Assembly: GCF_019457905.1 (NCBI RefSeq)
Contig: NZ_JAHZSV010000001.1
Span: forward strand, 248,001 to 312,000
DNA from: Flagellimonas abyssi
GTDB taxonomy: Bacteria > Bacteroidota > Bacteroidia > Flavobacteriales > Flavobacteriaceae
Direction of reading: 5' to 3'
Length of the DNA stretch: 64,000 nucleotides
The notes beneath the pieces were generated by a model that saw only the letters and a program-made list of their open reading frames with translations, was not told the DNA's origin and searched no databases. The stretch's first letter is position 1. Each line of letters opens with the position of its first letter. Shown here in pieces: positions 1 to 64,000 of the stretch. Position numbers and translations under genes: made by a program.

Positions 1-1
1 T

Positions 2-484
2 GTTTCTCCCCTACTTTTTTATGGGTACAAGTATCTACCGGTCGGTGCCAAGTCATGGACATTTTTAGGTATTGAGTTTACGGACAATGGTTTTGATGAT
101 GATGTCAGTTTGGCTTTCTATTACTACTTGAACAAGTTAGTCCCATTGCTTCTACTGATTATTTGGTTTGTTACCTCCAAAAATTGGTGGTACCATGCCA
201 TATTGATTCCGATTGCTATGTACAGTTTTCAACTATATACTGTATTGAACTACACCAATAGCGAACGAATAGATGAAAACGAAATTCTTTATGTCATAGC
301 TGTTACCATGGTAATAGTTCCTGTTGTTTACTTTATCAGGGTAAAACTCGTGGATAAACACGTACATGGCATCGACCTTGAAGCTATGGACACCGAACTT
401 CAAATCTTAAAAGAGAAAGAAGAATTACGCAAGGAACGTGAGAAATTGGAACAGCGTCAAAAGAGCGTTTCAAAAAAAATGTAA
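2..484 (+). CDS. Membrane protein of unknown function, 5' truncated by window edge
   Basis: The frame is open from base 2, so the true start lies upstream; the first in-window start-like codon (TTG at 110) is probably internal. The visible part has at least three hydrophobic segments (around LVPLLLLIIW, the HAILIPIAMY stretch and ILYVIAVTMVIVPVVYF). A charged Glu/Lys-rich tail of about 35 residues follows and is likely a short cytoplasmic coiled coil. I do not recognise a family. It ends 45 bases before the alanine dehydrogenase start on the same strand. Confidence 0.7.
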   Translation, partial: VSPLLFYGYKYLPVGAKSWTFLGIEFTDNGFDDDVSLAFYYYLNKLVPLLLLIIWFVTSKNWWYHAILIPIAMYSFQLYTVLNYTNSERIDENEILYVIAVTMVIVPVVYFIRVKLVDKHVHGIDLEAMDTELQILKEKEELRKEREKLEQRQKSVSKKM

Positions 485-529
485 ATTTGCTCAAATGTCA
501 AATCGGCATCTTGCATAGATTTACTCCAT

Positions 530-1729
530 ATGAGCCACGCTTCCTCCCCATTTAGCAAACAACAATTGCTTCCCCAAGAAGAAACCTTGGAGGTCACCAA
601 ACAAAAGGGCGAACTTTTTATTGGGATACCCAAAGAAAACCAATACCAAGAAAAGCGGGTTTGCCTTACACCAGATGCCGTAAATGCCATTACTGCGAAC
701 GGACATCGGGTGTTGTTGGAATCCGGGGCTGGCGAAGGAGCCAATTTTTCCGATATCGATTATACCAATGCCGGGGCGGAAATTACCAGGGATACCAAAA
801 AGGTGTTTTCCTGTCCGATAATTCTAAAAGTGGAGCCCCCCACCCTTTCCGAGATTGAGATGTTGAATCCGCAGACCATTGTTATTTCTGCGCTTCAAAT
901 TAAGACCCAAAACAAAGAATATTTTGAAACCATGGCCAAACGAAGATTAACGGCCATAGCGTTTGAATACATACGGGATGAAGACGGAAACTATCCGGCC
1001 GTCCGCTCCCTTAGTGAAATTGCTGGTATTTCTTCAATCCTAATTGCTTCCGAATTGATGTCAAACCCTAATACGGGCAACGGCCTAATGTTCGGAAATA
1101 TTAGTGGTGTTCCACCCGTAGAGGTTGTCATTATTGGAGCTGGGACAGTAGGTGAATTTGCCGCCAGATCTGCGATTGGGCTTGGTGCCAACGTAAAGGT
1201 TTTTGATAACTCCATCAGTAAGCTGAGAACATTGCAGGCCAATTTGAAGCAAACCGTATATACCTCTACAGTACAGCCCAAAAATTTATTGAAATCCCTA
1301 AAACGTTGCGATGTGGCCATTGGCGCCACACGCGGAAAGGACCGTTCGCCCGTTGTTGTTTCCAAATCCATGGTGGAAAATATGAAGAAAGGGGCCGTGA
1401 TCATCGATGTGAGTATTGATATGGGAGGTTGTTTTGAAACTTCCGAAGTAACTACACATAGAAAACCCACTTTTGAAAAATACGGGGTCATTCATTACGG
1501 GGTACCAAATATTCCTTCTAGATACCCAAGGACTTCCTCCATTTCCATCAGTAATATCTTCACTCCATATTTATTAAAAATCGGGGAAGAAGGTGGTTTG
1601 GAACACTCAATTAGATTTGATAAAGGCTTGCGCAATGGACTTTATATGTACCACGGAATTTTAACGAACAAATCGGTTGGTGATTGGTTCGGCATGAGCT
1701 ACAACGATATTAACTTTCTTATTTTTTAA
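530..1729 (+). CDS. ald: Alanine dehydrogenase
   Basis: Catalyses the reversible NAD-dependent oxidative deamination of L-alanine to pyruvate and ammonia in the cytoplasm. The N-terminal AlaDh/PNT domain starts near residue 28 (IGIPKE) and includes the substrate-side KRVCLTP segment. The Rossmann dinucleotide fold has GAGTVGEFAA near residue 203, followed by the acidic VFDNS strand end. The protein is 399 residues against about 370 for typical Ald. The extra length is a 25-residue hydrophilic N-terminal extension, so a later start is possible, but I see no better in-frame start. It is followed after 5 bases by a small membrane-anchored gene, suggesting co-transcription. The NAD(P) transhydrogenase alpha subunit is the related alternative, but no partner subunit is present. 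Confidence 0.93.
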   Translation: MSHASSPFSKQQLLPQEETLEVTKQKGELFIGIPKENQYQEKRVCLTPDAVNAITANGHRVLLESGAGEGANFSDIDYTNAGAEITRDTKKVFSCPIILKVEPPTLSEIEMLNPQTIVISALQIKTQNKEYFETMAKRRLTAIAFEYIRDEDGNYPAVRSLSEIAGISSILIASELMSNPNTGNGLMFGNISGVPPVEVVIIGAGTVGEFAARSAIGLGANVKVFDNSISKLRTLQANLKQTVYTSTVQPKNLLKSLKRCDVAIGATRGKDRSPVVVSKSMVENMKKGAVIIDVSIDMGGCFETSEVTTHRKPTFEKYGVIHYGVPNIPSRYPRTSSISISNIFTPYLLKIGEEGGLEHSIRFDKGLRNGLYMYHGILTNKSVGDWFGMSYNDINFLIF

Positions 1730-1734
1730 TATAG

Positions 1735-2109
1735 ATGGCATTTTTGAAACGATTGGGATGGTACTTGGTTGGACTATCCATAGGATTGATTTTTTTAGTT
1801 TTTTTCTTGAAGAAAAAATCAGGCGAGGAAGGGTTTGATTTCTGCTATTTGCCCAATTGCAGGGTACTCAAGGACATGCGCTCCAAACCATTGATTTTCT
1901 CTGAATCGCTTCCAGAGCAATACCAAGACACCCTGATGGTTCAGGCCTTTTTAAAGGATGGAAATGTTGATTTTGGCAAGAGCGACACCAAATCCGAACC
2001 CTGCAAAACGTATTACATTTCTCATGAATACAAGGGTCGGGAACTGGAATTAAAAGCCAAGAATTGTGAGGATGTGGTTACCGTGGAAAAAATCAATTCT
2101 TTGAATTAA
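1735..2109 (+). CDS. Small membrane-anchored protein, DUF4258-like
   Basis: A 124-residue protein with one N-terminal membrane segment (WYLVGLSIGLIFLVFFL, residues about 9-23) and a soluble remainder with three well-spaced cysteines in the sequence contexts CYLPNC and SEPCKTYY. I recall similar Flavobacteriaceae proteins carrying a DUF4258 label, from memory rather than a search. The gene lies 5 bases after ald and its last four bases overlap the convergent proline dehydrogenase stop. Function unknown. Confidence 0.75.
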   Translation: MAFLKRLGWYLVGLSIGLIFLVFFLKKKSGEEGFDFCYLPNCRVLKDMRSKPLIFSESLPEQYQDTLMVQAFLKDGNVDFGKSDTKSEPCKTYYISHEYKGRELELKAKNCEDVVTVEKINSLN

Positions 2110-3278
2110 CCTTCCATCTTCCTGCGCTTCCGTTCTTTTGTAATCAAGGTAAGTTCCCTGGAAGTTTGTCCGGCCACGGAGGTATTCTCCTCTGCCCTTC
2201 TAATCAAATAGGGCATTACGTCACGAACAGGGCCATAGGGTATATACTTAACCGAGCTGTATCCATGGGCCGCTAAGTTGTAGGTTATATGGTCGCTCAT
2301 TCCAAACAATTGTCCGAACCAAATTCGGGAATCGTCGGGAGATACTTGCTTCTCCTCCATTAAATCCACTAGTTTTAAGGTGCTTTGCTCGTTATGGGTT
2401 CCGGCGAAAATGGTAAAATACTCCAAGTGTTCCATCATATAATCGATGGCTGCATCAAAATTTTCATCGGTCAATCGTTTGCTTTTACAGATAGGGCTTT
2501 CATAACCTTTGTCGTCTGCCCTGTCGTTCTCTTTCTCCATATAGGCACCGCGCACTACTTTAGCGCCAATTTTGAAACCTTCTTCCTTGGCAGCTTCGTG
2601 TAATTTTATGATGTAGCCCATTCGGTCCCAACGGTACATCTGAAAGGTGTTGAAGACAACTGCTTTTTCTTTATTGTACTTGCGCATCATGTCCAAAACC
2701 AAATCATCGGCTGCATCCTGCATCCAACTTTCCTCGGCATCAATCAAAAGGGAAACATCAAGGTTGTGGGCTTTTTGACAGACTTTTTCGAACCTGTTTA
2801 CGATTCTTCCCCACTCTGCTTGTTCCTCTTTGGTCAACTTGGTACCGGCAGTAACCTTTTCGAACAATTTAAACCTTCCAAAACCGGTAGGCTTAAAAAC
2901 AGCAAAGGGCAAGGCGTCTTTTTCTTTGACAAAATCCAAGATTTCCAATGTTTTTTCCATGGCAAAATCAAACTGATTGTCCACTGATTTCCCCTCGGCC
3001 GAATAATCGAGTACAGAATAAACTCCGTTACCATACATATTATCTATGATGGGCAAACAGTCCTTTTCGTTCACGCCACCACAAAAATGGTCGAATACGG
3101 TGGTCCTGATCAATCCCTCTACAGGCAAATGGGCCTTTATGGCAACATTGGTCAAGGCGGTTCCTATCTTAACCAAGGGTTCTATGGAAATCATTTTAAA
3201 AAGAAAGTAAGCTCGCTCCAGTTGGGAGTCGGATTTAAGCTCAAAAGCTATTGCAGTGTTCTCGAAATTCGGTCGCAT
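2106..3278 (-). CDS. Proline dehydrogenase
   Basis: FAD-dependent oxidation of L-proline to pyrroline-5-carboxylate, the first step of proline catabolism. The 390-residue protein is a stand-alone ProDH barrel, not the long bifunctional PutA with P5C dehydrogenase. Visible family motifs are the barrel strand KVVRGAYMEKE in the middle and the C-terminal RRAEENTSV segment, which supplies the substrate-binding arginine pair. It is convergent with the ald unit, with a 4-base overlap at the 3' end, and divergent from aroB across a 521-base gap. A neighbouring alanine dehydrogenase suggests a local amino-acid catabolism theme. Confidence 0.93.
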   Translation of the reverse strand: MRPNFENTAIAFELKSDSQLERAYFLFKMISIEPLVKIGTALTNVAIKAHLPVEGLIRTTVFDHFCGGVNEKDCLPIIDNMYGNGVYSVLDYSAEGKSVDNQFDFAMEKTLEILDFVKEKDALPFAVFKPTGFGRFKLFEKVTAGTKLTKEEQAEWGRIVNRFEKVCQKAHNLDVSLLIDAEESWMQDAADDLVLDMMRKYNKEKAVVFNTFQMYRWDRMGYIIKLHEAAKEEGFKIGAKVVRGAYMEKENDRADDKGYESPICKSKRLTDENFDAAIDYMMEHLEYFTIFAGTHNEQSTLKLVDLMEEKQVSPDDSRIWFGQLFGMSDHITYNLAAHGYSSVKYIPYGPVRDVMPYLIRRAEENTSVAGQTSRELTLITKERKRRKMEG

Positions 3279-3799
3279 TCAAAATTAGGCATTAAGACCC
3301 GCGGTCTTGGTTTCTATATTTTCTGATTTTTAATGCTTGGGGCTCGGGATTGATAAGCTTTAAGATGTATTCTTCTACATAATTCCTCAACTCAAAACAT
3401 TGAAAACCAGAACAGTATTTCTTATTTTGAAAATGCCTTGTTATTGAACAAAAAGTCTATTCAAAACCTGTGCATTTACGCTTCCAAATATAGTCACGGA
3501 GATTCTATATTTTTGCACTGGAAAAGATAAAAATTAACTTAAAACATGTAGATTTTTCCAATATGGATTCACAAGGAACTAGGTGGCCATCAGCAGAAAA
3601 AACAAATTAGTTCAGTGGGTATGGACTTCAGCCAAACAGGGATTGCTATAAAAGTGACGAATTCTTTTTGTTAAGCAGCTTGTTCCGAATATAACATAAT
3701 CAGCAAAAAAAGAATCAACCCTTTAAGATATTGATATAAGTTAACCAACAAAGGGCTTAAATATAAAAATAGTCTTTATTTAGTGGTGTAATTAAAATT
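3279..3799. other. Intergenic region between proline dehydrogenase and aroB
   Basis: A 521-base gap between divergent genes, AT-rich with several stops in all frames. A Bacteroidota -7-like element TATTTTTG is at 3508-3515 on the plus strand, but I find no matching TTG 19 bases upstream, so it is weak. A 34-codon open stretch around 3566-3670 reads as plausible peptide but lacks a start and any recognisable similarity. It may be the remnant of a lost gene. I see no RNA gene or repeat here. Confidence 0.4.
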
Positions 3800-4855
3800 A
3801 TGGAGTCGGTAAAATCACAATCCTACGAAGTTCACATAAATGAATTGGCAAAAGCGGCGCTCAACCAACATATTGCCAATAAAAGTTATTCGAAAATATT
3901 CCTGTTGGTGGATGAAAACACCAAGGAGCATTGTTTGCCCATTTTTAAGGAAATCGTTGACCATACCATTGATTCCCTACTTGAAATAAAATCTGGCGAA
4001 GAAAATAAGCACATTCACACTTGTTTGCAGCTTTGGGAACAACTGTCCAATTTTGATGGTGACCGCAAAAGCCTCCTGATCAATCTTGGAGGTGGCGTAC
4101 TGACCGATATGGGAGGTTTTGTCGCCTCCACCTTTAAACGTGGAATTGATTTTATCAATATCCCCACTACCCTGCTTTCTATGGTGGATGCTTCCATTGG
4201 TGGCAAGACGGGGGTTGATTTGGGTCCATTAAAAAATCAAATAGGGGTCATCAATCAACCGCAGATGGTTTTGATTTTCCCTGAATTCCTGAAAACGCTC
4301 GATGCACGCCAAACGAAAAGCGGATATGCGGAAATGCTGAAACATGGTCTCATCCGGGACAAGGCCTATTGGGAAGATATCGTAGCTAAAGGAGATTTTA
4401 CGAATGCTGCTAGAATTCAACAATCCATTTCCATAAAAAATGAAGTGGTTCTACAAGACCCTACAGAACAAGGTCTGCGAAAGATCCTCAATTTTGGGCA
4501 CACTTTGGGTCACGCTATCGAGTCGTACTGCTTAGATAATCCAGATAAGAAAACATTGTTGCACGGGGAAGCGATTGCTGCCGGGATGATATTGGAAGGT
4601 TATTTATCGCATGAGCTTAGAGGGCTTTCAAAATTGGCGTTGGACGAAATCAAGAAGGCGTTCCTAACCTATTTTGACAAAGTCGAGTTTACCGAAGATG
4701 ATATTGATGCAATTCTACAATTGCTCAAATACGATAAGAAGAATTCGCACGGCAATGTAAATTTTGTATTGCTCCAGGACATCGGGAATGCTGTTACGGA
4801 CATAAAAATCCCTGAAGAATTATTTTCCAAAGCCTTCGCTTACTACAAGGAATAA
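3800..4855 (+). CDS. aroB: 3-dehydroquinate synthase
   Basis: Second step of the shikimate pathway: converts DAHP to 3-dehydroquinate using NAD and a divalent metal. The 351-residue length is normal. The glycine-rich NAD-binding GGGVLTDMGGF is near residue 97 and is followed by the conserved TTLLSMVDASIGGKTG segment. Metal ligands are recognisable as the Glu in the SGYAEMLKHG region, His in LNFGHTLGHA and His in LLHGEA. It is transcribed alone from the AT-rich gap upstream, divergent from proline dehydrogenase. Confidence 0.97.
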   Translation: MESVKSQSYEVHINELAKAALNQHIANKSYSKIFLLVDENTKEHCLPIFKEIVDHTIDSLLEIKSGEENKHIHTCLQLWEQLSNFDGDRKSLLINLGGGVLTDMGGFVASTFKRGIDFINIPTTLLSMVDASIGGKTGVDLGPLKNQIGVINQPQMVLIFPEFLKTLDARQTKSGYAEMLKHGLIRDKAYWEDIVAKGDFTNAARIQQSISIKNEVVLQDPTEQGLRKILNFGHTLGHAIESYCLDNPDKKTLLHGEAIAAGMILEGYLSHELRGLSKLALDEIKKAFLTYFDKVEFTEDDIDAILQLLKYDKKNSHGNVNFVLLQDIGNAVTDIKIPEELFSKAFAYYKE

Positions 4856-4949
4856 ACTTTTTATATACTTCTTTTTTACGTTTACAACTCTTTGAGTTCA
4901 TCGGATTCGAAAATTCCTAGTTTAGGGACACTTTTAATAACTGACCATT

Positions 4950-5276
4950 ATGAAACGAATTTTGATAGACTACAAAAAGTTGAGCCATGATGTGGCTGCA
5001 AAATTAATTGACTCCTATCCTGATGGTTACGGGGACGATGATATTATTACCATTAAAAAACCCACTGGGGAAGTAATCGATGCCGTGGAAGTTAGGACAG
5101 AAGACACTATCTACTTGGTAAAAATCAGTAAGAGTCTTTCTAATTTTATGGCCAATTTCGAGGAAACTATAGACAAGGAGCTCGATAAGGAATTGATAGC
5201 CTCTGAATTTGAGGGGGACTCTTTTGAAAATCTTGAAACCGCCTCAGAAGATCTGAATGAGGAGGAGGACTATTGA
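4950..5276 (+). CDS. Small acidic conserved protein of unknown function
   Basis: A 108-residue hydrophilic protein starting MKRILIDYKKL. A compact N-terminal two-thirds contains a DGYGDDDIITIK segment and the block VRTEDTIYLVKIS, and a strongly acidic C-terminal tail ends in a Glu/Asp run. There is no signal peptide or membrane segment. I recall similar short proteins in Flavobacteriaceae, some with unsupported names such as DNA primase; nothing here resembles a primase. It lies 94 bases after aroB on the same strand and its stop abuts the convergent DinB gene. Confidence 0.7.
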   Translation: MKRILIDYKKLSHDVAAKLIDSYPDGYGDDDIITIKKPTGEVIDAVEVRTEDTIYLVKISKSLSNFMANFEETIDKELDKELIASEFEGDSFENLETASEDLNEEEDY

Positions 5277-5795
5277 TCAATCAAGATAGCGTTCCTGAAT
5301 TACACGAACATGATGTGCCTGATGCCCACATATAATAAAACCAAGGGCTCTAACACTCATTTTGGAACCACTGGTTGTCCCCAGTCTCACCAATGCCTCA
5401 TCATCAAATGAAGCAAATAGCGATATCGTAGCATCTCTTACCGTTTTATATTCGGTAATCAAATCTGTTTTTGAACGCTTTGCCGCATTGGAGAACGGAA
5501 CATAGTCATCTTGATCAAAACCAGGTAAGGGAGTCTTGTCGTTTCGCGCAATACAAAGTGCCCTGTATTGGAAAATGCGTTCCGTATCTATTATATGCAA
5601 CAATGCCTCAGCCAAGGACCATTTGCCCTCGGCATAGGCATAATTTAATCTGTCTTCTGGTATTTCTTCAAAAACGGACACAAGTGCTTTTTTTCCGTTT
5701 ATTAACTCTTCAAGCAATTCCACATTGCCCAGCGCCATAATATAGGTCTGGTAAAATGGATTGTATTCAGAAGATGGAAGTTCCGATAGTACCAT
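5277..5795 (-). CDS. DinB family protein
   Basis: A 172-residue four-helix DinB/YfiT-like protein. The three expected metal-binding histidines are seen in LLHIIDTERI (middle) and GHQAHHVRVI (C-terminus). Family members are metal-dependent enzymes or thiol transferases; the substrate here is unknown. It sits directly downstream of the Lrp-type regulator on the same strand (15-base gap), so it may be co-transcribed with it. It ends immediately beside the convergent acidic protein gene. Confidence 0.85.
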   Translation of the reverse strand: MVLSELPSSEYNPFYQTYIMALGNVELLEELINGKKALVSVFEEIPEDRLNYAYAEGKWSLAEALLHIIDTERIFQYRALCIARNDKTPLPGFDQDDYVPFSNAAKRSKTDLITEYKTVRDATISLFASFDDEALVRLGTTSGSKMSVRALGFIICGHQAHHVRVIQERYLD

Positions 5796-5810
5796 AAATA
5801 TTATGAGGTG

Positions 5811-6290
5811 CTACAGCTCGTTGAAGATGGTGTGCATCAAACGTCTCTTATCGTTGATGCTCTCTTCCAAGGAAATCATTGTTTCCGTTCTGCTGATACC
5901 TTCAATATCATCTATCTTAAAAATGATGTTTTTGGCATGTGTAGTGTCCCGTGCACGGATTTTACAGAAAATATTGAACTTTCCTGTTGTAATGTGCGCT
6001 ACGGTAACGTATGGTATTTGGCTCAACCTTTCCAAAACAAATTTGGTTTGGTGTGTTTTTTCCAAGAAAATACCCACGTAGGCGATGAATGAATACCCTA
6101 GTTTTACGTAATCCAAGGTAAGGGAAGAACCTTTAATGATTCCGGACTCTTCCATTTTTTTGACTCGGACATGAACCGTACCTGCAGAAATCAGCAATTT
6201 CTTTGCGATGTCCGTAAAGGGTGTACGAGTGTTATCGATTAACATATCCAAAATCTGATGATCTATCTCGTCTAGTTTAACTTTGTTCAT
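5811..6290 (-). CDS. Lrp/AsnC family transcriptional regulator
   Basis: A 159-residue regulator with an N-terminal winged helix-turn-helix (LDEIDHQILDMLIDN... DIAKKLLISAGTVHVRVKKMEESG, residues 6-53) and a C-terminal RAM effector domain with the conserved IKGSSLTLDY and MISLEESI elements. Such proteins form octamers and respond to amino acids. Neighbouring genes on the same strand encode a DinB protein downstream and an M14 carboxypeptidase upstream. With alanine and proline dehydrogenases nearby, amino-acid responsiveness is plausible but not shown. Confidence 0.93.
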   Translation of the reverse strand: MNKVKLDEIDHQILDMLIDNTRTPFTDIAKKLLISAGTVHVRVKKMEESGIIKGSSLTLDYVKLGYSFIAYVGIFLEKTHQTKFVLERLSQIPYVTVAHITTGKFNIFCKIRARDTTHAKNIIFKIDDIEGISRTETMISLEESINDKRRLMHTIFNEL

Positions 6291-6389
6291 TACGTTGAAT
6301 TTTGCAGCAAAAGTAGTTAAAAAAGGAAATTTACGTAATAAAAATGGTTCTTTTTTAAATAATATGCAAGAACCTCCGATAAACTCTTT

Positions 6390-7493
6390 TTATTTATTGA
6401 TTTTCAGTAGCAAATCGAGAATTTCTTTCTGGGAAGATCTAAGCCCAAAATCCTTGGAATCAACACATTCTATGGTCCGGTGCCCATAAAAACCTTCTAA
6501 CGGCCCAATTTCAGTAATCTCTGGCTGAAAAATGATTTTTTTATCCTGCAACACTTCTTTATATCGAATTCCTACCCAATGCCCCTTCTCAAACTCGGCA
6601 TTCACTACTTCGGGATGCTTCACTAAAACATCAAAAAATAGTTTGTCATTATTTGGAATGGAGAAATAATCCCCAGTTTTAAAGTCATTGATTCGGTCTT
6701 CCGAAATTATTCCGATAGCTTCTACAAGTGAGAAAAAAATAAGTTCCCGTGTTTTCTCTCGTTCATAATCCTTCGGATAATGGCCCGCTTCAAATAGAAT
6801 GGTGGGCACACCCAACATTTGAAGAGTATCCCCTATGCAATTGTCGTTGAAACCATCATCATATCGCCCCACCTGCCCAGGAATACGGGTCTGAAGCATA
6901 TGGTTCATGGCAGCAATCAATTTCATGGCCATTTCGCGGTTTGTGGTTATGTGCCGTTCCTTATTGCTAGCAGGCGATAAAAACGATACTGTAGCTGGTT
7001 TGTTCGTTTTTCCTGCACTGAACAAGGTACGTTGGTCATGCAGGTTAAAGCAGAAATCGGGTTGGAATGATTCGAACAATTTTCGAAAAGCAATACTTTC
7101 AGGTTGCGTTAAATTTTTGGCATCGCGGTTAAGATCAATATCATTGCTATTAACACGTGTGTATGCATTGGCGCCATCCGGATTCAGTATGGGCACTATC
7201 ATAATGGTGCACGCTTTTAGTATATCAATTGCAGAAGGCTCATCGGACTGTAAAAAATTTACTAGGTCCCAGACCGCTTTTGTGGTTGTGGATTCATTGC
7301 CGTGCATTTGGGACCACATCAGAATCTTTTTGTCCCCCTTTCCCAATTGAAAAGCACTAATATCAACCCCATTGACGGATTTACCAATACAGTTCACAAC
7401 CGATGAAATCTTGGCAAAACAGGGCCGTATGGATTCCATATTTATGTAGCGTCCTTGAATGGAGTTCTCTTTAAATAACGAATAATCGAGCAT
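6390..7493 (-). CDS. M14 family zinc carboxypeptidase
   Basis: A 367-residue peptidase. Zinc ligands are seen as H64 and E67 in QMHGNES and H152 in NLHDQR, with the substrate-arginine region SNDIDLNRD between them and the likely catalytic Glu in ILFEAGHY. I chose the ATG at 7493 because the 24 codons upstream are AT-rich, poorly conserved-looking and overlap operator-like palindromes; the frame itself is open to 7565. No signal peptide is evident, so it is probably cytoplasmic, acting on short peptides or amide-linked cell-wall fragments. It is divergent from the XRE regulator gene, with palindromes in the shared promoter region. Confidence 0.85.
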   Translation of the reverse strand: MLDYSLFKENSIQGRYINMESIRPCFAKISSVVNCIGKSVNGVDISAFQLGKGDKKILMWSQMHGNESTTTKAVWDLVNFLQSDEPSAIDILKACTIMIVPILNPDGANAYTRVNSNDIDLNRDAKNLTQPESIAFRKLFESFQPDFCFNLHDQRTLFSAGKTNKPATVSFLSPASNKERHITTNREMAMKLIAAMNHMLQTRIPGQVGRYDDGFNDNCIGDTLQMLGVPTILFEAGHYPKDYEREKTRELIFFSLVEAIGIISEDRINDFKTGDYFSIPNNDKLFFDVLVKHPEVVNAEFEKGHWVGIRYKEVLQDKKIIFQPEITEIGPLEGFYGHRTIECVDSKDFGLRSSQKEILDLLLKINK

Positions 7494-7510
7494 AAGGTTT
7501 TGCAATTGAA

Positions 7511-7549
7511 GTTTACAAAAGTAACCATAGTTGAATTTACAAATGTAAA
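7511..7549. promoter_or_regulatory. Operator-like palindromes upstream of the carboxypeptidase
   Basis: TTTACA-AA-TGTAAA at 7536-7549 is a perfect 14-bp palindrome. A degenerate second copy, GTTTACAAAAGTAAC, lies at 7512-7526. The second copy contains, on the minus strand, the -7-like element TACTTTTG (7516-7523). The same half-site TTTACA recurs at 7769-7782 next to the divergent XRE gene, so both promoters may be controlled by that regulator. Confidence 0.45.
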
Positions 7550-7761
7550 TAGACTTAATTATCAATTAATATACAATTGTAATCAGTCAAATAGTGCCGG
7601 GCATCCTGAAATTGCATAATGTAAACAATAAAAATAATTTAGAATTCAAATAATTGTTAATCAATGTCATAAAGATTTTTATATCAACTTATACATCAAA
7701 TAAAATCACCAATAATTCCTTTGTTTTTTACAGTATGAGATGTAATTTGGTATCTTTGATC

Positions 7762-7782
7762 TGTAAAATTTACATTTGTGAA
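7762..7782. promoter_or_regulatory. Operator-like palindromes at the XRE regulator start
   Basis: TGTAAA-A-TTTACA (7762-7774) overlaps TTTACA-TT-TGTGAA (7769-7782), sharing the half-site seen upstream of the carboxypeptidase. The array overlaps the -7-like TACATTTG (7771-7778), lies just after another, TATCTTTG (7751-7758), and covers the first codon of the regulator gene. This is the placement expected for autorepression. Confidence 0.45.
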
Positions 7783-8176
7783 TAAAGAAATTGTCTCACG
7801 TATTGAAATGGTGATCGAACACCTAGAACTGTCGGTTTCTGCCTTTGCTGATGAGATTGGGGTGCAACGTTCAAGTATGTCTCATTTGCTTAATGGGAGA
7901 AATAAGCCAAGTCTTGATTTTGTCATGAAATTGGTGGACACCTACCCCGAAATCAAACTAGATTGGTTATTAAAAGGAAAAGGAAATTTTCCTGAAACAG
8001 ATAATATTGAAGAAGAGCCTGTTGCTAAGAAGACTAATCTTGAAATTGAAAATTTCAAGATTGAACCAACCAAAAGAGAATCTGTCATAGCACAAAAGCA
8101 ATCCAAAGAACCCTATAAAATAGTTATGTTTTATTCGGATGGTACTTTTGATACATTCAACACAAAAAAGGATTGA
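7778..8176 (+). CDS. XRE-family helix-turn-helix transcriptional regulator
   Basis: A 132-residue protein with an N-terminal HTH_3 domain (residues about 5-68: ASAFADEIGVQRSSMSHLL-like helix-turn-helix, then LNGRNKPSLDFVMKLVD) and a less ordered charged C-terminal half ending in a small predicted strand region. The start is GTG at 7778; because it lies inside a promoter-like element, translation may instead begin at the ATG at 7808, which would cut 10 residues from the first helix. It is divergent from the carboxypeptidase and followed by a small lipoprotein gene whose start lies 33 bases after its stop. Confidence 0.85.
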   Translation: MNKEIVSRIEMVIEHLELSVSAFADEIGVQRSSMSHLLNGRNKPSLDFVMKLVDTYPEIKLDWLLKGKGNFPETDNIEEEPVAKKTNLEIENFKIEPTKRESVIAQKQSKEPYKIVMFYSDGTFDTFNTKKD

Positions 8177-8208
8177 CCCTTTCCGCTACATTCCGTTTCT
8201 TTGTGGTT

Positions 8209-8586
8209 ATGATAAAACACTTCTATTTTGGTTTAATTGCGCTATTTTTCATAGCCTGCGGTCAACCCCCACAGCGCAACTGTACGGATTTTAAAACGGG
8301 CAACTTTACTTTTGCCGCAATGGTGAATGGTGAAGAGAAAGAAACGACTTTTAGCCGAACATTGGATTTGGAAGTTGATGAATATGAAGGCAAGGTGGAC
8401 TCCTCTTCCATTCGGTGGATAAATGATTGCGAATACGTTCTTAAAAATTTAAATCCCAAGAACAAGGCCGAATCAAAACCAATTCATATCAAAATATTGA
8501 CCACAACAGAATCTTCATATACTTTTGAGTACAACGTTGTTGGGGATAATCGAAAGTTTAAAGGAACGGCCCACAAAATAGATTGA
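8209..8586 (+). CDS. Small lipoprotein of unknown function (not a topoisomerase)
   Basis: A 125-residue protein with a lipoprotein signal (MIKHFYFGLIALFFIACG, cysteine at residue 17). The mature part has a conserved NCTDFKTG start and an SIRWINDCEYVLK block; the two cysteines could pair. An upstream in-frame ATG at 8173 would add residues before the signal peptide, so 8209 is preferred. Homologues in flavobacterial genomes are, as I recall, often labelled DNA topoisomerase IV, probably carried over from the neighbouring parC/parE. The sequence has no topoisomerase feature. Confidence 0.78.
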   Translation: MIKHFYFGLIALFFIACGQPPQRNCTDFKTGNFTFAAMVNGEEKETTFSRTLDLEVDEYEGKVDSSSIRWINDCEYVLKNLNPKNKAESKPIHIKILTTTESSYTFEYNVVGDNRKFKGTAHKID

Positions 8587-8613
8587 TAATCTTTCAGGTT
8601 TTGGCTAAAACCT

Positions 8614-9579
8614 CTAGTTGGGTCGTTGATAAGCCAGTTCAGGACTAGCTTCCTTGTGTTTTTTGAACAATCGTTGCTGCTGTTTCACGGTAAGTGTGCT
8701 TCCGTCATGGCTCCACCCCGGAGGGCCAAAAATATACATCAGTTTATGTGAAAGCTTTTTGGATTTCTTTACGTCCTTCCAGATATCTTTGAATTCATGG
8801 GTGAGAATCACTACCGGATTATATGATTCCGGAGCGTGAATCACGCCGTATTTTACATCAATATCATCGTCCAGTTCCTTCCAGGTACCGAACATTTTAT
8901 CAAAGATATTCAAGAAACCTCCATGGTTTTTGTCCAAATACTCCACATTTTGGGCGTGATGCACTTGGTGCATGGTATGTGTGTTGAATATTTTCTCTAA
9001 AAACCCAAGTTTTGGAACATAAACGGTATGGAGTTGAAATTGCCATAAGGCTTCAATACCTAAACAAACTACCACCATTTCTGGAGGGAAACCAATTGCT
9101 GGCAACCACATATAAAAGAAGGGCTTGTACAAAATGGTGAACCATCCATTTCGGATTGCGGTGCCTAAATTAAAGTTGTCGGATGAGTGGTGAACAATAT
9201 GAGCCGCCCATAAAATGCGTACCTCGTGATTGGCCCTGTGGAACCAGTAATACGTAAAATCATCACCTAATTGACACAAAATCCAAACGTACCAAGCGTA
9301 TCCAAAAGATTCATAGCCTATAATATTTGTTCTGACCCCATCCACTACTGGATTGAACAACTCATAAGTACCTTCAAAAAGAAGAATGGCAAAAGCTACT
9401 TTGAAAAGAGGTCCAAGGATTGCAGACCCAATCCCCATAAAACCACTTGCCGCTAAATCCTTCCAGTTGTAGAGCTCATGATGGTGCTCGTGATCATGGG
9501 TTTTGCTATACGTAAGTTCAAGTAAAATAAAGGCAATAAAAACTGGTACGCCATATACCAGCGGGTTTGTAAAATCCAT
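8614..9579 (-). CDS. Sterol desaturase / fatty acid hydroxylase family protein
   Basis: A 321-residue integral membrane di-iron enzyme of the fatty acid hydroxylase superfamily. The histidine boxes are present: FHRANHE, then HIVHHSSDNFN, then the cluster HTMHQVHHAQN. Several hydrophobic segments lie before and between them. A His-rich EHHHE stretch near residue 34 is not part of the canonical boxes. The substrate cannot be told from the sequence; bacterial members act on hopanoids, carotenoids, lipids or alkylglycerols. It lies 63 bases downstream of parC on the same strand. Confidence 0.88.
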   Translation of the reverse strand: MDFTNPLVYGVPVFIAFILLELTYSKTHDHEHHHELYNWKDLAASGFMGIGSAILGPLFKVAFAILLFEGTYELFNPVVDGVRTNIIGYESFGYAWYVWILCQLGDDFTYYWFHRANHEVRILWAAHIVHHSSDNFNLGTAIRNGWFTILYKPFFYMWLPAIGFPPEMVVVCLGIEALWQFQLHTVYVPKLGFLEKIFNTHTMHQVHHAQNVEYLDKNHGGFLNIFDKMFGTWKELDDDIDVKYGVIHAPESYNPVVILTHEFKDIWKDVKKSKKLSHKLMYIFGPPGWSHDGSTLTVKQQQRLFKKHKEASPELAYQRPN

Positions 9580-9642
9580 ATAGATGTATTAAGCAATCTG
9601 TTTGGTGTGTAACTCAATTGGGAAAATTAGCTATAAAAAGCG

Positions 9643-12270
9643 TTAAAACAAAGTAGTTTGATCAGAACTATCATTCTTTGTCCCTATATCAGTATCATCA
9701 TTGTTTATTTGCTCTTCGTCGATTACCTCTATATCCTCGGGCTCTTGTTCTTCTGGTTCTTCGTAAGGAAGTGAATCCAAAACATTGATGTTCTTCACCT
9801 TGTCCGGTGTCAGTTGATTGCCCAGCGCTTTGATTCCTTTTACCGCAATAAACTCCTCAATATTTACTTCAAGGTTCGGTTTTTGGTCTTTGCCCCTTGG
9901 TTTGACAAATTCAATTTCCAACATAGGTTTCCAATCGGTGGAGACCAGTTCCAAATAGGATTTAGGGTCCTCGTCAATCACCAATTCTTCTTTATTCGGG
10001 TTTTCGACCAAAAATCGTTTCAGGTAAAAGCGCTCCTTGTCACCTACATAGTGAACGACAGAAATTGGTTTGTCGGGATTCCATTTTTCCAGAACCACCA
10101 TATCGTCGTTGAAACGGGTAAGCAAATCAGGCGGAATGGTTTTTACGATACCTTTCTGGTCTATTACCAACAACAGGTCGTCACCTCTGAATTCTCCAAG
10201 TAGCTCCCCTCTTCCATCAACATTGAGTCGGCTCACTACATCATCGAACCAAATTTTTCGAGGTTTTAGTGTGGACACCCCTTTTTCTTTAAGTTCGATG
10301 CGCTTTACAGGGTATTTGGTGACCAAATTTCCTTTCGATGTTCTTCCTTTGATAAGAACGTCCGAGAAATCGATGTCCCATTTTAATTTTTTGATGCTAC
10401 CCGATTGTCGCAACATAACGGTGACTACTTCTGCCTCCCCGTTCGGATTGGCCGAGAAATACAATACCTCGGAGGTGGGCTTATCGCCCGCAAGATCATA
10501 TATCTTGTCACGGGTAATACTGGTGACATTGAACCTTTTTATGTAGCTGGGTCCGCCCTTCATGCTCTTGTAGATCATGTTATAAATGGTTCGCTTGTCC
10601 TTCTTTTTAAAGACTGCTACGTGGATAATGTTTTTCCCGACAAACACTTTCGAATCCACTTTGGTTACCATCATCTCCCCTTTTTGGGTAAAAACTATGA
10701 TGTCATCGATGTCGCTACAGTCTGTAACATATTCATCACGTTTTAAGGAAGTTCCGATAAATCCTTCTTCGCGATTTACGTAAAGTTTGGTGTTTCTTAT
10801 AACTACTTTGGTGGCTTCGATTTCATCAAAAACCCTTATTTCGGATTGACGTTCACGACCGGCTCCGTATTTCTTTTTGAGCTCTTTGAAATAGTCGATG
10901 GCATATTCGACCAAATGTTCCAAGTGATGCTTGGTCTGCGCAATTTTATCCTCTAAACTTTCAATGAGTTGTTGGGCCTTGTCCAAATCGAACTTTGAAA
11001 TACGTTTGATGCGGATTTCGGTCAACCTGACAATATCGTCCTTCGTCACCTCTCTTTTTAGATGGGTAATATGGGACTTCAGTCCTTTATCGATAGCCTC
11101 GATAACACCCTCCCATGTTTCCTCTTCTTCTATTTCGCGATAAATCCTATTCTCTATAAAGATTCGCTCCAAAGATGAGAAGTGCCATTGCTCTTCAAGC
11201 TCGTCCAATTGAATTTGAAGTTCTGCTTTAAGTAACTCCATGGTATTGTCTGTGGATCTTTCCAGCATTTCCTTCACGCCGATGAATAAAGGCTTGTTGT
11301 CCTCTATGACACACCCTAACGGGGAGATGGACGATTCACAAGCCGTGAATGCATAAAGGGCGTCAATAGTTTTGTCCGGTGAAATACCATTTGGCAAATG
11401 CACCAGGATTTCTACCTCGGCTGCTGTATTGTCTTCAATCTTCTTTATTTTGATTTTCCCCTTGTCATTAGCCTTTAAGATGGAGTCAATTAAAGAGGAA
11501 GTATTGGTGCCATAAGGTATTTCGTTGATCACCAAGGTATTCTTGTCCAAGGTCGATATTTTGGCGCGCACACGAATCTTTCCGCCGCGCATACCATCGT
11601 TATAATTGGTCACATCAATGATGCCCGCTGTGGGAAAGTCCGGAACTATGGTGAATCTTTTGCCCTGCAGGTGTTTTATTGACGCGTCAATCAATTCGTT
11701 AAAGTTGTGCGGAAGTATTTTTGTGGAAAGACCCACTGCGATCCCCTCGGCGCCTTGAGCTAACAACAAAGGAAACTTTACGGGTAAATTGACAGGTTCC
11801 TTTTTTCTACCGTCATAGGATAACTGCCACTCGGTAATTTTAGGACTATAAACTACTTCTAGGGCAAATTTGGATAATCGGGCCTCTATATATCGAGGTG
11901 CGGCTGCGCCATCACCTGTCAAAATATTTCCCCAGTTACCCTGGGTATCAATAAGAAGGTCCTTTTGGCCAATTTGAACCATGGCATCGGCAATACTGGC
12001 ATCACCGTGCGGATGGTACTGCATCGTATGTCCCACCACATTTGCTACTTTATTGTAACGGCCATCGTCCAATTCTTTGAGCGAGTGCATGATTCTCCGT
12101 TGCACAGGCTTGAATCCGTCTTCGATGGCAGGTACGGCGCGCTCCAGAATAACATAGGAAGCGTAATCCAAAAACCAATCCTTATACATCCCGGTCACCT
12201 TGACCAGGCTGTCTTGGGATTCGTCTTGGTTATCTAAACTTTCATCGTTCAGTTCTTCGTTCTCTTCCAT
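9643..12270 (-). CDS. parC: DNA topoisomerase IV subunit A
   Basis: The 875-residue DNA-cleaving and rejoining subunit of type IIA topoisomerase IV, needed for decatenation of daughter chromosomes. The catalytic tyrosine is Y127 in APRYIEARL. The helix corresponding to the quinolone-determining region reads HPHGDASIADAM, with Ala where E. coli GyrA has Ser83. A coiled-coil region and a C-terminal beta-pinwheel follow, then an acidic tail. It lies 15 bases downstream of parE on the same strand, an obvious operon. The Bacteroidota ParC type rather than GyrA is inferred from the pairing with this parE and from length. Confidence 0.95.
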   Translation of the reverse strand: MEENEELNDESLDNQDESQDSLVKVTGMYKDWFLDYASYVILERAVPAIEDGFKPVQRRIMHSLKELDDGRYNKVANVVGHTMQYHPHGDASIADAMVQIGQKDLLIDTQGNWGNILTGDGAAAPRYIEARLSKFALEVVYSPKITEWQLSYDGRKKEPVNLPVKFPLLLAQGAEGIAVGLSTKILPHNFNELIDASIKHLQGKRFTIVPDFPTAGIIDVTNYNDGMRGGKIRVRAKISTLDKNTLVINEIPYGTNTSSLIDSILKANDKGKIKIKKIEDNTAAEVEILVHLPNGISPDKTIDALYAFTACESSISPLGCVIEDNKPLFIGVKEMLERSTDNTMELLKAELQIQLDELEEQWHFSSLERIFIENRIYREIEEEETWEGVIEAIDKGLKSHITHLKREVTKDDIVRLTEIRIKRISKFDLDKAQQLIESLEDKIAQTKHHLEHLVEYAIDYFKELKKKYGAGRERQSEIRVFDEIEATKVVIRNTKLYVNREEGFIGTSLKRDEYVTDCSDIDDIIVFTQKGEMMVTKVDSKVFVGKNIIHVAVFKKKDKRTIYNMIYKSMKGGPSYIKRFNVTSITRDKIYDLAGDKPTSEVLYFSANPNGEAEVVTVMLRQSGSIKKLKWDIDFSDVLIKGRTSKGNLVTKYPVKRIELKEKGVSTLKPRKIWFDDVVSRLNVDGRGELLGEFRGDDLLLVIDQKGIVKTIPPDLLTRFNDDMVVLEKWNPDKPISVVHYVGDKERFYLKRFLVENPNKEELVIDEDPKSYLELVSTDWKPMLEIEFVKPRGKDQKPNLEVNIEEFIAVKGIKALGNQLTPDKVKNINVLDSLPYEEPEEQEPEDIEVIDEEQINNDDTDIGTKNDSSDQTTLF

Positions 12271-12285
12271 TTAGAAAGGTGGCAT

Positions 12286-14154
12286 TTATTTGGGTTGTAG
12301 TTGGTTTTCTTCGACAAGATCAAGTTCCACTTTAAGGTTGTTGATAATGAATTCTTGTCTGTCAGGTGTGTTTTTTCCCATATAGAACTTCAAAAGGGCG
12401 TCAATGCTCATGGCTTTGTCCAGCATTACGGGTTCCAAACGAATATCGTCACCGATGAAATTTTTGAACTCATCCGGAGAGATTTCACCCAATCCTTTAA
12501 ATCGTGTTATTTCTGGCTTTCCGGAGAGTTTTTCAATGGCCTGTTTTCTTTCCTCGTCGCTGTAGCAATAAATGGTCTCCTTTTTATTGCGCACCCTAAA
12601 CAATGGGGTTTGAAGAATATATAAGTGGTTTTCTTTGATCAATTCCGGGAAAAATTGCAGAAAGAAGGTAATCAACAATAAGCGAATGTGCATTCCATCC
12701 ACATCGGCATCGGTTGCGATCACAATATTATTGTACCTCAGGTCCTCCATGGAATCCTCAATATTGAGTGCCGCCTGAAGGAGATTAAACTCTTCGTTCT
12801 CGTAAACTATTTTCTTGGACATGCCGTAGGAGTTCAAAGGTTTTCCCCGTAAACTGAATACGGCCTGTGTGTTCACGTCCCTTGATTTTGTAATGGACCC
12901 GGAAGCAGAATCCCCCTCTGTAATAAAAAGTGTCGATTCCAATCTTCGGTCCTTTTTCATATCCTGAAGGTGAACCCGGCAATCACGTAATTTTTTATTG
13001 TGAAGGCTTGCCTTTTTAGCACGGTCCCTAGCCAGTTTTCGGATTCCCGAAAGTTCTTTTCGCTCTTTCTCCGCCTGAACAATCTTTTTTTGAAGTGCTT
13101 CGGCCGTTTTAGGATTTTTGTGCAGGTAATTATCTAGCTGTGTACCAATAAAATCGTTGATGTAGGTACGCACCGTGGGCAAATCGCCTCCCATATCGGT
13201 GGAACCTAGCTTGGTCTTGGTCTGACTTTCAAAAACGGGCTCCATCACTTTAATGGAAACAGCCGATATGATGGACTTGCGAACATCCGAGGCGTCATAG
13301 TTTTTTCCGTAGAAATCACGGATGGTCTTTACCACGGCTTCCCTAAATGCAGATTGGTGCGTTCCACCCTGTGTGGTATGCTGCCCATTAACAAAGGAAT
13401 GGTACTCCTCGCTATATTGTGTTCTGCTGTGGGTCATCGCGACCTCTATATCATCACCCTTCAAATGTATGATCGGGTAAAGGAAATCCTCATCGTTATT
13501 ATTGTCCTCCAATAAATCCTTCAGACCATTTTCCGAATGGAATTTTTCGCCATTGAACACAATGGTCAATCCCGGATTTAGGTAAACATAATTTTTGAGC
13601 ATGCGTTCCACATACTCGTTACGATATTTATATTTTTTGAAAATGGTCTCGTCCGGGGTAAAACTGACCTTGGTTCCCTTTCTTCGGGAAGAATCTTCCA
13701 AAAGCTCTTCGTTCACCAAATTCCCTGCTTCAAACTCTGCAGATTTTGATTGTCCGTCCCTGTTGGACTCTACCCTAAAATAGTTTGAAAGGGCATTCAC
13801 CGCCTTGGTACCTACTCCATTCAGCCCCACTGATTTTTTAAAGGCTCGGGTATCATACTTTCCTCCCGTGTTCATTTTGGAAACAACATCCACCACCTTT
13901 CCGATTGGTATTCCACGACCATAATCACGAACATGGACCGTATTTTCCTTAATGCTGATTTCAATGGTCTTTCCCGCTCCCATCACAAATTCGTCGATGG
14001 AGTTGTCGAGCACTTCTTTTAAAAGAATGTAAATGCCGTCATCTGCGGAGGAACCGTCGCCCAATTTTCCGATGTACATCCCCGGACGCATACGAATATG
14101 CTCTTTCCAGTCCAGCGAACGGATATTATCCTCAGTATATTGGGTATCTGCCAT
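12286..14154 (-). CDS. parE: DNA topoisomerase IV subunit B
   Basis: The 622-residue ATPase subunit of topoisomerase IV. The GHKL ATPase domain is visible from the N-terminus ([13 protein letters not shown] with the Mg-binding Asn, then DYGRGIPIG, and [13 protein letters not shown]). The TOPRIM domain carries TEGDSASGS near residue 412 and the DADVDGMHI acidic motif near residue 475. The C-terminal KGLGEISP segment is typical. It is the first gene of the parE-parC pair; an AT-rich 102-base gap separates it from the DMT transporter gene. Confidence 0.96.
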
Positions 14155-14256
14155 GAGTCAAGGGTTAATCATTGCAATATAAAATTTAGGAGCAAAAATA
14201 AAAGGGTGAACGGTAGAAAGTAATCAACAATGAAAAACAATAATTGTTAATATATA

Positions 14257-15159
14257 TCAGCCTTTAGCCCTCTTTTTGCCTTGGATTGACAGGTATGTCA
14301 CCCCAAAAATAACAACCAACATTCCAATCAACTGCCAATATGTGAGTTTTTCGTCCAAAAACACAAAGGCGAGTAAAATAGTGGAAATAGGTCCCAAGCT
14401 TCCCAAAATGGAAAAGTTATTGGCTCCCAACCTTTCGATGGCAGCGGAGACCAAAAATGACGGAATCAATGTTGCAAAAACTGCCATGGCCAAACCGTAG
14501 GCATAAACCTGCCAAGAGTAGTCCATAAACTCCCAACTACCTGCTAATAAATAATGTATGGCAATGCAAAGGGTTGATATGATCATTGCGTAGCAAGTAA
14601 ATCGTAGCACTCCAAACTTGGGAATCAACCAGCCACTGCCCACTAAATACGATGCATAAGTGATGGCACTCAACAACACCAAAAAGCCCCCCAATAGGAC
14701 TTCGTTACCAGAGACGTCCAATTCATCCCAAAAGGTAATAAGGACACCCACGTAGGTAATCAAGATGGCAATACCTTGCACTTTGGTTATCTTCTGTCTG
14801 AAAATCAACCAACTAAGAAAAACAACTATTGTCGGATATACAAAAAGAATGATACGCTCCAAGCCAGCTTTGATGTAATTCAACCCCTCAAAATCAAAAT
14901 AACTGGCCAAATAGTAACCCACAAAGCCAAACAAGGCAAGCCATGCATAATCTTTGGGTGAGATTTTTGCCTTTGATGGCTTTTTTCGAATCAAGAACAA
15001 TATCAAAATGTAGAAAGGGAGTGAAAAAAGCATCCGGAACAATAGCAAATCCAATGTGTCGACATCGTAGCGGTATGCCAATTTGACCATCACGGCCTTA
15101 GAGGAGAATAACACTACTCCCAAGACTCCGTACAAAATCCCTAAACTTTTACTGGACAT
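14257..15159 (-). CDS. EamA/DMT-superfamily transporter
   Basis: A 300-residue protein with about ten hydrophobic helices arranged as two EamA repeats (residues about 5-135 and 150-290), ending in a short basic tail (KKRAKG). It is likely an inner-membrane exporter of amino acids, nucleotide-type or other small metabolites; the substrate cannot be assigned. It stands alone on the minus strand between ychF and parE. Confidence 0.88.
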   Translation of the reverse strand: MSSKSLGILYGVLGVVLFSSKAVMVKLAYRYDVDTLDLLLFRMLFSLPFYILILFLIRKKPSKAKISPKDYAWLALFGFVGYYLASYFDFEGLNYIKAGLERIILFVYPTIVVFLSWLIFRQKITKVQGIAILITYVGVLITFWDELDVSGNEVLLGGFLVLLSAITYASYLVGSGWLIPKFGVLRFTCYAMIISTLCIAIHYLLAGSWEFMDYSWQVYAYGLAMAVFATLIPSFLVSAAIERLGANNFSILGSLGPISTILLAFVFLDEKLTYWQLIGMLVVIFGVTYLSIQGKKRAKG

Positions 15160-15226
15160 ATAGCAAAGCTATTTTATGTCCATGAATAGGGGGTTCACAA
15201 ATTTTATGGATTACAATGCCCAGCGT

Positions 15227-16321
15227 TTACACGTTGAACCTAAAGTGCATTACATCACCATCTTTAACGATGTATTCTTTACCCTCTACACGCATGCGTC
15301 CAGCTTCTTTTACCTTGGTCTCGCTTCCATATTTCACGTAATCATCGTAAGCGATGACCTCGGCACGTATAAAGCCCTTTTCAAAATCGGTATGGATTAC
15401 GCCGGCAGCCTGGGGAGCGGTCGCCCCAACGGGAATGGTCCAGGCGCGGACTTCCTTTACCCCTGCGGTGAAATAGGTTTCCAAATCAAGTAGTTTGTAT
15501 GCGCCACGAATCAATTTGGCTGAACCTGGCTCGGAAAGCCCCAAGTCTTCCAAGAACATTTGGCGTTCTTCGTAGGTCTCCAATTCAGTGATATCTGCCT
15601 CTGTTCCAACGGCCAAAAAGATGACTTCGGCATTTTCGTCGGCAACGGCCTGTTTTACTTTTTCAACATAGGCATTTCCGTCAACAGCAGCACCTTCGTC
15701 CACATTGCAAACATACATTACGGGCTTATCTGTAATTAGCTGCATAGGACGGACAAACTCTTCACGCTCATCTTCGCTCAACGAAATGGCTCGCACAGAT
15801 TTCCCAGCTTCCAGTCCTTCTTTCAACGCGGTAAGTACAGCTTCTTCTTTTTGTGCCTCTTTATTTCCGGTTTTGGCAGCTCGCTTTACTTTGTCGAGCT
15901 TCTTTTCCACACTGTCCAAATCCTTCAACTGTAATTCCATATCAATGGTTTCCTTATCCCTAATAGGGTCTACGGAACCATCCACATGCACCACATTGTC
16001 ATTGTCAAAACAACGGAGCACGTGGAGAATGGCATCGGTTTCCCTGATGTTGCCCAAAAATTGGTTTCCAAGTCCCTCACCCTTACTGGCGCCCTTTACA
16101 AGCCCGGCAATGTCCACGATTTCAACGGTGGCAGGCACCACACGTTCCGGATTCACCAATTCTTCCAATTTTTCCAAACGTTGGTCGGGCACGTTTACCA
16201 CGCCAATATTGGGTTCAATAGTACAAAAAGGGAAGTTGGCACTTTGTGCCTTTGCATTGGACAAACAGTTGAAAAGTGTTGATTTTCCTACGTTTGGTAA
16301 TCCTACAATACCTGCTTTCAT
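15227..16321 (-). CDS. ychF: Redox-regulated ATPase YchF
   Basis: A 364-residue Obg-family P-loop protein that hydrolyses ATP in preference to GTP and associates with ribosomes. The Walker A motif GLPNVGKST is at residues 7-15, DIAGLVKGAS is the G3 region, and the specificity motif is of the NVDE type rather than the NKxD of GTPases. A TGS domain occupies the C-terminus (DFEKGFIRAEVI, then MRVEGKEYIVKDGDVM). Length and motifs match full-length YchF. Confidence 0.96.
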   Translation of the reverse strand: MKAGIVGLPNVGKSTLFNCLSNAKAQSANFPFCTIEPNIGVVNVPDQRLEKLEELVNPERVVPATVEIVDIAGLVKGASKGEGLGNQFLGNIRETDAILHVLRCFDNDNVVHVDGSVDPIRDKETIDMELQLKDLDSVEKKLDKVKRAAKTGNKEAQKEEAVLTALKEGLEAGKSVRAISLSEDEREEFVRPMQLITDKPVMYVCNVDEGAAVDGNAYVEKVKQAVADENAEVIFLAVGTEADITELETYEERQMFLEDLGLSEPGSAKLIRGAYKLLDLETYFTAGVKEVRAWTIPVGATAPQAAGVIHTDFEKGFIRAEVIAYDDYVKYGSETKVKEAGRMRVEGKEYIVKDGDVMHFRFNV

Positions 16322-16377
16322 CTAATTACTTTGTGTTTTGAGGGTGCAAATATAAGTTGAAGTTTTGGTACTAGAGG

Positions 16378-16506
16378 TCAATAACCTTGAATGAGCAAAT
16401 AAAGCCCCATGATCATCAATCCGATGATACCAAAGATGGCAATCAAGGACAAAATGCATCCTGCCTGTTTCCAAATACCATTGTATGCTTTTTCTTCTTT
16501 TTGCAT
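16378..16506 (-). CDS. 42-residue putative single-pass membrane protein
   Basis: A short frame running ATG at 16506 to TGA at 16378. It has a charged N-terminus (MQKEEKAYNGIWKQ) and one strong hydrophobic helix (residues about 18-40, CILSLIAIFGIIGLMIMGLY). Its start codon directly follows the T-run of the ferredoxin terminator, and it ends 56 bases before the ychF start on the same strand. No family recognised. Coding status is inferred from membrane-protein-like composition and gap-filling position only. Confidence 0.5.
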   Translation of the reverse strand: MQKEEKAYNGIWKQAGCILSLIAIFGIIGLMIMGLYLLIQGY

Positions 16507-16507
16507 A

Positions 16508-16535
16508 AAAAAACCCCGAACATTGGTCCGGGGCT
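16508..16535 (-). terminator. Intrinsic terminator after ferredoxin
   Basis: On the minus strand, a GC-rich hairpin with arms CCCCG and CGGGG (one extra partly paired region inside) is followed by seven T residues. It lies about 20 bases past the ferredoxin stop and immediately before the start codon of the 42-residue frame. Confidence 0.8.
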
Positions 16536-16556
16536 AAATTAAATGTTTTTTATTGC

Positions 16557-16910
16557 TTAACCATCGGGGTGCATAAACTTTTGCTTGCCCAATAGCTCTT
16601 CCTCTGTTTCTACATGGTCTTCATCGGGAACACAGCAATCCACGGGACAAACCGCCGCACATTGTGGCTCTTCGTGAAATCCCTTGCATTCGGTACACTT
16701 ATCGGGGACTATATAGTAAAGCTCGTCACTTACCGGCTCTTGTGCTTCATCGGCATTTACCTCTTTTCCATTGGGCAACACCACATCACCGGTAAGGGAA
16801 GTACCCTCGTTATATCTCCATTCGTCAGCACCTTCATAAATTGCTGTGTTGGGGCATTCCGGCTCGCAAGCACCACAATTTATGCACTCATCTGTTATAA
16901 TAATTGCCAT
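16557..16910 (-). CDS. 4Fe-4S dicluster ferredoxin
   Basis: A 117-residue ferredoxin carrying two cluster motifs. The N-terminal one is [12 protein letters not shown] (residues 9-20); the second is [18 protein letters not shown] with an 8-residue insertion between the second and third cysteines, as in the Alvin/YfhL-type family. Extra cysteines follow in VDCCVPD. It acts as a low-potential electron carrier in the cytoplasm. It is divergent from the acyl-CoA reductase gene (85-base gap), a pairing I recall from Flavobacteriaceae, and a strong terminator follows. Confidence 0.93.
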
Positions 16911-16995
16911 AATTTTCTTTTCCTTTTGGGCTGATTCTTGTCAGCATGCTTACTTTTGACAAAAATAAACCCTAGTAAATTAGTGTACAAATTTA

Positions 16996-18042
16996 ATGGC
17001 ACCAGATAGAAATACCATAGAAGCTTTTGTTAAACTTGGAAAATACTTAACGGATTTTTGTGATAAATGTTATTCCAACGTCCTAGAAGTTGACCAAAAT
17101 TTGAAGGAAGTCGTTGCACGGGCAGGTCATCACAATGGATGGTTTACCGAAGATAACATTCTGTTTTCTTTAAGGCAATGGGGAGAATTGCTCACCACAG
17201 AAAACTTGAACAATTGGTTGTCCGGTTACACTTTTCTTGAAAAAGGAGAAGCAAAAACTGTAGGTATAGTCATGGCGGGGAACATACCTTTAGTGGGCTT
17301 TCACGATTTTCTGTGCGTATTGTTGTCCGGAAACAAGGTTTTGGTAAAACTATCATCCAATGATAAAGTACTCCTTCCCTATTTGTGCTCTTATTTGATT
17401 CAACAAGAGCCTTCTCTTGCAGATAAAATAGAGTTTGTGGACGGAAAACTCGAAAATTTTGATGCCGTAATCGCCACAGGCAGCAACAATACCAGTCGCT
17501 ATTTTGAGTACTACTTTGGTAAAAAACCGAATATCATCAGAAAAAACAGAAGTTCCGTAGCCGTGCTTACTGGAAACGAGAGTGAAGAAGAGCTAAAAGC
17601 CTTGGGCGAGGATATTTTTAGGTATTACGGACTGGGTTGCCGCAATGTGTCAAAAATCTACGTACCCAAGGATTATGATTTTGATGGCCTCTTCAATGCA
17701 CTCTTCCATTATAAGGATATCATCAACCAACATAAATACGCCAATAATTACGATTATAACAAGGCCGTGTATTTGATGAGCGAATTCAAGATTCTGGATA
17801 ATGGATTTTTGATTTTAAAAGAGGACGAATCCCTCACCTCCCCTATTTCTGCACTATTCTACTCATATTATGATGATGAATCAACCTTGAGAAAGAAATT
17901 GCAAGAGATGGAAGAGCAAATACAATGCGTGGTTTCAAGTGATGCAAAGGAGAACGAGGTCAATTTTGGCGACACTCAAAAACCGAGTTTAAACGACTAT
18001 GCCGACGGAATCGACACCATGGAATTCTTATTGAAACTTTAA
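16996..18042 (+). CDS. LuxC-like acyl-CoA reductase
   Basis: A 348-residue protein of the LuxC/acyl-CoA reductase family, in the aldehyde dehydrogenase superfamily. It is shorter than true LuxC (about 480). Visible signatures are the nucleotide-side VMAGNIPLVGFHDF near residue 93 and the presumed nucleophilic cysteine in YYGLGCRNVSKIYVP near residue 217. It would reduce acyl-CoA to aldehyde with NAD(P)H; the physiological acyl group is unknown, and there is no luciferase nearby. It is divergent from ferredoxin and followed after 71 bases by serC. Confidence 0.88.
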   Translation: MAPDRNTIEAFVKLGKYLTDFCDKCYSNVLEVDQNLKEVVARAGHHNGWFTEDNILFSLRQWGELLTTENLNNWLSGYTFLEKGEAKTVGIVMAGNIPLVGFHDFLCVLLSGNKVLVKLSSNDKVLLPYLCSYLIQQEPSLADKIEFVDGKLENFDAVIATGSNNTSRYFEYYFGKKPNIIRKNRSSVAVLTGNESEEELKALGEDIFRYYGLGCRNVSKIYVPKDYDFDGLFNALFHYKDIINQHKYANNYDYNKAVYLMSEFKILDNGFLILKEDESLTSPISALFYSYYDDESTLRKKLQEMEEQIQCVVSSDAKENEVNFGDTQKPSLNDYADGIDTMEFLLKL

Positions 18043-18113
18043 GATAATCCTAACCACAGGAAACGTTTCAAGATCCAACTATTTTTTAGACCTTTACTCC
18101 TTAAACCTAGTCA

Positions 18114-19178
18114 ATGAAAAAGCACAATTTTAGCGCAGGCCCCTGCATTCTACCGGCGGAGGTTATGCAAAAAGCATCCCAAGCTGTACTGGAACTGGAC
18201 GGCATTGGACTTTCACTTATCGAGATATCGCACCGCAGCAAAGAGTTTGTGGCCATTATGGAAAATGCCCGTTCCTTGGCCCTTGAACTTTTGGGACTGG
18301 AGGGCAAGGGGTACCAGGCCCTTTTCTTGCAAGGAGGAGCGAGCATGCAGTTTTTAATGACCGCTTTTAATCTTTTGGATAAAAAGGCAGGATACGTAAA
18401 TACAGGAACTTGGAGTCAAAAAGCGATTAAAGAGGCCCGTTTGTTCGGAGAAATTGTAGAGGTAGCTTCATCACAAGAAGATAATTTCAAGTATATCCCG
18501 AAGGGCTACGCCATCCCATCAGACCTTGATTATTTGCACCTTACGTCAAATAATACCATTTATGGAACACAGATTAAGGAATTTCCAAAAACGGATGTTC
18601 CCCTAGTCTGTGATATGAGCTCGGATATCTTTTCACGTCAATTGGATTTTTCACAATTTGATTTGATCTATGCTGGTGCACAAAAAAATATGGGACCTGC
18701 AGGAGCCACCCTTGTAGTGGTAAAAGAAGATATTTTGGGTAAAGTTTCCCGAAAGATTCCTTCCATGATGGATTATTCGGTCCATATAGCAAAGGAAAGC
18801 ATGTTCAATACACCTCCCGTTTTTGCCGTGTATGTCTCCATGCTCACTATGCAATGGTTGAAAGATTTGGGCGGTATTGCCGCCATCGAAGAAATCAACG
18901 AGCGTAAAGCCAACTTGATCTATTCAGAAATTGAACTGAATCCAGTATTTTATGGGGTTGCCGCAAAAGAGGACCGTTCCATTATGAACGCCACTTTCAA
19001 CATCACCGATGATGAACTAAAAGATGTGTTTGATGACATGTGCAAAGAAGCTGGAATAAGTGGTATTAATGGACACCGCTCCGTTGGCGGCTACCGTGCC
19101 TCAATGTACAACGCCCTTCCCATGGAAAGTGTAGGTGTATTGGTCGACATAATGAGCGAATTGGAAAAGAAAGGATAG
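18114..19178 (+). CDS. serC: Phosphoserine aminotransferase
   Basis: A PLP enzyme that converts 3-phosphohydroxypyruvate and glutamate to phosphoserine in serine biosynthesis, and can also act in pyridoxine synthesis. The start HNFSAGPCILP is diagnostic, the phosphate loop LQGGASMQF lies near residue 71, and the Schiff-base lysine is in YAGAQKNMGPAG near residue 190. The 354-residue length is normal. It is followed after 5 bases by the 2-hydroxyacid dehydrogenase, giving a serC-serA operon. Confidence 0.97.
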   Translation: MKKHNFSAGPCILPAEVMQKASQAVLELDGIGLSLIEISHRSKEFVAIMENARSLALELLGLEGKGYQALFLQGGASMQFLMTAFNLLDKKAGYVNTGTWSQKAIKEARLFGEIVEVASSQEDNFKYIPKGYAIPSDLDYLHLTSNNTIYGTQIKEFPKTDVPLVCDMSSDIFSRQLDFSQFDLIYAGAQKNMGPAGATLVVVKEDILGKVSRKIPSMMDYSVHIAKESMFNTPPVFAVYVSMLTMQWLKDLGGIAAIEEINERKANLIYSEIELNPVFYGVAAKEDRSIMNATFNITDDELKDVFDDMCKEAGISGINGHRSVGGYRASMYNALPMESVGVLVDIMSELEKKG

Positions 19179-19183
19179 TTTTA

Positions 19184-20140
19184 ATGGTGAAGATTTTAGC
19201 CAACGACGGAATTGCCCAAGAAGGTATTGACTTGCTTGAGAAGGAAGGTTTCGAAGTTAAAAATACCCGTGTTGCTGAAGAACAATTGGCAAACTATATC
19301 AACAAAAACAAAATTGAAGGATTATTGGTGCGCAGCGCAACCAAAGTCAACAAAAAACTGATAGATGATTGCCCTGGCTTAAAGTTGATAGGTCGTGGCG
19401 GTGTAGGTCTGGACAATATTGATGTAAAATATGCCGAATCCAAAGGAATTCAGGTTTTCAACACTCCGGAAGCATCCTCAGGATCCGTAGCAGAATTGGT
19501 TTTTGCCCATTTGCTCAATGGGGTTCGTTATTTGCACGATTCCAATCGTAACATGCCTTTGGATGGCGATAGTCAATTTAAGCAGCTTAAGAAAAGTTAT
19601 GCCGCTGGAGTTGAACTTAGAGGGAAAACCTTGGGTATTGTTGGTTTCGGTAGAATTGGGCAAGCCACGGCAAAAATCGCCCTTGCTCTGGGAATGGAAG
19701 TCCTCTTCACAGATCACGAAACCAAAGAAGCAACCCTGTCCCTTTCATTTTTTGATGGACAGTCCATTGATTTTACCTTAAAAAGCAGTGAGTTGAAGGA
19801 AGTGTTGGCCAATTCGGATTTTGTGAGTCTGCACGTTCCAGCACAGGATAAATATTTGATCGGTAAAAAAGAACTTGGACTAATGAAACCTGGTTCAGGA
19901 ATCATCAATACCTCTCGTGGGGGCGTTTTGGATGAAGTTGCCTTGGTAGAGGCTTTGGATTCCGAACACTTGGCTTTTGCAGGATTGGATGTGTATGAAT
20001 CTGAGCCAAATCCGGAAATCAAAATACTAATGAATCCCAAGATTTCCCTGAGCCCACATATAGGAGGTTCTACTCTAGAAGCACAGGAACGCATCGGTAT
20101 TGAATTGGCGGACAAGGTTATCAAATTGCTAAAGAAATAG
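19184..20140 (+). CDS. serA: D-2-hydroxyacid dehydrogenase, likely phosphoglycerate dehydrogenase
   Basis: Oxidises 3-phosphoglycerate to 3-phosphohydroxypyruvate with NAD, supplying SerC. At 318 residues it is the short form without the C-terminal ASB/ACT regulatory domains. The NAD-binding GIVGFGRIGQA is near residue 149, the active-site Arg is in NTSRGGVLDE, and the catalytic His is in SPHIGGST. A slightly unusual insert (ETKEATLSLSFFDGQSIDF) follows the Rossmann acidic position. It lies 5 bases after serC. The serine-pathway role is inferred from this operon. Confidence 0.92.
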   Translation: MVKILANDGIAQEGIDLLEKEGFEVKNTRVAEEQLANYINKNKIEGLLVRSATKVNKKLIDDCPGLKLIGRGGVGLDNIDVKYAESKGIQVFNTPEASSGSVAELVFAHLLNGVRYLHDSNRNMPLDGDSQFKQLKKSYAAGVELRGKTLGIVGFGRIGQATAKIALALGMEVLFTDHETKEATLSLSFFDGQSIDFTLKSSELKEVLANSDFVSLHVPAQDKYLIGKKELGLMKPGSGIINTSRGGVLDEVALVEALDSEHLAFAGLDVYESEPNPEIKILMNPKISLSPHIGGSTLEAQERIGIELADKVIKLLKK

Positions 20141-20216
20141 GTTTTTTTCTGAAGGGAACGATCTTGTAAAACTCACTTTTTCGTACATTGTTACTTCAAA
20201 CCTTAACACTAACACA

Positions 20217-20858
20217 ATGTCAGGATTATTAGATTTGATCAATAGCCCAGTGGGCAAACAGTTGATCAGCGGAGTTGCAGGACAAACCGGGCAGCCCGAA
20301 AATAAAACAGCAGAAGTTTTGAGCATGGCAATGCCCCTATTGATGGGTGCCATGAAAAAGAATGCTTCTACCCCCGGTGGAGCGCAAGGACTTATGGATG
20401 CGCTTTCTTCCAAGCATGATGGCGGAATTTTGGACGACCTGGGCGGTCTTTTTGGTGGTGGTGTGGACCAAAATGTGATGAACGACGGTGCTGGAATTTT
20501 AGGCCATGTATTGGGTTCCAAACAATCACAGGTAGAAAATGCACTCAGCGCCAAGTCTGGTATTGATGCCAGCTCAATTGCACAAATCCTTAAAATTGCG
20601 GCACCAATTCTGTTGGGATATTTGGGAAAACAAACAAGACAGCAGAATGTAAGCAGTCCAGAAGGACTTAATGGTCTTTTGGGGGGCCTAATGGGTGGAA
20701 CCAAAACTGCCAATAAACAACAATCCTTAATTGAGACTTTTCTGGATAGCGACGGCGACGGCAGCGTTATTGATGATTTGGCTGGAATGGTTTTAAACGG
20801 TGGCAATCAGAAGAAAAGTGGTCTTGGCGGAGTCCTGGGCGGACTTTTTGGAAAGTAG
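20217..20858 (+). CDS. DUF937 domain protein
   Basis: A 213-residue Gly/Leu-rich protein matching the DUF937 (YidB-like) pattern: an N-terminal helical domain starting SGLLDLINSPVGKQLI, a glycine-rich linker (LGGLFGGG), and a second helical repeat around AQILKIAAPILLGYLGK with the acidic loop FLDSDGDGSVIDDL. The C-terminus is Gly-rich. No signal peptide is seen. Function is unknown. It follows serA by 76 bases and ends in a strong terminator. Confidence 0.85.
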   Translation: MSGLLDLINSPVGKQLISGVAGQTGQPENKTAEVLSMAMPLLMGAMKKNASTPGGAQGLMDALSSKHDGGILDDLGGLFGGGVDQNVMNDGAGILGHVLGSKQSQVENALSAKSGIDASSIAQILKIAAPILLGYLGKQTRQQNVSSPEGLNGLLGGLMGGTKTANKQQSLIETFLDSDGDGSVIDDLAGMVLNGGNQKKSGLGGVLGGLFGK

Positions 20859-20885
20859 AATAATCCAATTAACGATATTTAACTA

Positions 20886-20915
20886 AGCCGCTTGAATTTC
20901 CAAGCGGCTTTTTTT
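20886..20915 (+). terminator. Intrinsic terminator after the DUF937 gene
   Basis: Perfect hairpin AGCCGCTTG / CAAGCGGCT around a short AT loop, followed by a run of seven T residues. It lies about 27 bases past the stop and just upstream of the DUF6146 gene. Confidence 0.92.
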
Positions 20916-20928
20916 GTACATTATGTAT

Positions 20929-21387
20929 ATGAAAAAGAAAACCACACACCTTATTTTAATCGGCTTGATGTTTGGCATGGCCCTCACCTCTTGTACCTCA
21001 CAAAAATCAACATTAGATGTATCAAGTGAAGAAAAGGCTCTGTTTGACTCCAATGATGAAGAACCAGTTGAAATTGCAAATGATGAAACTGAATATGAAA
21101 TCATAATCATAGAACCTGGTTTTAACACATGGCTCAATTCCATAGCCCGTCCAGAAGGCTACTATTCCCAATCATTTTTGGAAAATAGAAATGCCATAAT
21201 GGTAATCAATTGGAACCAAAGAGTGCTCAACCCTATGCGATGGAATCCTAATCTGTACGAAATGCAAATTAACTATGACCCAAGCATAGATTACGGTTAC
21301 GAAGTGAATTACAAACTCTACAATTATTTCATTTATTTCCAAAGGAAGTACAATCAAAGGTTAGGGCCTTTCATTCCAAGGATTTAA
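20929..21387 (+). CDS. DUF6146 family lipoprotein
   Basis: A 152-residue secreted lipoprotein candidate: positively charged MKKK, a hydrophobic stretch and the lipobox region MALTSCTSQ with the cysteine near residue 22. The C-terminal half has the conserved YEIIIIEPGFNTWL, YYSQSFLENRN and YDPSIDYGYEVNYKLYNYF segments that I associate with DUF6146. The ATG at 20929 is chosen because upstream in-frame codons lie in the preceding terminator T-run. Function unknown. The DUF6787 gene follows 37 bases later. Confidence 0.82.
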   Translation: MKKKTTHLILIGLMFGMALTSCTSQKSTLDVSSEEKALFDSNDEEPVEIANDETEYEIIIIEPGFNTWLNSIARPEGYYSQSFLENRNAIMVINWNQRVLNPMRWNPNLYEMQINYDPSIDYGYEVNYKLYNYFIYFQRKYNQRLGPFIPRI

Positions 21388-21424
21388 AGTATTATTTTTG
21401 CATTGATTATAGCTTTAGCCTTCA

Positions 21425-21940
21425 ATGCAAAAAATAAAACAACGTTGGGAAATCCAGAAGAACTGGCAAATCCTTTTTCCCATTCTGGGTACAATTCTCA
21501 ACCTACTCGCCGCTTATCTTGTTTCTAGGAGTTTATTACATGCTTTTGGCCTTAATAATACAGTGTTCGAATGGCCTTTTGCCATTGGTGTTATGCTTAT
21601 TATCCATGTAATGTTGATCAAGTTCTTTCTTTGGTGCTTCAAAAAGTTGGAAAACAAATGGAAAGTGGACTATAAGTGGGAAATGATAGCCATTTTTATT
21701 GTTTTTGCCATTACAGGAAGTTTATCTGGAAAACTGGCCGCCCCTTTGGTCCATTTGATTGGTTTTGATAACGAAAACATACATGGGGCCATCTATTGGA
21801 CTCTTCGCATTCTTTTGATATTTCCTATTTACCAAGTTCTTTTGGTTGGGATTGGCTGGTTGTTCGGACAGTATCAATTTTTCTGGAATTTTGAGAAAAA
21901 AATGCTAAAACGGATGGGATTGGGCTTTCTCCTTTCATAG
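21425..21940 (+). CDS. DUF6787 family membrane protein
   Basis: A 171-residue protein with four or five hydrophobic segments and conserved features KIKQRWEIQKNWQ at the N-terminus, ITGSLSGKLAAPL, and FPIYQVLLVGIGWLFGQY with the terminal FFWNFEKKMLKRMG. I associate the last part with DUF6787. Close relatives have been misnamed prolyl-tRNA synthetase, for which there is no support here. It is followed by a weak TTTATGTT/AACATAAA hairpin (21941-21962). Confidence 0.8.
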   Translation: MQKIKQRWEIQKNWQILFPILGTILNLLAAYLVSRSLLHAFGLNNTVFEWPFAIGVMLIIHVMLIKFFLWCFKKLENKWKVDYKWEMIAIFIVFAITGSLSGKLAAPLVHLIGFDNENIHGAIYWTLRILLIFPIYQVLLVGIGWLFGQYQFFWNFEKKMLKRMGLGFLLS

Positions 21941-21994
21941 TTTATGTTTTTTTTAACATAAAAACAAATATGGGCTTGGTTACTTTGCGAACGT

Positions 21995-22333
21995 ATGATG
22001 ACCAGCCTCCACAAACGCATACTCATATTAAGTTCCCTACTGATGGTGGTAGCAATTCTAGCTCCCTCCGTTATAAAGTTAGGGCATACGTTGTACGAGC
22101 ACAATCAAGAAAAACATTGTGTGGCGTTTGGAACAAACCATATACACGATGGCAATCTGGACTGTGATTTCAATGATTTCACCCTCGCCAACAAAGTACT
22201 GTTCAACATTACCTTCACATATACACCGGTCGACATACCGGAAATAAAGTATGAGACCATAAATTATTCTTTTTTTTACGAGCCACGAGAAGCGTCTTTT
22301 CAGGCTTTAAGGGCTCCCCCATCAGTTTCATAG
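21995..22333 (+). CDS. Small secreted or membrane-anchored His/Cys protein upstream of a TonB receptor
   Basis: A 112-residue protein with an N-terminal hydrophobic segment (RILILSSLLMVVAILAPSV) and a clustered metal-ligand-like region HTLYEHNQEKHCVAFG...HIHDGNLDC near residues 30-57. ATG at 21995 or 21998 both fit. It lies 39 bases before the TonB receptor with the His-rich insert, so a role in metal handling is an inference from position and composition. No family recognised. Confidence 0.65.
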   Translation: MMTSLHKRILILSSLLMVVAILAPSVIKLGHTLYEHNQEKHCVAFGTNHIHDGNLDCDFNDFTLANKVLFNITFTYTPVDIPEIKYETINYSFFYEPREASFQALRAPPSVS

Positions 22334-22372
22334 TAAGATTTTTCTAGATTCGTCAACTTTTTATCTTTTACA

Positions 22373-24670
22373 ATGAAACAATTTTGTACCACAATGCTAT
22401 TGGCATTGTTCCCCCTTTTAACATATACCCAAAACTCATTATCAGGAAACGTTGCCGACGCCGAAACAGGCACACCATTGGAACAAGTTTCCGTTTATAT
22501 TCCTCAATTGGAAAACGGAACGGTAACCGATGAAAACGGAGACTTCCGATTAAAGAACTTACCGGAAGGAAATTACAAACTAGTGATTTCCTATATTGGG
22601 TTTGAAACGTATTCAACTTCCATTGAAATAAATACAGGAAGTAATCAATTTGACTACCAAATGACTCCATCCGCCATAGAAATGGATGAAGTGGTCCTAT
22701 CCACTCCTTTCCATAAGCTCCAACGTGAAAATGTGATGAAGGTGGAGCAAAAATCCATGGAGGAACTCAAACAACAAGGAGGAATAACCTTATCTGAAGG
22801 AATTACCAATATACCTGGTGTATCTTCGGTCTCTACTGGGGTGGGCATCGGAAAGCCCGTAATTCGTGGTCTGAGCTTTAACCGTGTACTTGTTTATACT
22901 CAAGGTGTTAGGTTGGAGAACCAGCAATATGGTGGTGAGCACGGATTGGGAATAAATGATGCCGGTATCTCTAGTGTAGAGGTAATCAAAGGCCCAGCGT
23001 CCTTATTATATGGTTCGGATGCTTTGGGAGGTGTGCTTTACCTTAATCCCGAAAAATTTGAGACAGCTGGCGAGACCTCTGGTGATGTGAATATGAGATA
23101 CTTCTCCAATACCCTGGGCTACAATGGCAATGCAGGGTTCAAAACTTCTGGGGAAAAACTTAAATTTTTGGTCAGAGGTGCGTATGCATCAAACGCCGAT
23201 TACGAGACAGGAGATGGAACCAGTGTAACCAACTCAAGGTTCAACGAAGCAGATTTAAAAACAGGTCTTGCCTATCAGGCTTCCAAGTTTAAGACAGAGC
23301 TTAGATACAATTACAATGGTTCGGAATTGGGAATTCCGGAAGAAATCGGGGCACAGAACAATGATCGCGATCCATTGATGCCCTATCAAGAGCTATCGAC
23401 CCACATTATTAGTTCCAAGAACAACTTCTTTTTCAAAAAATCGAGCCTTGAAGCCACTTTTGGCTATACCGTGAACAATAGAAAGGAGTTCGAAGAGCAC
23501 CACCACGAAGAGGAACACGAGCATGAGGAGGGTGGGGAACACGCCGAAGAGGAAGAGCACGAAGGCGAGGAACACGAGGAAGAAGGCCACGAGAGTGCAG
23601 CACTTGATATGCGCTTGAGTACCTTCAACTACAATATTCAGTTTAACCCGCAATGGGGCAAAATGACCACGATCTTTGGAGTGCAGGGTATGCATCAAAC
23701 CAATGAGAACTTCGGCGAAGAGGTTTTGGTTCCCAATGCCACAACCAACGATTTCGGAATCCTGGCAACTTCACATATCCATTTTGATAAAAGTGACCTT
23801 CAGATTGGATTACGTTACGACCTTAGATCTATCAACGGAGAAGCTAGTGGTGTAGAGGGAGACGAAGAGTACATTCCATCGTTGGACAAAAACTTCAATA
23901 GTTTTAATGCCGCTGTGGGTTATCGAATGGATTTGACCCAAAATATTTTGGGCCGTTTAAATCTCGCCACAGGATTTAGGGCTCCCAACTTATCCGAATT
24001 GGCTTCCAATGGCTTGCACAGTGGTGCAAATAGAGTAGAAATTGGTAATCCCGATTTGGACAGTGAACAAAATTTTCAAGTTGACTTGGCACTGGAATAT
24101 GGCAACAAACACCTTGAGGCCTATATCAATTCATTCTACAATATCGTGAACGATTATATTTATTTGGAACCTACTGGAGAATTCCGAGAACTGGACCCTA
24201 TATATGACTTTCAACAGCAAAATGCCATTTTGTATGGTGGAGAGTTTGGGTTCCATTTGCACCCACATCCTATTGATTGGTTGCATTTAGAGAGTAGCTA
24301 CGACATAGTTTACGGGCAATTGGAAGATAAGTCCAATCTACCCTTGATTCCTGCCAACCGCTGGACCAATACGTTCCGGGTTGAGTGGAAAAAACGAAAT
24401 CAAGATTATAAATGTTATGCCTTCGTAACCCTTCAAACAAATTTTGATCAAAACAAGGTAGCCGATTTTGAAACCACTACGGGAAGGTACAATCTATTTA
24501 ACGTAGGCTTGGGAGGAGATATGAGAATTTTTGACCAAAAGGTGGGGTATTCCATCACGGCCAACAACCTTTTTGATGAAAATTACATTTCCCACCTATC
24601 AAGATTAAAAGCAGATGGCATAGCAAACATTGGAAGAAATATATCGTTTAGTTTGAACGTGCCACTTTAA
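22373..24670 (+). CDS. TonB-dependent outer-membrane receptor, probable metal transporter
   Basis: A 765-residue protein with a signal peptide, a carboxypeptidase-regulatory-like beta domain (residues about 20-100, LSGNVADAETGTPLEQVS), a plug domain (ITNIPGVSSVSTGVG, then RVLVYTQGVRLENQQ and GPASLLYGSDALGG) and a 22-strand barrel ending in a terminal aromatic region. A histidine/glutamate-rich insert of about 40 residues lies near residues 373-412 in an extracellular loop position, typical of zinc-type receptors. The 112-residue His/Cys protein immediately upstream is likely co-transcribed. No Fur/Zur box like the one at 63075 is seen in front. Confidence 0.9.
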   Translation: MKQFCTTMLLALFPLLTYTQNSLSGNVADAETGTPLEQVSVYIPQLENGTVTDENGDFRLKNLPEGNYKLVISYIGFETYSTSIEINTGSNQFDYQMTPSAIEMDEVVLSTPFHKLQRENVMKVEQKSMEELKQQGGITLSEGITNIPGVSSVSTGVGIGKPVIRGLSFNRVLVYTQGVRLENQQYGGEHGLGINDAGISSVEVIKGPASLLYGSDALGGVLYLNPEKFETAGETSGDVNMRYFSNTLGYNGNAGFKTSGEKLKFLVRGAYASNADYETGDGTSVTNSRFNEADLKTGLAYQASKFKTELRYNYNGSELGIPEEIGAQNNDRDPLMPYQELSTHIISSKNNFFFKKSSLEATFGYTVNNRKEFEEHHHEEEHEHEEGGEHAEEEEHEGEEHEEEGHESAALDMRLSTFNYNIQFNPQWGKMTTIFGVQGMHQTNENFGEEVLVPNATTNDFGILATSHIHFDKSDLQIGLRYDLRSINGEASGVEGDEEYIPSLDKNFNSFNAAVGYRMDLTQNILGRLNLATGFRAPNLSELASNGLHSGANRVEIGNPDLDSEQNFQVDLALEYGNKHLEAYINSFYNIVNDYIYLEPTGEFRELDPIYDFQQQNAILYGGEFGFHLHPHPIDWLHLESSYDIVYGQLEDKSNLPLIPANRWTNTFRVEWKKRNQDYKCYAFVTLQTNFDQNKVADFETTTGRYNLFNVGLGGDMRIFDQKVGYSITANNLFDENYISHLSRLKADGIANIGRNISFSLNVPL

Positions 24671-24699
24671 CAAGCAAAGGTATTTACAGAGAATATAGG

Positions 24700-24999
24700 T
24701 CAATCTATTTGTTTAGGTTGGCCTTTTTTCTTGCTGAGAACATAGGTATATATCCAAGTTAACGTGAATGTCGGAATTACATCCAACCCTGGAACAATTT
24801 CCTCTACAAAAGTCACAACACCAGCAGCTTGACCTATTCTTCCTTTATACAAGCGGGTCATGAGCCAACCCGCTACGGGCGCCCAGATTACATCGGAAAA
24901 CTCTCCTATGCCTGGAATAACAAAGGAAAGCATCCCAATGGCATCGAACAATAACCCTAAAAATAGGTTACGGTACTTATTGTCTTTTTCTTCTGTCAT
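24700..24999 (-). CDS. Small membrane protein of unknown function
   Basis: A 99-residue protein with a charged N-terminus and hydrophobic segments around LGLLFDAIGMLSFVIPGIG and VIPTFTLTWIYTYVLS. The middle contains a PVAGWLMTRLYKGR segment. I recall similar small proteins in Flavobacteriaceae without an assigned function. It is convergent with the TonB receptor (29-base gap) and its stop lies outside any operon partner. Confidence 0.68.
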   Translation of the reverse strand: MTEEKDNKYRNLFLGLLFDAIGMLSFVIPGIGEFSDVIWAPVAGWLMTRLYKGRIGQAAGVVTFVEEIVPGLDVIPTFTLTWIYTYVLSKKKGQPKQID

Positions 25000-25039
25000 G
25001 TGGGAAAAATAGCAATTCCCATCTAATTGGAAAAGTGGA

Positions 25040-25639
25040 TTATGACAAATCGGCGCTGATGAGCTTTAAAAACTCGTTTCGGGTCTCTATTTTTTCGAAC
25101 TGTCCCCGGAATCCAGAGGTAGTTGTGACCGAGTTTTGTTTTTGCACTCCGCGCATCATCATGCACATGTGGGACGCTTCGATGACCACGGCGACCCCTT
25201 TGGGTTTGAGGGTTTTATTGATACACTCCAAAATATCGTGTGTTAACCGCTCCTGAACCTGTAATCTTCTTGCAAAAACATCGATCACTCTTGGGATTTT
25301 GCTCAACCCAACAATGTGGCCGTTGGGGATGTAAGCAACGTGCGCCTTTCCAAAAAACGGAAGCATATGGTGCTCACAAAGGGAATATAGTTCAATATCC
25401 TTAATAATTACCATGTCATCATATTCCTCGGCGAACATGGCACCTTTTAGGATTTTCTCGGCATCCTGCTTGTAGCCCTGGGTCAAGAAAAGCATCGCTT
25501 TGGCGGCCCGCTCTGGAGTTTTGATCAATCCTTCACGAGTTACGTCTTCACCAATATCCCCTACAATTTTGGAGAAGTGGTCTTTCACCTCATTGGTAAT
25601 TTCGATGTTGTACTCTTCAAGGTTTCTATATGGTGCCAT
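25040..25639 (-). CDS. folE: GTP cyclohydrolase I
   Basis: Converts GTP to 7,8-dihydroneopterin triphosphate, the first step of folate/tetrahydrobiopterin synthesis. The 199-residue length is normal. Zinc ligands are the Cys and His of LCEHHMLPF and the Cys of HMCMMMRGV; the [11 protein letters not shown] segment is characteristic. Its start overlaps the end of msrA by 14 bases on the same strand, so the two are translationally linked. Confidence 0.96.
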
Positions 25640-26189
25640 TCTTTAGCTTTTTTGAAAAATAATTGTTCAATTTTTTGATCTTAGGATCAATTATGATTTG
25701 ACAATACGGTTGTTGCCTGTTATCGTTGTAGTAATTATGATGCTCCTCTTCGGCCAAATAGAATGGCTTTTCTTCTGATACTACAGTAACTATCGGGGCA
25801 TCAAAAACCTTTTCTCTTTCCAAAAATTGGACAAAATCTTCAGCCAGTTTTTTTTGTTCAGAAGAAGTATAAAAAATTTCACTTCTATATTGTGTGCCCA
25901 CATCATTACCTTGTCGATTAAGGGTTGTTGGATCGTGCGTAGCGAAAAAAACTTCCAATAGTTCCGAATAGGATATTTTTGAAGAATCAAAAGTAATCCT
26001 TACCCCTTCGGCATGTCCGGTTCGACCTGTGCAGATTTCGCGGTATGCAGGATTCTTAATGTTCCCGCCCGTGTATCCAGAAACCACTTCCTCTACTCCA
26101 TCAAGTCTTTGAAAGACAGCCTCGGTACACCAAAAACAGCCTCCTGCAAAAATTGCTATTTCTAAATTTGAATTATTTTGTTTATTCAT
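25626..26189 (-). CDS. msrA: Peptide-methionine (S)-S-oxide reductase
   Basis: Repairs oxidised methionine in proteins. The catalytic motif [11 protein letters not shown] is at residues 16-26. The substrate-binding [10 protein letters not shown] and the HHNYY segment follow. At 187 residues it is a stand-alone MsrA with no MsrB domain. No signal peptide is seen. It is the first gene of an msrA-folE pair, the 3' end overlapping folE by 14 bases. Confidence 0.95.
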
Positions 26190-26431
26190 TTTGATTCAAA
26201 GTTAAACAATATTTGTTCTTACAACTGATTTCTAACAAATATTTATGTATCCCTTGGTCGAAGTTATAACCATAAACTTAATCCAGTGGCTCTTATAAAA
26301 AAAGACTTTTGCCCAAACCGTCATGTCTCCCCTATTACGCTTAAAACTTTAAAAGTTATGGAAATCGAGTTAAAACGATCATCTTTGCGATACAACGGTA
26401 ATGATTATCTTCGACCAGCGAAGTTGTACTT

Positions 26432-27100
26432 ATGATAAAGGCCACAAATATTCAAAAAAGTTACGGAGACCTCAAAGTTCTGCAAGGCGTTGATCTCGAA
26501 ATCAAGAAAGGTGAAGTAGTATCGATTGTCGGTGCTTCGGGTGCGGGAAAAACAACCTTACTACAAATTTTGGGCACTTTGGATACTCCGACCAATAAGG
26601 GGGAAAGCACATTGTTGATCAATAATACGGACGTAAACCAACTCAACGAGAAGAATTTGGCCAAGTTCAGAAATGAGCATATAGGGTTCATCTTTCAGTT
26701 TCATCAGTTGCTGCCCGAGTTTACCGCTTTGGAGAATGTGTGTATACCTGCCTTCATCAAAAAAACTCCGAAAGCCGAAGCGGAAAAACGTGCCAAGGAA
26801 CTATTGGACTTTTTGGGATTAAAGGATCGCTACGACCATAAACCGAATGCGCTATCGGGCGGTGAGCAACAGCGCGTAGCAGTGGCCCGTTCCTTAATGA
26901 ACAATCCTTCCGTAGTTTTTGCCGATGAGCCCAGTGGCAATTTGGACTCAGAGAGCGCCGAGAATCTTCATAAATTGTTTTTTAAATTACGTGATGAGTT
27001 TGGACAAACCTTTGTTTTGGTGACCCACAACTTGGATTTGGCCGATATGGCGGACCGTAAACTCACCATGGTGGATGGTTTGATCGTTTCCAAAGATTGA
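26432..27100 (+). CDS. LolD-like ABC transporter ATP-binding protein
   Basis: A 222-residue ABC ATPase with Walker [10 protein letters not shown] near residue 34, Q-loop [10 protein letters not shown], signature LSGGEQQR, Walker [13 protein letters not shown] and the H-loop VTHNLDLA. The family pattern (MacB/LolD/FtsE-like) fits lipoprotein release or export. No permease gene lies next to it here, so the partner is elsewhere. It ends 1 base before the TIGR02757 gene. Confidence 0.93.
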
Positions 27101-27101
27101 T

Positions 27102-27866
27102 ATGACCAAAGCGGAACTCAAAGAATTTTTGGATGCCAAGGTATTGGAATACAACCATCCCAAGTTTTTGGAGGATGATCCTTTGCAAATCCCACACAAA
27201 TTCACGCAAAAGGAGGATATTGAGATCAGCGCATTTTTAACGGCCACCATTGCGTGGGGCAATCGCAAGAGTATCATCAACAACGCCACAAGACAGATGG
27301 AATTGATGGGCAACACACCCCATGATTTTGTAATGAACCATACCCAGCGTGATTTGGAACTCCTCTCCCCTTTTGTACATCGTACCTTTAATGGTATTGA
27401 CCTTGGTTACTTTGTAACCAGCCTTCAAAATATTTACAAAAACCACGATGGTTTGGAAGCGGTTTTCACCGCACATCAGACCAAAGATTCCATGCAGCCT
27501 GCCATTTCCAAGTTCAAGGAACTGTTTTTTGAGCTGCCACACCAGAGCCGAACGCAAAAACACGTTTCCGACCCCAATAAAGGCTCTGCGGCCAAACGCA
27601 TCAATATGTTTTTACGGTGGATGGTGAGAGACAACAGCACTGGGGTTGATTTTGGCTTGTGGAAAGACATCGACCCTGCCAAACTTTCCTGCCCATTGGA
27701 TGTGCACTCAGGTAACGTGGCCCGTAAACTCAAACTGCTCAAACGCAAACAGAACGATGCCAAAGCATTACTGGAGTTGGACAAAAATCTAAGAAAACTG
27801 GATGCCACCGACCCTGTAAAATACGATTTCGCACTGTTTGGATTGGGGGTTTTTGAAAAATTTTAA
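27102..27866 (+). CDS. TIGR02757 family protein
   Basis: A 254-residue protein of the Bacteroidota-enriched TIGR02757 group. Signatures are DPLQIPHKFTQKEDIEI near the N-terminus, AWGNRKSII near residue 47, the NMFLRWMVRDN block and the C-terminal PVKYDFALFGLG. The overall pattern resembles a helix-hairpin-helix DNA glycosylase-like fold, but no catalytic role is established to my knowledge. It is placed one base after the ABC ATPase, so they are co-transcribed. Confidence 0.85.
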   Translation: MTKAELKEFLDAKVLEYNHPKFLEDDPLQIPHKFTQKEDIEISAFLTATIAWGNRKSIINNATRQMELMGNTPHDFVMNHTQRDLELLSPFVHRTFNGIDLGYFVTSLQNIYKNHDGLEAVFTAHQTKDSMQPAISKFKELFFELPHQSRTQKHVSDPNKGSAAKRINMFLRWMVRDNSTGVDFGLWKDIDPAKLSCPLDVHSGNVARKLKLLKRKQNDAKALLELDKNLRKLDATDPVKYDFALFGLGVFEKF

Positions 27867-27915
27867 ATTAAATGGCCGTATCAAAATTATAAAATAGTTT
27901 GGGATGATTCGATTT

Positions 27916-27933
27916 TGGTGTATTTTTACACCA
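27916..27933. promoter_or_regulatory. Palindromic operator candidate of the ParDE pair
   Basis: TGGTGTA-TTTT-TACACCA is a perfect 18-bp palindrome 20 bases upstream of the antitoxin start. The position and symmetry are those expected for autoregulation by a ribbon-helix-helix antitoxin. Confidence 0.55.
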
Positions 27934-27952
27934 TATCAAATAATCAGAAATT

Positions 27953-28192
27953 ATGGCTCGTCAAAGTATTTCCTTTACCAAACCTAACGATCAATGGCTT
28001 AAAGAACAAGTGGATAAGGAAGAGTATTCCAGCAAAAGTGAACTTGTCAATGATTTGATACGTCAGGCAAGAAAACAACAAGTACAAATTGATTGGGTTA
28101 AAGCAAAGTTGGAAAAAGCCGAAAATAGCGGGTTTACCAGTGATAGCAAAGAAGAAATTCTGGCCCAGTCCAAGTCAATGCTCAATGGCTAA
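27953..28192 (+). CDS. ParD-like ribbon-helix-helix antitoxin
   Basis: A 79-residue protein with an N-terminal RHH DNA-binding domain (ARQSISFTKPNDQWLKEQV, then SSKSELVNDLIRQAR) and a C-terminal segment that would wrap the toxin. It neutralises the adjacent ParE-like toxin and likely represses the operon through the upstream palindrome. Its stop overlaps the toxin start by 8 bases, the usual arrangement for coupled translation. Confidence 0.88.
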   Translation: MARQSISFTKPNDQWLKEQVDKEEYSSKSELVNDLIRQARKQQVQIDWVKAKLEKAENSGFTSDSKEEILAQSKSMLNG

Positions 28193-28472
28193 ATATAGAC
28201 TGAGCAACACAGCAAAAGAAGATTTAATTAGAATCCATCAATATGGCGTTCAAAGGTTTGGGATGGCTCAAGCTGACAAATATTTTGAAACTTTTTTTGA
28301 ATATTTCCAAATTATTGCCGAACAACCATATTCTTTTGAATCAGTGGACCATATCAAAAAAGGATATAAACGTTGTGTTTGTGGCTCAGATAGTATCTAT
28401 TATAAACTGAATAATGATTTAGTTGAAATTATTGCTATTATTGGGAGTCAGGATTTAAATAATGTTTTATAG
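28185..28472 (+). CDS. RelE/ParE-superfamily toxin
   Basis: A 95-residue toxin candidate beginning at the ATG at 28185 inside the antitoxin's last codons; the frame is open further upstream but there overlaps the antitoxin. Typical ParE features are the start YRLSNTAKEDLIRIHQYG, the FGMAQADKYF helix, and the C-terminal RCVCGSDSIYYKLNNDLVEIIAIIGSQD strands. ParE members poison gyrase; whether this one does so or cleaves RNA cannot be seen. Confidence 0.87.
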   Translation: MAKYRLSNTAKEDLIRIHQYGVQRFGMAQADKYFETFFEYFQIIAEQPYSFESVDHIKKGYKRCVCGSDSIYYKLNNDLVEIIAIIGSQDLNNVL

Positions 28473-28483
28473 TAAACTTTAAA

Positions 28484-29623
28484 TCACCCCCCAAACCCAT
28501 AACCAGGCTCAAAATCCAATGCAATAGTCTCTCCCCCATTGGCAATGGATCTATAAATAGCCTCCACAATCACCATATCACGTTTGCCCATTTCGCCAGG
28601 CGCTTTGTTAGGTTCATCGAATAAAACATGTCGTGTAAAATCATCCATTTGCAATTTTTGTTGGCTTTCGTGCGGGAATTTAATGGTATCTCCATTGGAG
28701 GTCTCTCCGCTCAACGGTCCATAATTATTAGCGGGCTGTAACCGAAACCATCCCGATGTTCCCGAAGCATACATGGCATTTGCATTAAAATTGTGGGAAG
28801 TGGTAATATTCCCTACTGCCCCACTTGGAAATTTAAATTGTGCTGTAATGGTCTCGTCGGTATCCTTAAAATAGTCGGGGCGAGTACTAAATTCCTGAGC
28901 GGCCACCGAAATCGGATTTTCACCTGTACCATAAATGGTACTTTGCACGGCATAAACGCCCATGTTCATTAAAGCACCACCTCCTGACATTTCTTTGTTC
29001 AATCGCCACTGGTCTGGATTGCCCGTTGAGCGGTAGGCCGCATCAGCGGAAACGAAGAGAATATCCCCAAAGGTTTTTTCTTTTACATATTCCTTTACCT
29101 GCTGGGTGTAGGGTTCGGAATGTAAGCGATAGCCCATCCCCAATTTTACTCCGGCTTCATTGCACGCTTCGATTATGGCTGTACACTCCTCAACACTTAT
29201 TCCCATAGGTTTTTCGCAGATCACATGCTTGCCCGCTTTTGCGGCACGAATACTGAATTCGGCATGCATACTATTGGGAAGCACCACGTACACTACATCG
29301 ATATCCTCATTATTGGCGATATCATCAAAATTTTGATAATTGTAGATATTCTTCTCCGGGATTCCGTATTTATCAGCCCATATCTTCTCCTTTTCAGGCG
29401 TTCCGGTCACAATTCCGGCCAAATAGCAATATTGGGTATCCTGCAAGGCTGGCGCCAACTGGTAGGTGCTATAACTCCCCAATCCCACTAAGGCAATTCC
29501 AAGTTTCTTTTTATCCTGATTTGCTCCCATGGCACAGGCGAAAGGAGCAGATGACAATAAAGCTGCTCCGCCAAGTCCTTTTGCGGTGAGACTATTAAAA
29601 TTTCTTCGAGAAATGATTTTCAT
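28484..29623 (-). CDS. Gfo/Idh/MocA family oxidoreductase with Tat signal
   Basis: A 379-residue NAD(P)-dependent oxidoreductase, probably acting on a sugar or sugar-like compound. The N-terminus (IISRRNFNSLTAKGLGGAALLSS) is a twin-arginine signal, so it is exported folded with its cofactor. The Rossmann motif GLGSYSTYQLAP follows near residue 47, and the family signature HVICEKPMG is near residue 131. The protein resembles the glucose-fructose oxidoreductase branch, which is also Tat-exported; the substrate here is unknown. The neighbouring serine carboxypeptidase and SGNH hydrolase are also secreted. Confidence 0.92.
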   Translation of the reverse strand: MKIISRRNFNSLTAKGLGGAALLSSAPFACAMGANQDKKKLGIALVGLGSYSTYQLAPALQDTQYCYLAGIVTGTPEKEKIWADKYGIPEKNIYNYQNFDDIANNEDIDVVYVVLPNSMHAEFSIRAAKAGKHVICEKPMGISVEECTAIIEACNEAGVKLGMGYRLHSEPYTQQVKEYVKEKTFGDILFVSADAAYRSTGNPDQWRLNKEMSGGGALMNMGVYAVQSTIYGTGENPISVAAQEFSTRPDYFKDTDETITAQFKFPSGAVGNITTSHNFNANAMYASGTSGWFRLQPANNYGPLSGETSNGDTIKFPHESQQKLQMDDFTRHVLFDEPNKAPGEMGKRDMVIVEAIYRSIANGGETIALDFEPGYGFGG

Positions 29624-29754
29624 AGCTTATGGATTTAGTATTGGAACTAAATTTAATAAATATAGCTCAAATACAGGTTTTACGATTGTTTTAACAAGGC
29701 AGGAACTTTCAAATTCCCTATTTTTATGCACTAGACTAATTCAACCAAATAATA

Positions 29755-31239
29755 ATGAAAAAACTCTTCCTTTTAGGTATGGCGTTGTGTGCGTCATTGA
29801 CCTTTGCCCAAGAACGAAAAATTCCTGTTGACACAACTGTTGCCACGCAACATGCAGTGACTATCGGCGGAAATCGTATCAACTACACTGCTACCACAGG
29901 CACACAGCCCGTTTGGGACGAAATGGGTGAGCCCATTGCAACCCTTCACTACACGTATTACACCAAGAACGATGTAAAAGATAGAGCCTCTAGGCCCCTT
30001 TTGATTTCATTTAACGGAGGTCCAGGTTCTGGTTCTGTATGGATGCACTTGGCCTACACAGGTCCACGTATCCTTAAAATTGATGATGAAGGATATCCTG
30101 TCCAGCCCTATGGCGTTAAGGAGAATCCATACTCTGTATTGGATGTGACCGATATTGTTTACGTAAACCCTGTGAATACTGGTTATTCCCGAACTATTCC
30201 TGAAACAGGAAAAGATGTAGATCGTGATAAGTTCTTCGGAATCAATGCGGACACCAAGTATTTGGCCGAATGGTTGAACACCTTCGTATCCCGAAACAAT
30301 CGTTGGAACTCACCAAAATATATTGTGGGTGAAAGCTATGGAGGAACCCGCGTTATGGGCCTTTCGTTAGCGTTACAAAATCAACAATGGATGTATTTGA
30401 ACGGCGTGATCATGGTTTCCCCTGCCGATTATAAGGTATTCCGAGACAACGACCCTGTTTCAAGTGCACTCAATATGCCATATTTTGCCGCAACTGCTTG
30501 GCATCACAAAGCATTGCCTTCGGACTTGCAAAGCAAAGACTTATTGGACGTATTGCCAGAGGTAGAGGAATTTACCATAAACGAACTATTGCCTGCCATT
30601 GCAAAAGGTGGTTTTATTGCTGATTCCGAACGTAAATCAATTGCCGATAAAATGGCACGTTACTCAGGTTTGGATGTTCAGGATATTTTAGACCATAATT
30701 TAGATGTACCTACGCAGTTCTTTTGGAAAGCTTTGCTAAGAGAAAAAGGAGGATACACTATCGGGCGTTTGGATAGTCGTTATTTGGGAATCGATAAAAT
30801 GTTGGCCGGAACCCGACCAGATTATTCTCCAGAGCTGACCTCGTGGTTGCACAGCTTCACCCCTGCCATAAATTATTACTTGCAGGAAGAGTTGGATTTC
30901 AAAACCGACATCAAATACAACATGTTTGGACCGGTTCACCCTTGGAACAACGACGACGACAGTGTTCGTGACGACTTGCGCCAAGCCATGGCACAGAACC
31001 CTTACCTGAATGTTTTGGTTCAATCTGGGTATTATGATGGTGCTTGTACTTATTTTGCAGCCAAATACACCATGTCACAAGTTGACCCTAGTGGTAAAAT
31101 GAAAGACCGGTTCGATTGGAAAGGTTACCGCTCTGGACACATGATGTACCTGAGAAAAGAAGACCTAAAAACAGCCAACGATGACATTAGGGATTTTATC
31201 ATTAGGACTCAGGCCAATGGAAAAAGTGCGAAATACTAA
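29755..31239 (+). CDS. S10 family serine carboxypeptidase-like peptidase
   Basis: A 494-residue secreted alpha/beta-hydrolase peptidase. The signal peptide is KKLFLLGMALCASLTFA. The oxyanion region is SFNGGPGSGSVWMHLAYTGP near residue 85, the nucleophile Ser is in GESYGGTR near residue 199, and the likely catalytic His is in RSGHMMYL near the C-terminus. The Asp is probably in GYYDGACTYF. It probably removes C-terminal residues from peptides in the periplasm. It ends in a clear terminator. Confidence 0.93.
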   Translation: MKKLFLLGMALCASLTFAQERKIPVDTTVATQHAVTIGGNRINYTATTGTQPVWDEMGEPIATLHYTYYTKNDVKDRASRPLLISFNGGPGSGSVWMHLAYTGPRILKIDDEGYPVQPYGVKENPYSVLDVTDIVYVNPVNTGYSRTIPETGKDVDRDKFFGINADTKYLAEWLNTFVSRNNRWNSPKYIVGESYGGTRVMGLSLALQNQQWMYLNGVIMVSPADYKVFRDNDPVSSALNMPYFAATAWHHKALPSDLQSKDLLDVLPEVEEFTINELLPAIAKGGFIADSERKSIADKMARYSGLDVQDILDHNLDVPTQFFWKALLREKGGYTIGRLDSRYLGIDKMLAGTRPDYSPELTSWLHSFTPAINYYLQEELDFKTDIKYNMFGPVHPWNNDDDSVRDDLRQAMAQNPYLNVLVQSGYYDGACTYFAAKYTMSQVDPSGKMKDRFDWKGYRSGHMMYLRKEDLKTANDDIRDFIIRTQANGKSAKY

Positions 31240-31260
31240 TTCACAGCACATAAAATAATT

Positions 31261-31296
31261 AAAGCGGTATGACTTTATAAGTTGTACCGCTTTTTT
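31261..31296 (+). terminator. Intrinsic terminator after the S10 peptidase
   Basis: Arms AAGCGGTA (31261-31268) and TACCGCTT (31284-31291) enclose a 15-base AT-rich loop and run into a stretch of T residues. Confidence 0.88.
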
Positions 31297-31347
31297 ATTC
31301 AACTAGGTTTGGTTGAATTTTTATACTTTTAACAAAAACCGCACATA

Positions 31348-32040
31348 GTGAAAAAACAAACTGTACTTTGGTTCATGATATCGTTTCTAGGATTATCTAT
31401 CACCTCAAAAGTAAACGCCCAAGATTGGCCTAATTTGGAAAAGTATAAAATGGCAAATGCAGAACTGGAAGCTCCCGCAGACGGTGAAAACCGTGTAGTG
31501 TTCATGGGGAATTCCATCACCGAAATGTGGATTGGGACCCATCCCGAGTTCTTCTCCGAAAATCCTTATGTAAATCGTGGAATCGGTGGACAGACCACAC
31601 CACAAATGCTGCTGCGTTTTCGTCAGGATGTGATTGACCTCGACCCCAAAGTTGTTGTTATTTTGGCAGGAACCAACGATATAGCTGGAAACACAGGCCC
31701 AGTGACATTAGAACAGATTCATGATAATATTTTGTCCATGGTCGAATTGGCAAAAGCAAACGGAATCAAACCTATTGTTTGTTCGGTTCTTCCCGCTTAT
31801 GATTACCCATGGCGTCCCGGATTGAACCCAAATATTAAAATCCCGAAGCTCAACAAAATGCTCAAAGATATGGCCAAAGCCCAGAACGTAATGTACTTGG
31901 ACTATTTCTCCGAAATGGCCGATGACCGAAATGGAATGCAGTCCAAATTAACCACGGACGAGGTGCATGTCACCAAAGCCGGATATGATATTATGGAGAA
32001 AATGGTCACCGAAGCCATTGCAAAAGCATTAAAAAGTTAA
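31348..32040 (+). CDS. SGNH/GDSL hydrolase, secreted
   Basis: A 230-residue protein with a signal peptide (VLWFMISFLGLSITSKVNA). The SGNH blocks are VFMGNSITEMW (catalytic Ser, block I), RGIGGQT (Gly, block II), LAGTNDIAGN (Asn, block III) and TDEVHVTKAGY (Asp and His, block V). It belongs to the platelet-activating-factor acetylhydrolase-like or carbohydrate-esterase-like branch, probably deacylating sugars or lipids in the periplasm. Confidence 0.93.
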   Translation: MKKQTVLWFMISFLGLSITSKVNAQDWPNLEKYKMANAELEAPADGENRVVFMGNSITEMWIGTHPEFFSENPYVNRGIGGQTTPQMLLRFRQDVIDLDPKVVVILAGTNDIAGNTGPVTLEQIHDNILSMVELAKANGIKPIVCSVLPAYDYPWRPGLNPNIKIPKLNKMLKDMAKAQNVMYLDYFSEMADDRNGMQSKLTTDEVHVTKAGYDIMEKMVTEAIAKALKS

Positions 32041-32095
32041 GTTATCTCCCTATCCCGGTACCAAATCATCCGCCTGAACCTGAATAATTAATGGT

Positions 32096-33103
32096 ATGCA
32101 AAACGACAAGGTTAGCATCATCATTCCCTTCAAGGATACGGCAGATTTTTTACCAGAATGCCTGGATTCCATTGTAAACCAAACTTATATCGATTGGGAA
32201 GTATTGGCTGTAAACGACCACTCTACCGATACAAGCCTTGAGCTCCTATCCTCCTATTCCCAGAGAGATAAACGCATTAAGGTATTTCAAAATAACGGAA
32301 ATGGAATAATTCCTGCGCTTCAAACAGCATTTGCACAAAGTAGTGGAGGATTTGTGACGCGAATGGATTCAGATGACATTATGGAACCAAATCGTTTGGA
32401 AGTCATGGTCAATTCTTTGATAAAATATGGAAAAGGACATGTTGCCGTAGGAAAGGTGAAATATTTTTCGAACAGAGGCATCAGCAATGGTTATCAACGT
32501 TATGAAGAATGGCTGAATCAATTAACATCCACCGGAAACAATTTTGAAGAGATTTATAAAGAATGCGTCATCCCCTCACCCTGTTGGATGGTCTATCGAA
32601 GCGATTTTGAACAATCCGAAGGGTTTGAACCAAAACGATACCCCGAAGATTACGATCTAACATTTCGATTTTACGAACATGGCTTCAAAATTATTCCCTG
32701 CGACCAAGTATTGCATCTCTGGCGTGATTACGACACCCGAACTTCACGCACCCACGAGCACTACGCCCAAAACTATTTTTTGGACATCAAACTGCACTAT
32801 TTTCTAAAACTAGATTATGATAAAAACCGCCCTTTAGTGGTTTGGGGCGCAGGATTCAAAGGGAAAAAGATTGCCAAAGGATTAAAAAAACAGGGGTTGG
32901 ATTTTATCTGGTTGTGCGACAACCCAAAAAAAATAGGCAAAAAAATCTACGGAAAAGAACTTGTCCATTTTGAAGCTTTGCAGAGTTTGAAGAACCCGCA
33001 GAGCATCATAACGGTGGCCAACGAGAATGCACAATACGAAATCCGCAGTTATTTTTCAGAATTGGGCCAACTCCCAATGCAAGATTACTTCTTCTTTTGT
33101 TAG
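32096..33103 (+). CDS. Glycosyltransferase family 2 with C-terminal Rossmann-like extension
   Basis: A 335-residue protein. The GT-A domain (residues 1-210) shows the opening VSIIIPFKDTADFLPECLDSI, the DxD-type MDSDDIM and the acceptor-side PEDYDLTFRF. After residue 240 a separate region starts with VVWGAGFKGKKIAKGL, a nucleotide-binding-like Gly motif, and continues with a VANENAQYEI segment. The sugar donor and product are unknown; it may glycosylate lipids or surface polysaccharides in the cytoplasm. Confidence 0.88.
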   Translation: MQNDKVSIIIPFKDTADFLPECLDSIVNQTYIDWEVLAVNDHSTDTSLELLSSYSQRDKRIKVFQNNGNGIIPALQTAFAQSSGGFVTRMDSDDIMEPNRLEVMVNSLIKYGKGHVAVGKVKYFSNRGISNGYQRYEEWLNQLTSTGNNFEEIYKECVIPSPCWMVYRSDFEQSEGFEPKRYPEDYDLTFRFYEHGFKIIPCDQVLHLWRDYDTRTSRTHEHYAQNYFLDIKLHYFLKLDYDKNRPLVVWGAGFKGKKIAKGLKKQGLDFIWLCDNPKKIGKKIYGKELVHFEALQSLKNPQSIITVANENAQYEIRSYFSELGQLPMQDYFFFC

Positions 33104-33180
33104 ACTTTGCGTGTCCAATGATTACTGAAGTTTGAAATCAGAATGTTTTAATGCCTATCTTTGATCAAGCAATATTGGGA

Positions 33181-35103
33181 ATGCAGTTTAAACATCCAGA
33201 AATTCTTTGGGCACTTTTTCTTCTAATCATACCCATTTTAATTCATTTATTTCAATTAAGACGCTTTACTAAAACTCCTTTTACCAATGTGGCGATGCTA
33301 CAAAAGGTAGTTTTGGAATCAAGAAAAAGTAACACCTTAAAAAAGTGGTTGTTGTTGATAACCCGATTATTGTTGCTCGCGGCCATCATCATAGCTTTTG
33401 CCCAGCCGTTTACCTCCGCAAATACGGCTCTTCAGGAAAAAGAGACCGTAGTGTATCTCGACGATTCCTTTAGTATGCAGGCCAAAAACAATGGTATTTC
33501 GCTTTTGGAAAAAGCTGTACAGGACTTCATTAAAAATATTGGAGCAGATACAGAATTCAGTCTGTTTACCAACGAAAAAACCTTTAGCAATGTAAGGGTT
33601 TCCGATATCCAGAACTCATTATTATCATTGACTTTCTCGCACAAGCAATTGAATCTGAACGAAATTGGTCTTAAGGCCAATACTTTATTTTCACAAAATC
33701 AGGGTACGGTAAAAAACCTGATTGTAATCTCCGATTTTCAAGAAAGAATATCCGTAGCAAACCCCGAATTGGATTCTAGGCTGCAAGTTCATTTTGTTCC
33801 TCTGCAAGCGCGAGAGCTCCAAAACATATCCATTGATTCCGTTTTTGTTGATGACGCCCTGAACGACCAATCTACATTAAAAGTATTCTTGACGGGCGGT
33901 AACGAGGATGAGGCCCTGCCCATTTCACTTTATAATGACAATGAACTGATAGCAAAAACAGCAGCAAAATTTAAATCGAACGGTGACGGTGAAGTCGAAT
34001 TTACCATTCTAACGAATGAAGCGCTGAACGGACGCTTAAGTATTATTGATAATTCTTTGGGGTACGACAATCGTTTTTATTTTAATATCAATTCCAAAGA
34101 AAAAATAAAGGTGCTGGCCATCAGCGCATCGGATAGTGATTATTTGAACCGCTTATTCCGTGGCAATGAGTTCGATTTCCAGAAATATAGACTGAATCAA
34201 TTGGACTATAGTAGTTTGGGAGATCAGAATGTGGTGATTTTAGATGCTCAATTGTCAATCCCGACCAGTCTTCAGAATATACTGCGTACATTTAAAAATG
34301 ATGGGGGTACTTTGATTATTGTTCCATCAAAGAACAGTGACATTTCATCGTACAACAGTTTATTGTCAAGTTTATCTAGCACGCAATTTCAAGAAAAAGT
34401 AGTGGCCGATGTGCAATTAACCTCTATAACCTTTGAGCATCCATTGTACCGCAATGTTTTTGAGAAAGAGGTTACCAATTTTCAATACCCATCGGTAAAG
34501 GAATATTTCAAAATACAGACCAGTCTACCTACTGCGTTGTCTTTGAGCGGTGGCAATCCATTTTTGGTCGGGGACAATGGATTGTATGTGTTTACAGTGC
34601 CGTTGGAATTAGAAAATTCAAATTTTATCAACTCCCCATTGATTGTGCCTACATTTTACAATATGGCACAATCCAGTTTGCAAATGCCACAGACTTATCA
34701 AACCCTTGGCAAATCCAACACAGTGGATATTCCGGCGGAAATCGGAAATGATGATATTTTAAAGGTTGCTAAAGATGGTTATGAGTTTATCCCTCTGCAG
34801 CAGATATTCCCACATCGGGTCCGTGTTTCTTTTGATCAAAACCCTACGGAAGATGGAATTTACTCCGTACTCCAAAATCAACAAGTTTTACAAAATATAA
34901 GTTTTAATTATCCGCGGACCGAAAGTCAGCTCAAATATCTGGATGTCGGTTCGTTGGAAAATATGAATTCCATGGATTCCGTTCCGGAGCTGTTCGAATA
35001 TCTAGAAGCGGAGAACAACATTACAGCTTATTGGAAATGGTTTGTTATTTTAGCGTTGCTTCTGGCGCTGATAGAGGTACTCATTCAAAAAATTGTTACA
35101 TGA
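33181..35103 (+). CDS. BatA-domain membrane protein
   Basis: About 640 residues from the ATG at 33181, which fits the family's usual start (QFKHPEILWALFLLIIPILIHLFQLRR). An in-frame ATG at 33151 would add ten residues. Two N-terminal membrane segments enclose the aerotolerance BatA region, a central von Willebrand factor A-like domain follows (VYLDDSFSMQAKN, with a MIDAS-like DxSxS), and a last membrane segment near the C-terminus. Its stop overlaps the dihydroorotase-like start (ATGA), so these genes are coupled. Function in Bacteroidota is not well defined. Confidence 0.85.
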   Translation: MQFKHPEILWALFLLIIPILIHLFQLRRFTKTPFTNVAMLQKVVLESRKSNTLKKWLLLITRLLLLAAIIIAFAQPFTSANTALQEKETVVYLDDSFSMQAKNNGISLLEKAVQDFIKNIGADTEFSLFTNEKTFSNVRVSDIQNSLLSLTFSHKQLNLNEIGLKANTLFSQNQGTVKNLIVISDFQERISVANPELDSRLQVHFVPLQARELQNISIDSVFVDDALNDQSTLKVFLTGGNEDEALPISLYNDNELIAKTAAKFKSNGDGEVEFTILTNEALNGRLSIIDNSLGYDNRFYFNINSKEKIKVLAISASDSDYLNRLFRGNEFDFQKYRLNQLDYSSLGDQNVVILDAQLSIPTSLQNILRTFKNDGGTLIIVPSKNSDISSYNSLLSSLSSTQFQEKVVADVQLTSITFEHPLYRNVFEKEVTNFQYPSVKEYFKIQTSLPTALSLSGGNPFLVGDNGLYVFTVPLELENSNFINSPLIVPTFYNMAQSSLQMPQTYQTLGKSNTVDIPAEIGNDDILKVAKDGYEFIPLQQIFPHRVRVSFDQNPTEDGIYSVLQNQQVLQNISFNYPRTESQLKYLDVGSLENMNSMDSVPELFEYLEAENNITAYWKWFVILALLLALIEVLIQKIVT

Positions 35104-36353
35104 ACATTCTGCTGAAGTCTGCAAAAATTGTATGCCCAGAGAACAAGGACCTACACTTAAAAAAACGCGATATCCTTATAAAAAAAGGAGTAATCGATAA
35201 GATTGGTGCCTCTGTTGAAGCCACTAGCGGTGTAAAAGTGTTGGAAAAGGAGAACCTTCACGTCTCATTGGGTTGGTTTGATAGCAGCGTGGCGTTCGGT
35301 GAGCCGGGTTTTGAAGAACGAGAGACCATTGCCAACGGATTGTTTACAGCGGGCAAAAGTGGTTTTGCCGATATTGTGCTCAACCCCAATACGCATCCGG
35401 TACCCGATACCAGTTCTGACGTTGTGTTTTTAAAAGAGCGTGGACAGGGTAAGGCAACCAAAATCCACCCATTGGGAACTCTGACCAAAAATGCGGAGGG
35501 GATTGATTTGGCCGAGCTTTTCGATATGAGAAACGCTGGTGCAGTTGCTTTCTTTGATTTCAAAAAACAAATCGCCAATCCCAATTTACTCAAGATAGCT
35601 TTACTGTATGCCCAAAATTTTGATGGGCTGGTATATTCATTTCCACAAGATGGAGACATCAAAGGAAAAGGAGTGGCCAATGAAGGGGAAGTGTCCACAA
35701 AACTTGGCTTAAAGGGAATTCCCGCATTAGCGGAGGAACTACAGATTGCACGTGACCTTTTTATCCTAGAATATACTGGGGGAAAACTGCATATCCCTAC
35801 GATTTCGTCGGCAGGTTCGGTGAAACTTATTGCCGAAGCCAAGAAAAAAGGGCTGGACGTTTCTTGTAGTGTAGCGGTACACAATCTATTTTTTTCTGAT
35901 GAAACTTTAGTGGAGTTTGATACGCATTTTAAGGTTTCCCCTCCCCTGCGCACAAAATCTGACTGCAAGGCCTTGATCAAAGGGGTGAAGAATGGAACTA
36001 TAGATTTTGTGACTTCGGACCACATTCCTATGGATGTAGAGCACAAACGCGTAGAATTTGACAACGCAAAAAATGGCAGCATAGGTCTGGAGTCTGCATT
36101 TGGTTGTTTGAATACCATTTTTGAACTGGACGAAACCATCACATTGTTGACCAAGGGAAGGTCTCGATATCAAATAGAGTCTCCAAAACTGGAAGAAGGC
36201 GCCATGGCTTGCTTAACACTCTTCAATCCGGAGGGAGAATATATTTTTGGAACAGGGGACATTCTTTCTACATCAAAAAACAGTATGTTCGTAGGTGCTA
36301 CCTTAAAGGGTACGGTTTACGGAATCATCAATAACGACCTAAGTACTTTGTAA
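35100..36353 (+). CDS. Dihydroorotase-like protein lacking the HxH metal motif
   Basis: A 417-residue amidohydrolase-fold protein similar in length and layout to type I dihydroorotase, which interconverts carbamoyl-aspartate and dihydroorotate in pyrimidine synthesis. Where catalytic members have D-x-H-x-H-x-R-E-P-G, this one reads DSSVAFGEPGFE, so both N-terminal histidine ligands are missing. The SDHIPMD segment keeps the later Asp-His. It is probably a non-catalytic or structural DHOase-like subunit. The start is the ATG overlapping the preceding stop; the frame is open further upstream. Confidence 0.85.
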   Translation: MNILLKSAKIVCPENKDLHLKKRDILIKKGVIDKIGASVEATSGVKVLEKENLHVSLGWFDSSVAFGEPGFEERETIANGLFTAGKSGFADIVLNPNTHPVPDTSSDVVFLKERGQGKATKIHPLGTLTKNAEGIDLAELFDMRNAGAVAFFDFKKQIANPNLLKIALLYAQNFDGLVYSFPQDGDIKGKGVANEGEVSTKLGLKGIPALAEELQIARDLFILEYTGGKLHIPTISSAGSVKLIAEAKKKGLDVSCSVAVHNLFFSDETLVEFDTHFKVSPPLRTKSDCKALIKGVKNGTIDFVTSDHIPMDVEHKRVEFDNAKNGSIGLESAFGCLNTIFELDETITLLTKGRSRYQIESPKLEEGAMACLTLFNPEGEYIFGTGDILSTSKNSMFVGATLKGTVYGIINNDLSTL

Positions 36354-36679
36354 TGAGCGACCCATCTGCCCCAGGGAAAACTGCTGCCGTAGTAGCTTAT
36401 ATTACCATTGTTGGCTGCTTGATTGCCATCACCATGAACATTGAAGAAAAAAATGAATATGCCCGTTTCCATATTCGGCAAGCATTTGGCATACATGTCC
36501 TTTTTCATGCCCTGGCCATTTTAATGACCTATGCGGGCTATGCATATTTGGCCATACCGGTTTATCTTTTTTATTTTGCCATATGGATTTTTGGCTTTTT
36601 ACAAGCCCTTAACGATAAACTTAAACCATTGCCAATAGTGGGTAAGTATTTTCAAAAATGGTTCACATTCATATCTTAA
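36353..36679 (+). CDS. Small DUF4870/Tic20-like membrane protein
   Basis: A 108-residue protein with three hydrophobic helices (AAVVAYITIVGCLIAI, HVLFHALAILMTYAGYAYLA and LFYFAIWIFGFLQAL) separated by NIEEKNEYARFHIRQAFG, a pattern I associate with the DUF4870/Tic20-type family. The first base of its ATG is the last base of the preceding stop codon, so it is coupled to the dihydroorotase-like gene. Function unknown. Confidence 0.78.
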   Translation: MSDPSAPGKTAAVVAYITIVGCLIAITMNIEEKNEYARFHIRQAFGIHVLFHALAILMTYAGYAYLAIPVYLFYFAIWIFGFLQALNDKLKPLPIVGKYFQKWFTFIS

Positions 36680-36688
36680 ACTAACAAT

Positions 36689-37348
36689 ATGTCGCTTAAA
36701 CCCCTATCACTAGAATATCTGCTAAGACCTTCGGCCAAAGTTTCTGGTAAAATTCCGGCACTTTTTATGTTCCATGGTTACGGCAGCAACGAAGAGGACC
36801 TATTCTCTTTCGCCTCTGAACTTCCAGAGGAATTAACGGTGATTTCGGTTAGGGCACCATATAACCTTGAACCTTTTGGACACGCGTGGTATGCCATCAA
36901 TTTTGATGCTGAACAGGGTAAGTGGAGCGATGATGAGCAGGCCAAGGAATCTAGGGAAAAAATTGTTCAATTTATAGATGAGGCCATTGAAGCTTACAAC
37001 CTTGATAAAGAAAATATAACCCTTTTAGGATTCAGCCAAGGAACCATTCTGAGTTATTCCGTAGCATTGTCCTACCCTGAAAAAGTGAAAAATGTTATCG
37101 CGTTGAGCGGATACATCAATGAAAATATTTTGGTTGATGATTATGCCCAAAAAGACCATAGCAAGTTGAATTTTTATGCTTCACACGGTCAGGTGGATCA
37201 AGTCATTCCTTTGGAATGGGCCCAAAAATCACCAAGTTTCTTGAAAAAATTGAATATTCCAACAACTTATGAGGAGTTTCCTGTGGGACATGGTGTTTCC
37301 CAGCAGAATTTTTTCTCGTTCAAAAAATGGTTGGAAGGACATATTTAA
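36689..37348 (+). CDS. Alpha/beta hydrolase, phospholipase/carboxylesterase family
   Basis: A 219-residue serine hydrolase of the carboxylesterase 2 type: FMFHGYGSNEEDLFSFA near residue 26 (oxyanion), nucleophile Ser in LGFSQGTILSY near residue 114, Asp in HGQVDQVIP and catalytic His in PVGHGVS. No signal peptide is seen. It lies 9 bases after the DUF4870-like gene in the same operon. Substrate unknown. Confidence 0.9.
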   Translation: MSLKPLSLEYLLRPSAKVSGKIPALFMFHGYGSNEEDLFSFASELPEELTVISVRAPYNLEPFGHAWYAINFDAEQGKWSDDEQAKESREKIVQFIDEAIEAYNLDKENITLLGFSQGTILSYSVALSYPEKVKNVIALSGYINENILVDDYAQKDHSKLNFYASHGQVDQVIPLEWAQKSPSFLKKLNIPTTYEEFPVGHGVSQQNFFSFKKWLEGHI

Positions 37349-37365
37349 AAGTGAATCCTCTAAAT

Positions 37366-37866
37366 CTAATATTCCTGCGGGGCGTAGAGCAAATGCTCTG
37401 CCAACGTAAAGTCTACGCTCAAATCATCCTTTAGTTCATACTTAATAATAAGGTCGCCCCAATATTTACCATCGGAAAAATCGGCCAAAATCCATTTGTG
37501 GTTCAATACTTTGATTTTGTTGATTTTAAAATCACTCTCCATGCCTTCGTAAGGAATCAAAGGATTGTCGCCTTTTTGTTCGTTGGTTTCCAACAACTTA
37601 TCCTGAATATATAGTGATGGATTTTCAAGGTTCAGGTGGTCATAATACGCCAAAGCATCGTCATTGTTCTCCAAGGTAAAGTATTGCATGTCCAATACCT
37701 TTAAATGCAAGGTCTGCAAAGAATCCTCTAGCTTCACCACCTCTTGTTCTAGTTGTTTTACATCTGATATCAATGCTTTTTGCATATTATTTCCCGTAAC
37801 AAACTGGAAAAGTGCCAATAATACGGCGAAAACGAATAGGTATAGAAATATATTTCTCTTCATCAA
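37366..37866 (-). CDS. Membrane-anchored coiled-coil protein of unknown function
   Basis: A 166-residue protein with a single N-terminal membrane segment (IFLYLFVFAVLLALFQFV), a coiled-coil region (ISDVKQLEQEVVKLEDSLQTL) and a compact C-terminal domain containing NKIKVLNHKWILADFSDGKYWGDL. Homologues in Flavobacteriaceae are, as I recall, sometimes called hydrolase without evidence. It lies 2 bases downstream of the metallo-hydrolase on the same strand. Confidence 0.72.
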   Translation of the reverse strand: MMKRNIFLYLFVFAVLLALFQFVTGNNMQKALISDVKQLEQEVVKLEDSLQTLHLKVLDMQYFTLENNDDALAYYDHLNLENPSLYIQDKLLETNEQKGDNPLIPYEGMESDFKINKIKVLNHKWILADFSDGKYWGDLIIKYELKDDLSVDFTLAEHLLYAPQEY

Positions 37867-37868
37867 AT

Positions 37869-38654
37869 CTAAATTTTGATCTTTAGGTTATCGTAGGCCA
37901 AATGTATGTTTTTGGGGAGACTTTTTTCTACTTCTTCATGAAATCCCAACAAAGCGCTTATGTGCGTAAAATAGGTCTGCTCCGCCCCTACTTTTTTGGC
38001 AAAATCCAAAGCTTCTTCCAAATTAAAATGAGAATGATGTGGCTCGATACGCAGTGCGTTTATTACCAATACTTTGGCTCCCTTCATTTTTTTTATCTCC
38101 TCCTCTTCTACCCGTTTCACATCCGTCATATAGATAAATTCTCCAAAACGGTAACCAAAAACCTGTAGTCTGTTGTGAAAGGCTTCAATGGGCACCACAT
38201 CCAAATTCCCTAATGGGATTTTCATATTTTTATCGACTTCATTTACCTGAACAGCTGGAGCACCGGGATATCGGTCTTCGTCCGCAAAAATATAGTCGAA
38301 CCGTTTTTTTAAGGATTGAATTACCCTAGGATGGGCATAAATTGGAATATCTCCCTGTCTAAAGAAAAAAGGACGTATATCATCCATACCTGCCGTATGG
38401 TCCGCATGTTCATGGGTGAACAGAATGCCATCCAACTGATCTATGGGATTGGCAAGCATTTGTTGTCTAAAATCCGGCCCGCAATCAATTACATAATTGT
38501 AGTTGTTCCATGAAATCAATACGGAAACACGTAGTCTTTTATCCCTCGGGTCCTTGCTCAGGCATACGGGATGATTGCTACCGATTACAGGAATCCCCTG
38601 CGAAGTTCCCGTACCCAAAAAAGTAATGGTCATCTGATCATCCATTAATTTCAA
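37869..38654 (-). CDS. MBL-fold metallo-hydrolase, PhnP-like
   Basis: A 261-residue beta-lactamase-fold hydrolase: FLGTGTSQGIPV at the N-terminus, the zinc motif THEHADHTAGMDD near residue 80, a further His in FHNRLQVFGYR, and Asp in MTDVKRV. The GTGTSQG start and the CLSKDPRDKRLR segment resemble phosphoribosyl cyclic phosphodiesterases (PhnP). A start at the internal methionine just before TITFLGTG is possible. No phosphonate operon is present, so the substrate is unknown. Confidence 0.88.
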   Translation of the reverse strand: MKLMDDQMTITFLGTGTSQGIPVIGSNHPVCLSKDPRDKRLRVSVLISWNNYNYVIDCGPDFRQQMLANPIDQLDGILFTHEHADHTAGMDDIRPFFFRQGDIPIYAHPRVIQSLKKRFDYIFADEDRYPGAPAVQVNEVDKNMKIPLGNLDVVPIEAFHNRLQVFGYRFGEFIYMTDVKRVEEEEIKKMKGAKVLVINALRIEPHHSHFNLEEALDFAKKVGAEQTYFTHISALLGFHEEVEKSLPKNIHLAYDNLKIKI

Positions 38655-38721
38655 AATTATAACTTATTTATTTAATAGATTGATTGAAGAGTGTAACTTT
38701 GTTTCATCTTAAAATTTGGAT

Positions 38722-40173
38722 ATGCCTACCGTACCAAGCAAAGAAAATGCTTTTGAAAATATTCCTTCCATAAAGGCCAAAACCCTTAGGATAAACTTAA
38801 ATCGTGATATTTACGGAACCTTTGCCGAAATTGGCGCAGGACAGGAAACCGCTAGGCATTTTTTTAGGGCCGGTGGAGCCTCTGGGACCATTGCAAAAGC
38901 GATGAGTGCTTACGACAAATCCTTTAGTGATGCTATTTACGGTATTGAGGTAGACGGGCGCTACGTGACCCAATCCCGATTAAAGAAAATGCTGGACCAC
39001 GAAATGCGTTTGGTCGAGGAACGGATAAGCAGGGACAGCAATCCGGATTATCTATTTTTTAGCTACGCCAATACGGTAGCCACCATAGATTTTTCCAAGA
39101 GATATAAAGGACATGGATGGGTTGGACTACGTTTTCAATTAGACCCCGACCAAAAGGAGTATGATGAGATTGTACTCCATATCCGTTTTAAGCAAAATGA
39201 AGCAAGATTACAGCAAGAAACACTTGGAATACTTGGTGTTAACCTGATTTATGGGGCATTTTTCAAATTCCACAAACCAAGAAAACTTTTAAAATACCTA
39301 TATGATCATATTGACCAAGATACGTTGGAAATTGATATGATCAACTTTACCGGGCCCAATTTTGCCGATGTCGATAACCGTTTGATGAGTCTTCAGCTTA
39401 TTAAAAACGATATGACGGATGCTGTAATGTTTGGACCTGATGGCAACAACTTGTTGCCAGCTGCCGTGCTTTACAAGAAAAATATCTTGGCCCTTCGCGG
39501 TAGTTTCAGGCCTGTTACCAAGGTGAATATGGATATGTTCCAGAAATCGTACGATATTTTCATCAGAGAACAAACGGTGGACATGGAAAACGCCATCGTT
39601 GTGTTTGAGATAACATTGTCCAACCTCAAGGCATCTGGGGAAATTGACGAACAGGATTTTATGGACCGGGCCGAACTGCTCTGCTCCCTTGGCCACACGG
39701 TACTGATTTCCAAGTTCCAAGAATACTATAAACTGGTAGAGTACTTTAACAATTACACCAAGGCTAAAATTGGTTTAACAATGGGCGTCAATAACTTGGT
39801 GGATGTATTCGACGAAAAATATTACCGTCATTTGAGTGGTGGTATCTTGGAAGCATTCGGTAAATTGTTCTTCAAGGATTTGAAGGTTTACTTATATCCA
39901 ATGAAGGATCCCGAAACCGGGCAAGTACTTACCAGTAACAATGTTAAGGTCCACCCAAGGATGAAGGAATTGTACAAATTCTTCAAGTATAACGGTAAGG
40001 TGATGGACATTATCGATTATGATCCGGATGTATTGCATATCTTCTCAAGGGATGTGCTCAAGAAAATCATCAATAAAGATGAAGGCTGGGAAAAGGAATT
40101 ACCGGAAGGTATTGCAGAAACTATAAAAGAGAAGAACTTGTTCACCAGAAAAGTTCTGGAAGAAAAAGAATAA
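38722..40173 (+). CDS. Large conserved flavobacterial protein of unknown function
   Basis: A 483-residue soluble protein with a highly regular N-terminal region (LNRDIYGTFAEIGAGQE, then HFFRAGGASGTIAKAMSAYD). I recall close homologues across Flavobacteriaceae carrying conflicting labels, such as nicotinate-nucleotide adenylyltransferase or TonB-dependent receptor. Neither fits: there is no HxGH nucleotidyl motif and no signal peptide or barrel. The ATG at 38722 is preferred to a TTG two codons earlier. It ends at a strong bidirectional hairpin shared with bcp. Confidence 0.75.
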   Translation: MPTVPSKENAFENIPSIKAKTLRINLNRDIYGTFAEIGAGQETARHFFRAGGASGTIAKAMSAYDKSFSDAIYGIEVDGRYVTQSRLKKMLDHEMRLVEERISRDSNPDYLFFSYANTVATIDFSKRYKGHGWVGLRFQLDPDQKEYDEIVLHIRFKQNEARLQQETLGILGVNLIYGAFFKFHKPRKLLKYLYDHIDQDTLEIDMINFTGPNFADVDNRLMSLQLIKNDMTDAVMFGPDGNNLLPAAVLYKKNILALRGSFRPVTKVNMDMFQKSYDIFIREQTVDMENAIVVFEITLSNLKASGEIDEQDFMDRAELLCSLGHTVLISKFQEYYKLVEYFNNYTKAKIGLTMGVNNLVDVFDEKYYRHLSGGILEAFGKLFFKDLKVYLYPMKDPETGQVLTSNNVKVHPRMKELYKFFKYNGKVMDIIDYDPDVLHIFSRDVLKKIINKDEGWEKELPEGIAETIKEKNLFTRKVLEEKE

Positions 40174-40204
40174 AAAAAGGCGCTATATCAGCGCCTTTTT
40201 TAGT
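40174..40204. terminator. Bidirectional terminator between convergent genes
   Basis: Perfect inverted repeat AAAAAGGCGC (40174-40183) / GCGCCTTTTT (40191-40200) around a 7-base loop. A-run on one side and T-run on the other let it terminate both the plus-strand gene upstream and the minus-strand bcp gene. Confidence 0.92.
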
Positions 40205-40206
40205 TT

Positions 40207-40659
40207 TTATGCCAGTATCTGTGCTGCGTGATCTTTGGTCTTTACTTTTTCGATGACATTTTCTACTTTGCCCTCTTCATCAATAACAAAAGTGGTTCTA
40301 TGAATACCATCGTACTCCCTACCCATGAATTTTTTAGGTCCCCAAACCCCAAAGGTGTTGATTACGGTGTGGTCCTCATCCGCCAATAATGGGAAAGGAA
40401 ATTCATATTTTTTCTTAAAATTAGATTGCTTTTTCTCGGAATCCGCACTTACGCCCAAAAGTTCATAGCCTTGCGCTTGCAATTCCTTATAATTGTCCCT
40501 TAAATTACAGGCTTCCGCAGTACAGCCCGGGGTATTTGCTTTGGGGTAGAAGAAAACCACCAATTTCTTGCCTTTATAATCGGTAAGATTAATTGTGTTA
40601 CCGTCTTGGTCTTTTGCTGAAAAATCAGGTACTTTATCACCTACTTTTAACATATTCAT
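40207..40659 (-). CDS. bcp: Thioredoxin-dependent thiol peroxidase
   Basis: A 150-residue atypical peroxiredoxin that reduces hydroperoxides. The peroxidatic Cys is in YPKANTPGCTAEACNLRD near residue 46, with the resolving Cys five residues later as in the alpha-helix type of Bcp. The WGPKKFMGREYDGIHRTTFVID segment is typical of the family. It is divergent from nth. Confidence 0.95.
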   Translation of the reverse strand: MNMLKVGDKVPDFSAKDQDGNTINLTDYKGKKLVVFFYPKANTPGCTAEACNLRDNYKELQAQGYELLGVSADSEKKQSNFKKKYEFPFPLLADEDHTVINTFGVWGPKKFMGREYDGIHRTTFVIDEEGKVENVIEKVKTKDHAAQILA

Positions 40660-40714
40660 GTGCGTCGCTCTTGAATTAATTGTTTAATATTTACTTTATC
40701 AAAGTTAAACAAAT

Positions 40715-41377
40715 ATGACCAAACAAGAAAAGGTTGATTTTACTATTAAGACCCTGGATGAGCTTTATCCCACCATTCCTATTCCTTTAGACCATAAAGA
40801 TCCTTATACCCTGCTGATCGCAGTTTTATTATCGGCCCAAAGTACCGACGTTCGAGTCAATCAGATCACACCCTTATTATTTGCAAAAGCAGATAATCCT
40901 TTTGATATGGTAAAACTAACGGAAGAGGAAATCCGGGAAATCATTAAACCTGTGGGCCTCTCCCCTATGAAATCAAAGGGAATATATGGTCTGTCGAAAA
41001 TTTTGATAGAAAAATATAATGGTGAAGTTCCGAGAAATATCTCCTTATTGGAAGAATTGCCCGCTGTGGGACATAAAACAGCAAGTGTTGTGGTTTCCCA
41101 AGCCTTTGGAATACCTGCCTTTCCTGTGGACACCCACATTCATAGGTTGATGTACCGTTGGGGTTTTAGCAATGGAAAAAATGTTGTCCAAACGGAACGC
41201 GATGCCAAGCGTTTGTTTCCCGAGGAAATCTGGAACCGTTTGCACCTTCAGATTATTTGGTACGGCCGTGAATATTCTCCCGCAAGGGGTTGGGATTTGG
41301 AAAAAGATATAATTACCAAGACGATTGGGAGAAAAACTGTGATCAATGACTATTATAAAAACAAAAAGAGCCGCTAA
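40715..41377 (+). CDS. nth: Endonuclease III-like DNA glycosylase without Fe-S cluster
   Basis: A 220-residue base-excision repair glycosylase/AP lyase for oxidised pyrimidines. The HhH motif LPAVGHKTASVV carries the Schiff-base lysine near residue 118, and the catalytic Asp is in PVDTHIHR. In canonical Nth a C-terminal loop (Cys-X6-Cys-X2-Cys-X5-Cys) binds a 4Fe-4S cluster; here the corresponding segment REYSPARGWDLEKDIITK has no cysteine at all. The stop codon lies in the loop of the following terminator. Confidence 0.93.
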   Translation: MTKQEKVDFTIKTLDELYPTIPIPLDHKDPYTLLIAVLLSAQSTDVRVNQITPLLFAKADNPFDMVKLTEEEIREIIKPVGLSPMKSKGIYGLSKILIEKYNGEVPRNISLLEELPAVGHKTASVVVSQAFGIPAFPVDTHIHRLMYRWGFSNGKNVVQTERDAKRLFPEEIWNRLHLQIIWYGREYSPARGWDLEKDIITKTIGRKTVINDYYKNKKSR

Positions 41378-41390
41378 TTGCGGCTCTTTT
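41364..41390 (+). terminator. Intrinsic terminator overlapping the nth stop
   Basis: AAAAGAGCCGC / GCGGCTCTTTT, an 11-bp perfect stem with loop TAATT that contains the nth stop codon. It reads as a terminator in both directions, also serving the minus-strand small gene downstream. Confidence 0.92.
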
Positions 41391-41409
41391 CGTCAGTTTG
41401 ATCCTTAAA

Positions 41410-41553
41410 TTAATTCAATGTTACTTCAAACTGGTGTTTTTTGTAGTCAACTACATGAATCGATTTTGAAAAGCTAAGCAAGAAATCAACAGTTTTCTGG
41501 CTCGCTTTTACCGTTTTTACGGATTTTTGTTCTTCAGAGTAAATGTTTTCCAT
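41410..41553 (-). CDS. 47-residue small protein beside the ECF sigma factor
   Basis: ATG at 41553 to TAA at 41410. The predicted peptide starts MENIYSEEQKSVKTVK and ends FEVTLN, with a helix-like middle (QKTVDFLLSFSKSIHVV) and no membrane segment. I have an impression of similar short proteins in related genomes. The 77-base gap to the sigma factor gene upstream on the same strand is compatible with co-transcription, and the shared hairpin would terminate it. Confidence 0.6.
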   Translation of the reverse strand: MENIYSEEQKSVKTVKASQKTVDFLLSFSKSIHVVDYKKHQFEVTLN

Positions 41554-41630
41554 ATTCTAGCGTAAGTAATTGTTTCCATAGTATAACGGCGCTAGATTGG
41601 AAATATTGCAGGCTTCGACGTAATGCTCGA

Positions 41631-42215
41631 TTAATTCGTTAAAACGATATTCTTACGCTCAACAATCTTTCTTAGGTTAATAAGTGCATAACGCATTCTT
41701 CCCAAAGCTGTATTGATGCTAACATTCGTGTTTTCGGATATTTCCTTAAAGCTCATGTCCTTATAGATTCTCATGATCAATACTTCCCTTTGGTCGTCCG
41801 GCAATTCATCTATCAAAAGGGTAAGATCGCTCTCGATTTGATCTTTGATGATTTGCTTTTCGGCATTCAACTTTTCGTCATGGATAACGGAAAAGATGTT
41901 GAAGTCATCACTGCCCTCGAATTTGGGCATTCTTTTGTTCTTACGGAAGTGGTCTATCACCAAGTTGTGCGCAATACGCATCACCCATGGTAAAAATTTA
42001 CCTTCTTCGCTATACCTTCCCTTTTTCAAGGTTTTGATGACCTTGATAAAGGTGTCCTGGAAGATGTCCTCTGCAACATCTCTGTCCAAAACTTTGCTAT
42101 AAATAAAGCTGGTGATTCTTTGGTTATGCCTGTTGATCAAGATTTCAAGAGCCTTTTCGTCTCCGTCAATATAATTTCTTACTAAAATCGAGTCATTAAT
42201 CTGTAGTTGTTCCAT
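41631..42215 (-). CDS. ECF-type RNA polymerase sigma factor
   Basis: A 194-residue sigma-70 family protein with region 2 (LINRHNQRITSFIYS, then RDVAEDIFQDTFIKVIKTL) and region 4 (LPDDQREVLIMRIYKDMSFKEISENTNVSINTALGRMRYAL). The usual anti-sigma factor gene is not next to it; the only close neighbour downstream is a 47-residue gene. The C-terminal tail (RKIVERKNIVLTN) is short. It lies divergent from uvrA across a 251-base gap, so the two promoters are close. Confidence 0.94.
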   Translation of the reverse strand: MEQLQINDSILVRNYIDGDEKALEILINRHNQRITSFIYSKVLDRDVAEDIFQDTFIKVIKTLKKGRYSEEGKFLPWVMRIAHNLVIDHFRKNKRMPKFEGSDDFNIFSVIHDEKLNAEKQIIKDQIESDLTLLIDELPDDQREVLIMRIYKDMSFKEISENTNVSINTALGRMRYALINLRKIVERKNIVLTN

Positions 42216-42440
42216 ACAAATTACTTTTTTTGGGTTAAAATCACAGTCCTCCCCATAAAAGGAAAACCTTAGTTATTCAGTTTTTAATCTTTAAAAAGTA
42301 ATTATTCTGTATAGGCCTATCAGGATTTTAATTACACTTCAAATATAGATAAATAGCTAGGCGATCTAAAAATCTATGTTGTGAGTTGACGATTTTTATA
42401 TGTTAACTGATGCAATATACGTATTAAGTGTGGCGTATCG

Positions 42441-42448
42441 TATCTTTG
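42441..42448 (+). promoter_or_regulatory. Possible -7 element of uvrA
   Basis: TATCTTTG fits the Bacteroidota -7 consensus TAnnTTTG and lies 18 bases before the uvrA start. No convincing -33 TTG at the normal spacing is seen, so the assignment is weak. Confidence 0.3.
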
Positions 42449-42466
42449 AGACCCTAATTTTAACGA

Positions 42467-45244
42467 ATGGCAATCAATATAAACGTAGATCCCAAGCAGA
42501 ATATTATCATAAAAGGTGCCAAACTGCATAACCTTAAAAACATAGATGTAGTCATCCCAAGGGATAAGTTAGTGGTTATCACAGGTTTATCAGGTTCAGG
42601 GAAGTCCAGTTTAGCTTTTGATACTTTGTATGCAGAAGGCCAGCGTAGGTACGTGGAGAGTCTTTCCTCTTATGCTCGTCAGTTTTTGGGCAAATTGGAC
42701 AAGCCCAAAGTGGACTATATTAAAGGTATAGCCCCAGCCATTGCCATTGAACAAAAAGTAAATTCCACCAACCCTAGATCCACTGTTGGGACGACTACCG
42801 AAATATACGACTACTTAAAGTTGTTGTATGCAAGAATCGGGAAGACCATATCCCCTATTTCTGGCAAGGAAGTAAAAAAACATACCGTTACCGATGTCAT
42901 TAATTATATAAAGGAACTTAACGAAAGGGACAAACTCCTATTGTTGGCGCCTATCGTTATTACTGAAGAACGGGAACCTTTAAAATCGTTGGAGCTGTTC
43001 TCCAAGCAAGGATATGCGCGTATCAAATACAACGGAGAAGTTATTAGGATCGACCAAGTTCCTGAAGATATCGGTAGGGAATTCGACCTTGTTGTGGATC
43101 GTATTATTGTAAAGGATGATGAAGACTTTTACAACCGTTTGGCCAATGCAGTTGACAATGCCTTTTTTGAAGGAAAAGGCCAGTGCGCCATTGAAAACCT
43201 TCAAACGGGTGAAATAAAAACGTTCAGTAACCAATTTGAGCTGGATGGAATGAAGTTTTTGGAGCCGAACGTTCATTTGTTCAGTTTCAACAATCCATAC
43301 GGAGCTTGCCCCAAGTGTGAAGGATACGGTGATGTTATCGGTATTGATGAAGATTTGGTGATTCCTAACACGGCCCTATCCGTTTATGAAAATGCAATTT
43401 TTCCATGGCGTGGCGAAAGTATGGGCTGGTACCGATATCAGTTGGTGAATGCTGCTTATAAATTTGATTTTCCAATTCACAAGCCTTGGTTTGAACTTTC
43501 CGAAGAGCAAAAACAATTGGTCTGGGACGGGAACGAACATTTTATAGGAATCACTAAATTTTTTGAGCAGCTAGAAGAAAAAAGCTATAAGATACAGAAC
43601 AGGGTGATGCTTTCCCGTTACCGAGGCAAAACAAAATGTACTGTCTGTAAAGGAAAACGACTGCGCAAAGAAGCTGATTATGTTAAAGTAGGTGGCAAAT
43701 CCATTTCAGATTTGATCGAACTGCCCATCAACCAGATAATGCCGTTTTTTGAAGCATTGCAGCTTTCCGAACACGATACCTCTATTGCCAAAAGATTATT
43801 GACCGAAATCACAACGCGGTTGGACTTTTTGGAGAAGGTAGGCCTCAGTTACCTTACTCTAAACAGAAAATCCAACACACTTTCAGGAGGGGAAAGCCAA
43901 CGTATCAATTTGGCGACTTCTTTAGGTAGTAGCTTGGTAGGTTCCATGTATATTTTGGACGAACCCAGTATTGGATTGCACCCACGCGACACCGAAAATT
44001 TGATTGAGGTCTTAAAATCGCTTCGGGACTTGGGCAACACCGTTATTGTGGTAGAGCATGACGAGGATATAATGAAGGCTGCTGATGAAATCATCGATAT
44101 TGGACCAGAAGCAGGAACCTTGGGCGGAAACGTAGTGGCCACGGGAAATTGGGAAACTATCCTTCAATCGGATTCATTAACGGCTTCCTATCTTAATGGA
44201 ACCATGGAGATTCCAGTTCCTAAAGAGCGTAGGAATTCCAAACATTATATTCAGATTAAGGGTGCACGCGAAAACAACCTAAAAAATATAGATGTTACCT
44301 TTCCATTGAATGTGCTTACGGTAATCACCGGAGTATCAGGAAGCGGAAAAAGTACCTTGGTCAGAAAAATACTTTATCCTTCTATATTGAAGGAAACAGG
44401 CGGATACGGAGAAAAAGCAGGTCAATTCTCTGCAATGGAAGGCAAGTTTTCCCATATTAAACACGTGGAGTTTGTGGACCAGAATCCTATTGGCCGTTCC
44501 TCACGGTCCAACCCTGTCACCTATATCAAGGCCTACGATGACATCCGAAGTCTGTTCGCTTCACAAAAGCTAAGTAAACTACGAGGCTATCAAGCCAAAC
44601 ATTTCTCGTTTAATGTTGATGGTGGCCGCTGCGAAAAATGCAAGGGCGAAGGCGAGATTACAGTAGAGATGCAATTTATGGCCGATGTACACTTGGAGTG
44701 TGATGCTTGTGATGGAAAACGTTTCAAAAAGGATATCCTAGAAGTACAGTTTGAAGGAAAGAACATTGACGACATCCTTAACATGACCATTGATGATGCC
44801 GTTGAGCATTTTTCAATCCACCAACAAGACAAAATCGTAAACAAGTTAAAACCTTTGCAAGATGTCGGATTAGGTTATGTTGCTTTGGGGCAGTCCTCCT
44901 CTACCCTTTCTGGTGGTGAGGCACAGCGGATAAAACTTGCTTCGTTTTTGGTAAAAGGACACACTAAGGAAAAGGCATTGTTCATTTTTGATGAGCCAAC
45001 GACCGGACTTCACTTCCACGACATTAAAAAACTACTTAAATCCTTTGATGAACTGATAGACAAAGGACATTCTGTAATTGTGATCGAACATAATATGGAA
45101 CTCGTAAAATGTGCCGATTACATCATCGACCTTGGTCTTGAAGGAGGCGATAAAGGTGGAAATTTAGTGGTTGAAGGAACTCCCGAGGAAATTATAAAAA
45201 ATAAAGAATCGTACACAGCTAAATATGTAAAGGAAAAGTTATAG
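42467..45244 (+). CDS. uvrA: Excinuclease ABC subunit A
   Basis: A 925-residue DNA damage recognition ATPase of nucleotide excision repair. The first Walker [10 protein letters not shown] is near residue 40 and the second GVSGSGKST near residue 622. Zinc-finger cysteines are visible in CPKCEGYG and CTVCKGKRL and in [10 protein letters not shown] with CDACDGKRF. The ABC signatures are [10 protein letters not shown] and [10 protein letters not shown]. Both halves are complete. It stands alone on the plus strand. Confidence 0.97.
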
Positions 45245-45436
45245 GGATAGTTCTATTTTTTCAAAAAACATACAATCAATTCCTATCCAAAAATTGGTGT
45301 TTTATACCAAGGTGTATAAAAATCGATTAGTTCATAACGTGCATATATCAATTCATTTGGGGCATCCGTCAATTGACCTAGTAAATAATTAGGTCGATTC
45401 CTTAATATTGTGGGTTAGAACTCAACTCATATAGCC

Positions 45437-45829
45437 ATGCTCTTTTCCAAATCATCCCCCGTAAAGAAACACGACTTCCTACTTGTGTTTTTTATTCTAG
45501 TTGGTATTATCTCGGTTTTGTTTGATAATGCAGCCAAAAAATACCAATTTTAAGAATCCACGGATTTTATAGCAGGTATTTCGGATGAAGAATCTCTGAA
45601 TACCATAACAAGGTCTTTGGGGGCTGAAAACGCCTTTGTTCCGAGAATTGCTATAACATTGGGAAGCAGCACCTTGACGCCCTACAACGATTCTCCAGGT
45701 TGTACCACCATACGATATGCGATATGGGTGTTCAATACAAGTACAAATAATGAAACCTTTGATGGAAACAATATTGTAATAGACATGGGGCCGGATATTG
45801 TTTACACGGAACAATTATATCAATGGTAA
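45437..45829 (+). pseudogene. Interrupted gene with in-frame stop, identity unknown
   Basis: The ATG at 45437 opens a frame with a signal-anchor-like start (DFLLVFFILVGIISVLF), but a TAA at 45551 stops it after 38 codons. The same frame then continues for 91 codons with protein-like content to the TAA at 45827. I do not recognise the family; it does not look like OmpA. Its 3' end overlaps, in another frame, the beginning of the OmpA-family remnant, suggesting a deletion that joined two genes. Confidence 0.4.
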
Positions 45830-47026
45830 AAAGAAAAGAGGGGAAAAAAAGAGGGAAAAAGAGATTGGTGAGCTTAAAAATTTACAAGGCACCAAAAAGG
45901 ATGATGGTACATAGGGCAATGTCGTGGTACTTCCCTTTAACGATGATTCTTATTCAACAGCACACCCAGCACTGAACAATGAAGAAACAAAGCTCTACTT
46001 TTCTTCCAACATGGAAGGTACTTTGGGCGGATCGGATATCTGGTATGTGGATATTCTAGAGAATGGAAGCTTATGGCAAACCAGTGAACATAGGGCCGGA
46101 AATAAATACACAAGAACGTGAAACGTTTCCTTTTATAAGTGATAAAAATAAACTCTTCTTTTCCAGTGATGGTCATATTGAACTTAGGGGCTTGGATATT
46201 TTCATGGCGTCTTTTAATGATGGGATGGGCTATTGGAGCATTCAAAACCTAGGTCAACCGATAAACTCCAATCAGAATGATTTTGGATTTATTGTTCGCG
46301 AAGAAGAAAAAACAGGTTACTTTTCCTCCAACAGAGGAGGTAGTGGCAGCAGTAGTTTTGATGATATAAAACTGTAAACCTGTTGTATATGGTGCCGTTA
46401 CGGATGCCAAAACAGGAAAGCCTTTGGAAGGTCCAATAGTATATTTAATAGACAAGGGCAATAAAATCGTATCACAACAAATCACCGAACAGAATGGCAA
46501 TTATGCATTTGAAGAAAACATAGCTTGCGAAAATCAATATGTAGTAAGGGCTTCCAATGATGAAAAGGAATATCAACCCTTGGAAAAAGTGATAAGCACA
46601 CCCTCAGGTTCAATGTCTTTACAAGTTGATCTAACCCTTGTTCCGCCCGATTGTCCTGTGAATGATCTAGGATGCAGATTGGATCTACAACCTATTTATT
46701 TTGACTTTGACAAACACAATATACGTTCAGATGCTGAGGTAGAATTGGCCAAAATACTGCAGGCCATGAAACAATATCCTCAATTAAAAATCCACATAGA
46801 ATCACATACTGATTCGAGGGGCGACGATAATTACAACATGCAACTGTCGGAAAGAAGGGCTAAATCTACTCTTGAATGGCTTGTAGAAAAGGGTATTGAC
46901 CGAAATAGATTGACTTCAAAAGGATATGGGGAAACACAACTGATCAATGATTGCGACAATGACGCAAATTGTACGCAAGAAGCACACCAATTAAACCGAA
47001 GGTCAATGTTTATTATTGAGAAATAA
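45786..47026 (+). pseudogene. Decayed OmpA-family protein with PD40-like repeats
   Basis: The OmpA/PD40 protein family of Flavobacteriaceae can be followed through three frames. Frame starting near 45786 reads LFTRNNYINGKKKRG and, after a TAG at 45912 (TAT expected for Tyr), FNDDSYSTAHPALN through GSDIWYVD. An extra T near 46071 shifts to the next frame (YGKPVNIGPEIN, then ETFPFISDKNKLFFSSDG). Another extra T near 46375, just after DDIKL, shifts again to KPVVYGAVTDAKTGK and then the intact OmpA domain (YFDFDKHNIRSDAEVEL, NMQLSERRAKS). The signal peptide and N-terminal repeats are missing, so it is not functional as read. Confidence 0.82.
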
Positions 47027-47140
47027 GTCTTAATACACTAATTTTTTACTGATAATCAGCGTTTTACATTTTTTGGCACGCTGATTGATTTATACAGGGT
47101 GGATGTAAATAGTTGCATCTAGAACTTAAAACCTTGTAGT

Positions 47141-48358
47141 ATGAAAAAGTTAGTACTCATTATAGCAGCAGTGGTTTTCGGAATACCAAGTATTCAAGCA
47201 GAAACAACCAATTCAATGGTTGATGCCACAAATTACAATTATGGAAACTCCTTCATCTTTGTGGAAGATGGTGTTACATTTTCCGTATACCCAGATGGTG
47301 AGTTTGATTTTTATATCGACAACAGGGTAAATGTAGGCGTTGGAGCCCAGATTGGAAATGTTGGAATCACCTTCAATTCAGGATACAACTATAATCCATT
47401 TGTTCAATACGATGATTATGGGGCCGTAATCCAAGTAGAGAACACACCTATTTTTTATGATTATTACGGACGTGTTTCTCAAATCGGAAATGTAGATATC
47501 TGGTATAACAATGGTAGGGTTCGCAGAATCGGTGGATTGCATGTTTACTATAATGGTGGCGTTTTTAGCCACTATACAGGATACATCAACATTTACAACA
47601 GAGGATATGTGTACAGACCGTTCCATAGATATTTTGCAAGACCTTCAATAGGGTTCTGTAATGTATATGCAAGGCCCTATAGAAGATATTATAGACCTGT
47701 TAGATATACCTATTATGCTCCGTACAGACATAACACAAGACGTGCTTATGCCAGATTGGGTAAGGTTTACAGAAACAATAATACCTATAGAAGGGAAAAT
47801 ATCTATAGAAATGACAGAAGAGTTGCTGTTAGGGACAACAACGTTAGAAGAGCTGATTACGGTAGAAGCAATGCTACGGTTTCCAATAATTCTTCTAGGA
47901 GAGGAAATAGCAATGTGAATCGCTCCAGTAATTCTGTGCAGAGACAAAAAGTTGCCACTAGAGATTCTAGGAGCAATGCAAATAGAAAGTCGAATAATGT
48001 AACAAGATCATCTGGAAGAACAACGGCTTCCAATAATAAAGCTACAAGAGCGTCCAATAATAGGAGCTCAAGTGCAAGAAAGGTAACCTCTGGTACAAGC
48101 AGTAGAACCGTGAATCGTTCTGCCCAGAGTACTTATAGAAAGCCTCAGACCACATCGAGAACACCAAATAGGTCTGAGATTAGCAGAGGGAACTCTTCTT
48201 CAAGGAAAACCGTTTCCAGAAGCTCCAGCCCTAGTGTTAGAAAAAGCTCTGTAAGTAGAAAGAGTAGCTCTAGGCCAAGTGTGAGCAGAAGTTCAAGTGC
48301 AAGGAAAAGTAGTGCGAGAACAAGTAGCTCCAGAGGTTCTTCCAGAAGAAACAATTAA
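47141..48358 (+). CDS. Secreted protein with Ser/Arg/Asn-rich basic tail
   Basis: A 405-residue protein with a signal peptide (LVLIIAAVVFGIPSIQA). Residues about 25-150 form a Tyr/Gly/Asn-rich region with recurrent IGNVGI, IGNVDIWY and IGGLHVYY strands suggestive of a repeat beta structure. Residues about 150-225 are Tyr/Arg-rich. Residues about 225-405 are almost entirely Ser, Arg, Asn and Lys, with mostly AGA/AGG arginine codons. As I recall, relatives have been mislabelled sperm nuclear basic protein because of that composition. Its place next to outer-membrane remnants suggests a cell-envelope role; function is unknown. A strong terminator follows. Confidence 0.8.
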   Translation: MKKLVLIIAAVVFGIPSIQAETTNSMVDATNYNYGNSFIFVEDGVTFSVYPDGEFDFYIDNRVNVGVGAQIGNVGITFNSGYNYNPFVQYDDYGAVIQVENTPIFYDYYGRVSQIGNVDIWYNNGRVRRIGGLHVYYNGGVFSHYTGYINIYNRGYVYRPFHRYFARPSIGFCNVYARPYRRYYRPVRYTYYAPYRHNTRRAYARLGKVYRNNNTYRRENIYRNDRRVAVRDNNVRRADYGRSNATVSNNSSRRGNSNVNRSSNSVQRQKVATRDSRSNANRKSNNVTRSSGRTTASNNKATRASNNRSSSARKVTSGTSSRTVNRSAQSTYRKPQTTSRTPNRSEISRGNSSSRKTVSRSSSPSVRKSSVSRKSSSRPSVSRSSSARKSSARTSSSRGSSRRNN

Positions 48359-48386
48359 AAATAAGTTTTTAGGTTGGTTAGTTGTT

Positions 48387-48428
48387 TACCCCGTAGTTGA
48401 ATTTATTCGCTACGGGGTATTTTTTTTG
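48387..48428. terminator. Bidirectional terminator between convergent genes
   Basis: TACCCCGTAG (48387-48396) / CTACGGGGTA (48410-48419), a perfect 10-bp stem, followed by nine T residues. It ends the secreted basic-tail gene and overlaps the stop of the flippase gene. Confidence 0.92.
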
Positions 48429-49870
48429 AGCCATTTGGATAGGAAGCCCGTCACATCTTCAGAAATATTGAAGCGATACAAAATACCTACGTACATAACC
48501 ACCACAAGTAGTGATTTTAAACCGATATTGATAACGGGGTGAAATTGAAACTGCACCAAATCGAACAACACCGCCAAAAGCACCAAGGTTGCAAAAACTT
48601 TGAACGTAGCCGATGTAAACGGCATTATACCAAACTTCATTTTCACAAAAACCAGCTTTACCAGATTGAATATGAAAATGGAGACAAAACTTGCCAAGGC
48701 CGCTCCTTCCAAACCTAACTTTGGAATCAGCAAATAGTTTAGGATAATCGTCAAAGCTGCCAAACACACTCCAAATACGAGTACCGTTTTGTAATAATCG
48801 GAATTGTACAGAATAGAATTAATGTTTCCCAAAATGGAATCCATCACTTTGGCCAAACCAATCAAAAACACAATGGTAAAACCGTTTCTGTAATTCTCCG
48901 GCAACATTAAATAGAGGTCGTTCAGGTTAAGAATAATGAGCACAAACAATATCCCAGAAGCAATAAAGAGTGTCAGCGAACTTTTCTGATATAACTTCTC
49001 CAATTCCGATTGATTCCCAAGGTTCATGAGTTCGGCGGTGAGTGGATATGTAATCTGGTGCATCGCACGGGAGGGCACAATAATCACCGTTGCAATATAA
49101 ACCGACACCCCATAATACGCTACATTTTCAATACTGATGAATTGGTTCAGCATCACCTTGTCAATTTCCAAAAGAATGAGCGCAGCGGAACCACCTAGAA
49201 TAATCAAAAAGGAATAGGATAAAATTTCTTTGGTAAAGGGTGGAAGATTAAAATCCATTTTGGGCATCCGAAGGGTAAACGCATAAATTTTGATGATGAT
49301 GGTTCGCAAAAGATACAGCCCCACCAAACACTTAAAGAAAACGTCCAATGAAATTACATCAAAATAAAAAAGGAGAAGTAAAATAGATACCCCTATCCTT
49401 GCGAAAACCTCTTTCATAAAGTTTCCAAAAACCGATTTAAGGTATACCCGGCACCACGAATAGAACACCTCAAAATATGCCATGGCCAATCCCACAAAAA
49501 ACACGTACCAAAGATAATCCTTCACCATAGGGTTTACTTGTGAAACCCAATTACCTATTGGCTCGTACCAAATCAAACCCACCAAAGTAACGGGAAGTAT
49601 TCCCAACAAAGGAATCAACAACATCAAAGTGAAAAAACCATCCTTTTCACCCTCTTGATGGTTACTGTAGAACTTTACCAAGGTATTATGCACCCCAAAA
49701 GCCATCAATGGCATCAAAATGGCGCCCGAAGCCAAAATAAAAGTCACAAGACCGTAGTATTCATCAGGGAGAATCTTGGTATACAAAAACAACGTATTGA
49801 TGGCCCCAAAAAAGAACCCCAAATACGTAACCACAGTATTTTGTATGGATTGTTTTAGAACAACGCCCAT
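48410..49870 (-). CDS. Oligosaccharide flippase family protein
   Basis: A 486-residue polytopic membrane protein of the Wzx/MATE-like MVF superfamily with about twelve to fourteen hydrophobic helices, beginning VVLKQSIQNTVVTYLGFFFGAINTLFLYT as is usual for polysaccharide flippases. It likely moves a lipid-linked sugar across the inner membrane. Its ATG overlaps the stop of the upstream glycosyltransferase by one base (TAATG), so the two are coupled. This is the last gene of the minus-strand surface-glycan operon. Confidence 0.92.
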   Translation of the reverse strand: MGVVLKQSIQNTVVTYLGFFFGAINTLFLYTKILPDEYYGLVTFILASGAILMPLMAFGVHNTLVKFYSNHQEGEKDGFFTLMLLIPLLGILPVTLVGLIWYEPIGNWVSQVNPMVKDYLWYVFFVGLAMAYFEVFYSWCRVYLKSVFGNFMKEVFARIGVSILLLLFYFDVISLDVFFKCLVGLYLLRTIIIKIYAFTLRMPKMDFNLPPFTKEILSYSFLIILGGSAALILLEIDKVMLNQFISIENVAYYGVSVYIATVIIVPSRAMHQITYPLTAELMNLGNQSELEKLYQKSSLTLFIASGILFVLIILNLNDLYLMLPENYRNGFTIVFLIGLAKVMDSILGNINSILYNSDYYKTVLVFGVCLAALTIILNYLLIPKLGLEGAALASFVSIFIFNLVKLVFVKMKFGIMPFTSATFKVFATLVLLAVLFDLVQFQFHPVINIGLKSLLVVVMYVGILYRFNISEDVTGFLSKWLKKNTP

Positions 49871-51138
49871 TAGATAAATTTAGCCAAAGATTCCGTTAAT
49901 GCCTTTCTGTGGTACTGCTCCACTCCTTCTGAATCACAGGACAAAGTACCATTTTGATATTCTTGAAATGCATTCAAAAGTACATTTTTTAAGGTCGCAA
50001 CATCGGTATGCAAGCACATATTTCCAGCGTGGTGCCGTTCCACCATTTCACCTGCCTCCCATCCTTCGGGGCCGATGGCCAGAATAGGCCTCCTGGCGTT
50101 CAAATACTCAAACAGTTTTCCTGGGATGATGCCTTGGGTCTCTTTGGAATCAATTTCCAATAAGAGAAGTATCTGTGATTTCTGCTGGGTTTCCAAGACC
50201 TTATCGTGCGAGAGATAGCCTAATTGCTCCACATAATCCGAAAGTCCAAATTCTTTGATGGATTGCAGTACTTCCTCCCCTACTACACCCGCCAATTGTA
50301 TTTTTAACGCCTGCTTGAGATCTTCGCTCTCTGATATCAATTGCTGTAGCGCTTCCCATAAACCCAAAGGGTTTCTTCCTGTCAATAGCGAACCTATATG
50401 GGAGATGGTAAATTTGGAATCTAGGGCTACGGGTTGCAATTCATCATCAAAACCATTGGTGACTACCTTTATGGGTTTTGGAGTAATGGCTTCAAATTCC
50501 GTTTTAGTAGTGTGGCTGGTAACCACAATCTTATCCGCTTTAACCAAAACTCCTTTTTCCAAAGCTTTGTGTTTTGCTTTTGATGATTCCGTCAATCTTA
50601 GGTTTTTATGGTAGCCTATCGATGTCCAAGGGTCGCGAAAATCAACAATCCATTGAATGTTGTATTTCTTTTTAAGACCAAGTCCTATCAAATGCAAACT
50701 ATGTGGTGGTCCCGTAGTAACAATCGTTTCAATTCCCTCGTCCGCAATTACTTTTGCCAAAAAGGAAATAGATGGTTTCACCCAAAATTTCCTCGCATCC
50801 GGAATAAAAAGATTACCACGAATCCATAGCAACACCTTCTCGATTATCGACGGGTCTTTTTCTTTGATGATTCCCGAACTAATGGTCTTCGTCTTTTTTT
50901 TGGAAAGCAATGAAGCCCAACCATATGGCTCCTTAATGGGCTGTTTTAGGATTTTGATGGATGATGGAACTTCATCAATCAATTTTTCGTCCATTAAAGG
51001 ATAGCTGGGGTTTTCGGGAACATACACAATAGGTTCAATACCAAAATCGGGCAAATATTTAACGAACTTCAGCCAGCGCTGTACCCCTGGTCCCCCAGCA
51101 GGAGGCCAATAGTACGCTATGACCAAAATTTTTCGCAT
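49870..51138 (-). CDS. Glycosyltransferase, GT4-like
   Basis: A 422-residue GT-B glycosyltransferase. The acceptor domain opens with ILVIAYYWPPAGGPGVQRWLKF, and the donor domain shows a GSLLTGRNPLGLWEAL segment and a C-terminal GIIPGKLFEYLNARRPILAIG with the family Glu region. It would transfer an activated sugar onto a lipid-linked or surface glycan in the cytoplasm. Overlaps both neighbours by one base (YfhO upstream, flippase downstream). Confidence 0.9.
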   Translation of the reverse strand: MRKILVIAYYWPPAGGPGVQRWLKFVKYLPDFGIEPIVYVPENPSYPLMDEKLIDEVPSSIKILKQPIKEPYGWASLLSKKKTKTISSGIIKEKDPSIIEKVLLWIRGNLFIPDARKFWVKPSISFLAKVIADEGIETIVTTGPPHSLHLIGLGLKKKYNIQWIVDFRDPWTSIGYHKNLRLTESSKAKHKALEKGVLVKADKIVVTSHTTKTEFEAITPKPIKVVTNGFDDELQPVALDSKFTISHIGSLLTGRNPLGLWEALQQLISESEDLKQALKIQLAGVVGEEVLQSIKEFGLSDYVEQLGYLSHDKVLETQQKSQILLLLEIDSKETQGIIPGKLFEYLNARRPILAIGPEGWEAGEMVERHHAGNMCLHTDVATLKNVLLNAFQEYQNGTLSCDSEGVEQYHRKALTESLAKFI

Positions 51139-53570
51139 TAGGATTCTTCCTTTTTACCACGGAATAGCGTGAAGCCCAATCCCCCAACAATGATCAATCC
51201 CAATAAAATATTGGCTGCCAAGGTAATCTGGCTTCCTGTTTCCACCACTTCGGGCTCGAACTTGAACTCGATTTCGTGCTGACCGGCAGGCACTTTCATA
51301 CCACGAAGTGCATAATCCACTTTGTAATGGTCCTGTGGTTTCCCATCGATAAAGGCATTCCAACCCGATGGGTAATGCATCTCGGAGAATACGGCAAAAC
51401 CGTCATTGGAATTGTTGGAGCTGTATTTTAGATAATCGGGGTGGTAATCCACCAAATCGATACTTGCAGTAGAATCGACCATATATCGAAGTTTGGTCAA
51501 TTCCGGATATTCCTTGGTATTCACCACTGCCTGCGTTTTGGAATTGAAGTCCTTGAGCTTTAAAATTTCTTCATTGGCAGACGAAACAGGCACTAATTGA
51601 TCTACAAACCACGCGTTTCCATTGGCATCGGGGTTAACGGCAGGGTAACTGTTCCCTTCATCATCTTGCTGAATTACATATTTAACATTCAACATATTCA
51701 TTACCTGAAGATTGTTCTGGTACAAATGGTATTCGAACAGGTTCTGAAGCGCTCTAGGTTTTGCCGCATGATACCCTCCAACGGATTTATGAAAATAGGA
51801 AGTCCTTGCTCCATTGAGTCCTTCTTGCGGGTCAAAAACCCTGTAGATAGAATCATCCTGCTGAATCATCTGGTCCAGCTGACTGGCTTGGAAGGGTTCG
51901 TTCACCTGACGCTGGCGTACAAAATCATCCTCGTTCACATATCTGAGGTCCACTCCTACCAAATCAAACAGGATCAGTGCGCCCAAGGCGAACACCAATA
52001 TATTTTTATTGATTTTATCTTTGATAAAGAACCAAAGTGCCGCGGCTGCCAAAGTCACATAAATCAAAGAGCGGATAGTGTCGTTAACATAGACAGCTTC
52101 ACGATCGCGCTGAATCATTGTCATTACTTCATCGCCAAAATATCCACGATACGTTTCGTCCCTCATCCCTTCAAAATCGAAGAAACCTTTTAACAAGAAA
52201 ATCACAATACCCAATCCCAAAGAGATAAAGAAGCTCAGCTTTAAAGCCTTTAGTTTTTCTTTTTGTTCCACGGATGATTTGAACAATTCCCTAATTCCCA
52301 AAACTCCCAGTAAAGGCAAACAAAGTTCCAATACCACTTGAATAGAAGAAACTGCCCTGAATTTGTTGTACATTGGGAAGTAATCAATCATAAAATTGGT
52401 GAGCAGCGGAAAATTACGTCCCCATGAAAGTAGAAGTGACAAAATAGCACCTGACAACAACCACCATTTCTTTTTGCCATCCACCAGAAATACACCCAAT
52501 AAAAACAAGAAGAACACAATGGCCCCTACGTAGGCAGGTGCAGCCACAATGGGCTGATCTCCCCAATATAGTGGTAGACTGCTTGAAAATTCCATGGCTC
52601 TGGTTGGAGAAAGACCTTGATTGGTCAAATACTCGTAAGCTTTTGAATCCTTACCTAAATCCTCCCCTCCTGAACCTCCGAACAATCGAGGAGCAAATAG
52701 ATTGAGTGATTCGGCAATTCCGTAGCTATATTGCGTGATGTATTCTTTGTCCAGTCCAGTGGAAATCTCCTTTTCACTCCCATCAGGATTTATAGTGAGT
52801 TCGGATTTACCACGGGTACTCCAATCGGCATACTCCTTGGTGGCCATAAGGCTCGTAGCATTGGTGAAAATAGAAAGTACTACGGCCAATATCAAAATAC
52901 CGACAGACGCAAAAAAATGTTTAAGCTCCTTTTCCTTGATGGCATAAATAAGATAGACCAATCCCATTACCAATACCAAAAGCATAAAATAATAGGTCAT
53001 CTGGTAGTGGTTGGCATTTATCTCCAAGGCCATGGCCAATGCCGTGAGGATAAACCCTAGAATGTAATTTTTTCGAAAAACGAGAACGATTCCACCCAAG
53101 ACCATCGGAATATATCCCAATGCATGGGCCTTGGCATTGTGCCCCACACCAAGAATAATAATCATATAGGTGGAGAACCCAAAAGCAATGGCTCCCAAAG
53201 CCGCCAATCTAAAATCAACTTTTAAACATAAAAGCAGAATGTAAAAGCCTATCAAATACAAAAAAAGATAATCTGCAGGTCTGGGCAAAAACCGAATCAA
53301 ACGGTCCAATTCCTTTACGTAGTTGTGCGGATAGTTCGCCCCCAATTGGTAGGTGGGCATGCCGCCAAAAGCGCTATTGGTCCAGTAAGACTCCTCGCCC
53401 GTTAGGTCTTTGTAAGCATCTCGTTCCTGAGCCATGCCCTTATACTGGGCAATATCCGATTGGTAAATGGCCTTTCCCTGCAAAACTGGGTAAAAGTAAA
53501 CCAGCGAAGCGAGAATGAATAAAGCGATAACACAAATATGGGTGATAATGGCTTTTGGAGAAAAGTTCAT
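51138..53570 (-). CDS. YfhO family membrane protein
   Basis: About 810 residues; the ATG at 53570 is preferred because it begins NFSPKAIITHICVIALFILASL, a typical first membrane helix. An in-frame ATG at 53591 would add seven residues. A dozen or so hydrophobic helices are followed by a large periplasmic domain with the conserved ending GMKVPAGQHEIEFKFEPEVVETG and a last membrane helix. Members are GT-C-like and are linked to lipoteichoic or other surface glycosylation. It belongs to the surface-glycan operon. Confidence 0.88.
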   Translation of the reverse strand: MNFSPKAIITHICVIALFILASLVYFYPVLQGKAIYQSDIAQYKGMAQERDAYKDLTGEESYWTNSAFGGMPTYQLGANYPHNYVKELDRLIRFLPRPADYLFLYLIGFYILLLCLKVDFRLAALGAIAFGFSTYMIIILGVGHNAKAHALGYIPMVLGGIVLVFRKNYILGFILTALAMALEINANHYQMTYYFMLLVLVMGLVYLIYAIKEKELKHFFASVGILILAVVLSIFTNATSLMATKEYADWSTRGKSELTINPDGSEKEISTGLDKEYITQYSYGIAESLNLFAPRLFGGSGGEDLGKDSKAYEYLTNQGLSPTRAMEFSSSLPLYWGDQPIVAAPAYVGAIVFFLFLLGVFLVDGKKKWWLLSGAILSLLLSWGRNFPLLTNFMIDYFPMYNKFRAVSSIQVVLELCLPLLGVLGIRELFKSSVEQKEKLKALKLSFFISLGLGIVIFLLKGFFDFEGMRDETYRGYFGDEVMTMIQRDREAVYVNDTIRSLIYVTLAAAALWFFIKDKINKNILVFALGALILFDLVGVDLRYVNEDDFVRQRQVNEPFQASQLDQMIQQDDSIYRVFDPQEGLNGARTSYFHKSVGGYHAAKPRALQNLFEYHLYQNNLQVMNMLNVKYVIQQDDEGNSYPAVNPDANGNAWFVDQLVPVSSANEEILKLKDFNSKTQAVVNTKEYPELTKLRYMVDSTASIDLVDYHPDYLKYSSNNSNDGFAVFSEMHYPSGWNAFIDGKPQDHYKVDYALRGMKVPAGQHEIEFKFEPEVVETGSQITLAANILLGLIIVGGLGFTLFRGKKEES

Positions 53571-53594
53571 GGATAGGTTTTGATAGCGCAAATA

Positions 53595-53855
53595 TTAATC
53601 AATTTCCTCAAAATCTATGTATTCTCCAACTTTTTTTGAGGGATTGGACTTGCGCGGCGGTTTTTTGGAAATGGTAGTCTCCCCTTCGGTACGTTGTCCA
53701 CGGTCAAAATCTTGGGGATTCCCGAATTGTTGTACAAATCGTTCGCTCGTTTTTTTAACTGCATAATTTAACAGCTTCGGGGCCAACCACTTTAAGAGGA
53801 ATTTGAACCCGTAGTATACTAATATGACAATTAAAATCGTTTGTAGTAAAACCAT
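53595..53855 (-). CDS. DUF4834 family protein
   Basis: An 86-residue protein with one N-terminal membrane segment (LLQTILIVILVYYGFKFLLKWL), a short helical part and a charged C-terminus ending VGEYIDFEEID, as in DUF4834 proteins of Bacteroidota. It lies 3 bases upstream of the longer YfhO start and is the first gene of the operon. Function unknown. Confidence 0.85.
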   Translation of the reverse strand: MVLLQTILIVILVYYGFKFLLKWLAPKLLNYAVKKTSERFVQQFGNPQDFDRGQRTEGETTISKKPPRKSNPSKKVGEYIDFEEID

Positions 53856-53954
53856 ATAACCTTCGTTATTGAATCAAATTTACACTGTTAGTCTCGTAAA
53901 CCCATCAAACGTATCTTAAAATAGTATTAAAAACCCAGTTATATGGACATTTCC

Positions 53955-54923
53955 ATGATCAAAAAGTTATTATTTCTTTTCGTTCTAATCCCAACCTTTA
54001 CTTTCGCCCAATATACCGATGTCATCAACTCCAACCGACCCGGAAGGGCTGCCAGTGCCTACGCTGTTGGAAAAAATGTGGTACAGGCCGAAATTGGGAT
54101 GCTGTACGAGCAGCAGGATAATGCAGATTTAAATTCGGACTCCAACATTTTTGGGGCCGATTATGCTTTTAGGTACGGTTTGCTTTTTGAAGAACTGGAA
54201 GTAATCGTTGAGGGATCGTTCATCACACAGAACATTACCTACCCCGATCTTGGCATTGAAGGTACCTTGACGAATTTTTCAAGGAATCGGGCTGGGCTAA
54301 AGTATTTGGTTTTTGACCCGTATAAAAATCCGGAGCGCAATAAACCCAACCTATATAGCTGGAGGGCCAATAATTTATTCCAATGGAAAAATTTGATTCC
54401 TGCCGTATCGGTATACGGGGGAGCCAATTTTGTAGTGGGCGATAATCCTTTTTACCCTGGGGAACCTACGGTTTCGTACCGTGGGGGCATACAGACACAG
54501 AGCAGGCTTTCCCCTAGGTTTGTATTGATTTCCAATATTGCCTATGATCGTATTACCACCGATTTCCCTGAATGGCGCTATGCTCTTTCGGTTACGCATG
54601 CTTTTCGTGATCCTAGATGGAGCGTGTTTTTTGAAGGCCAGGGCATTTCTGGGGACCGCTATTCCGATATCATTCTTAGAACAGGTGTAGCCCGTTTGAT
54701 CAATCCGAATTTTCAGGCCGATTTTCATTTAGGTTCTAATTTTCAGAGCGACCCTTCGCGCATTTTTGTGGTACTCGGCTTTTCTTACCGTTTGGATTTT
54801 CACAAGGATGAACTCATCCCTATCAACGAACAACAATCGGGCATGAACGGAAAAATCAAGAAGAACTCCAATAAAAAATCAAAAAGGCGTAACAAAAAGA
54901 ATGGCGGGGGCATAGATTTTTAA
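53955..54923 (+). CDS. Outer-membrane transporter-like protein
   Basis: A 322-residue beta-barrel-type protein with a clear signal peptide starting at the ATG at 53955 (IKKLLFLFVLIPTFTFAQ). An ATG four codons earlier is less likely. It opens with YTDVINSNRPGRAASAYAVGK, a pattern seen in the MetA-pathway phenol degradation/porin-like family, followed by alternating barrel strands and a basic tail rich in Asn and Lys. Substrate unknown. Confidence 0.8.
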   Translation: MIKKLLFLFVLIPTFTFAQYTDVINSNRPGRAASAYAVGKNVVQAEIGMLYEQQDNADLNSDSNIFGADYAFRYGLLFEELEVIVEGSFITQNITYPDLGIEGTLTNFSRNRAGLKYLVFDPYKNPERNKPNLYSWRANNLFQWKNLIPAVSVYGGANFVVGDNPFYPGEPTVSYRGGIQTQSRLSPRFVLISNIAYDRITTDFPEWRYALSVTHAFRDPRWSVFFEGQGISGDRYSDIILRTGVARLINPNFQADFHLGSNFQSDPSRIFVVLGFSYRLDFHKDELIPINEQQSGMNGKIKKNSNKKSKRRNKKNGGGIDF

Positions 54924-54989
54924 GTTTTCCGTCAACTTCATTTTTCTACCGCAAGTAATATTCATAATATTGAGCATTAATTTGCATGT

Positions 54990-56108
54990 ATGATATCCGT
55001 TAAGCAAGTTCAGTCCAAGTCCGACCTTAAGCGTTTTGTAAAATTTCCTTTTTCGCTATACAAGGACACCCCGTATTGGGTTCCGCCTATCATTAAAGAT
55101 GAAATGGCTTCGTTTGATAAGAACGAGAACCCTGTTTTTAAGACAGCGGAAGCGCTGTTCTTTTTGGCCTACAGGGACAACAAGATTGTGGGTCGTGTAG
55201 CGGCCATCATCAATTGGTTGGAAGTAAACGAACAAGGCCTTAAAAAAATGCGTTTTGGATGGTTCGATTTTGTGGACGACCTTGAGGTTTCCAAAGCTTT
55301 GTTGGACAAAGTGCAAGAGATTGGGAACGAAAATAAGCTTGAGTATATGGAAGGTCCCGTGGGATTTTCCAATTTGGACAAAGTGGGCGTACTCACCGAA
55401 GGTTTTGACCACATCGGGAACATGATCACTTGGTACAATCATCCATATTACCAATCGCACTATGAGCATCACGGGTTTAAAGTGGAGAAAAAATACAGCG
55501 AGAGCAAGTTTTTGGCTGCCAATGCGGACCCAAAACTATTTTATAAGGCCAACTTGTTGATTAAAAAGCGATATGGTCTCCGAGAACTTAACTTTGAAAA
55601 AAGTTCCGAGATTATGCCATGGGTGGACAAGATGTTCGACCTTTTTAACGACTCCTACGCCAAACTGTCCTCTTTTGTTAAGATCACGGACATTCAAAAG
55701 GAATATTTCAAGAAAAAATATATCAGTTTCATCAATCCCGAATACATCAAATTTGTGGTTGATGGAGATGATAACCTAGTGGCCTTTGCCATTGTTATGC
55801 CTTCTTTTTCGGAAGCACTGCAGAAGGCGAACGGCAAGCTGTTCCCTTTTGGTATTTTCCATTTGTTGAGTGCTCGAAAGAATAGCAAGGATGCCATTTT
55901 CTACTTGATCGGTATTCATCCGAAATATCAGAATAAAGGGGTTACCTCCATTATTTTTAATGAGTATTACCATACTTTTAAAAAGCGGGGCGTGGTGAAC
56001 TGCATTCGTACACCCGAATTGGAGGACAATATTGCCATACACCAAATGTGGAAGCATTTCGACCCTAAGGTCATTAAACGTAGGCGTACTTATGTAAAGG
56101 ATTTATAG
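54990..56108 (+). CDS. GNAT-fold protein of unknown substrate
   Basis: A 372-residue protein. N-terminal VQSKSDLKRFVKFPFSLYKDTPYWVPP and the C-terminal LIGIHPKYQNKGVTSIIFNEYY with an acetyl-CoA-binding-like QNKG loop point to a tandem GNAT-like fold. Close Bacteroidota relatives are, as I recall, sometimes labelled GTP cyclohydrolase, which the sequence does not support. It is in a short plus-strand run with the porin-like gene (66-base gap). Confidence 0.82.
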   Translation: MISVKQVQSKSDLKRFVKFPFSLYKDTPYWVPPIIKDEMASFDKNENPVFKTAEALFFLAYRDNKIVGRVAAIINWLEVNEQGLKKMRFGWFDFVDDLEVSKALLDKVQEIGNENKLEYMEGPVGFSNLDKVGVLTEGFDHIGNMITWYNHPYYQSHYEHHGFKVEKKYSESKFLAANADPKLFYKANLLIKKRYGLRELNFEKSSEIMPWVDKMFDLFNDSYAKLSSFVKITDIQKEYFKKKYISFINPEYIKFVVDGDDNLVAFAIVMPSFSEALQKANGKLFPFGIFHLLSARKNSKDAIFYLIGIHPKYQNKGVTSIIFNEYYHTFKKRGVVNCIRTPELEDNIAIHQMWKHFDPKVIKRRRTYVKDL

Positions 56109-56255
56109 GCCTTCACCTTTCTCGGTTTTGATGATGCTTTAAAGGATTTGTGCAGGGCATTAAATTGTTTGGTGGAATGTCATATCATTTTGTAATTTGA
56201 GCTTTATTATCGATTTCCATAGTGCAGCAACCCCTTTATCGTAAAACATCTATGG

Positions 56256-57134
56256 ATGAAAACCGTAAAATTGATTCCGGGGGAGCTACATGGTGAAAAA
56301 ATCATTTTAATCCTTTTTGACCCCAATCCTGTGATACATAATCACGTCCTTGGTTTGCAGGGCATAAAAAGAAGACCTTTAGATGGAAACCTTTATTTGA
56401 AGTATTCTGCCACAAGCGTAGGTGTTCTGTTCCATCATCTGCGAAAGATAAATTGCTATGTGGACTACTCCGAGTTTCCTCCCAAGCCATTTGAGGCACC
56501 AATTAAGGAAAAACGGCTCTCTTTACCCCCCACTGACCCGTTTCACCATGAAGAATTAATAAGGTTCCGGCGTTGGCTTGAAGAAAAAAGGCTGAGTCCC
56601 CACACCGTAAACACCTATGTGGAAGTAACCCGTTTTTTTATGCGGTATTCCATCAATCTTAAACACAAAACCTTGTTGGCACTTATTTATTCTGGAGGTC
56701 TACGCATTGGCGAGGCCGTTAACCTGAAAGTGAACGATATTGATCGCCATCGGATGCTGATACACATTAAGGGCGGAAAAGGGAAAAAGGATAGGTATAC
56801 GCTGTTATCCCAAAGTTTTTTGACCCTATTCCATGAGTATTATAAGCACTTTAAACCGAAGGTGTACCTGTTTGAAGGGCAGAATTCTAAAAAATACAGT
56901 ACGAGCAGTGCGCAGCGCGTTTTACGAAATGCAGTTGTAAAAGCTGGAATTCAGAAGGAAGTTACGTTGCATACGCTTAGGCATAGCTTTGCAACGCATT
57001 TTCTGGAAAATGGAACGGATATCCGCTATATACAAGAGTTATTGGGGCATAGCAGTCCTAAGACCACCATGATCTACACCCATGTTACCGAGAATAGCAT
57101 ACAGAATATTGGCAATCCATTCGATGAGCTATAA
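56256..57134 (+). CDS. Tyrosine recombinase/integrase with core-binding deletion
   Basis: A 292-residue tyrosine recombinase of a Bacteroidota family with an N-terminal arm domain (KTVKLIPGELHGEKI). All catalytic residues are visible: Arg in YSGGLRIGEA, Lys in GGKGKKDRY, His-x-x-Arg in HTLRHSFATH, His in LGHSSPKTT and Tyr in MIYTHV. Typical family members are 365-380 residues. Here the core-binding domain jumps from TYVEVTRFFMRYS to INLKHKTLLALIYS, so about 75 residues are missing in frame. DNA binding is likely impaired. It sits at the head of the cassette array and is followed by a 111-base gap holding a possible attI-like site. Confidence 0.9.
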   Translation: MKTVKLIPGELHGEKIILILFDPNPVIHNHVLGLQGIKRRPLDGNLYLKYSATSVGVLFHHLRKINCYVDYSEFPPKPFEAPIKEKRLSLPPTDPFHHEELIRFRRWLEEKRLSPHTVNTYVEVTRFFMRYSINLKHKTLLALIYSGGLRIGEAVNLKVNDIDRHRMLIHIKGGKGKKDRYTLLSQSFLTLFHEYYKHFKPKVYLFEGQNSKKYSTSSAQRVLRNAVVKAGIQKEVTLHTLRHSFATHFLENGTDIRYIQELLGHSSPKTTMIYTHVTENSIQNIGNPFDEL

Positions 57135-57245
57135 TAATGGTTATATTGCGATGTAAGAAAATAAAACATGCAACTATACTGAACGAATATTATCAAAACC
57201 TAAGCATAGCCTTCCAATTTGGCGGCCTAATAGGGAGAAAGTTCA
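57135..57245. other. Possible primary (attI-like) site between recombinase and first cassette
   Basis: An AT-rich 111-base gap. It differs from the between-cassette spacers because it does not end in the conserved ACC or AAG before the first GTT core. Its role as the array's primary insertion site is an inference from its position only. Confidence 0.35.
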
Positions 57246-57254
57246 GTTACCTGC
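57246..57254 (+). repeat. 5' core of cassette 1 (GTTACCTGC)
   Basis: GTTACCTGC, whose exact reverse complement GCAGGTAAC occurs after the cassette gene at 58182-58190. The same core and its complement also bound cassette 4 (60704 and 61215). Confidence 0.7.
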
Positions 57255-57281
57255 AAGCTAAAAAAACATCGTGCTTAAATA

Positions 57282-58172
57282 ATGAACAGTCATAAAATCA
57301 ACAATATTTTAGAACATTTCGATTATCGACTGTTGGAAAACCCTGAATTTAAGGAAGATTCAGTTCGTGAAGAAATAGTTCTTCCAATAATCAAAGGTTT
57401 AGGGTATAGTGCAAATAAACCAAACCAAATTATTCGGAGTAGAAATTTAATCCATCCATTCGTTGCAATTGGCTCGCAGAAAAAGAAAATTTATATTATT
57501 CCAGACTATCTTTTTGAAGTCAATGACAAGCCAAGCTGGATTTTAGATGCAAAGTCACCTACGGAATCAATAATAAAATCTAAAAATGTTGAACAGGCAT
57601 ATTCTTACGCAATTCATCCTGAAATAAGAGCAAGATTTTTTTCGCTCTGTAATGGAAAAGAATTTGTCCTTTATAGTGTAGACAATTTTGAACCACTTAT
57701 GCATTTCCAAATGCAGGCAATACCATTATACTGGGAAAATCTTAAAGCTATTTTATCACCTAAAAATGTATTTTCAACAAATAGTCTTGAATACAAAAAA
57801 GATTTAGGATTACACCTTAAACGGCTTGGATTTGACAAAAATACGATTTTAATTTTCCCTCAAATACCAGTTACAAACATAACTCAACTTGACAATGATA
57901 TGTTCACTATCAATGTCGGCGGAGCTACTTTAAATGAAACAACTTATGTGGCAACGTTTGATTTTCATCTGGACGTTCTAAAACAACTGAAAGGAAAAAT
58001 TCCTGATGACGGATTTGAAATGTTATTGACTCGTAAAAAAGAAGGTCGTGTCGCTGTGCGATTTCCGGACAGAGCTTATATGGTGGATGTAGAATGTGAA
58101 ATCGGACAAAAATTGGAGGAAAATGATAAAGAAATTTTCTTGCCATTAAAATTAACACGAATAATAAACTGA
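57282..58172 (+). CDS. Stand-alone type I restriction HsdR N-terminal-like protein (cassette 1)
   Basis: A 296-residue protein resembling the N-terminal nuclease region of type I restriction subunits: EDSVREEIVLPIIKGLGY, then the PD-(D/E)xK-type core PDYLFEVNDKPSWILDAKSP with Asp and Lys positions. No helicase domain follows, so it cannot translocate DNA as HsdR does. The composition is clearly more A/T-rich than the chromosomal genes to its left. It occupies one cassette, starting 27 bases after the core and ending 9 bases before the 3' core. The function, possibly defence or DNA processing, is inferred only from the domain. Confidence 0.8.
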   Translation: MNSHKINNILEHFDYRLLENPEFKEDSVREEIVLPIIKGLGYSANKPNQIIRSRNLIHPFVAIGSQKKKIYIIPDYLFEVNDKPSWILDAKSPTESIIKSKNVEQAYSYAIHPEIRARFFSLCNGKEFVLYSVDNFEPLMHFQMQAIPLYWENLKAILSPKNVFSTNSLEYKKDLGLHLKRLGFDKNTILIFPQIPVTNITQLDNDMFTINVGGATLNETTYVATFDFHLDVLKQLKGKIPDDGFEMLLTRKKEGRVAVRFPDRAYMVDVECEIGQKLEENDKEIFLPLKLTRIIN

Positions 58173-58181
58173 AAAAAGCCA

Positions 58182-58316
58182 GCAGGTAACAATGTATATA
58201 AAAAATAGGCGAAATAGTAATGAAATCAAGGCTTTTGGCTCGTTTGAAACTTTGTGCTCAACCGAAAGTTTAGAGCTTCGAAATCGCCTACTTTCCATAT
58301 ACTAACCGTTGTGCGT
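58182..58316. repeat. Recombination-like structured site 1
   Basis: Begins GCAGGTAAC (58182-58190) and ends at the next 5' core GTTGTGCGT (58308-58316). Inside, TAGGCGA (58206-58212) is complementary to TCGCCTA (58284-58290), AAACTTT (58247-58253) to AAAGTTT (58265-58271), and TATA next to AACAATG faces TATACTAACC before the next GTT. The whole can fold into one long imperfect hairpin. The sequence is highly similar to site 4 at 61215-61350. Confidence 0.75.
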
Positions 58317-58333
58317 AATTTAAAATTAGTACT

Positions 58334-58873
58334 CTGAAGCAAACATTTGAATATAAATCAAGATGGATTTGGTACTTCTTTTGGAGTTGGCTCCTCTTAG
58401 GAATAGTTTTAATTTACTGGCTGTTTATTGAAAAGTCTGAAATTTTAATTGCATTAAAAAATCTGGACTTGCCACAAATACTCAAATATGGAATTCTTAC
58501 ATATTTTTTAGTTCTAATCATCAACGAATTACTTTGGTTCTTATTTGGTAAGTATGAGATAATTATTGACCGAAAGAATATATCGACAAGAAAAGGATAT
58601 GGACTTTACAAGTTGAAAAAGAATTACAAAATTTCAGAAATTGCTAACCTCAAAATTCTTCACAATGTCAAAAGTGACCCCTATATCAGACTGAATATTT
58701 TTTGGAGTCTATATGCACCTCACAAGGAGGTTATTGGATTTGAATACAACGGAAAGGAAAGAAAAATAGGAATGGGAGCTAAGGATTTTGACGCAAATGG
58801 AATTAAAAGTAAAATTGAGGAAAATAAAAACTACGCACAACAAAGAACTGAGTTAAAAAACAAGTTCTTTTAG
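58334..58873 (+). CDS. Membrane protein of unknown function (cassette 2), start uncertain
   Basis: The frame is open from 58319 and lacks ATG, GTG or TTG in the first part; CTG at 58334 is a possible start and ATT at 58325 another. Two membrane helices are visible (YFFWSWLLLGIVLIYWLFI and LKYGILTYFLVLIINELLWFLF), followed by a PH-like domain (YEIIIDRKNISTRKGYGLYKL). The original end is changed: native reading would continue through the site to CAA CAA TGG CTA TAA, but an IS110 element inserted there supplies the present stop at 58873. Function unknown. Confidence 0.6.
   Translation: MKQTFEYKSRWIWYFFWSWLLLGIVLIYWLFIEKSEILIALKNLDLPQILKYGILTYFLVLIINELLWFLFGKYEIIIDRKNISTRKGYGLYKLKKNYKISEIANLKILHNVKSDPYIRLNIFWSLYAPHKEVIGFEYNGKERKIGMGAKDFDANGIKSKIEENKNYAQQRTELKNKFF
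58833..58841 (+). repeat. 3' core of cassette 2, left half of site 2
   Basis: ACGCACAAC is the exact reverse complement of the cassette 2 5' core GTTGTGCGT (58308-58316). The rest of the site lies on the far side of the IS110 element at 60045. Confidence 0.7.
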
Positions 58874-59833
58874 TTTAATTTCGAAACATAGTTTTCATCA
58901 TAGGGCAGCCCAGATTTTGCAATGGCAAATGCCTGCTTCAACAGTTTGTTCGATACCGCTATCAATGCCAGTTTCTTGCTTTTTCCCTTGGCCGTTGCGT
59001 TCATAGATTTCCAGGCACGCTTTGTTGTGCTTGCAGGCGGAAAAAGCGCATAGGAACAATAGATTTCTCAATTTTCTGTTACCGACCTTACTTATCCTGC
59101 TCTTTCCCCTTACGCTGCTGCCCGAACGTCTGGTCGTGGGAGTTATTCCCGCGTAATTGCACAACTGTCCCGCATTCTCGAACTTGGTAAAGCCATCCGT
59201 CAATATGATCAGCAAGGCCACCGTTTTGTCCCCAAGTCCCGGTATGCTCTTCAAGTTCGTCAGCTGCCTTTGCTGCGTTTTCTTGACCAATGCTAGCAAT
59301 CTCGACTGAAGGGCCTCCAGCTCCCTGTCCAGGCTTTTCAATGTTCGCACCAAGGATGAATGGACTGCCCTTGAGGGTATGCCCAGGACCTTTTCACCGT
59401 GCAGCTTGTTCTTTACCTGTGTCCGCTGTTTGAGATAGATGTCCATCAGGGCCAACAATTGGAGACTCTCCGCTTGGTCCTCGCCCTTGCCGTCGTACAG
59501 GGGAACAGCGTTGACCTTGGCATACTCCGCTATGGCCTTGGCATCGCTCTTGTCCGTCTTGACCTTGGAAAGCTTCATCTGCACAAAACGTTTTACGGAC
59601 AAAGGGTTCACAACCGATACGGCCATGCCCTGGTCATAAAGGAACTGGGCCAATAGATAATGGTAATAACCAGTGGCTTCCATTACCACTAGACTGTTGG
59701 GGTTTAAACTCCTGAAATAATCCCTGAACCCCTTCAAGGTGTTCGGGTACTGATGGTGAACACCCTCATGGTGGAACACATCAAATACATCCTTGCTGAT
59801 GTCCACTCCGTGGATTTCTTTATCTTTATTCAT
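58870..59833 (-). pseudogene. IS110-family transposase, frameshifted near the C-terminus
   Basis: Starts at the ATG at 59833 (MNKDKEIHGVDISKDVFDV). DEDD RuvC-like acids are visible: D in GVDISKD, E in VMEATGYYH, and D residues in VKTDKSDAKAIAEYA. The conserved IS116/110/902 C-terminal domain is present (SIPGLGDKTVALL, GITPTTRRSGSSVRGK with the catalytic Ser). Near 58995 the frame changes: past IYER the present frame runs on to a TAG at 58898-58900, whereas the typical KGKSKKLALIAVSNKLLKQAF...LPYDENYVSKL ending is in another frame and stops at 58870. The frameshift probably disables it. Confidence 0.85.
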
Positions 59834-59858
59834 AGGAAAATGTTTTGGAAAGGACGCT

Positions 59859-59998
59859 CCACTTAAGCTTCAACAACTTGAAATCGAGATCTAGGTCTCA
59901 CAGAACTGAACGAATTCTTGAGTGGAAAAGAGAGGGGGTCATCAATGTTGACGGAATCGATACTTCCTATGGCTATATTGACCTTGTTCCTCTCTTTT
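59859..59998 (-). ncRNA. Candidate bridge RNA of the IS110 element
   Basis: On the strand of the transposase and upstream of it, two adjoining large stem-loops. The first has a 10-bp perfect stem AAAAGAGAGG / CCTCTCTTTT (59926-59935 with 59989-59998) around a loop of about 50 bases; the second has arms CCACTTAAG / CTTGAGTGG (59859-59867 with 59917-59925, one mismatch). Two internal loops in the transposase-upstream end is the layout described for IS110 bridge RNAs, which pair with target and donor DNA. Assignment is by position and shape, not by a model search. Confidence 0.5.
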
Positions 59999-60044
59999 GT
60001 TCTTTCTGATTTATGACTATAATTTAATCAGAATCAAACTTAAG

Positions 60045-60169
60045 ATGGCTATAAGTAATTGCTTGTTCTCGCCTACTTCTGAAAATCCTAGCGGATTTTC
60101 AGTTTGGTGTGTACTTGCAAAGTTAATCGCTAAACCACGCAACTACTCATAGCCGAGACCGTTGTAAGC
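60045..60169. repeat. Right half of site 2, ending at the cassette 3 5' core
   Basis: Begins ATGGCTATAAG and ends with the core GTTGTAAGC (60161-60169). GGCTAT near the start is complementary to ATAGCC (60149-60154), matching the outer arms of the other sites. TCGCCTACTT, shared with sites 1 and 4, and a perfect 8-bp hairpin GAAAATCC / GGATTTTC (60081-60100) lie inside. Confidence 0.65.
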
Positions 60170-60209
60170 TATTTGAGAAAACGCAAAAAAATAAAGCTAC
60201 TAATCTAAG

Positions 60210-60674
60210 ATGAGACTAAACGAATACTTAGCGGACCGACTAAAAGAGGTTTTTACAGAAGGCAAATGGGTTATTGGCACAAATTTCAAAGACCAAATAA
60301 TTGACCTTGATTGGAAACAAGCAACTCGAAAAATAGATGACTTCAACACTATTGCCGATTTGACTTTTCACATTGATTACTATATAGCCGGGGTGGCAAA
60401 CGTTCTTAAAGGCGGAACACTTGATATTCGAGATAAATATAGTTTTGATTACCAACCAATAAAGTCTGAACAAGATTGGAAAAATTTAGTGAATAAGTTC
60501 TGCCTTGACTCGGAAGAATTTATTGAACTTGTGGAAAAGATGACTGACGAAAAAATATTATCGGACTTTGTAGATAAACAATATGGAACTTATTACAGGA
60601 ATATTGATGCTATGATTGAACATACTTATTATCATCTTGGACAAATAATACTAATTAAAAAACGGATTAAATAA
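60210..60674 (+). CDS. DinB/DUF1572-like protein (cassette 3)
   Basis: A 154-residue helical protein with the expected histidine positions of the DinB superfamily: FHIDYYIAGV near residue 53 and EHTYYHLGQIILIKKR at the C-terminus. The DEKILSDFVD region is typical of the family's third helix. It occupies cassette 3, starting 41 bases after the core and ending 5 bases before the 3' core GCTTACAAC. Substrate unknown. Confidence 0.78.
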   Translation: MRLNEYLADRLKEVFTEGKWVIGTNFKDQIIDLDWKQATRKIDDFNTIADLTFHIDYYIAGVANVLKGGTLDIRDKYSFDYQPIKSEQDWKNLVNKFCLDSEEFIELVEKMTDEKILSDFVDKQYGTYYRNIDAMIEHTYYHLGQIILIKKRIK

Positions 60675-60679
60675 AAACT

Positions 60680-60712
60680 GCTTACAACAATGGGTATAAA
60701 ACCGTTACCTGC
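60680..60712. repeat. Minimal site 3 (33 bp)
   Basis: GCTTACAAC (60680-60688), exact reverse complement of the cassette 3 5' core GTTGTAAGC at 60161, is followed by only 15 bases (AATGGGTATAAAACC) and then the next core GTTACCTGC (60704-60712). It has the end motifs of the longer sites, AATG..TATA and ACC before GTT, but no long hairpin. Confidence 0.7.
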
Positions 60713-60731
60713 AAGCAAAAGAAACTGAAGA

Positions 60732-61241
60732 TTGAAATTAAGAACAGCATCAATACAAGACCTAGATTTGGTCCAATATTGGGACACGAAACAGCACGTG
60801 ATTGACTGTGACCCTGATGACGATTGGGATTGGGAAAAAGAACTTAACCAAAATCCTGAATGGAGGGAACAATTGATAGCCGAAGTAAACGGAGAATCAA
60901 TTGGATTTATACAAATAATTGACCCTCTATTGGAGGAAACTCATTATTGGGGAGAAGTTGAACCGAACAAAAGAGCTATTGATATTTGGATTGGAGAAGA
61001 ACATAATCTGAATAAGGGATACGGCACAAAAATGATGAATCTCGCTATTGAGAAATGTTTTGAAAACGAATTGGTGGATGGAATTTTAATTGACCCGCTT
61101 AAATCCAATACTAAAGCTCAAAGATTTTACGAAAGACTAGGATTTGAATTTGTTGAAGAAAGGGACTTTGATGGTACAACATGTATCGTATATGAATTAA
61201 AAAGAATAAAGCCAGCAGGTAACAATGTATACAAAAAATAG
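60732..61241 (+). CDS. GNAT family N-acetyltransferase (cassette 4)
   Basis: A 169-residue acetyltransferase resembling aminoglycoside 6'-type or ribosomal-protein N-acetyltransferases: MKLRTASIQDLDLVQYW at the N-terminus, the acetyl-CoA pyrophosphate loop GEEHNLNKGYGTKMMNLA, and the C-terminal NTKAQRFYERLGFEFVEER. The start is a TTG. The gene reads through the cassette's 3' core: the last nine residues (PAGNNVYKK) and the stop are encoded by the recombination-like site. The real target of acetylation cannot be told; resistance is possible but unproven. Confidence 0.85.
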   Translation: MKLRTASIQDLDLVQYWDTKQHVIDCDPDDDWDWEKELNQNPEWREQLIAEVNGESIGFIQIIDPLLEETHYWGEVEPNKRAIDIWIGEEHNLNKGYGTKMMNLAIEKCFENELVDGILIDPLKSNTKAQRFYERLGFEFVEERDFDGTTCIVYELKRIKPAGNNVYKK

Positions 61242-61350
61242 GCGAAACAGTGATAAAATCAAGAATATAGGCTCGTATCAAACCTTTTGTTCATACGAAA
61301 GTTTGGTGCTTCGAAATCGCCTACTTTTCATATACTAAACCGTTGTCCAT
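61215..61350. repeat. Recombination-like structured site 4
   Basis: Starts GCAGGTAAC (61215-61223), the exact complement of the cassette 4 5' core at 60704, and ends with the core GTTGTCCAT (61342-61350). Internal arms AGGCGA and TCGCCT, TCGTAT and ATACGA, and GTATAC next to AACAATG with TATACTAAACC can form a long hairpin. It is the near twin of site 1. Confidence 0.75.
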
Positions 61351-61368
61351 AACATAGAAATCAACAGA

Positions 61369-62541
61369 ATGTATAAAAATATCATTGCAGTACTACTTTT
61401 GTTATTAGGTATTAATCAGGTAAAATCACAAGATGTTGGACAAATTGTCATCGGCACAAAATATTCGCTTAGGTCTAATATCTTGCAAGAAGACAGGGAA
61501 TATTGGATTAGTCTTCCTGATTCATATAATAATAAAGAATCATCCTATAAGAGATATCCGGTGCTTATTGTACTTGATGGAAATTTGCACTTTAAGCCCA
61601 TAGCAGGAATGGTAAACTACATGAGTTCTGATGTATATAGAAGCTGGAAAATTCCAGAGATGATTGTGGTTGCTATTCAAAATGTAGATAGAAGAAGAGA
61701 CTACACACCAGACAAGGTCATTACAGTTAGAGAGAATAATACAGGCGGTGGAGATAGTTTTCTCAGCTTTTTGGAAGATGAACTTTTGCCTGAGTTAGAT
61801 CAAAAGTTTAGAACTGCCCCCTATCGAATACTTTTTGGACATTCTTTAGGTGGATTACTAGCTGCCCATACCTACATGAAAGAAGAGACTCTTTTCAATG
61901 CGTTCATTGCGGTTGACCCAAGTTTTGGAACATGGGACGAAGAAACCATGGATAAAAAATTAGATGCCGTAACCGAGCAGTCATTTGAAAGATTCATCTA
62001 CATAGCCACTGCCAATTGGGGCAAAAGGAATATCAGAAATCGTGACCGCCATGTTAGGTTATACGAGGCATTGAATAGTAAATGTGAAGGTAAGTTTCCT
62101 GCAAAATTGGAATACTTTGAAAATGAAACCCACGGTTCTGTTCCTCCAATAGCTTTTTATAATGGAATTTCAAGCATTTTTGAAGACTATGGGATTTCCT
62201 ATCGAGATGTGGAAAGCAAAGAACAACTAACTCAACATTTCAAGTCTCTTTCTCAGCGACTATCTTGGAATTTTAGTCCACCAGAATCTCTTGTTAACCG
62301 AATAGGTTATAGAATGTTACGGAGTAGAGACGAAAATGAAAAATCTAAAGCACTGGCCTTCTTTATCTTAAATACAGAAAACTTCCCCAATTCATTTAAT
62401 GCTTTTGATAGTTTAGGAGAAACTTATGAATCTCTCGGAGATAACAAAAAAGCAATCGAAAATTATAAAAAGTCACTTGAGCTAAATCCTAATAATGAAC
62501 ATGCCAAAATGAAGATACAAAGCTTAGGCAATAACCAATAA
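61369..62541 (+). CDS. Secreted alpha/beta-hydrolase with C-terminal TPR (cassette 5)
   Basis: A 390-residue protein with a signal peptide (NIIAVLLLLLGINQVKSQ). The esterase fold of the IroE/esterase-D type is shown by EYWISLPDSYN near residue 45, nucleophile Ser in ILFGHSLGGLLAAH near residue 161, and catalytic His in FENETHGSVPP near residue 250. A tetratricopeptide repeat follows (AFDSLGETYESLGDNKKAIENYKKSLELNPNN), an unusual combination that may mediate protein contact. The gene fills cassette 5. Confidence 0.85.
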   Translation: MYKNIIAVLLLLLGINQVKSQDVGQIVIGTKYSLRSNILQEDREYWISLPDSYNNKESSYKRYPVLIVLDGNLHFKPIAGMVNYMSSDVYRSWKIPEMIVVAIQNVDRRRDYTPDKVITVRENNTGGGDSFLSFLEDELLPELDQKFRTAPYRILFGHSLGGLLAAHTYMKEETLFNAFIAVDPSFGTWDEETMDKKLDAVTEQSFERFIYIATANWGKRNIRNRDRHVRLYEALNSKCEGKFPAKLEYFENETHGSVPPIAFYNGISSIFEDYGISYRDVESKEQLTQHFKSLSQRLSWNFSPPESLVNRIGYRMLRSRDENEKSKALAFFILNTENFPNSFNAFDSLGETYESLGDNKKAIENYKKSLELNPNNEHAKMKIQSLGNNQ

Positions 62542-62546
62542 ACACG

Positions 62547-62680
62547 ATTGGCAACAATGTATGAAAAGTAATCGTCAAGATGGTATGAATTAGTGGTCTT
62601 TAGTACTAACAAACATTCTTGTAATTTGAAAAGATACTATCAACTAATCGGCTACTATACTTATACTAAAGGTTATATGC
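62547..62680. repeat. Recombination-like site 5, last recognised core
   Basis: ATTGGCAAC (62547-62555) matches the complement of the cassette 5 5' core GTTGTCCAT in 7 of 9 positions, and is followed by AATGTAT as in the other sites. The site ends TATACTAAAG and then GTTATATGC (62672-62680). No complement of this last core was found in the rest of the window, so it is either the end of the array or the start of a cassette longer than what is visible. Confidence 0.6.
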
Positions 62681-62693
62681 AATGCGAACAAGC

Positions 62694-63071
62694 CTAGGAG
62701 CAGTCATCACAGACACCGGTCAGAACACAATTTGCATTTTGAACTTCATAGCCATTGGGAACTGAATACTCTACCGGAACTTGCAGGCATTCAATCGTAT
62801 CACATGACAGACACCTAAAATGAAAATGATGCTGAAAAACTTCTGATGGATCATCACACTTTTTGCAGATTGCAAAATATTGTTTTCCATCTTCTGCTAC
62901 AATTTTGTGGACTATATCATCCTCACAAAATCTATTCAGCACTCTATAAATTGTAGCTCTATTAATTTCAATATCCAACTGCCGTTCAATAGCATCTTGA
63001 CTTAATGCTTTTTTTGAACCTGAAAGCAAATCTAGTATCGCTTCTTTTGAAGGTGTATTTCTTCGATTCAT
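62694..63071 (-). CDS. Fur family transcriptional repressor
   Basis: A 125-residue metal-dependent repressor. The winged helix is visible (SKEAILDLLSGSKKALSQDAIER, then NRATIYRVLNRFCE). The metal site region has HHFHFRCLSCD, an additional CxxC in CKKCDD and the C-terminal CDDCS structural zinc pair. It is more Zur/PerR-like than a true Fur, but the metal cannot be told. It is divergent from the thioredoxin-reductase-like gene, with two matching palindromes between. Confidence 0.9.
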   Translation of the reverse strand: MNRRNTPSKEAILDLLSGSKKALSQDAIERQLDIEINRATIYRVLNRFCEDDIVHKIVAEDGKQYFAICKKCDDPSEVFQHHFHFRCLSCDTIECLQVPVEYSVPNGYEVQNANCVLTGVCDDCS

Positions 63072-63074
63072 ATT

Positions 63075-63097
63075 TTATTGCGAATATGTTGCAATAA
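63075..63097. promoter_or_regulatory. Fur-type operator copy 1
   Basis: TTATTGC-GAATATGTT-GCAATAA, 7-bp perfect arms around a 9-base centre; the minus-strand reading contains ACATATTCGC, the same core found in copy 2. It overlaps the TTG -33 element of the plus-strand promoter and lies just upstream of the Fur gene. Confidence 0.6.
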
Positions 63098-63118
63098 TAC
63101 GAAAAGATAGTATATTTG
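63089..63118 (+). promoter_or_regulatory. Promoter of the thioredoxin-reductase-like gene
   Basis: TTG at 63089-63091, a 19-base spacer and TATATTTG at 63111-63118 match the Bacteroidota -33/-7 consensus TTG-N19-TAnnTTTG. It is overlapped by operator copy 1 and followed by copy 2 near the transcription start. Confidence 0.5.
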
Positions 63119-63128
63119 ACCACATTTA

Positions 63129-63151
63129 CTATTGCGACATATTCGCGTTAG
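63129..63151. promoter_or_regulatory. Fur-type operator copy 2
   Basis: A 23-base imperfect palindrome with TATTGCGACATATTCGCG at its core; read against the reverse of copy 1 the two share TTGC-R-ACATATTCGC. It lies just past the expected transcription start of the plus-strand gene, a repression position. Confidence 0.55.
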
Positions 63152-63255
63152 CAAAATAAATGATAGGAAGAAAAATAATCAGGCTATTTGGGGGAAGGAT
63201 GTTAGTAATTGCCCTACCTATACCATTATCTCTCATTGGTCAATACAATAACAAA

Positions 63256-64000
63256 ATGAATAAAAAAGATTTTGAAGTAATCATTATAGGTGGTAGCTAT
63301 GCAGGACTCTCAACAGCAATGGCTTTAGGCCGTTCACTTCGTGAGACCTTGGTAATTGATGCAGGAAAACCGTGTAATCGACAAACACCACATTCGCATA
63401 ATTTTTTAACTCAAGACGGAAGTACACCAAAAGAAATTTCTGAAATTGCAAAGAGCCAAGTAGCAAAATACGACAGTGTCAAATTTTATAACGGACTTGC
63501 TGTAAGTGGAAAGAAAATTAAAAAAGGTTTTCAAATCACTACCTCAAGTGGAGATATTTTTACTGGAAAAAAATTGGTTTTCGCCACAGGAATTAAAGAC
63601 ATAATGCCAGATATAAATGGCTTCTCGCAATGTTGGGGAATTTCCGTAGTGCATTGTCCTTATTGCCACGGTTATGAAATACGAAATAAGAAAACTGCAA
63701 TTATTGCCAATGGGGAAAGAGCATTTCACCTAGCCACTTTAATCAATAATTTGACGCAAGATATCACAATCATTACCTCTGAAAAGAAAGATTTTGAAGA
63801 AAACCAGCTCAAAAAATTAAAGCAACATACTATTCAAATCATCGAAAAAGAAGTTTCTTCAATCGAACATACAAATGGGCAATTAAAAAGTATTGTGTTC
63901 AAAGACGGCAGTGCGGCAAGTTTTGAATGTGCCTACGCTTCAATTCCATTTGAACAAAGCTCTAATATACCAAATGAATTAGGCTGTGAATTTACAGAAA
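63256..64000 (+). CDS. NAD(P)/FAD-dependent oxidoreductase, thioredoxin-reductase-like, cut by window end
   Basis: Partial; 248 residues are visible. The FAD-binding GGSYAGLSTAMALGRS is near residue 12, the redox-active pair is in HCPYCHGYEI near residue 137, and the ATGIKD segment is typical of the family. Thioredoxin reductase TrxB has CAxC; here CPYC suggests a TrxR-like enzyme with a different partner. An in-frame ATG at 63160 would add a hydrophobic 32-residue N-terminus (LVIALPIPLSLIGQY); the later ATG is preferred because the FAD motif then starts at the usual distance. Confidence 0.85.
   Translation, partial: MNKKDFEVIIIGGSYAGLSTAMALGRSLRETLVIDAGKPCNRQTPHSHNFLTQDGSTPKEISEIAKSQVAKYDSVKFYNGLAVSGKKIKKGFQITTSSGDIFTGKKLVFATGIKDIMPDINGFSQCWGISVVHCPYCHGYEIRNKKTAIIANGERAFHLATLINNLTQDITIITSEKKDFEENQLKKLKQHTIQIIEKEVSSIEHTNGQLKSIVFKDGSAASFECAYASIPFEQSSNIPNELGCEFTE

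Follow-up and report, generated by a model that had tools for sequence, protein, structure and literature searches.

Within the 64,000-nucleotide stretch of Flagellimonas abyssi DNA analyzed here (the window), a tyrosine recombinase gene (56256-57134) is followed by five gene units, hereafter cassettes, each of which ends in a site; the recombinase, the cassettes, and their sites are all on the + strand. A motif scan of the window returned the ORF at 56256 as the only recombinase-like one, and the neighborhood is syntenic with a contig of [Muricauda] yonaguniensis (L070; recombinase locus L079). The five cassettes hold unrelated genes, namely an HSDR_N-like ORF, a gene of unknown kind, and DinB-like, GNAT, and esterase-TPR ORFs. 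Cassettes 1-4 begin with GTT plus an arm and end with the complementary arm plus AAC, as cassettes do in integrons; the two arms pair at six or seven of seven positions, beyond which all four cassettes show an A/C opposition at position 8 and then further pairs. The start and end arms of cassette 5 do not match, which we count against the explanation favored below.

The recombinase ORF (292 aa; PF00589) retains its R/K/H/R/H/Y catalytic motifs by eye. The preliminary description had supposed an intact recombinase homolog, a point that does not hold for the window: alignment places an internal deletion of 79 residues at junction 56654/56655, the DNA, apart from an in-frame gap of 237 nt, being 96% identical to an intact 371-aa gene (locus L082), and the family is not that of IntI. 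Downstream, the attI-like region (57138-57248) is damaged, in that the ATATAAACAAGTT motif found in related loci is absent beside the GTT of the first cassette. Cassette 1 (57246-58307), delimited by end complementarity, runs from GTTACCTGC to GCAGGTAAC plus site 1 and encodes a 296-aa ORF (57282-58172) with an HSDR_N or type IIG-like N-terminus (HSDR_N E 8e-5, below cutoff). Site 1 (58177-58321), whose bottom strand folds, comprises an R'' arm, an L'' arm, terminal hairpins, an L' arm, and an R' arm, with its AAC at 58188-58190 and its GTT at 58308-58310. Cassette 2 (58308-60160, from GTTGTGCGTA to TACGCACAAC; ORF 58469-58873) has a site split by an IS110-family element on the - strand (58843-60044, ends within 2 nt; transposase 58898-59833), which sits between AACA (58839-58842) and TG. 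The remainder of site 2 (60045-60174), of class B, reads GGCTATAAGTAATTGC, then GCAACTACTCATAGCC, then GTT at 60161. In cassette 3 (60161-60703; DinB-like ORF 60210-60674, just under the DinB_2 cutoff), the site is a 21-nt remnant without a hairpin (60686-60706). Cassette 4 (60704-61341; GNAT acetyltransferase ORF 60732-61241) shares its R arms with cassette 1, and is followed by site 4 (61210-61355), with its AAC at 61221 and its GTT at 61342-61344. Cassette 5 (61342-62671; esterase-TPR ORF 61369-62541) has ends that are no longer complementary, and its site, the last of the array (62553-62674), is degraded. With the recombinase and the attI-like region damaged, an insertion in site 2, and the hairpin of site 3 lost, the recombinase is probably dead and the array probably frozen and no longer mobile.

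Two further features were noted in this region. The GNAT ORF of cassette 4 is weakly similar to aminoglycoside 6'-acetyltransferase models, the best score (49 bits) falling far below the cutoff of 280. Past the array, a 20-nt inverted repeat (90%; 63080-63146) lies between the genes for a Fur-family regulator (62694-63071, - strand) and an FAD oxidoreductase (from 63160, + strand), and is likely an operator.

Sites 1 and 4 had been singled out earlier as twins of similar length that follow unrelated genes, and this was borne out. The intervals 58165-58305 and 61198-61338 are the two copies of a direct repeat, 141 nt long and 85% identical, while the preceding genes, the 296-aa HSDR_N-like ORF and the GNAT acetyltransferase, are unrelated; the twin corresponds to identical R arms and near-identical sites around different genes in cassettes 1 and 4. 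The sequence blocks said to be shared were only partly so: TAGGCGA and GCTTCGAAATCGCCTAC are in both sites, but TATACTAAACC is in site 4 alone, site 1 having TATACTAACC instead. The functional borders of the sites are AAC and GTT, at 58188 and 58310 in site 1 and at 61221 and 61344 in site 4.

Gene cassettes behind related recombinases

Searching named genomes for relatives of the recombinase yielded 529, the best 80 of which, mostly from Flavobacteriaceae with some from Bacteroidales, constitute the 80 loci referred to below. Sites were scanned for as AAC, a spacer, and a 6-nt arm, followed by the complementary arm, a spacer, and GTT, a pattern that ignores the arms outside AAC and GTT. Across 83 loci and the window, the scan returned 114 sites on the forward strand, eight on the reverse strand, and seven in shuffled sequence. 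With a slightly longer length limit, it placed 108 sites downstream of the recombinase gene in the 80 loci and six upstream of it or inside it. The sites of the 80 loci, like those of the window, point the same way as the recombinase gene.

The ends of cassettes were then compared using sites that had been chosen without reference to R arms. A cassette's own end matched its own start at six or seven of seven nucleotides in 36 of 51 cassettes, 25 of them perfectly, against 3% of random pairs; the 15 cassettes whose own end was not matched at six of seven nucleotides are counted against our reading. Matches of this quality between the end of one cassette and the start of the next were as rare as among random pairs (4/106), and the arms that flank a single site agreed as random pairs do (2.30 vs. 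2.48 of 7). Cassette borders and the complementarity of a cassette's ends can be read directly from these comparisons.

Exact 7-nt end links numbered 232 in 354,902 bases downstream of the recombinase genes, 142 in 715,020 bases upstream, and 57 in Markov versions of the downstream sequence. Exact links, which we used since chains with one mismatch permitted were too noisy, joined three to eight cassettes into chains downstream of the gene in 13 of 80 loci; no such chain occurred upstream (0 of 80) or in the Markov versions (0 of 80). Counting against our reading, 51 of the 80 loci had no exact chain of two or more cassettes, and 26 of these had no link downstream at all. Part of this shortfall arises because the available sequence stops within 3 kb downstream of the gene in 40 of 80 loci (within 3 kb upstream in 6 of 80), an excess that is expected if repeats break assemblies. 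Among junctions chosen by exact 7-nt end links, without regard to L arms, 69 of 81 had L arms of at least 5 bp; when arms were swapped between genomes, 21.7% did. These L arms are kept across sequence classes, and many different site sequences have a common architecture.

The site-1-like DNA itself is widespread, being present at E≤1e-20 in 59 of 299 Flavobacteriaceae genomes (its own included), more than expected by chance. Many of the matches listed in those genomes start at 58188 or stop at 58310 (query positions 1051 and 1173). Such abundance and such sharp borders are what MITE or REP-like repeats would display if they had spread by transposition and did not delimit cassettes. We regard this as scarcely credible, given that one architecture is common to many different site sequences, that the arm beyond the border differs between cassettes and is complementary to the far end of its own cassette, and that the sites form ordered arrays behind one recombinase.

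In 51 of 77 loci, the 320 nt that follow the recombinase gene contain a conserved motif, ATATAAACAAGTT, with no more than one mismatch; this count is to be read with the derivation of the motif from six of these same loci. Of the 77 control stretches, similar in length and taken from before the gene, a single one contained the motif with three mismatches, and no control came closer. Behind the gene, the motif has no more than three mismatches in 62 loci, 27 of which contain an exact 7-nt partner of the first cassette arm within 4.5 kb. This attI-like motif, like the co-location of arrays and recombinase, is apparent in the sequences compared, and so is past mobility. For instance, of ten listed stretches of at least 300 nt common to different arrays, five start at a cassette GTT and have different flanks; the other five, which do not start at a GTT border, are counted against our reading. 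Other genera contain some of the same cassettes, with breakpoints at GTT. A cassette common to L083 and L093 is 92% identical over 593 nt, with homology from CGTTAGCACTT to AAGTGCTAACA and unrelated flanks; another (86%) is located mid-array in one of L097 and L136 and at attI in the other; and a third, common to L082, L107, and L141 (76-81%), has differing left flanks. In a [Muricauda] yonaguniensis contig (L070:9111-10920), one cassette holds two genes between two sites, encoding an AriA-like protein, which PtuA models also match, and an AriB-like protein; the pair is likely a PARIS-type antiphage defense.

The element inserted in site 2 was assigned to the IS110 family by NCBIfam model NF033542, and relatives were found in 7 of 79 genomes searched, its own included. 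We examined 11 of 12 other IS loci (L285 was left out), which represent nine separate elements because two elements are split in two pieces. The IS ends lie in the R''-L'' spacer, between AAC and the L'' arm, in the window and in 8 of these 11 loci (8 of 9 elements), each of the eight having at least one IS end visible; the target sites belong to several classes. Judging by these positions, the element targets cassette sites. It resembles the IS1111-attC insertion sequences in being an IS110-family element that inserts at a constant position within the recombination sites of cassettes (cf. PMC11187229), but differs in occupying the R''-L'' spacer of flavobacterial sites and in being placed by NF033542 at the level of the IS110 family.

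Folding and strand bias of the sites

Several of the earlier expectations concerning folding failed. Compensatory changes between sites 1 and 4 had been proposed in two inner stems, and these do not persist across 32 copies. The AAACTTT/AAAGTTT pairing was broken in 22 of 224 cells of the 32 class sites and changed yet still paired in 11, and TCGTAT/ATACGA is complete, by eye, in site 4 alone among the 32 rows. In the alignment of many copies that had been suggested as a check, two pairs had changed on both sides across the 32 sites, a number that 7 of 500 shuffles also reached. Folding both strands of single window sites, another suggested check, gave structures no more stable than those of shuffled sequences (z -0.4 to -1.5, four strands). 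The outer stem of the site-1 class is 98.2% paired and nearly invariant (alignment A5, 32 sites), and covariation is weak within the window's site class because the stems hardly vary there. We count this weak covariation, along with the unexceptional folding of single sites, against the explanation favored below.

Evidence for selection on the fold was obtained across site classes. Top-strand A.C oppositions numbered 161, against four G.T, at positions 13-22 in a set of 81 unique stems whose first six pairs are perfect because the scan demands it, although other mispairs also occur at these positions; on the bottom strand, these 161 are G.T pairs. Two stem places have a near-fixed A.C/G.T (64/81 and 57/81 unique stems), and the R stem has a third, an A.C at position 8 that is fixed in 33 of the 36 cassettes whose ends match. 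Further, the bottom strand folds better than the top in 91 of 108 sites and the top better in 14, compared with 60 and 41 of 101 upstream control segments. When sites were rejoined as in a circle, with their own cassette's start, they folded better than the array junctions in 40 of 51 cases and worse in 4. The strand bias is visible in the sequences themselves, and the excess of top-strand A.C over G.T indicates that it is the bottom-strand fold that is kept; together with the better folding of rejoined sites, it points to folded bottom-strand DNA, not to RNA of the gene strand.

The same observations bear on the idea that the sites are RNA-level structures at the 3' ends of genes, such as terminators, riboswitch-like elements, or other cis-acting RNAs, for which one may cite their position after genes and their hairpins. 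The transcript would be the top strand, in which selection on RNA would favor G.U over the A.C mismatches that predominate 161 to 4; moreover, cassette starts find their pairing partner hundreds of bases off, at the end of the same cassette. An Rfam search of 57000-63200 gave no family at or above its gathering score, the two matches at a permissive threshold being at chance level. We consider the RNA explanation extremely unlikely. That the sites are under selection for a folded single (bottom) strand, in the manner of attC, is supported by the sequence comparisons. The attC-like reading first put forward for the twin sites accordingly survives by way of complementary ends, L arms, bottom-strand bias, mobility, and the attI-like motif, and not by way of the compensatory pairs on which it had been built.

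The recombinase family

Intact homologs of the recombinase are about 371 aa long. The best NCBIfam model for the intact homolog tested was XerA NF040815 (207.5 bits, cutoff 220), and the integron integrase model TIGR02249 gave 198 bits (cutoff 265). In an alignment to IntI4 (2a3v), the IntI-specific insert (I2) was missing; by eye, it is present in a true IntI from the same class (L162). A tree of 56 rows grouped 16 IntI proteins in one clade (100/100), apart from 30 homologs (97/83). In a tree of 80 rows, the IntI clade was again apart (100/99), and the 30 homologs formed a clade with 11 other proteins (99/91), nested among 59 XerA-like Bacteroidota rows (88/88). Among structure matches to the model of an intact homolog, the integron integrase 2a3v ranked first (E 3e-15), followed by XerA (5hxy).

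The family has an N-terminal domain of about 95 residues (model pLDDT 90). Its first-ranked Foldseek match was the HARP domain of SMARCAL1 (4o66; E 0.025, probability 0.97); VIA scored XPB best (Z 7.2) and HARP lower (Z 4.4), both below the trust level of Z 8. No Pfam model exceeded its cutoff for this domain: DUF5710 (E 6.9e-5) and HARP (E 0.0022) each appeared in 2 of 36 members, and a further search with Pfam HARP gave one row at 16.3 of 25 bits, below cutoff. A sequence search of the PDB gave nothing under E 0.27 for the domain. A HARP/XPB-DRD-like fold is weakly suggested by the modeled structure, and we treat the likeness as a lead because the Z scores are below 8 and Pfam HARP was found below cutoff in 2 of 36 members. 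HARP and XPB domains serve branched or damaged DNA.

Arrays were also present near other XerA-like recombinases, with linked site pairs in 7 of 31 further loci (62 strands; Markov sequence, 1 of 62 strands). In four of eight loci with short recombinases (L218, L219, L221, and L223), the sites are divergent and upstream. Taken with L078, these loci have XerA-like recombinases that are short (272-287 aa) or of 355 aa, and divergent upstream sites, which is the classic integron layout. Five relatives with a similar N-terminal domain by eye (L258, L261, L263, L265, and L269) had no detected array, suggesting that the recombinase may have other roles, or that another enzyme may move cassettes.

One such enzyme would be a true IntI encoded elsewhere in the genome, the neighboring recombinase being a bystander. 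Sites of this kind may be IntI substrates, as IntI1 recombined one attC of the Polaribacter phage P12002L (PMC9892861). We judge this arrangement very unlikely: the F. abyssi genome had no TIGR02249 match at E≤1e-66, and the sites are directly behind the recombinase, together with a conserved attI-like motif. In a survey of 198 Bacteroidota genomes, 57 encoded a true IntI over the family cutoff; 56 of these are outside class Bacteroidia and none is of the same family, leaving one in the same class, and one of 149 Bacteroidia genomes had an IntI over cutoff.

The affinity of the family for XerA-type models likewise invites comparison with Xer/dif-type modules, such as the pdif modules of Acinetobacter, in which host XerC and XerD would act on double-stranded sites. 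In the F. abyssi genome, the next matches listed for the recombinase are 34% and 32% identical to it and are the only two to reach E 1e-55 with the XerA model; we took them for XerC/D. The array-adjacent recombinases are distinct in the tree from three XerC/D-like rows, and the sites, unlike short double-stranded dif sites, are lengthy imperfect hairpins that show a strand bias and have arms particular to each cassette, making an Xer/dif origin very unlikely.

A probable integron-like platform in Flavobacteriaceae

It is very probable, we conclude, that Flavobacteriaceae possess an integron-like platform for gene cassettes, with the repeats as its attC-like recombination sites. Each cassette would consist of one gene (sometimes two or more) and one site. 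It would start with GTT and a cassette-specific arm and end with the reverse complement of that arm and AAC, followed by L'' and L' arms around variable hairpins. A single bottom strand would fold into one long hairpin, built of about 14 bp from the R arms as they stand in the excised circle and about 16 bp from the L arms and interrupted by an asymmetric spacer; the fixed G.T pairs would favor this fold over that of the top strand. The neighboring tyrosine recombinase most likely binds the folded strand and cuts in the GTT box; the single-stranded substrate, the point of cleavage, and the identity of the acting recombinase are what we infer in this scheme. The enzyme would then attach the cassette either at a second site or at the attI-like motif that closely follows the recombinase gene, and cassettes would in this way be inserted, excised, and reshuffled singly.

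Integrons and this platform have much in common. Both have short tandem cassettes in one orientation that vary between strains, with past mobility legible in the sequence; an attI-like site, here recognized by sequence, beside the recombinase gene; GTT and AAC boxes; and complementary ends within one cassette. As judged from sequence and folding energy, they also share a bottom-strand fold and a structure conserved more than sequence. XerA-type recombinases (NF040815) are alike in providing the best NCBIfam model for the intact homologs and, with 5hxy, one of the top structure matches, but the present recombinase differs in having its N-terminal domain of about 95 residues (weakly HARP/XPB-DRD-like) and in adjoining cassette arrays. 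It differs from integron integrases in being without the IntI-specific insert and outside the IntI clade. The sites differ as well, one point of contrast being that in the window and the 80 loci they share the direction of the recombinase gene. The R''/R' consensus of integron attC is RYYYAAC/GTTRRRY; here, R' fits GTTRRRY in 7 of 108 sites and GTTR in 106, and consists of seven variable paired bases and a fixed G.T. Extrahelical bases in the outer 16 bp of the L stem were absent from 43 of 64 unique sites; 18 sites had one on the L'-R' arm and one site had one on the R''-L'' arm, whereas those of attC are on the R''-L'' arm (PMC2727003). As far as can be told from sequence, the system works like an integron; by the criterion of its integrase, it is no member.

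Integrons are known from Bacteroidota (PMC8618304), and the one complete integron that IntegronFinder 2 reported for Bacteroidetes proper is that of Salinibacter ruber (PMC9024848). Near true IntI genes, a simple pattern for canonical attC gave six matches on both strands of 12 loci and no arrays. Among the open-access papers searched, we came across none describing a cassette system of Flavobacteriaceae that pairs with a recombinase other than IntI. In phage P12002L (L291), nine sites of the present architecture were identified by eye on the + strand between 30009 and 40970; one further site is on the - strand (14624). The region of these sites encodes methyltransferase, Mom-like, and HNH genes on the - strand, reversed relative to the bacterial arrays. 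A blastn search of a phage collection gave no match to site-1-like or class-B DNA, and a search of viral_contigs found three weak relatives of the recombinase.

Tentatively, and as a possibility that we would not yet put at even chances, Bacteroidota may have a parallel line of integrons, in which a XerA-like recombinase without I2 reads the hairpin with a HARP/XPB-like N-terminal domain, and fixed G.T pairs select the strand instead of extrahelical bases. Such a line may be common to a large share of marine Flavobacteriaceae. Integrons spread antibiotic resistance. With a recombinase of another clade beside arrays that bear the hallmarks of bottom-strand recombination, the origin of such systems and their choice of strand become testable, as does the movement of genes, including a likely PARIS-type defense pair, among marine Bacteroidota and their phages.
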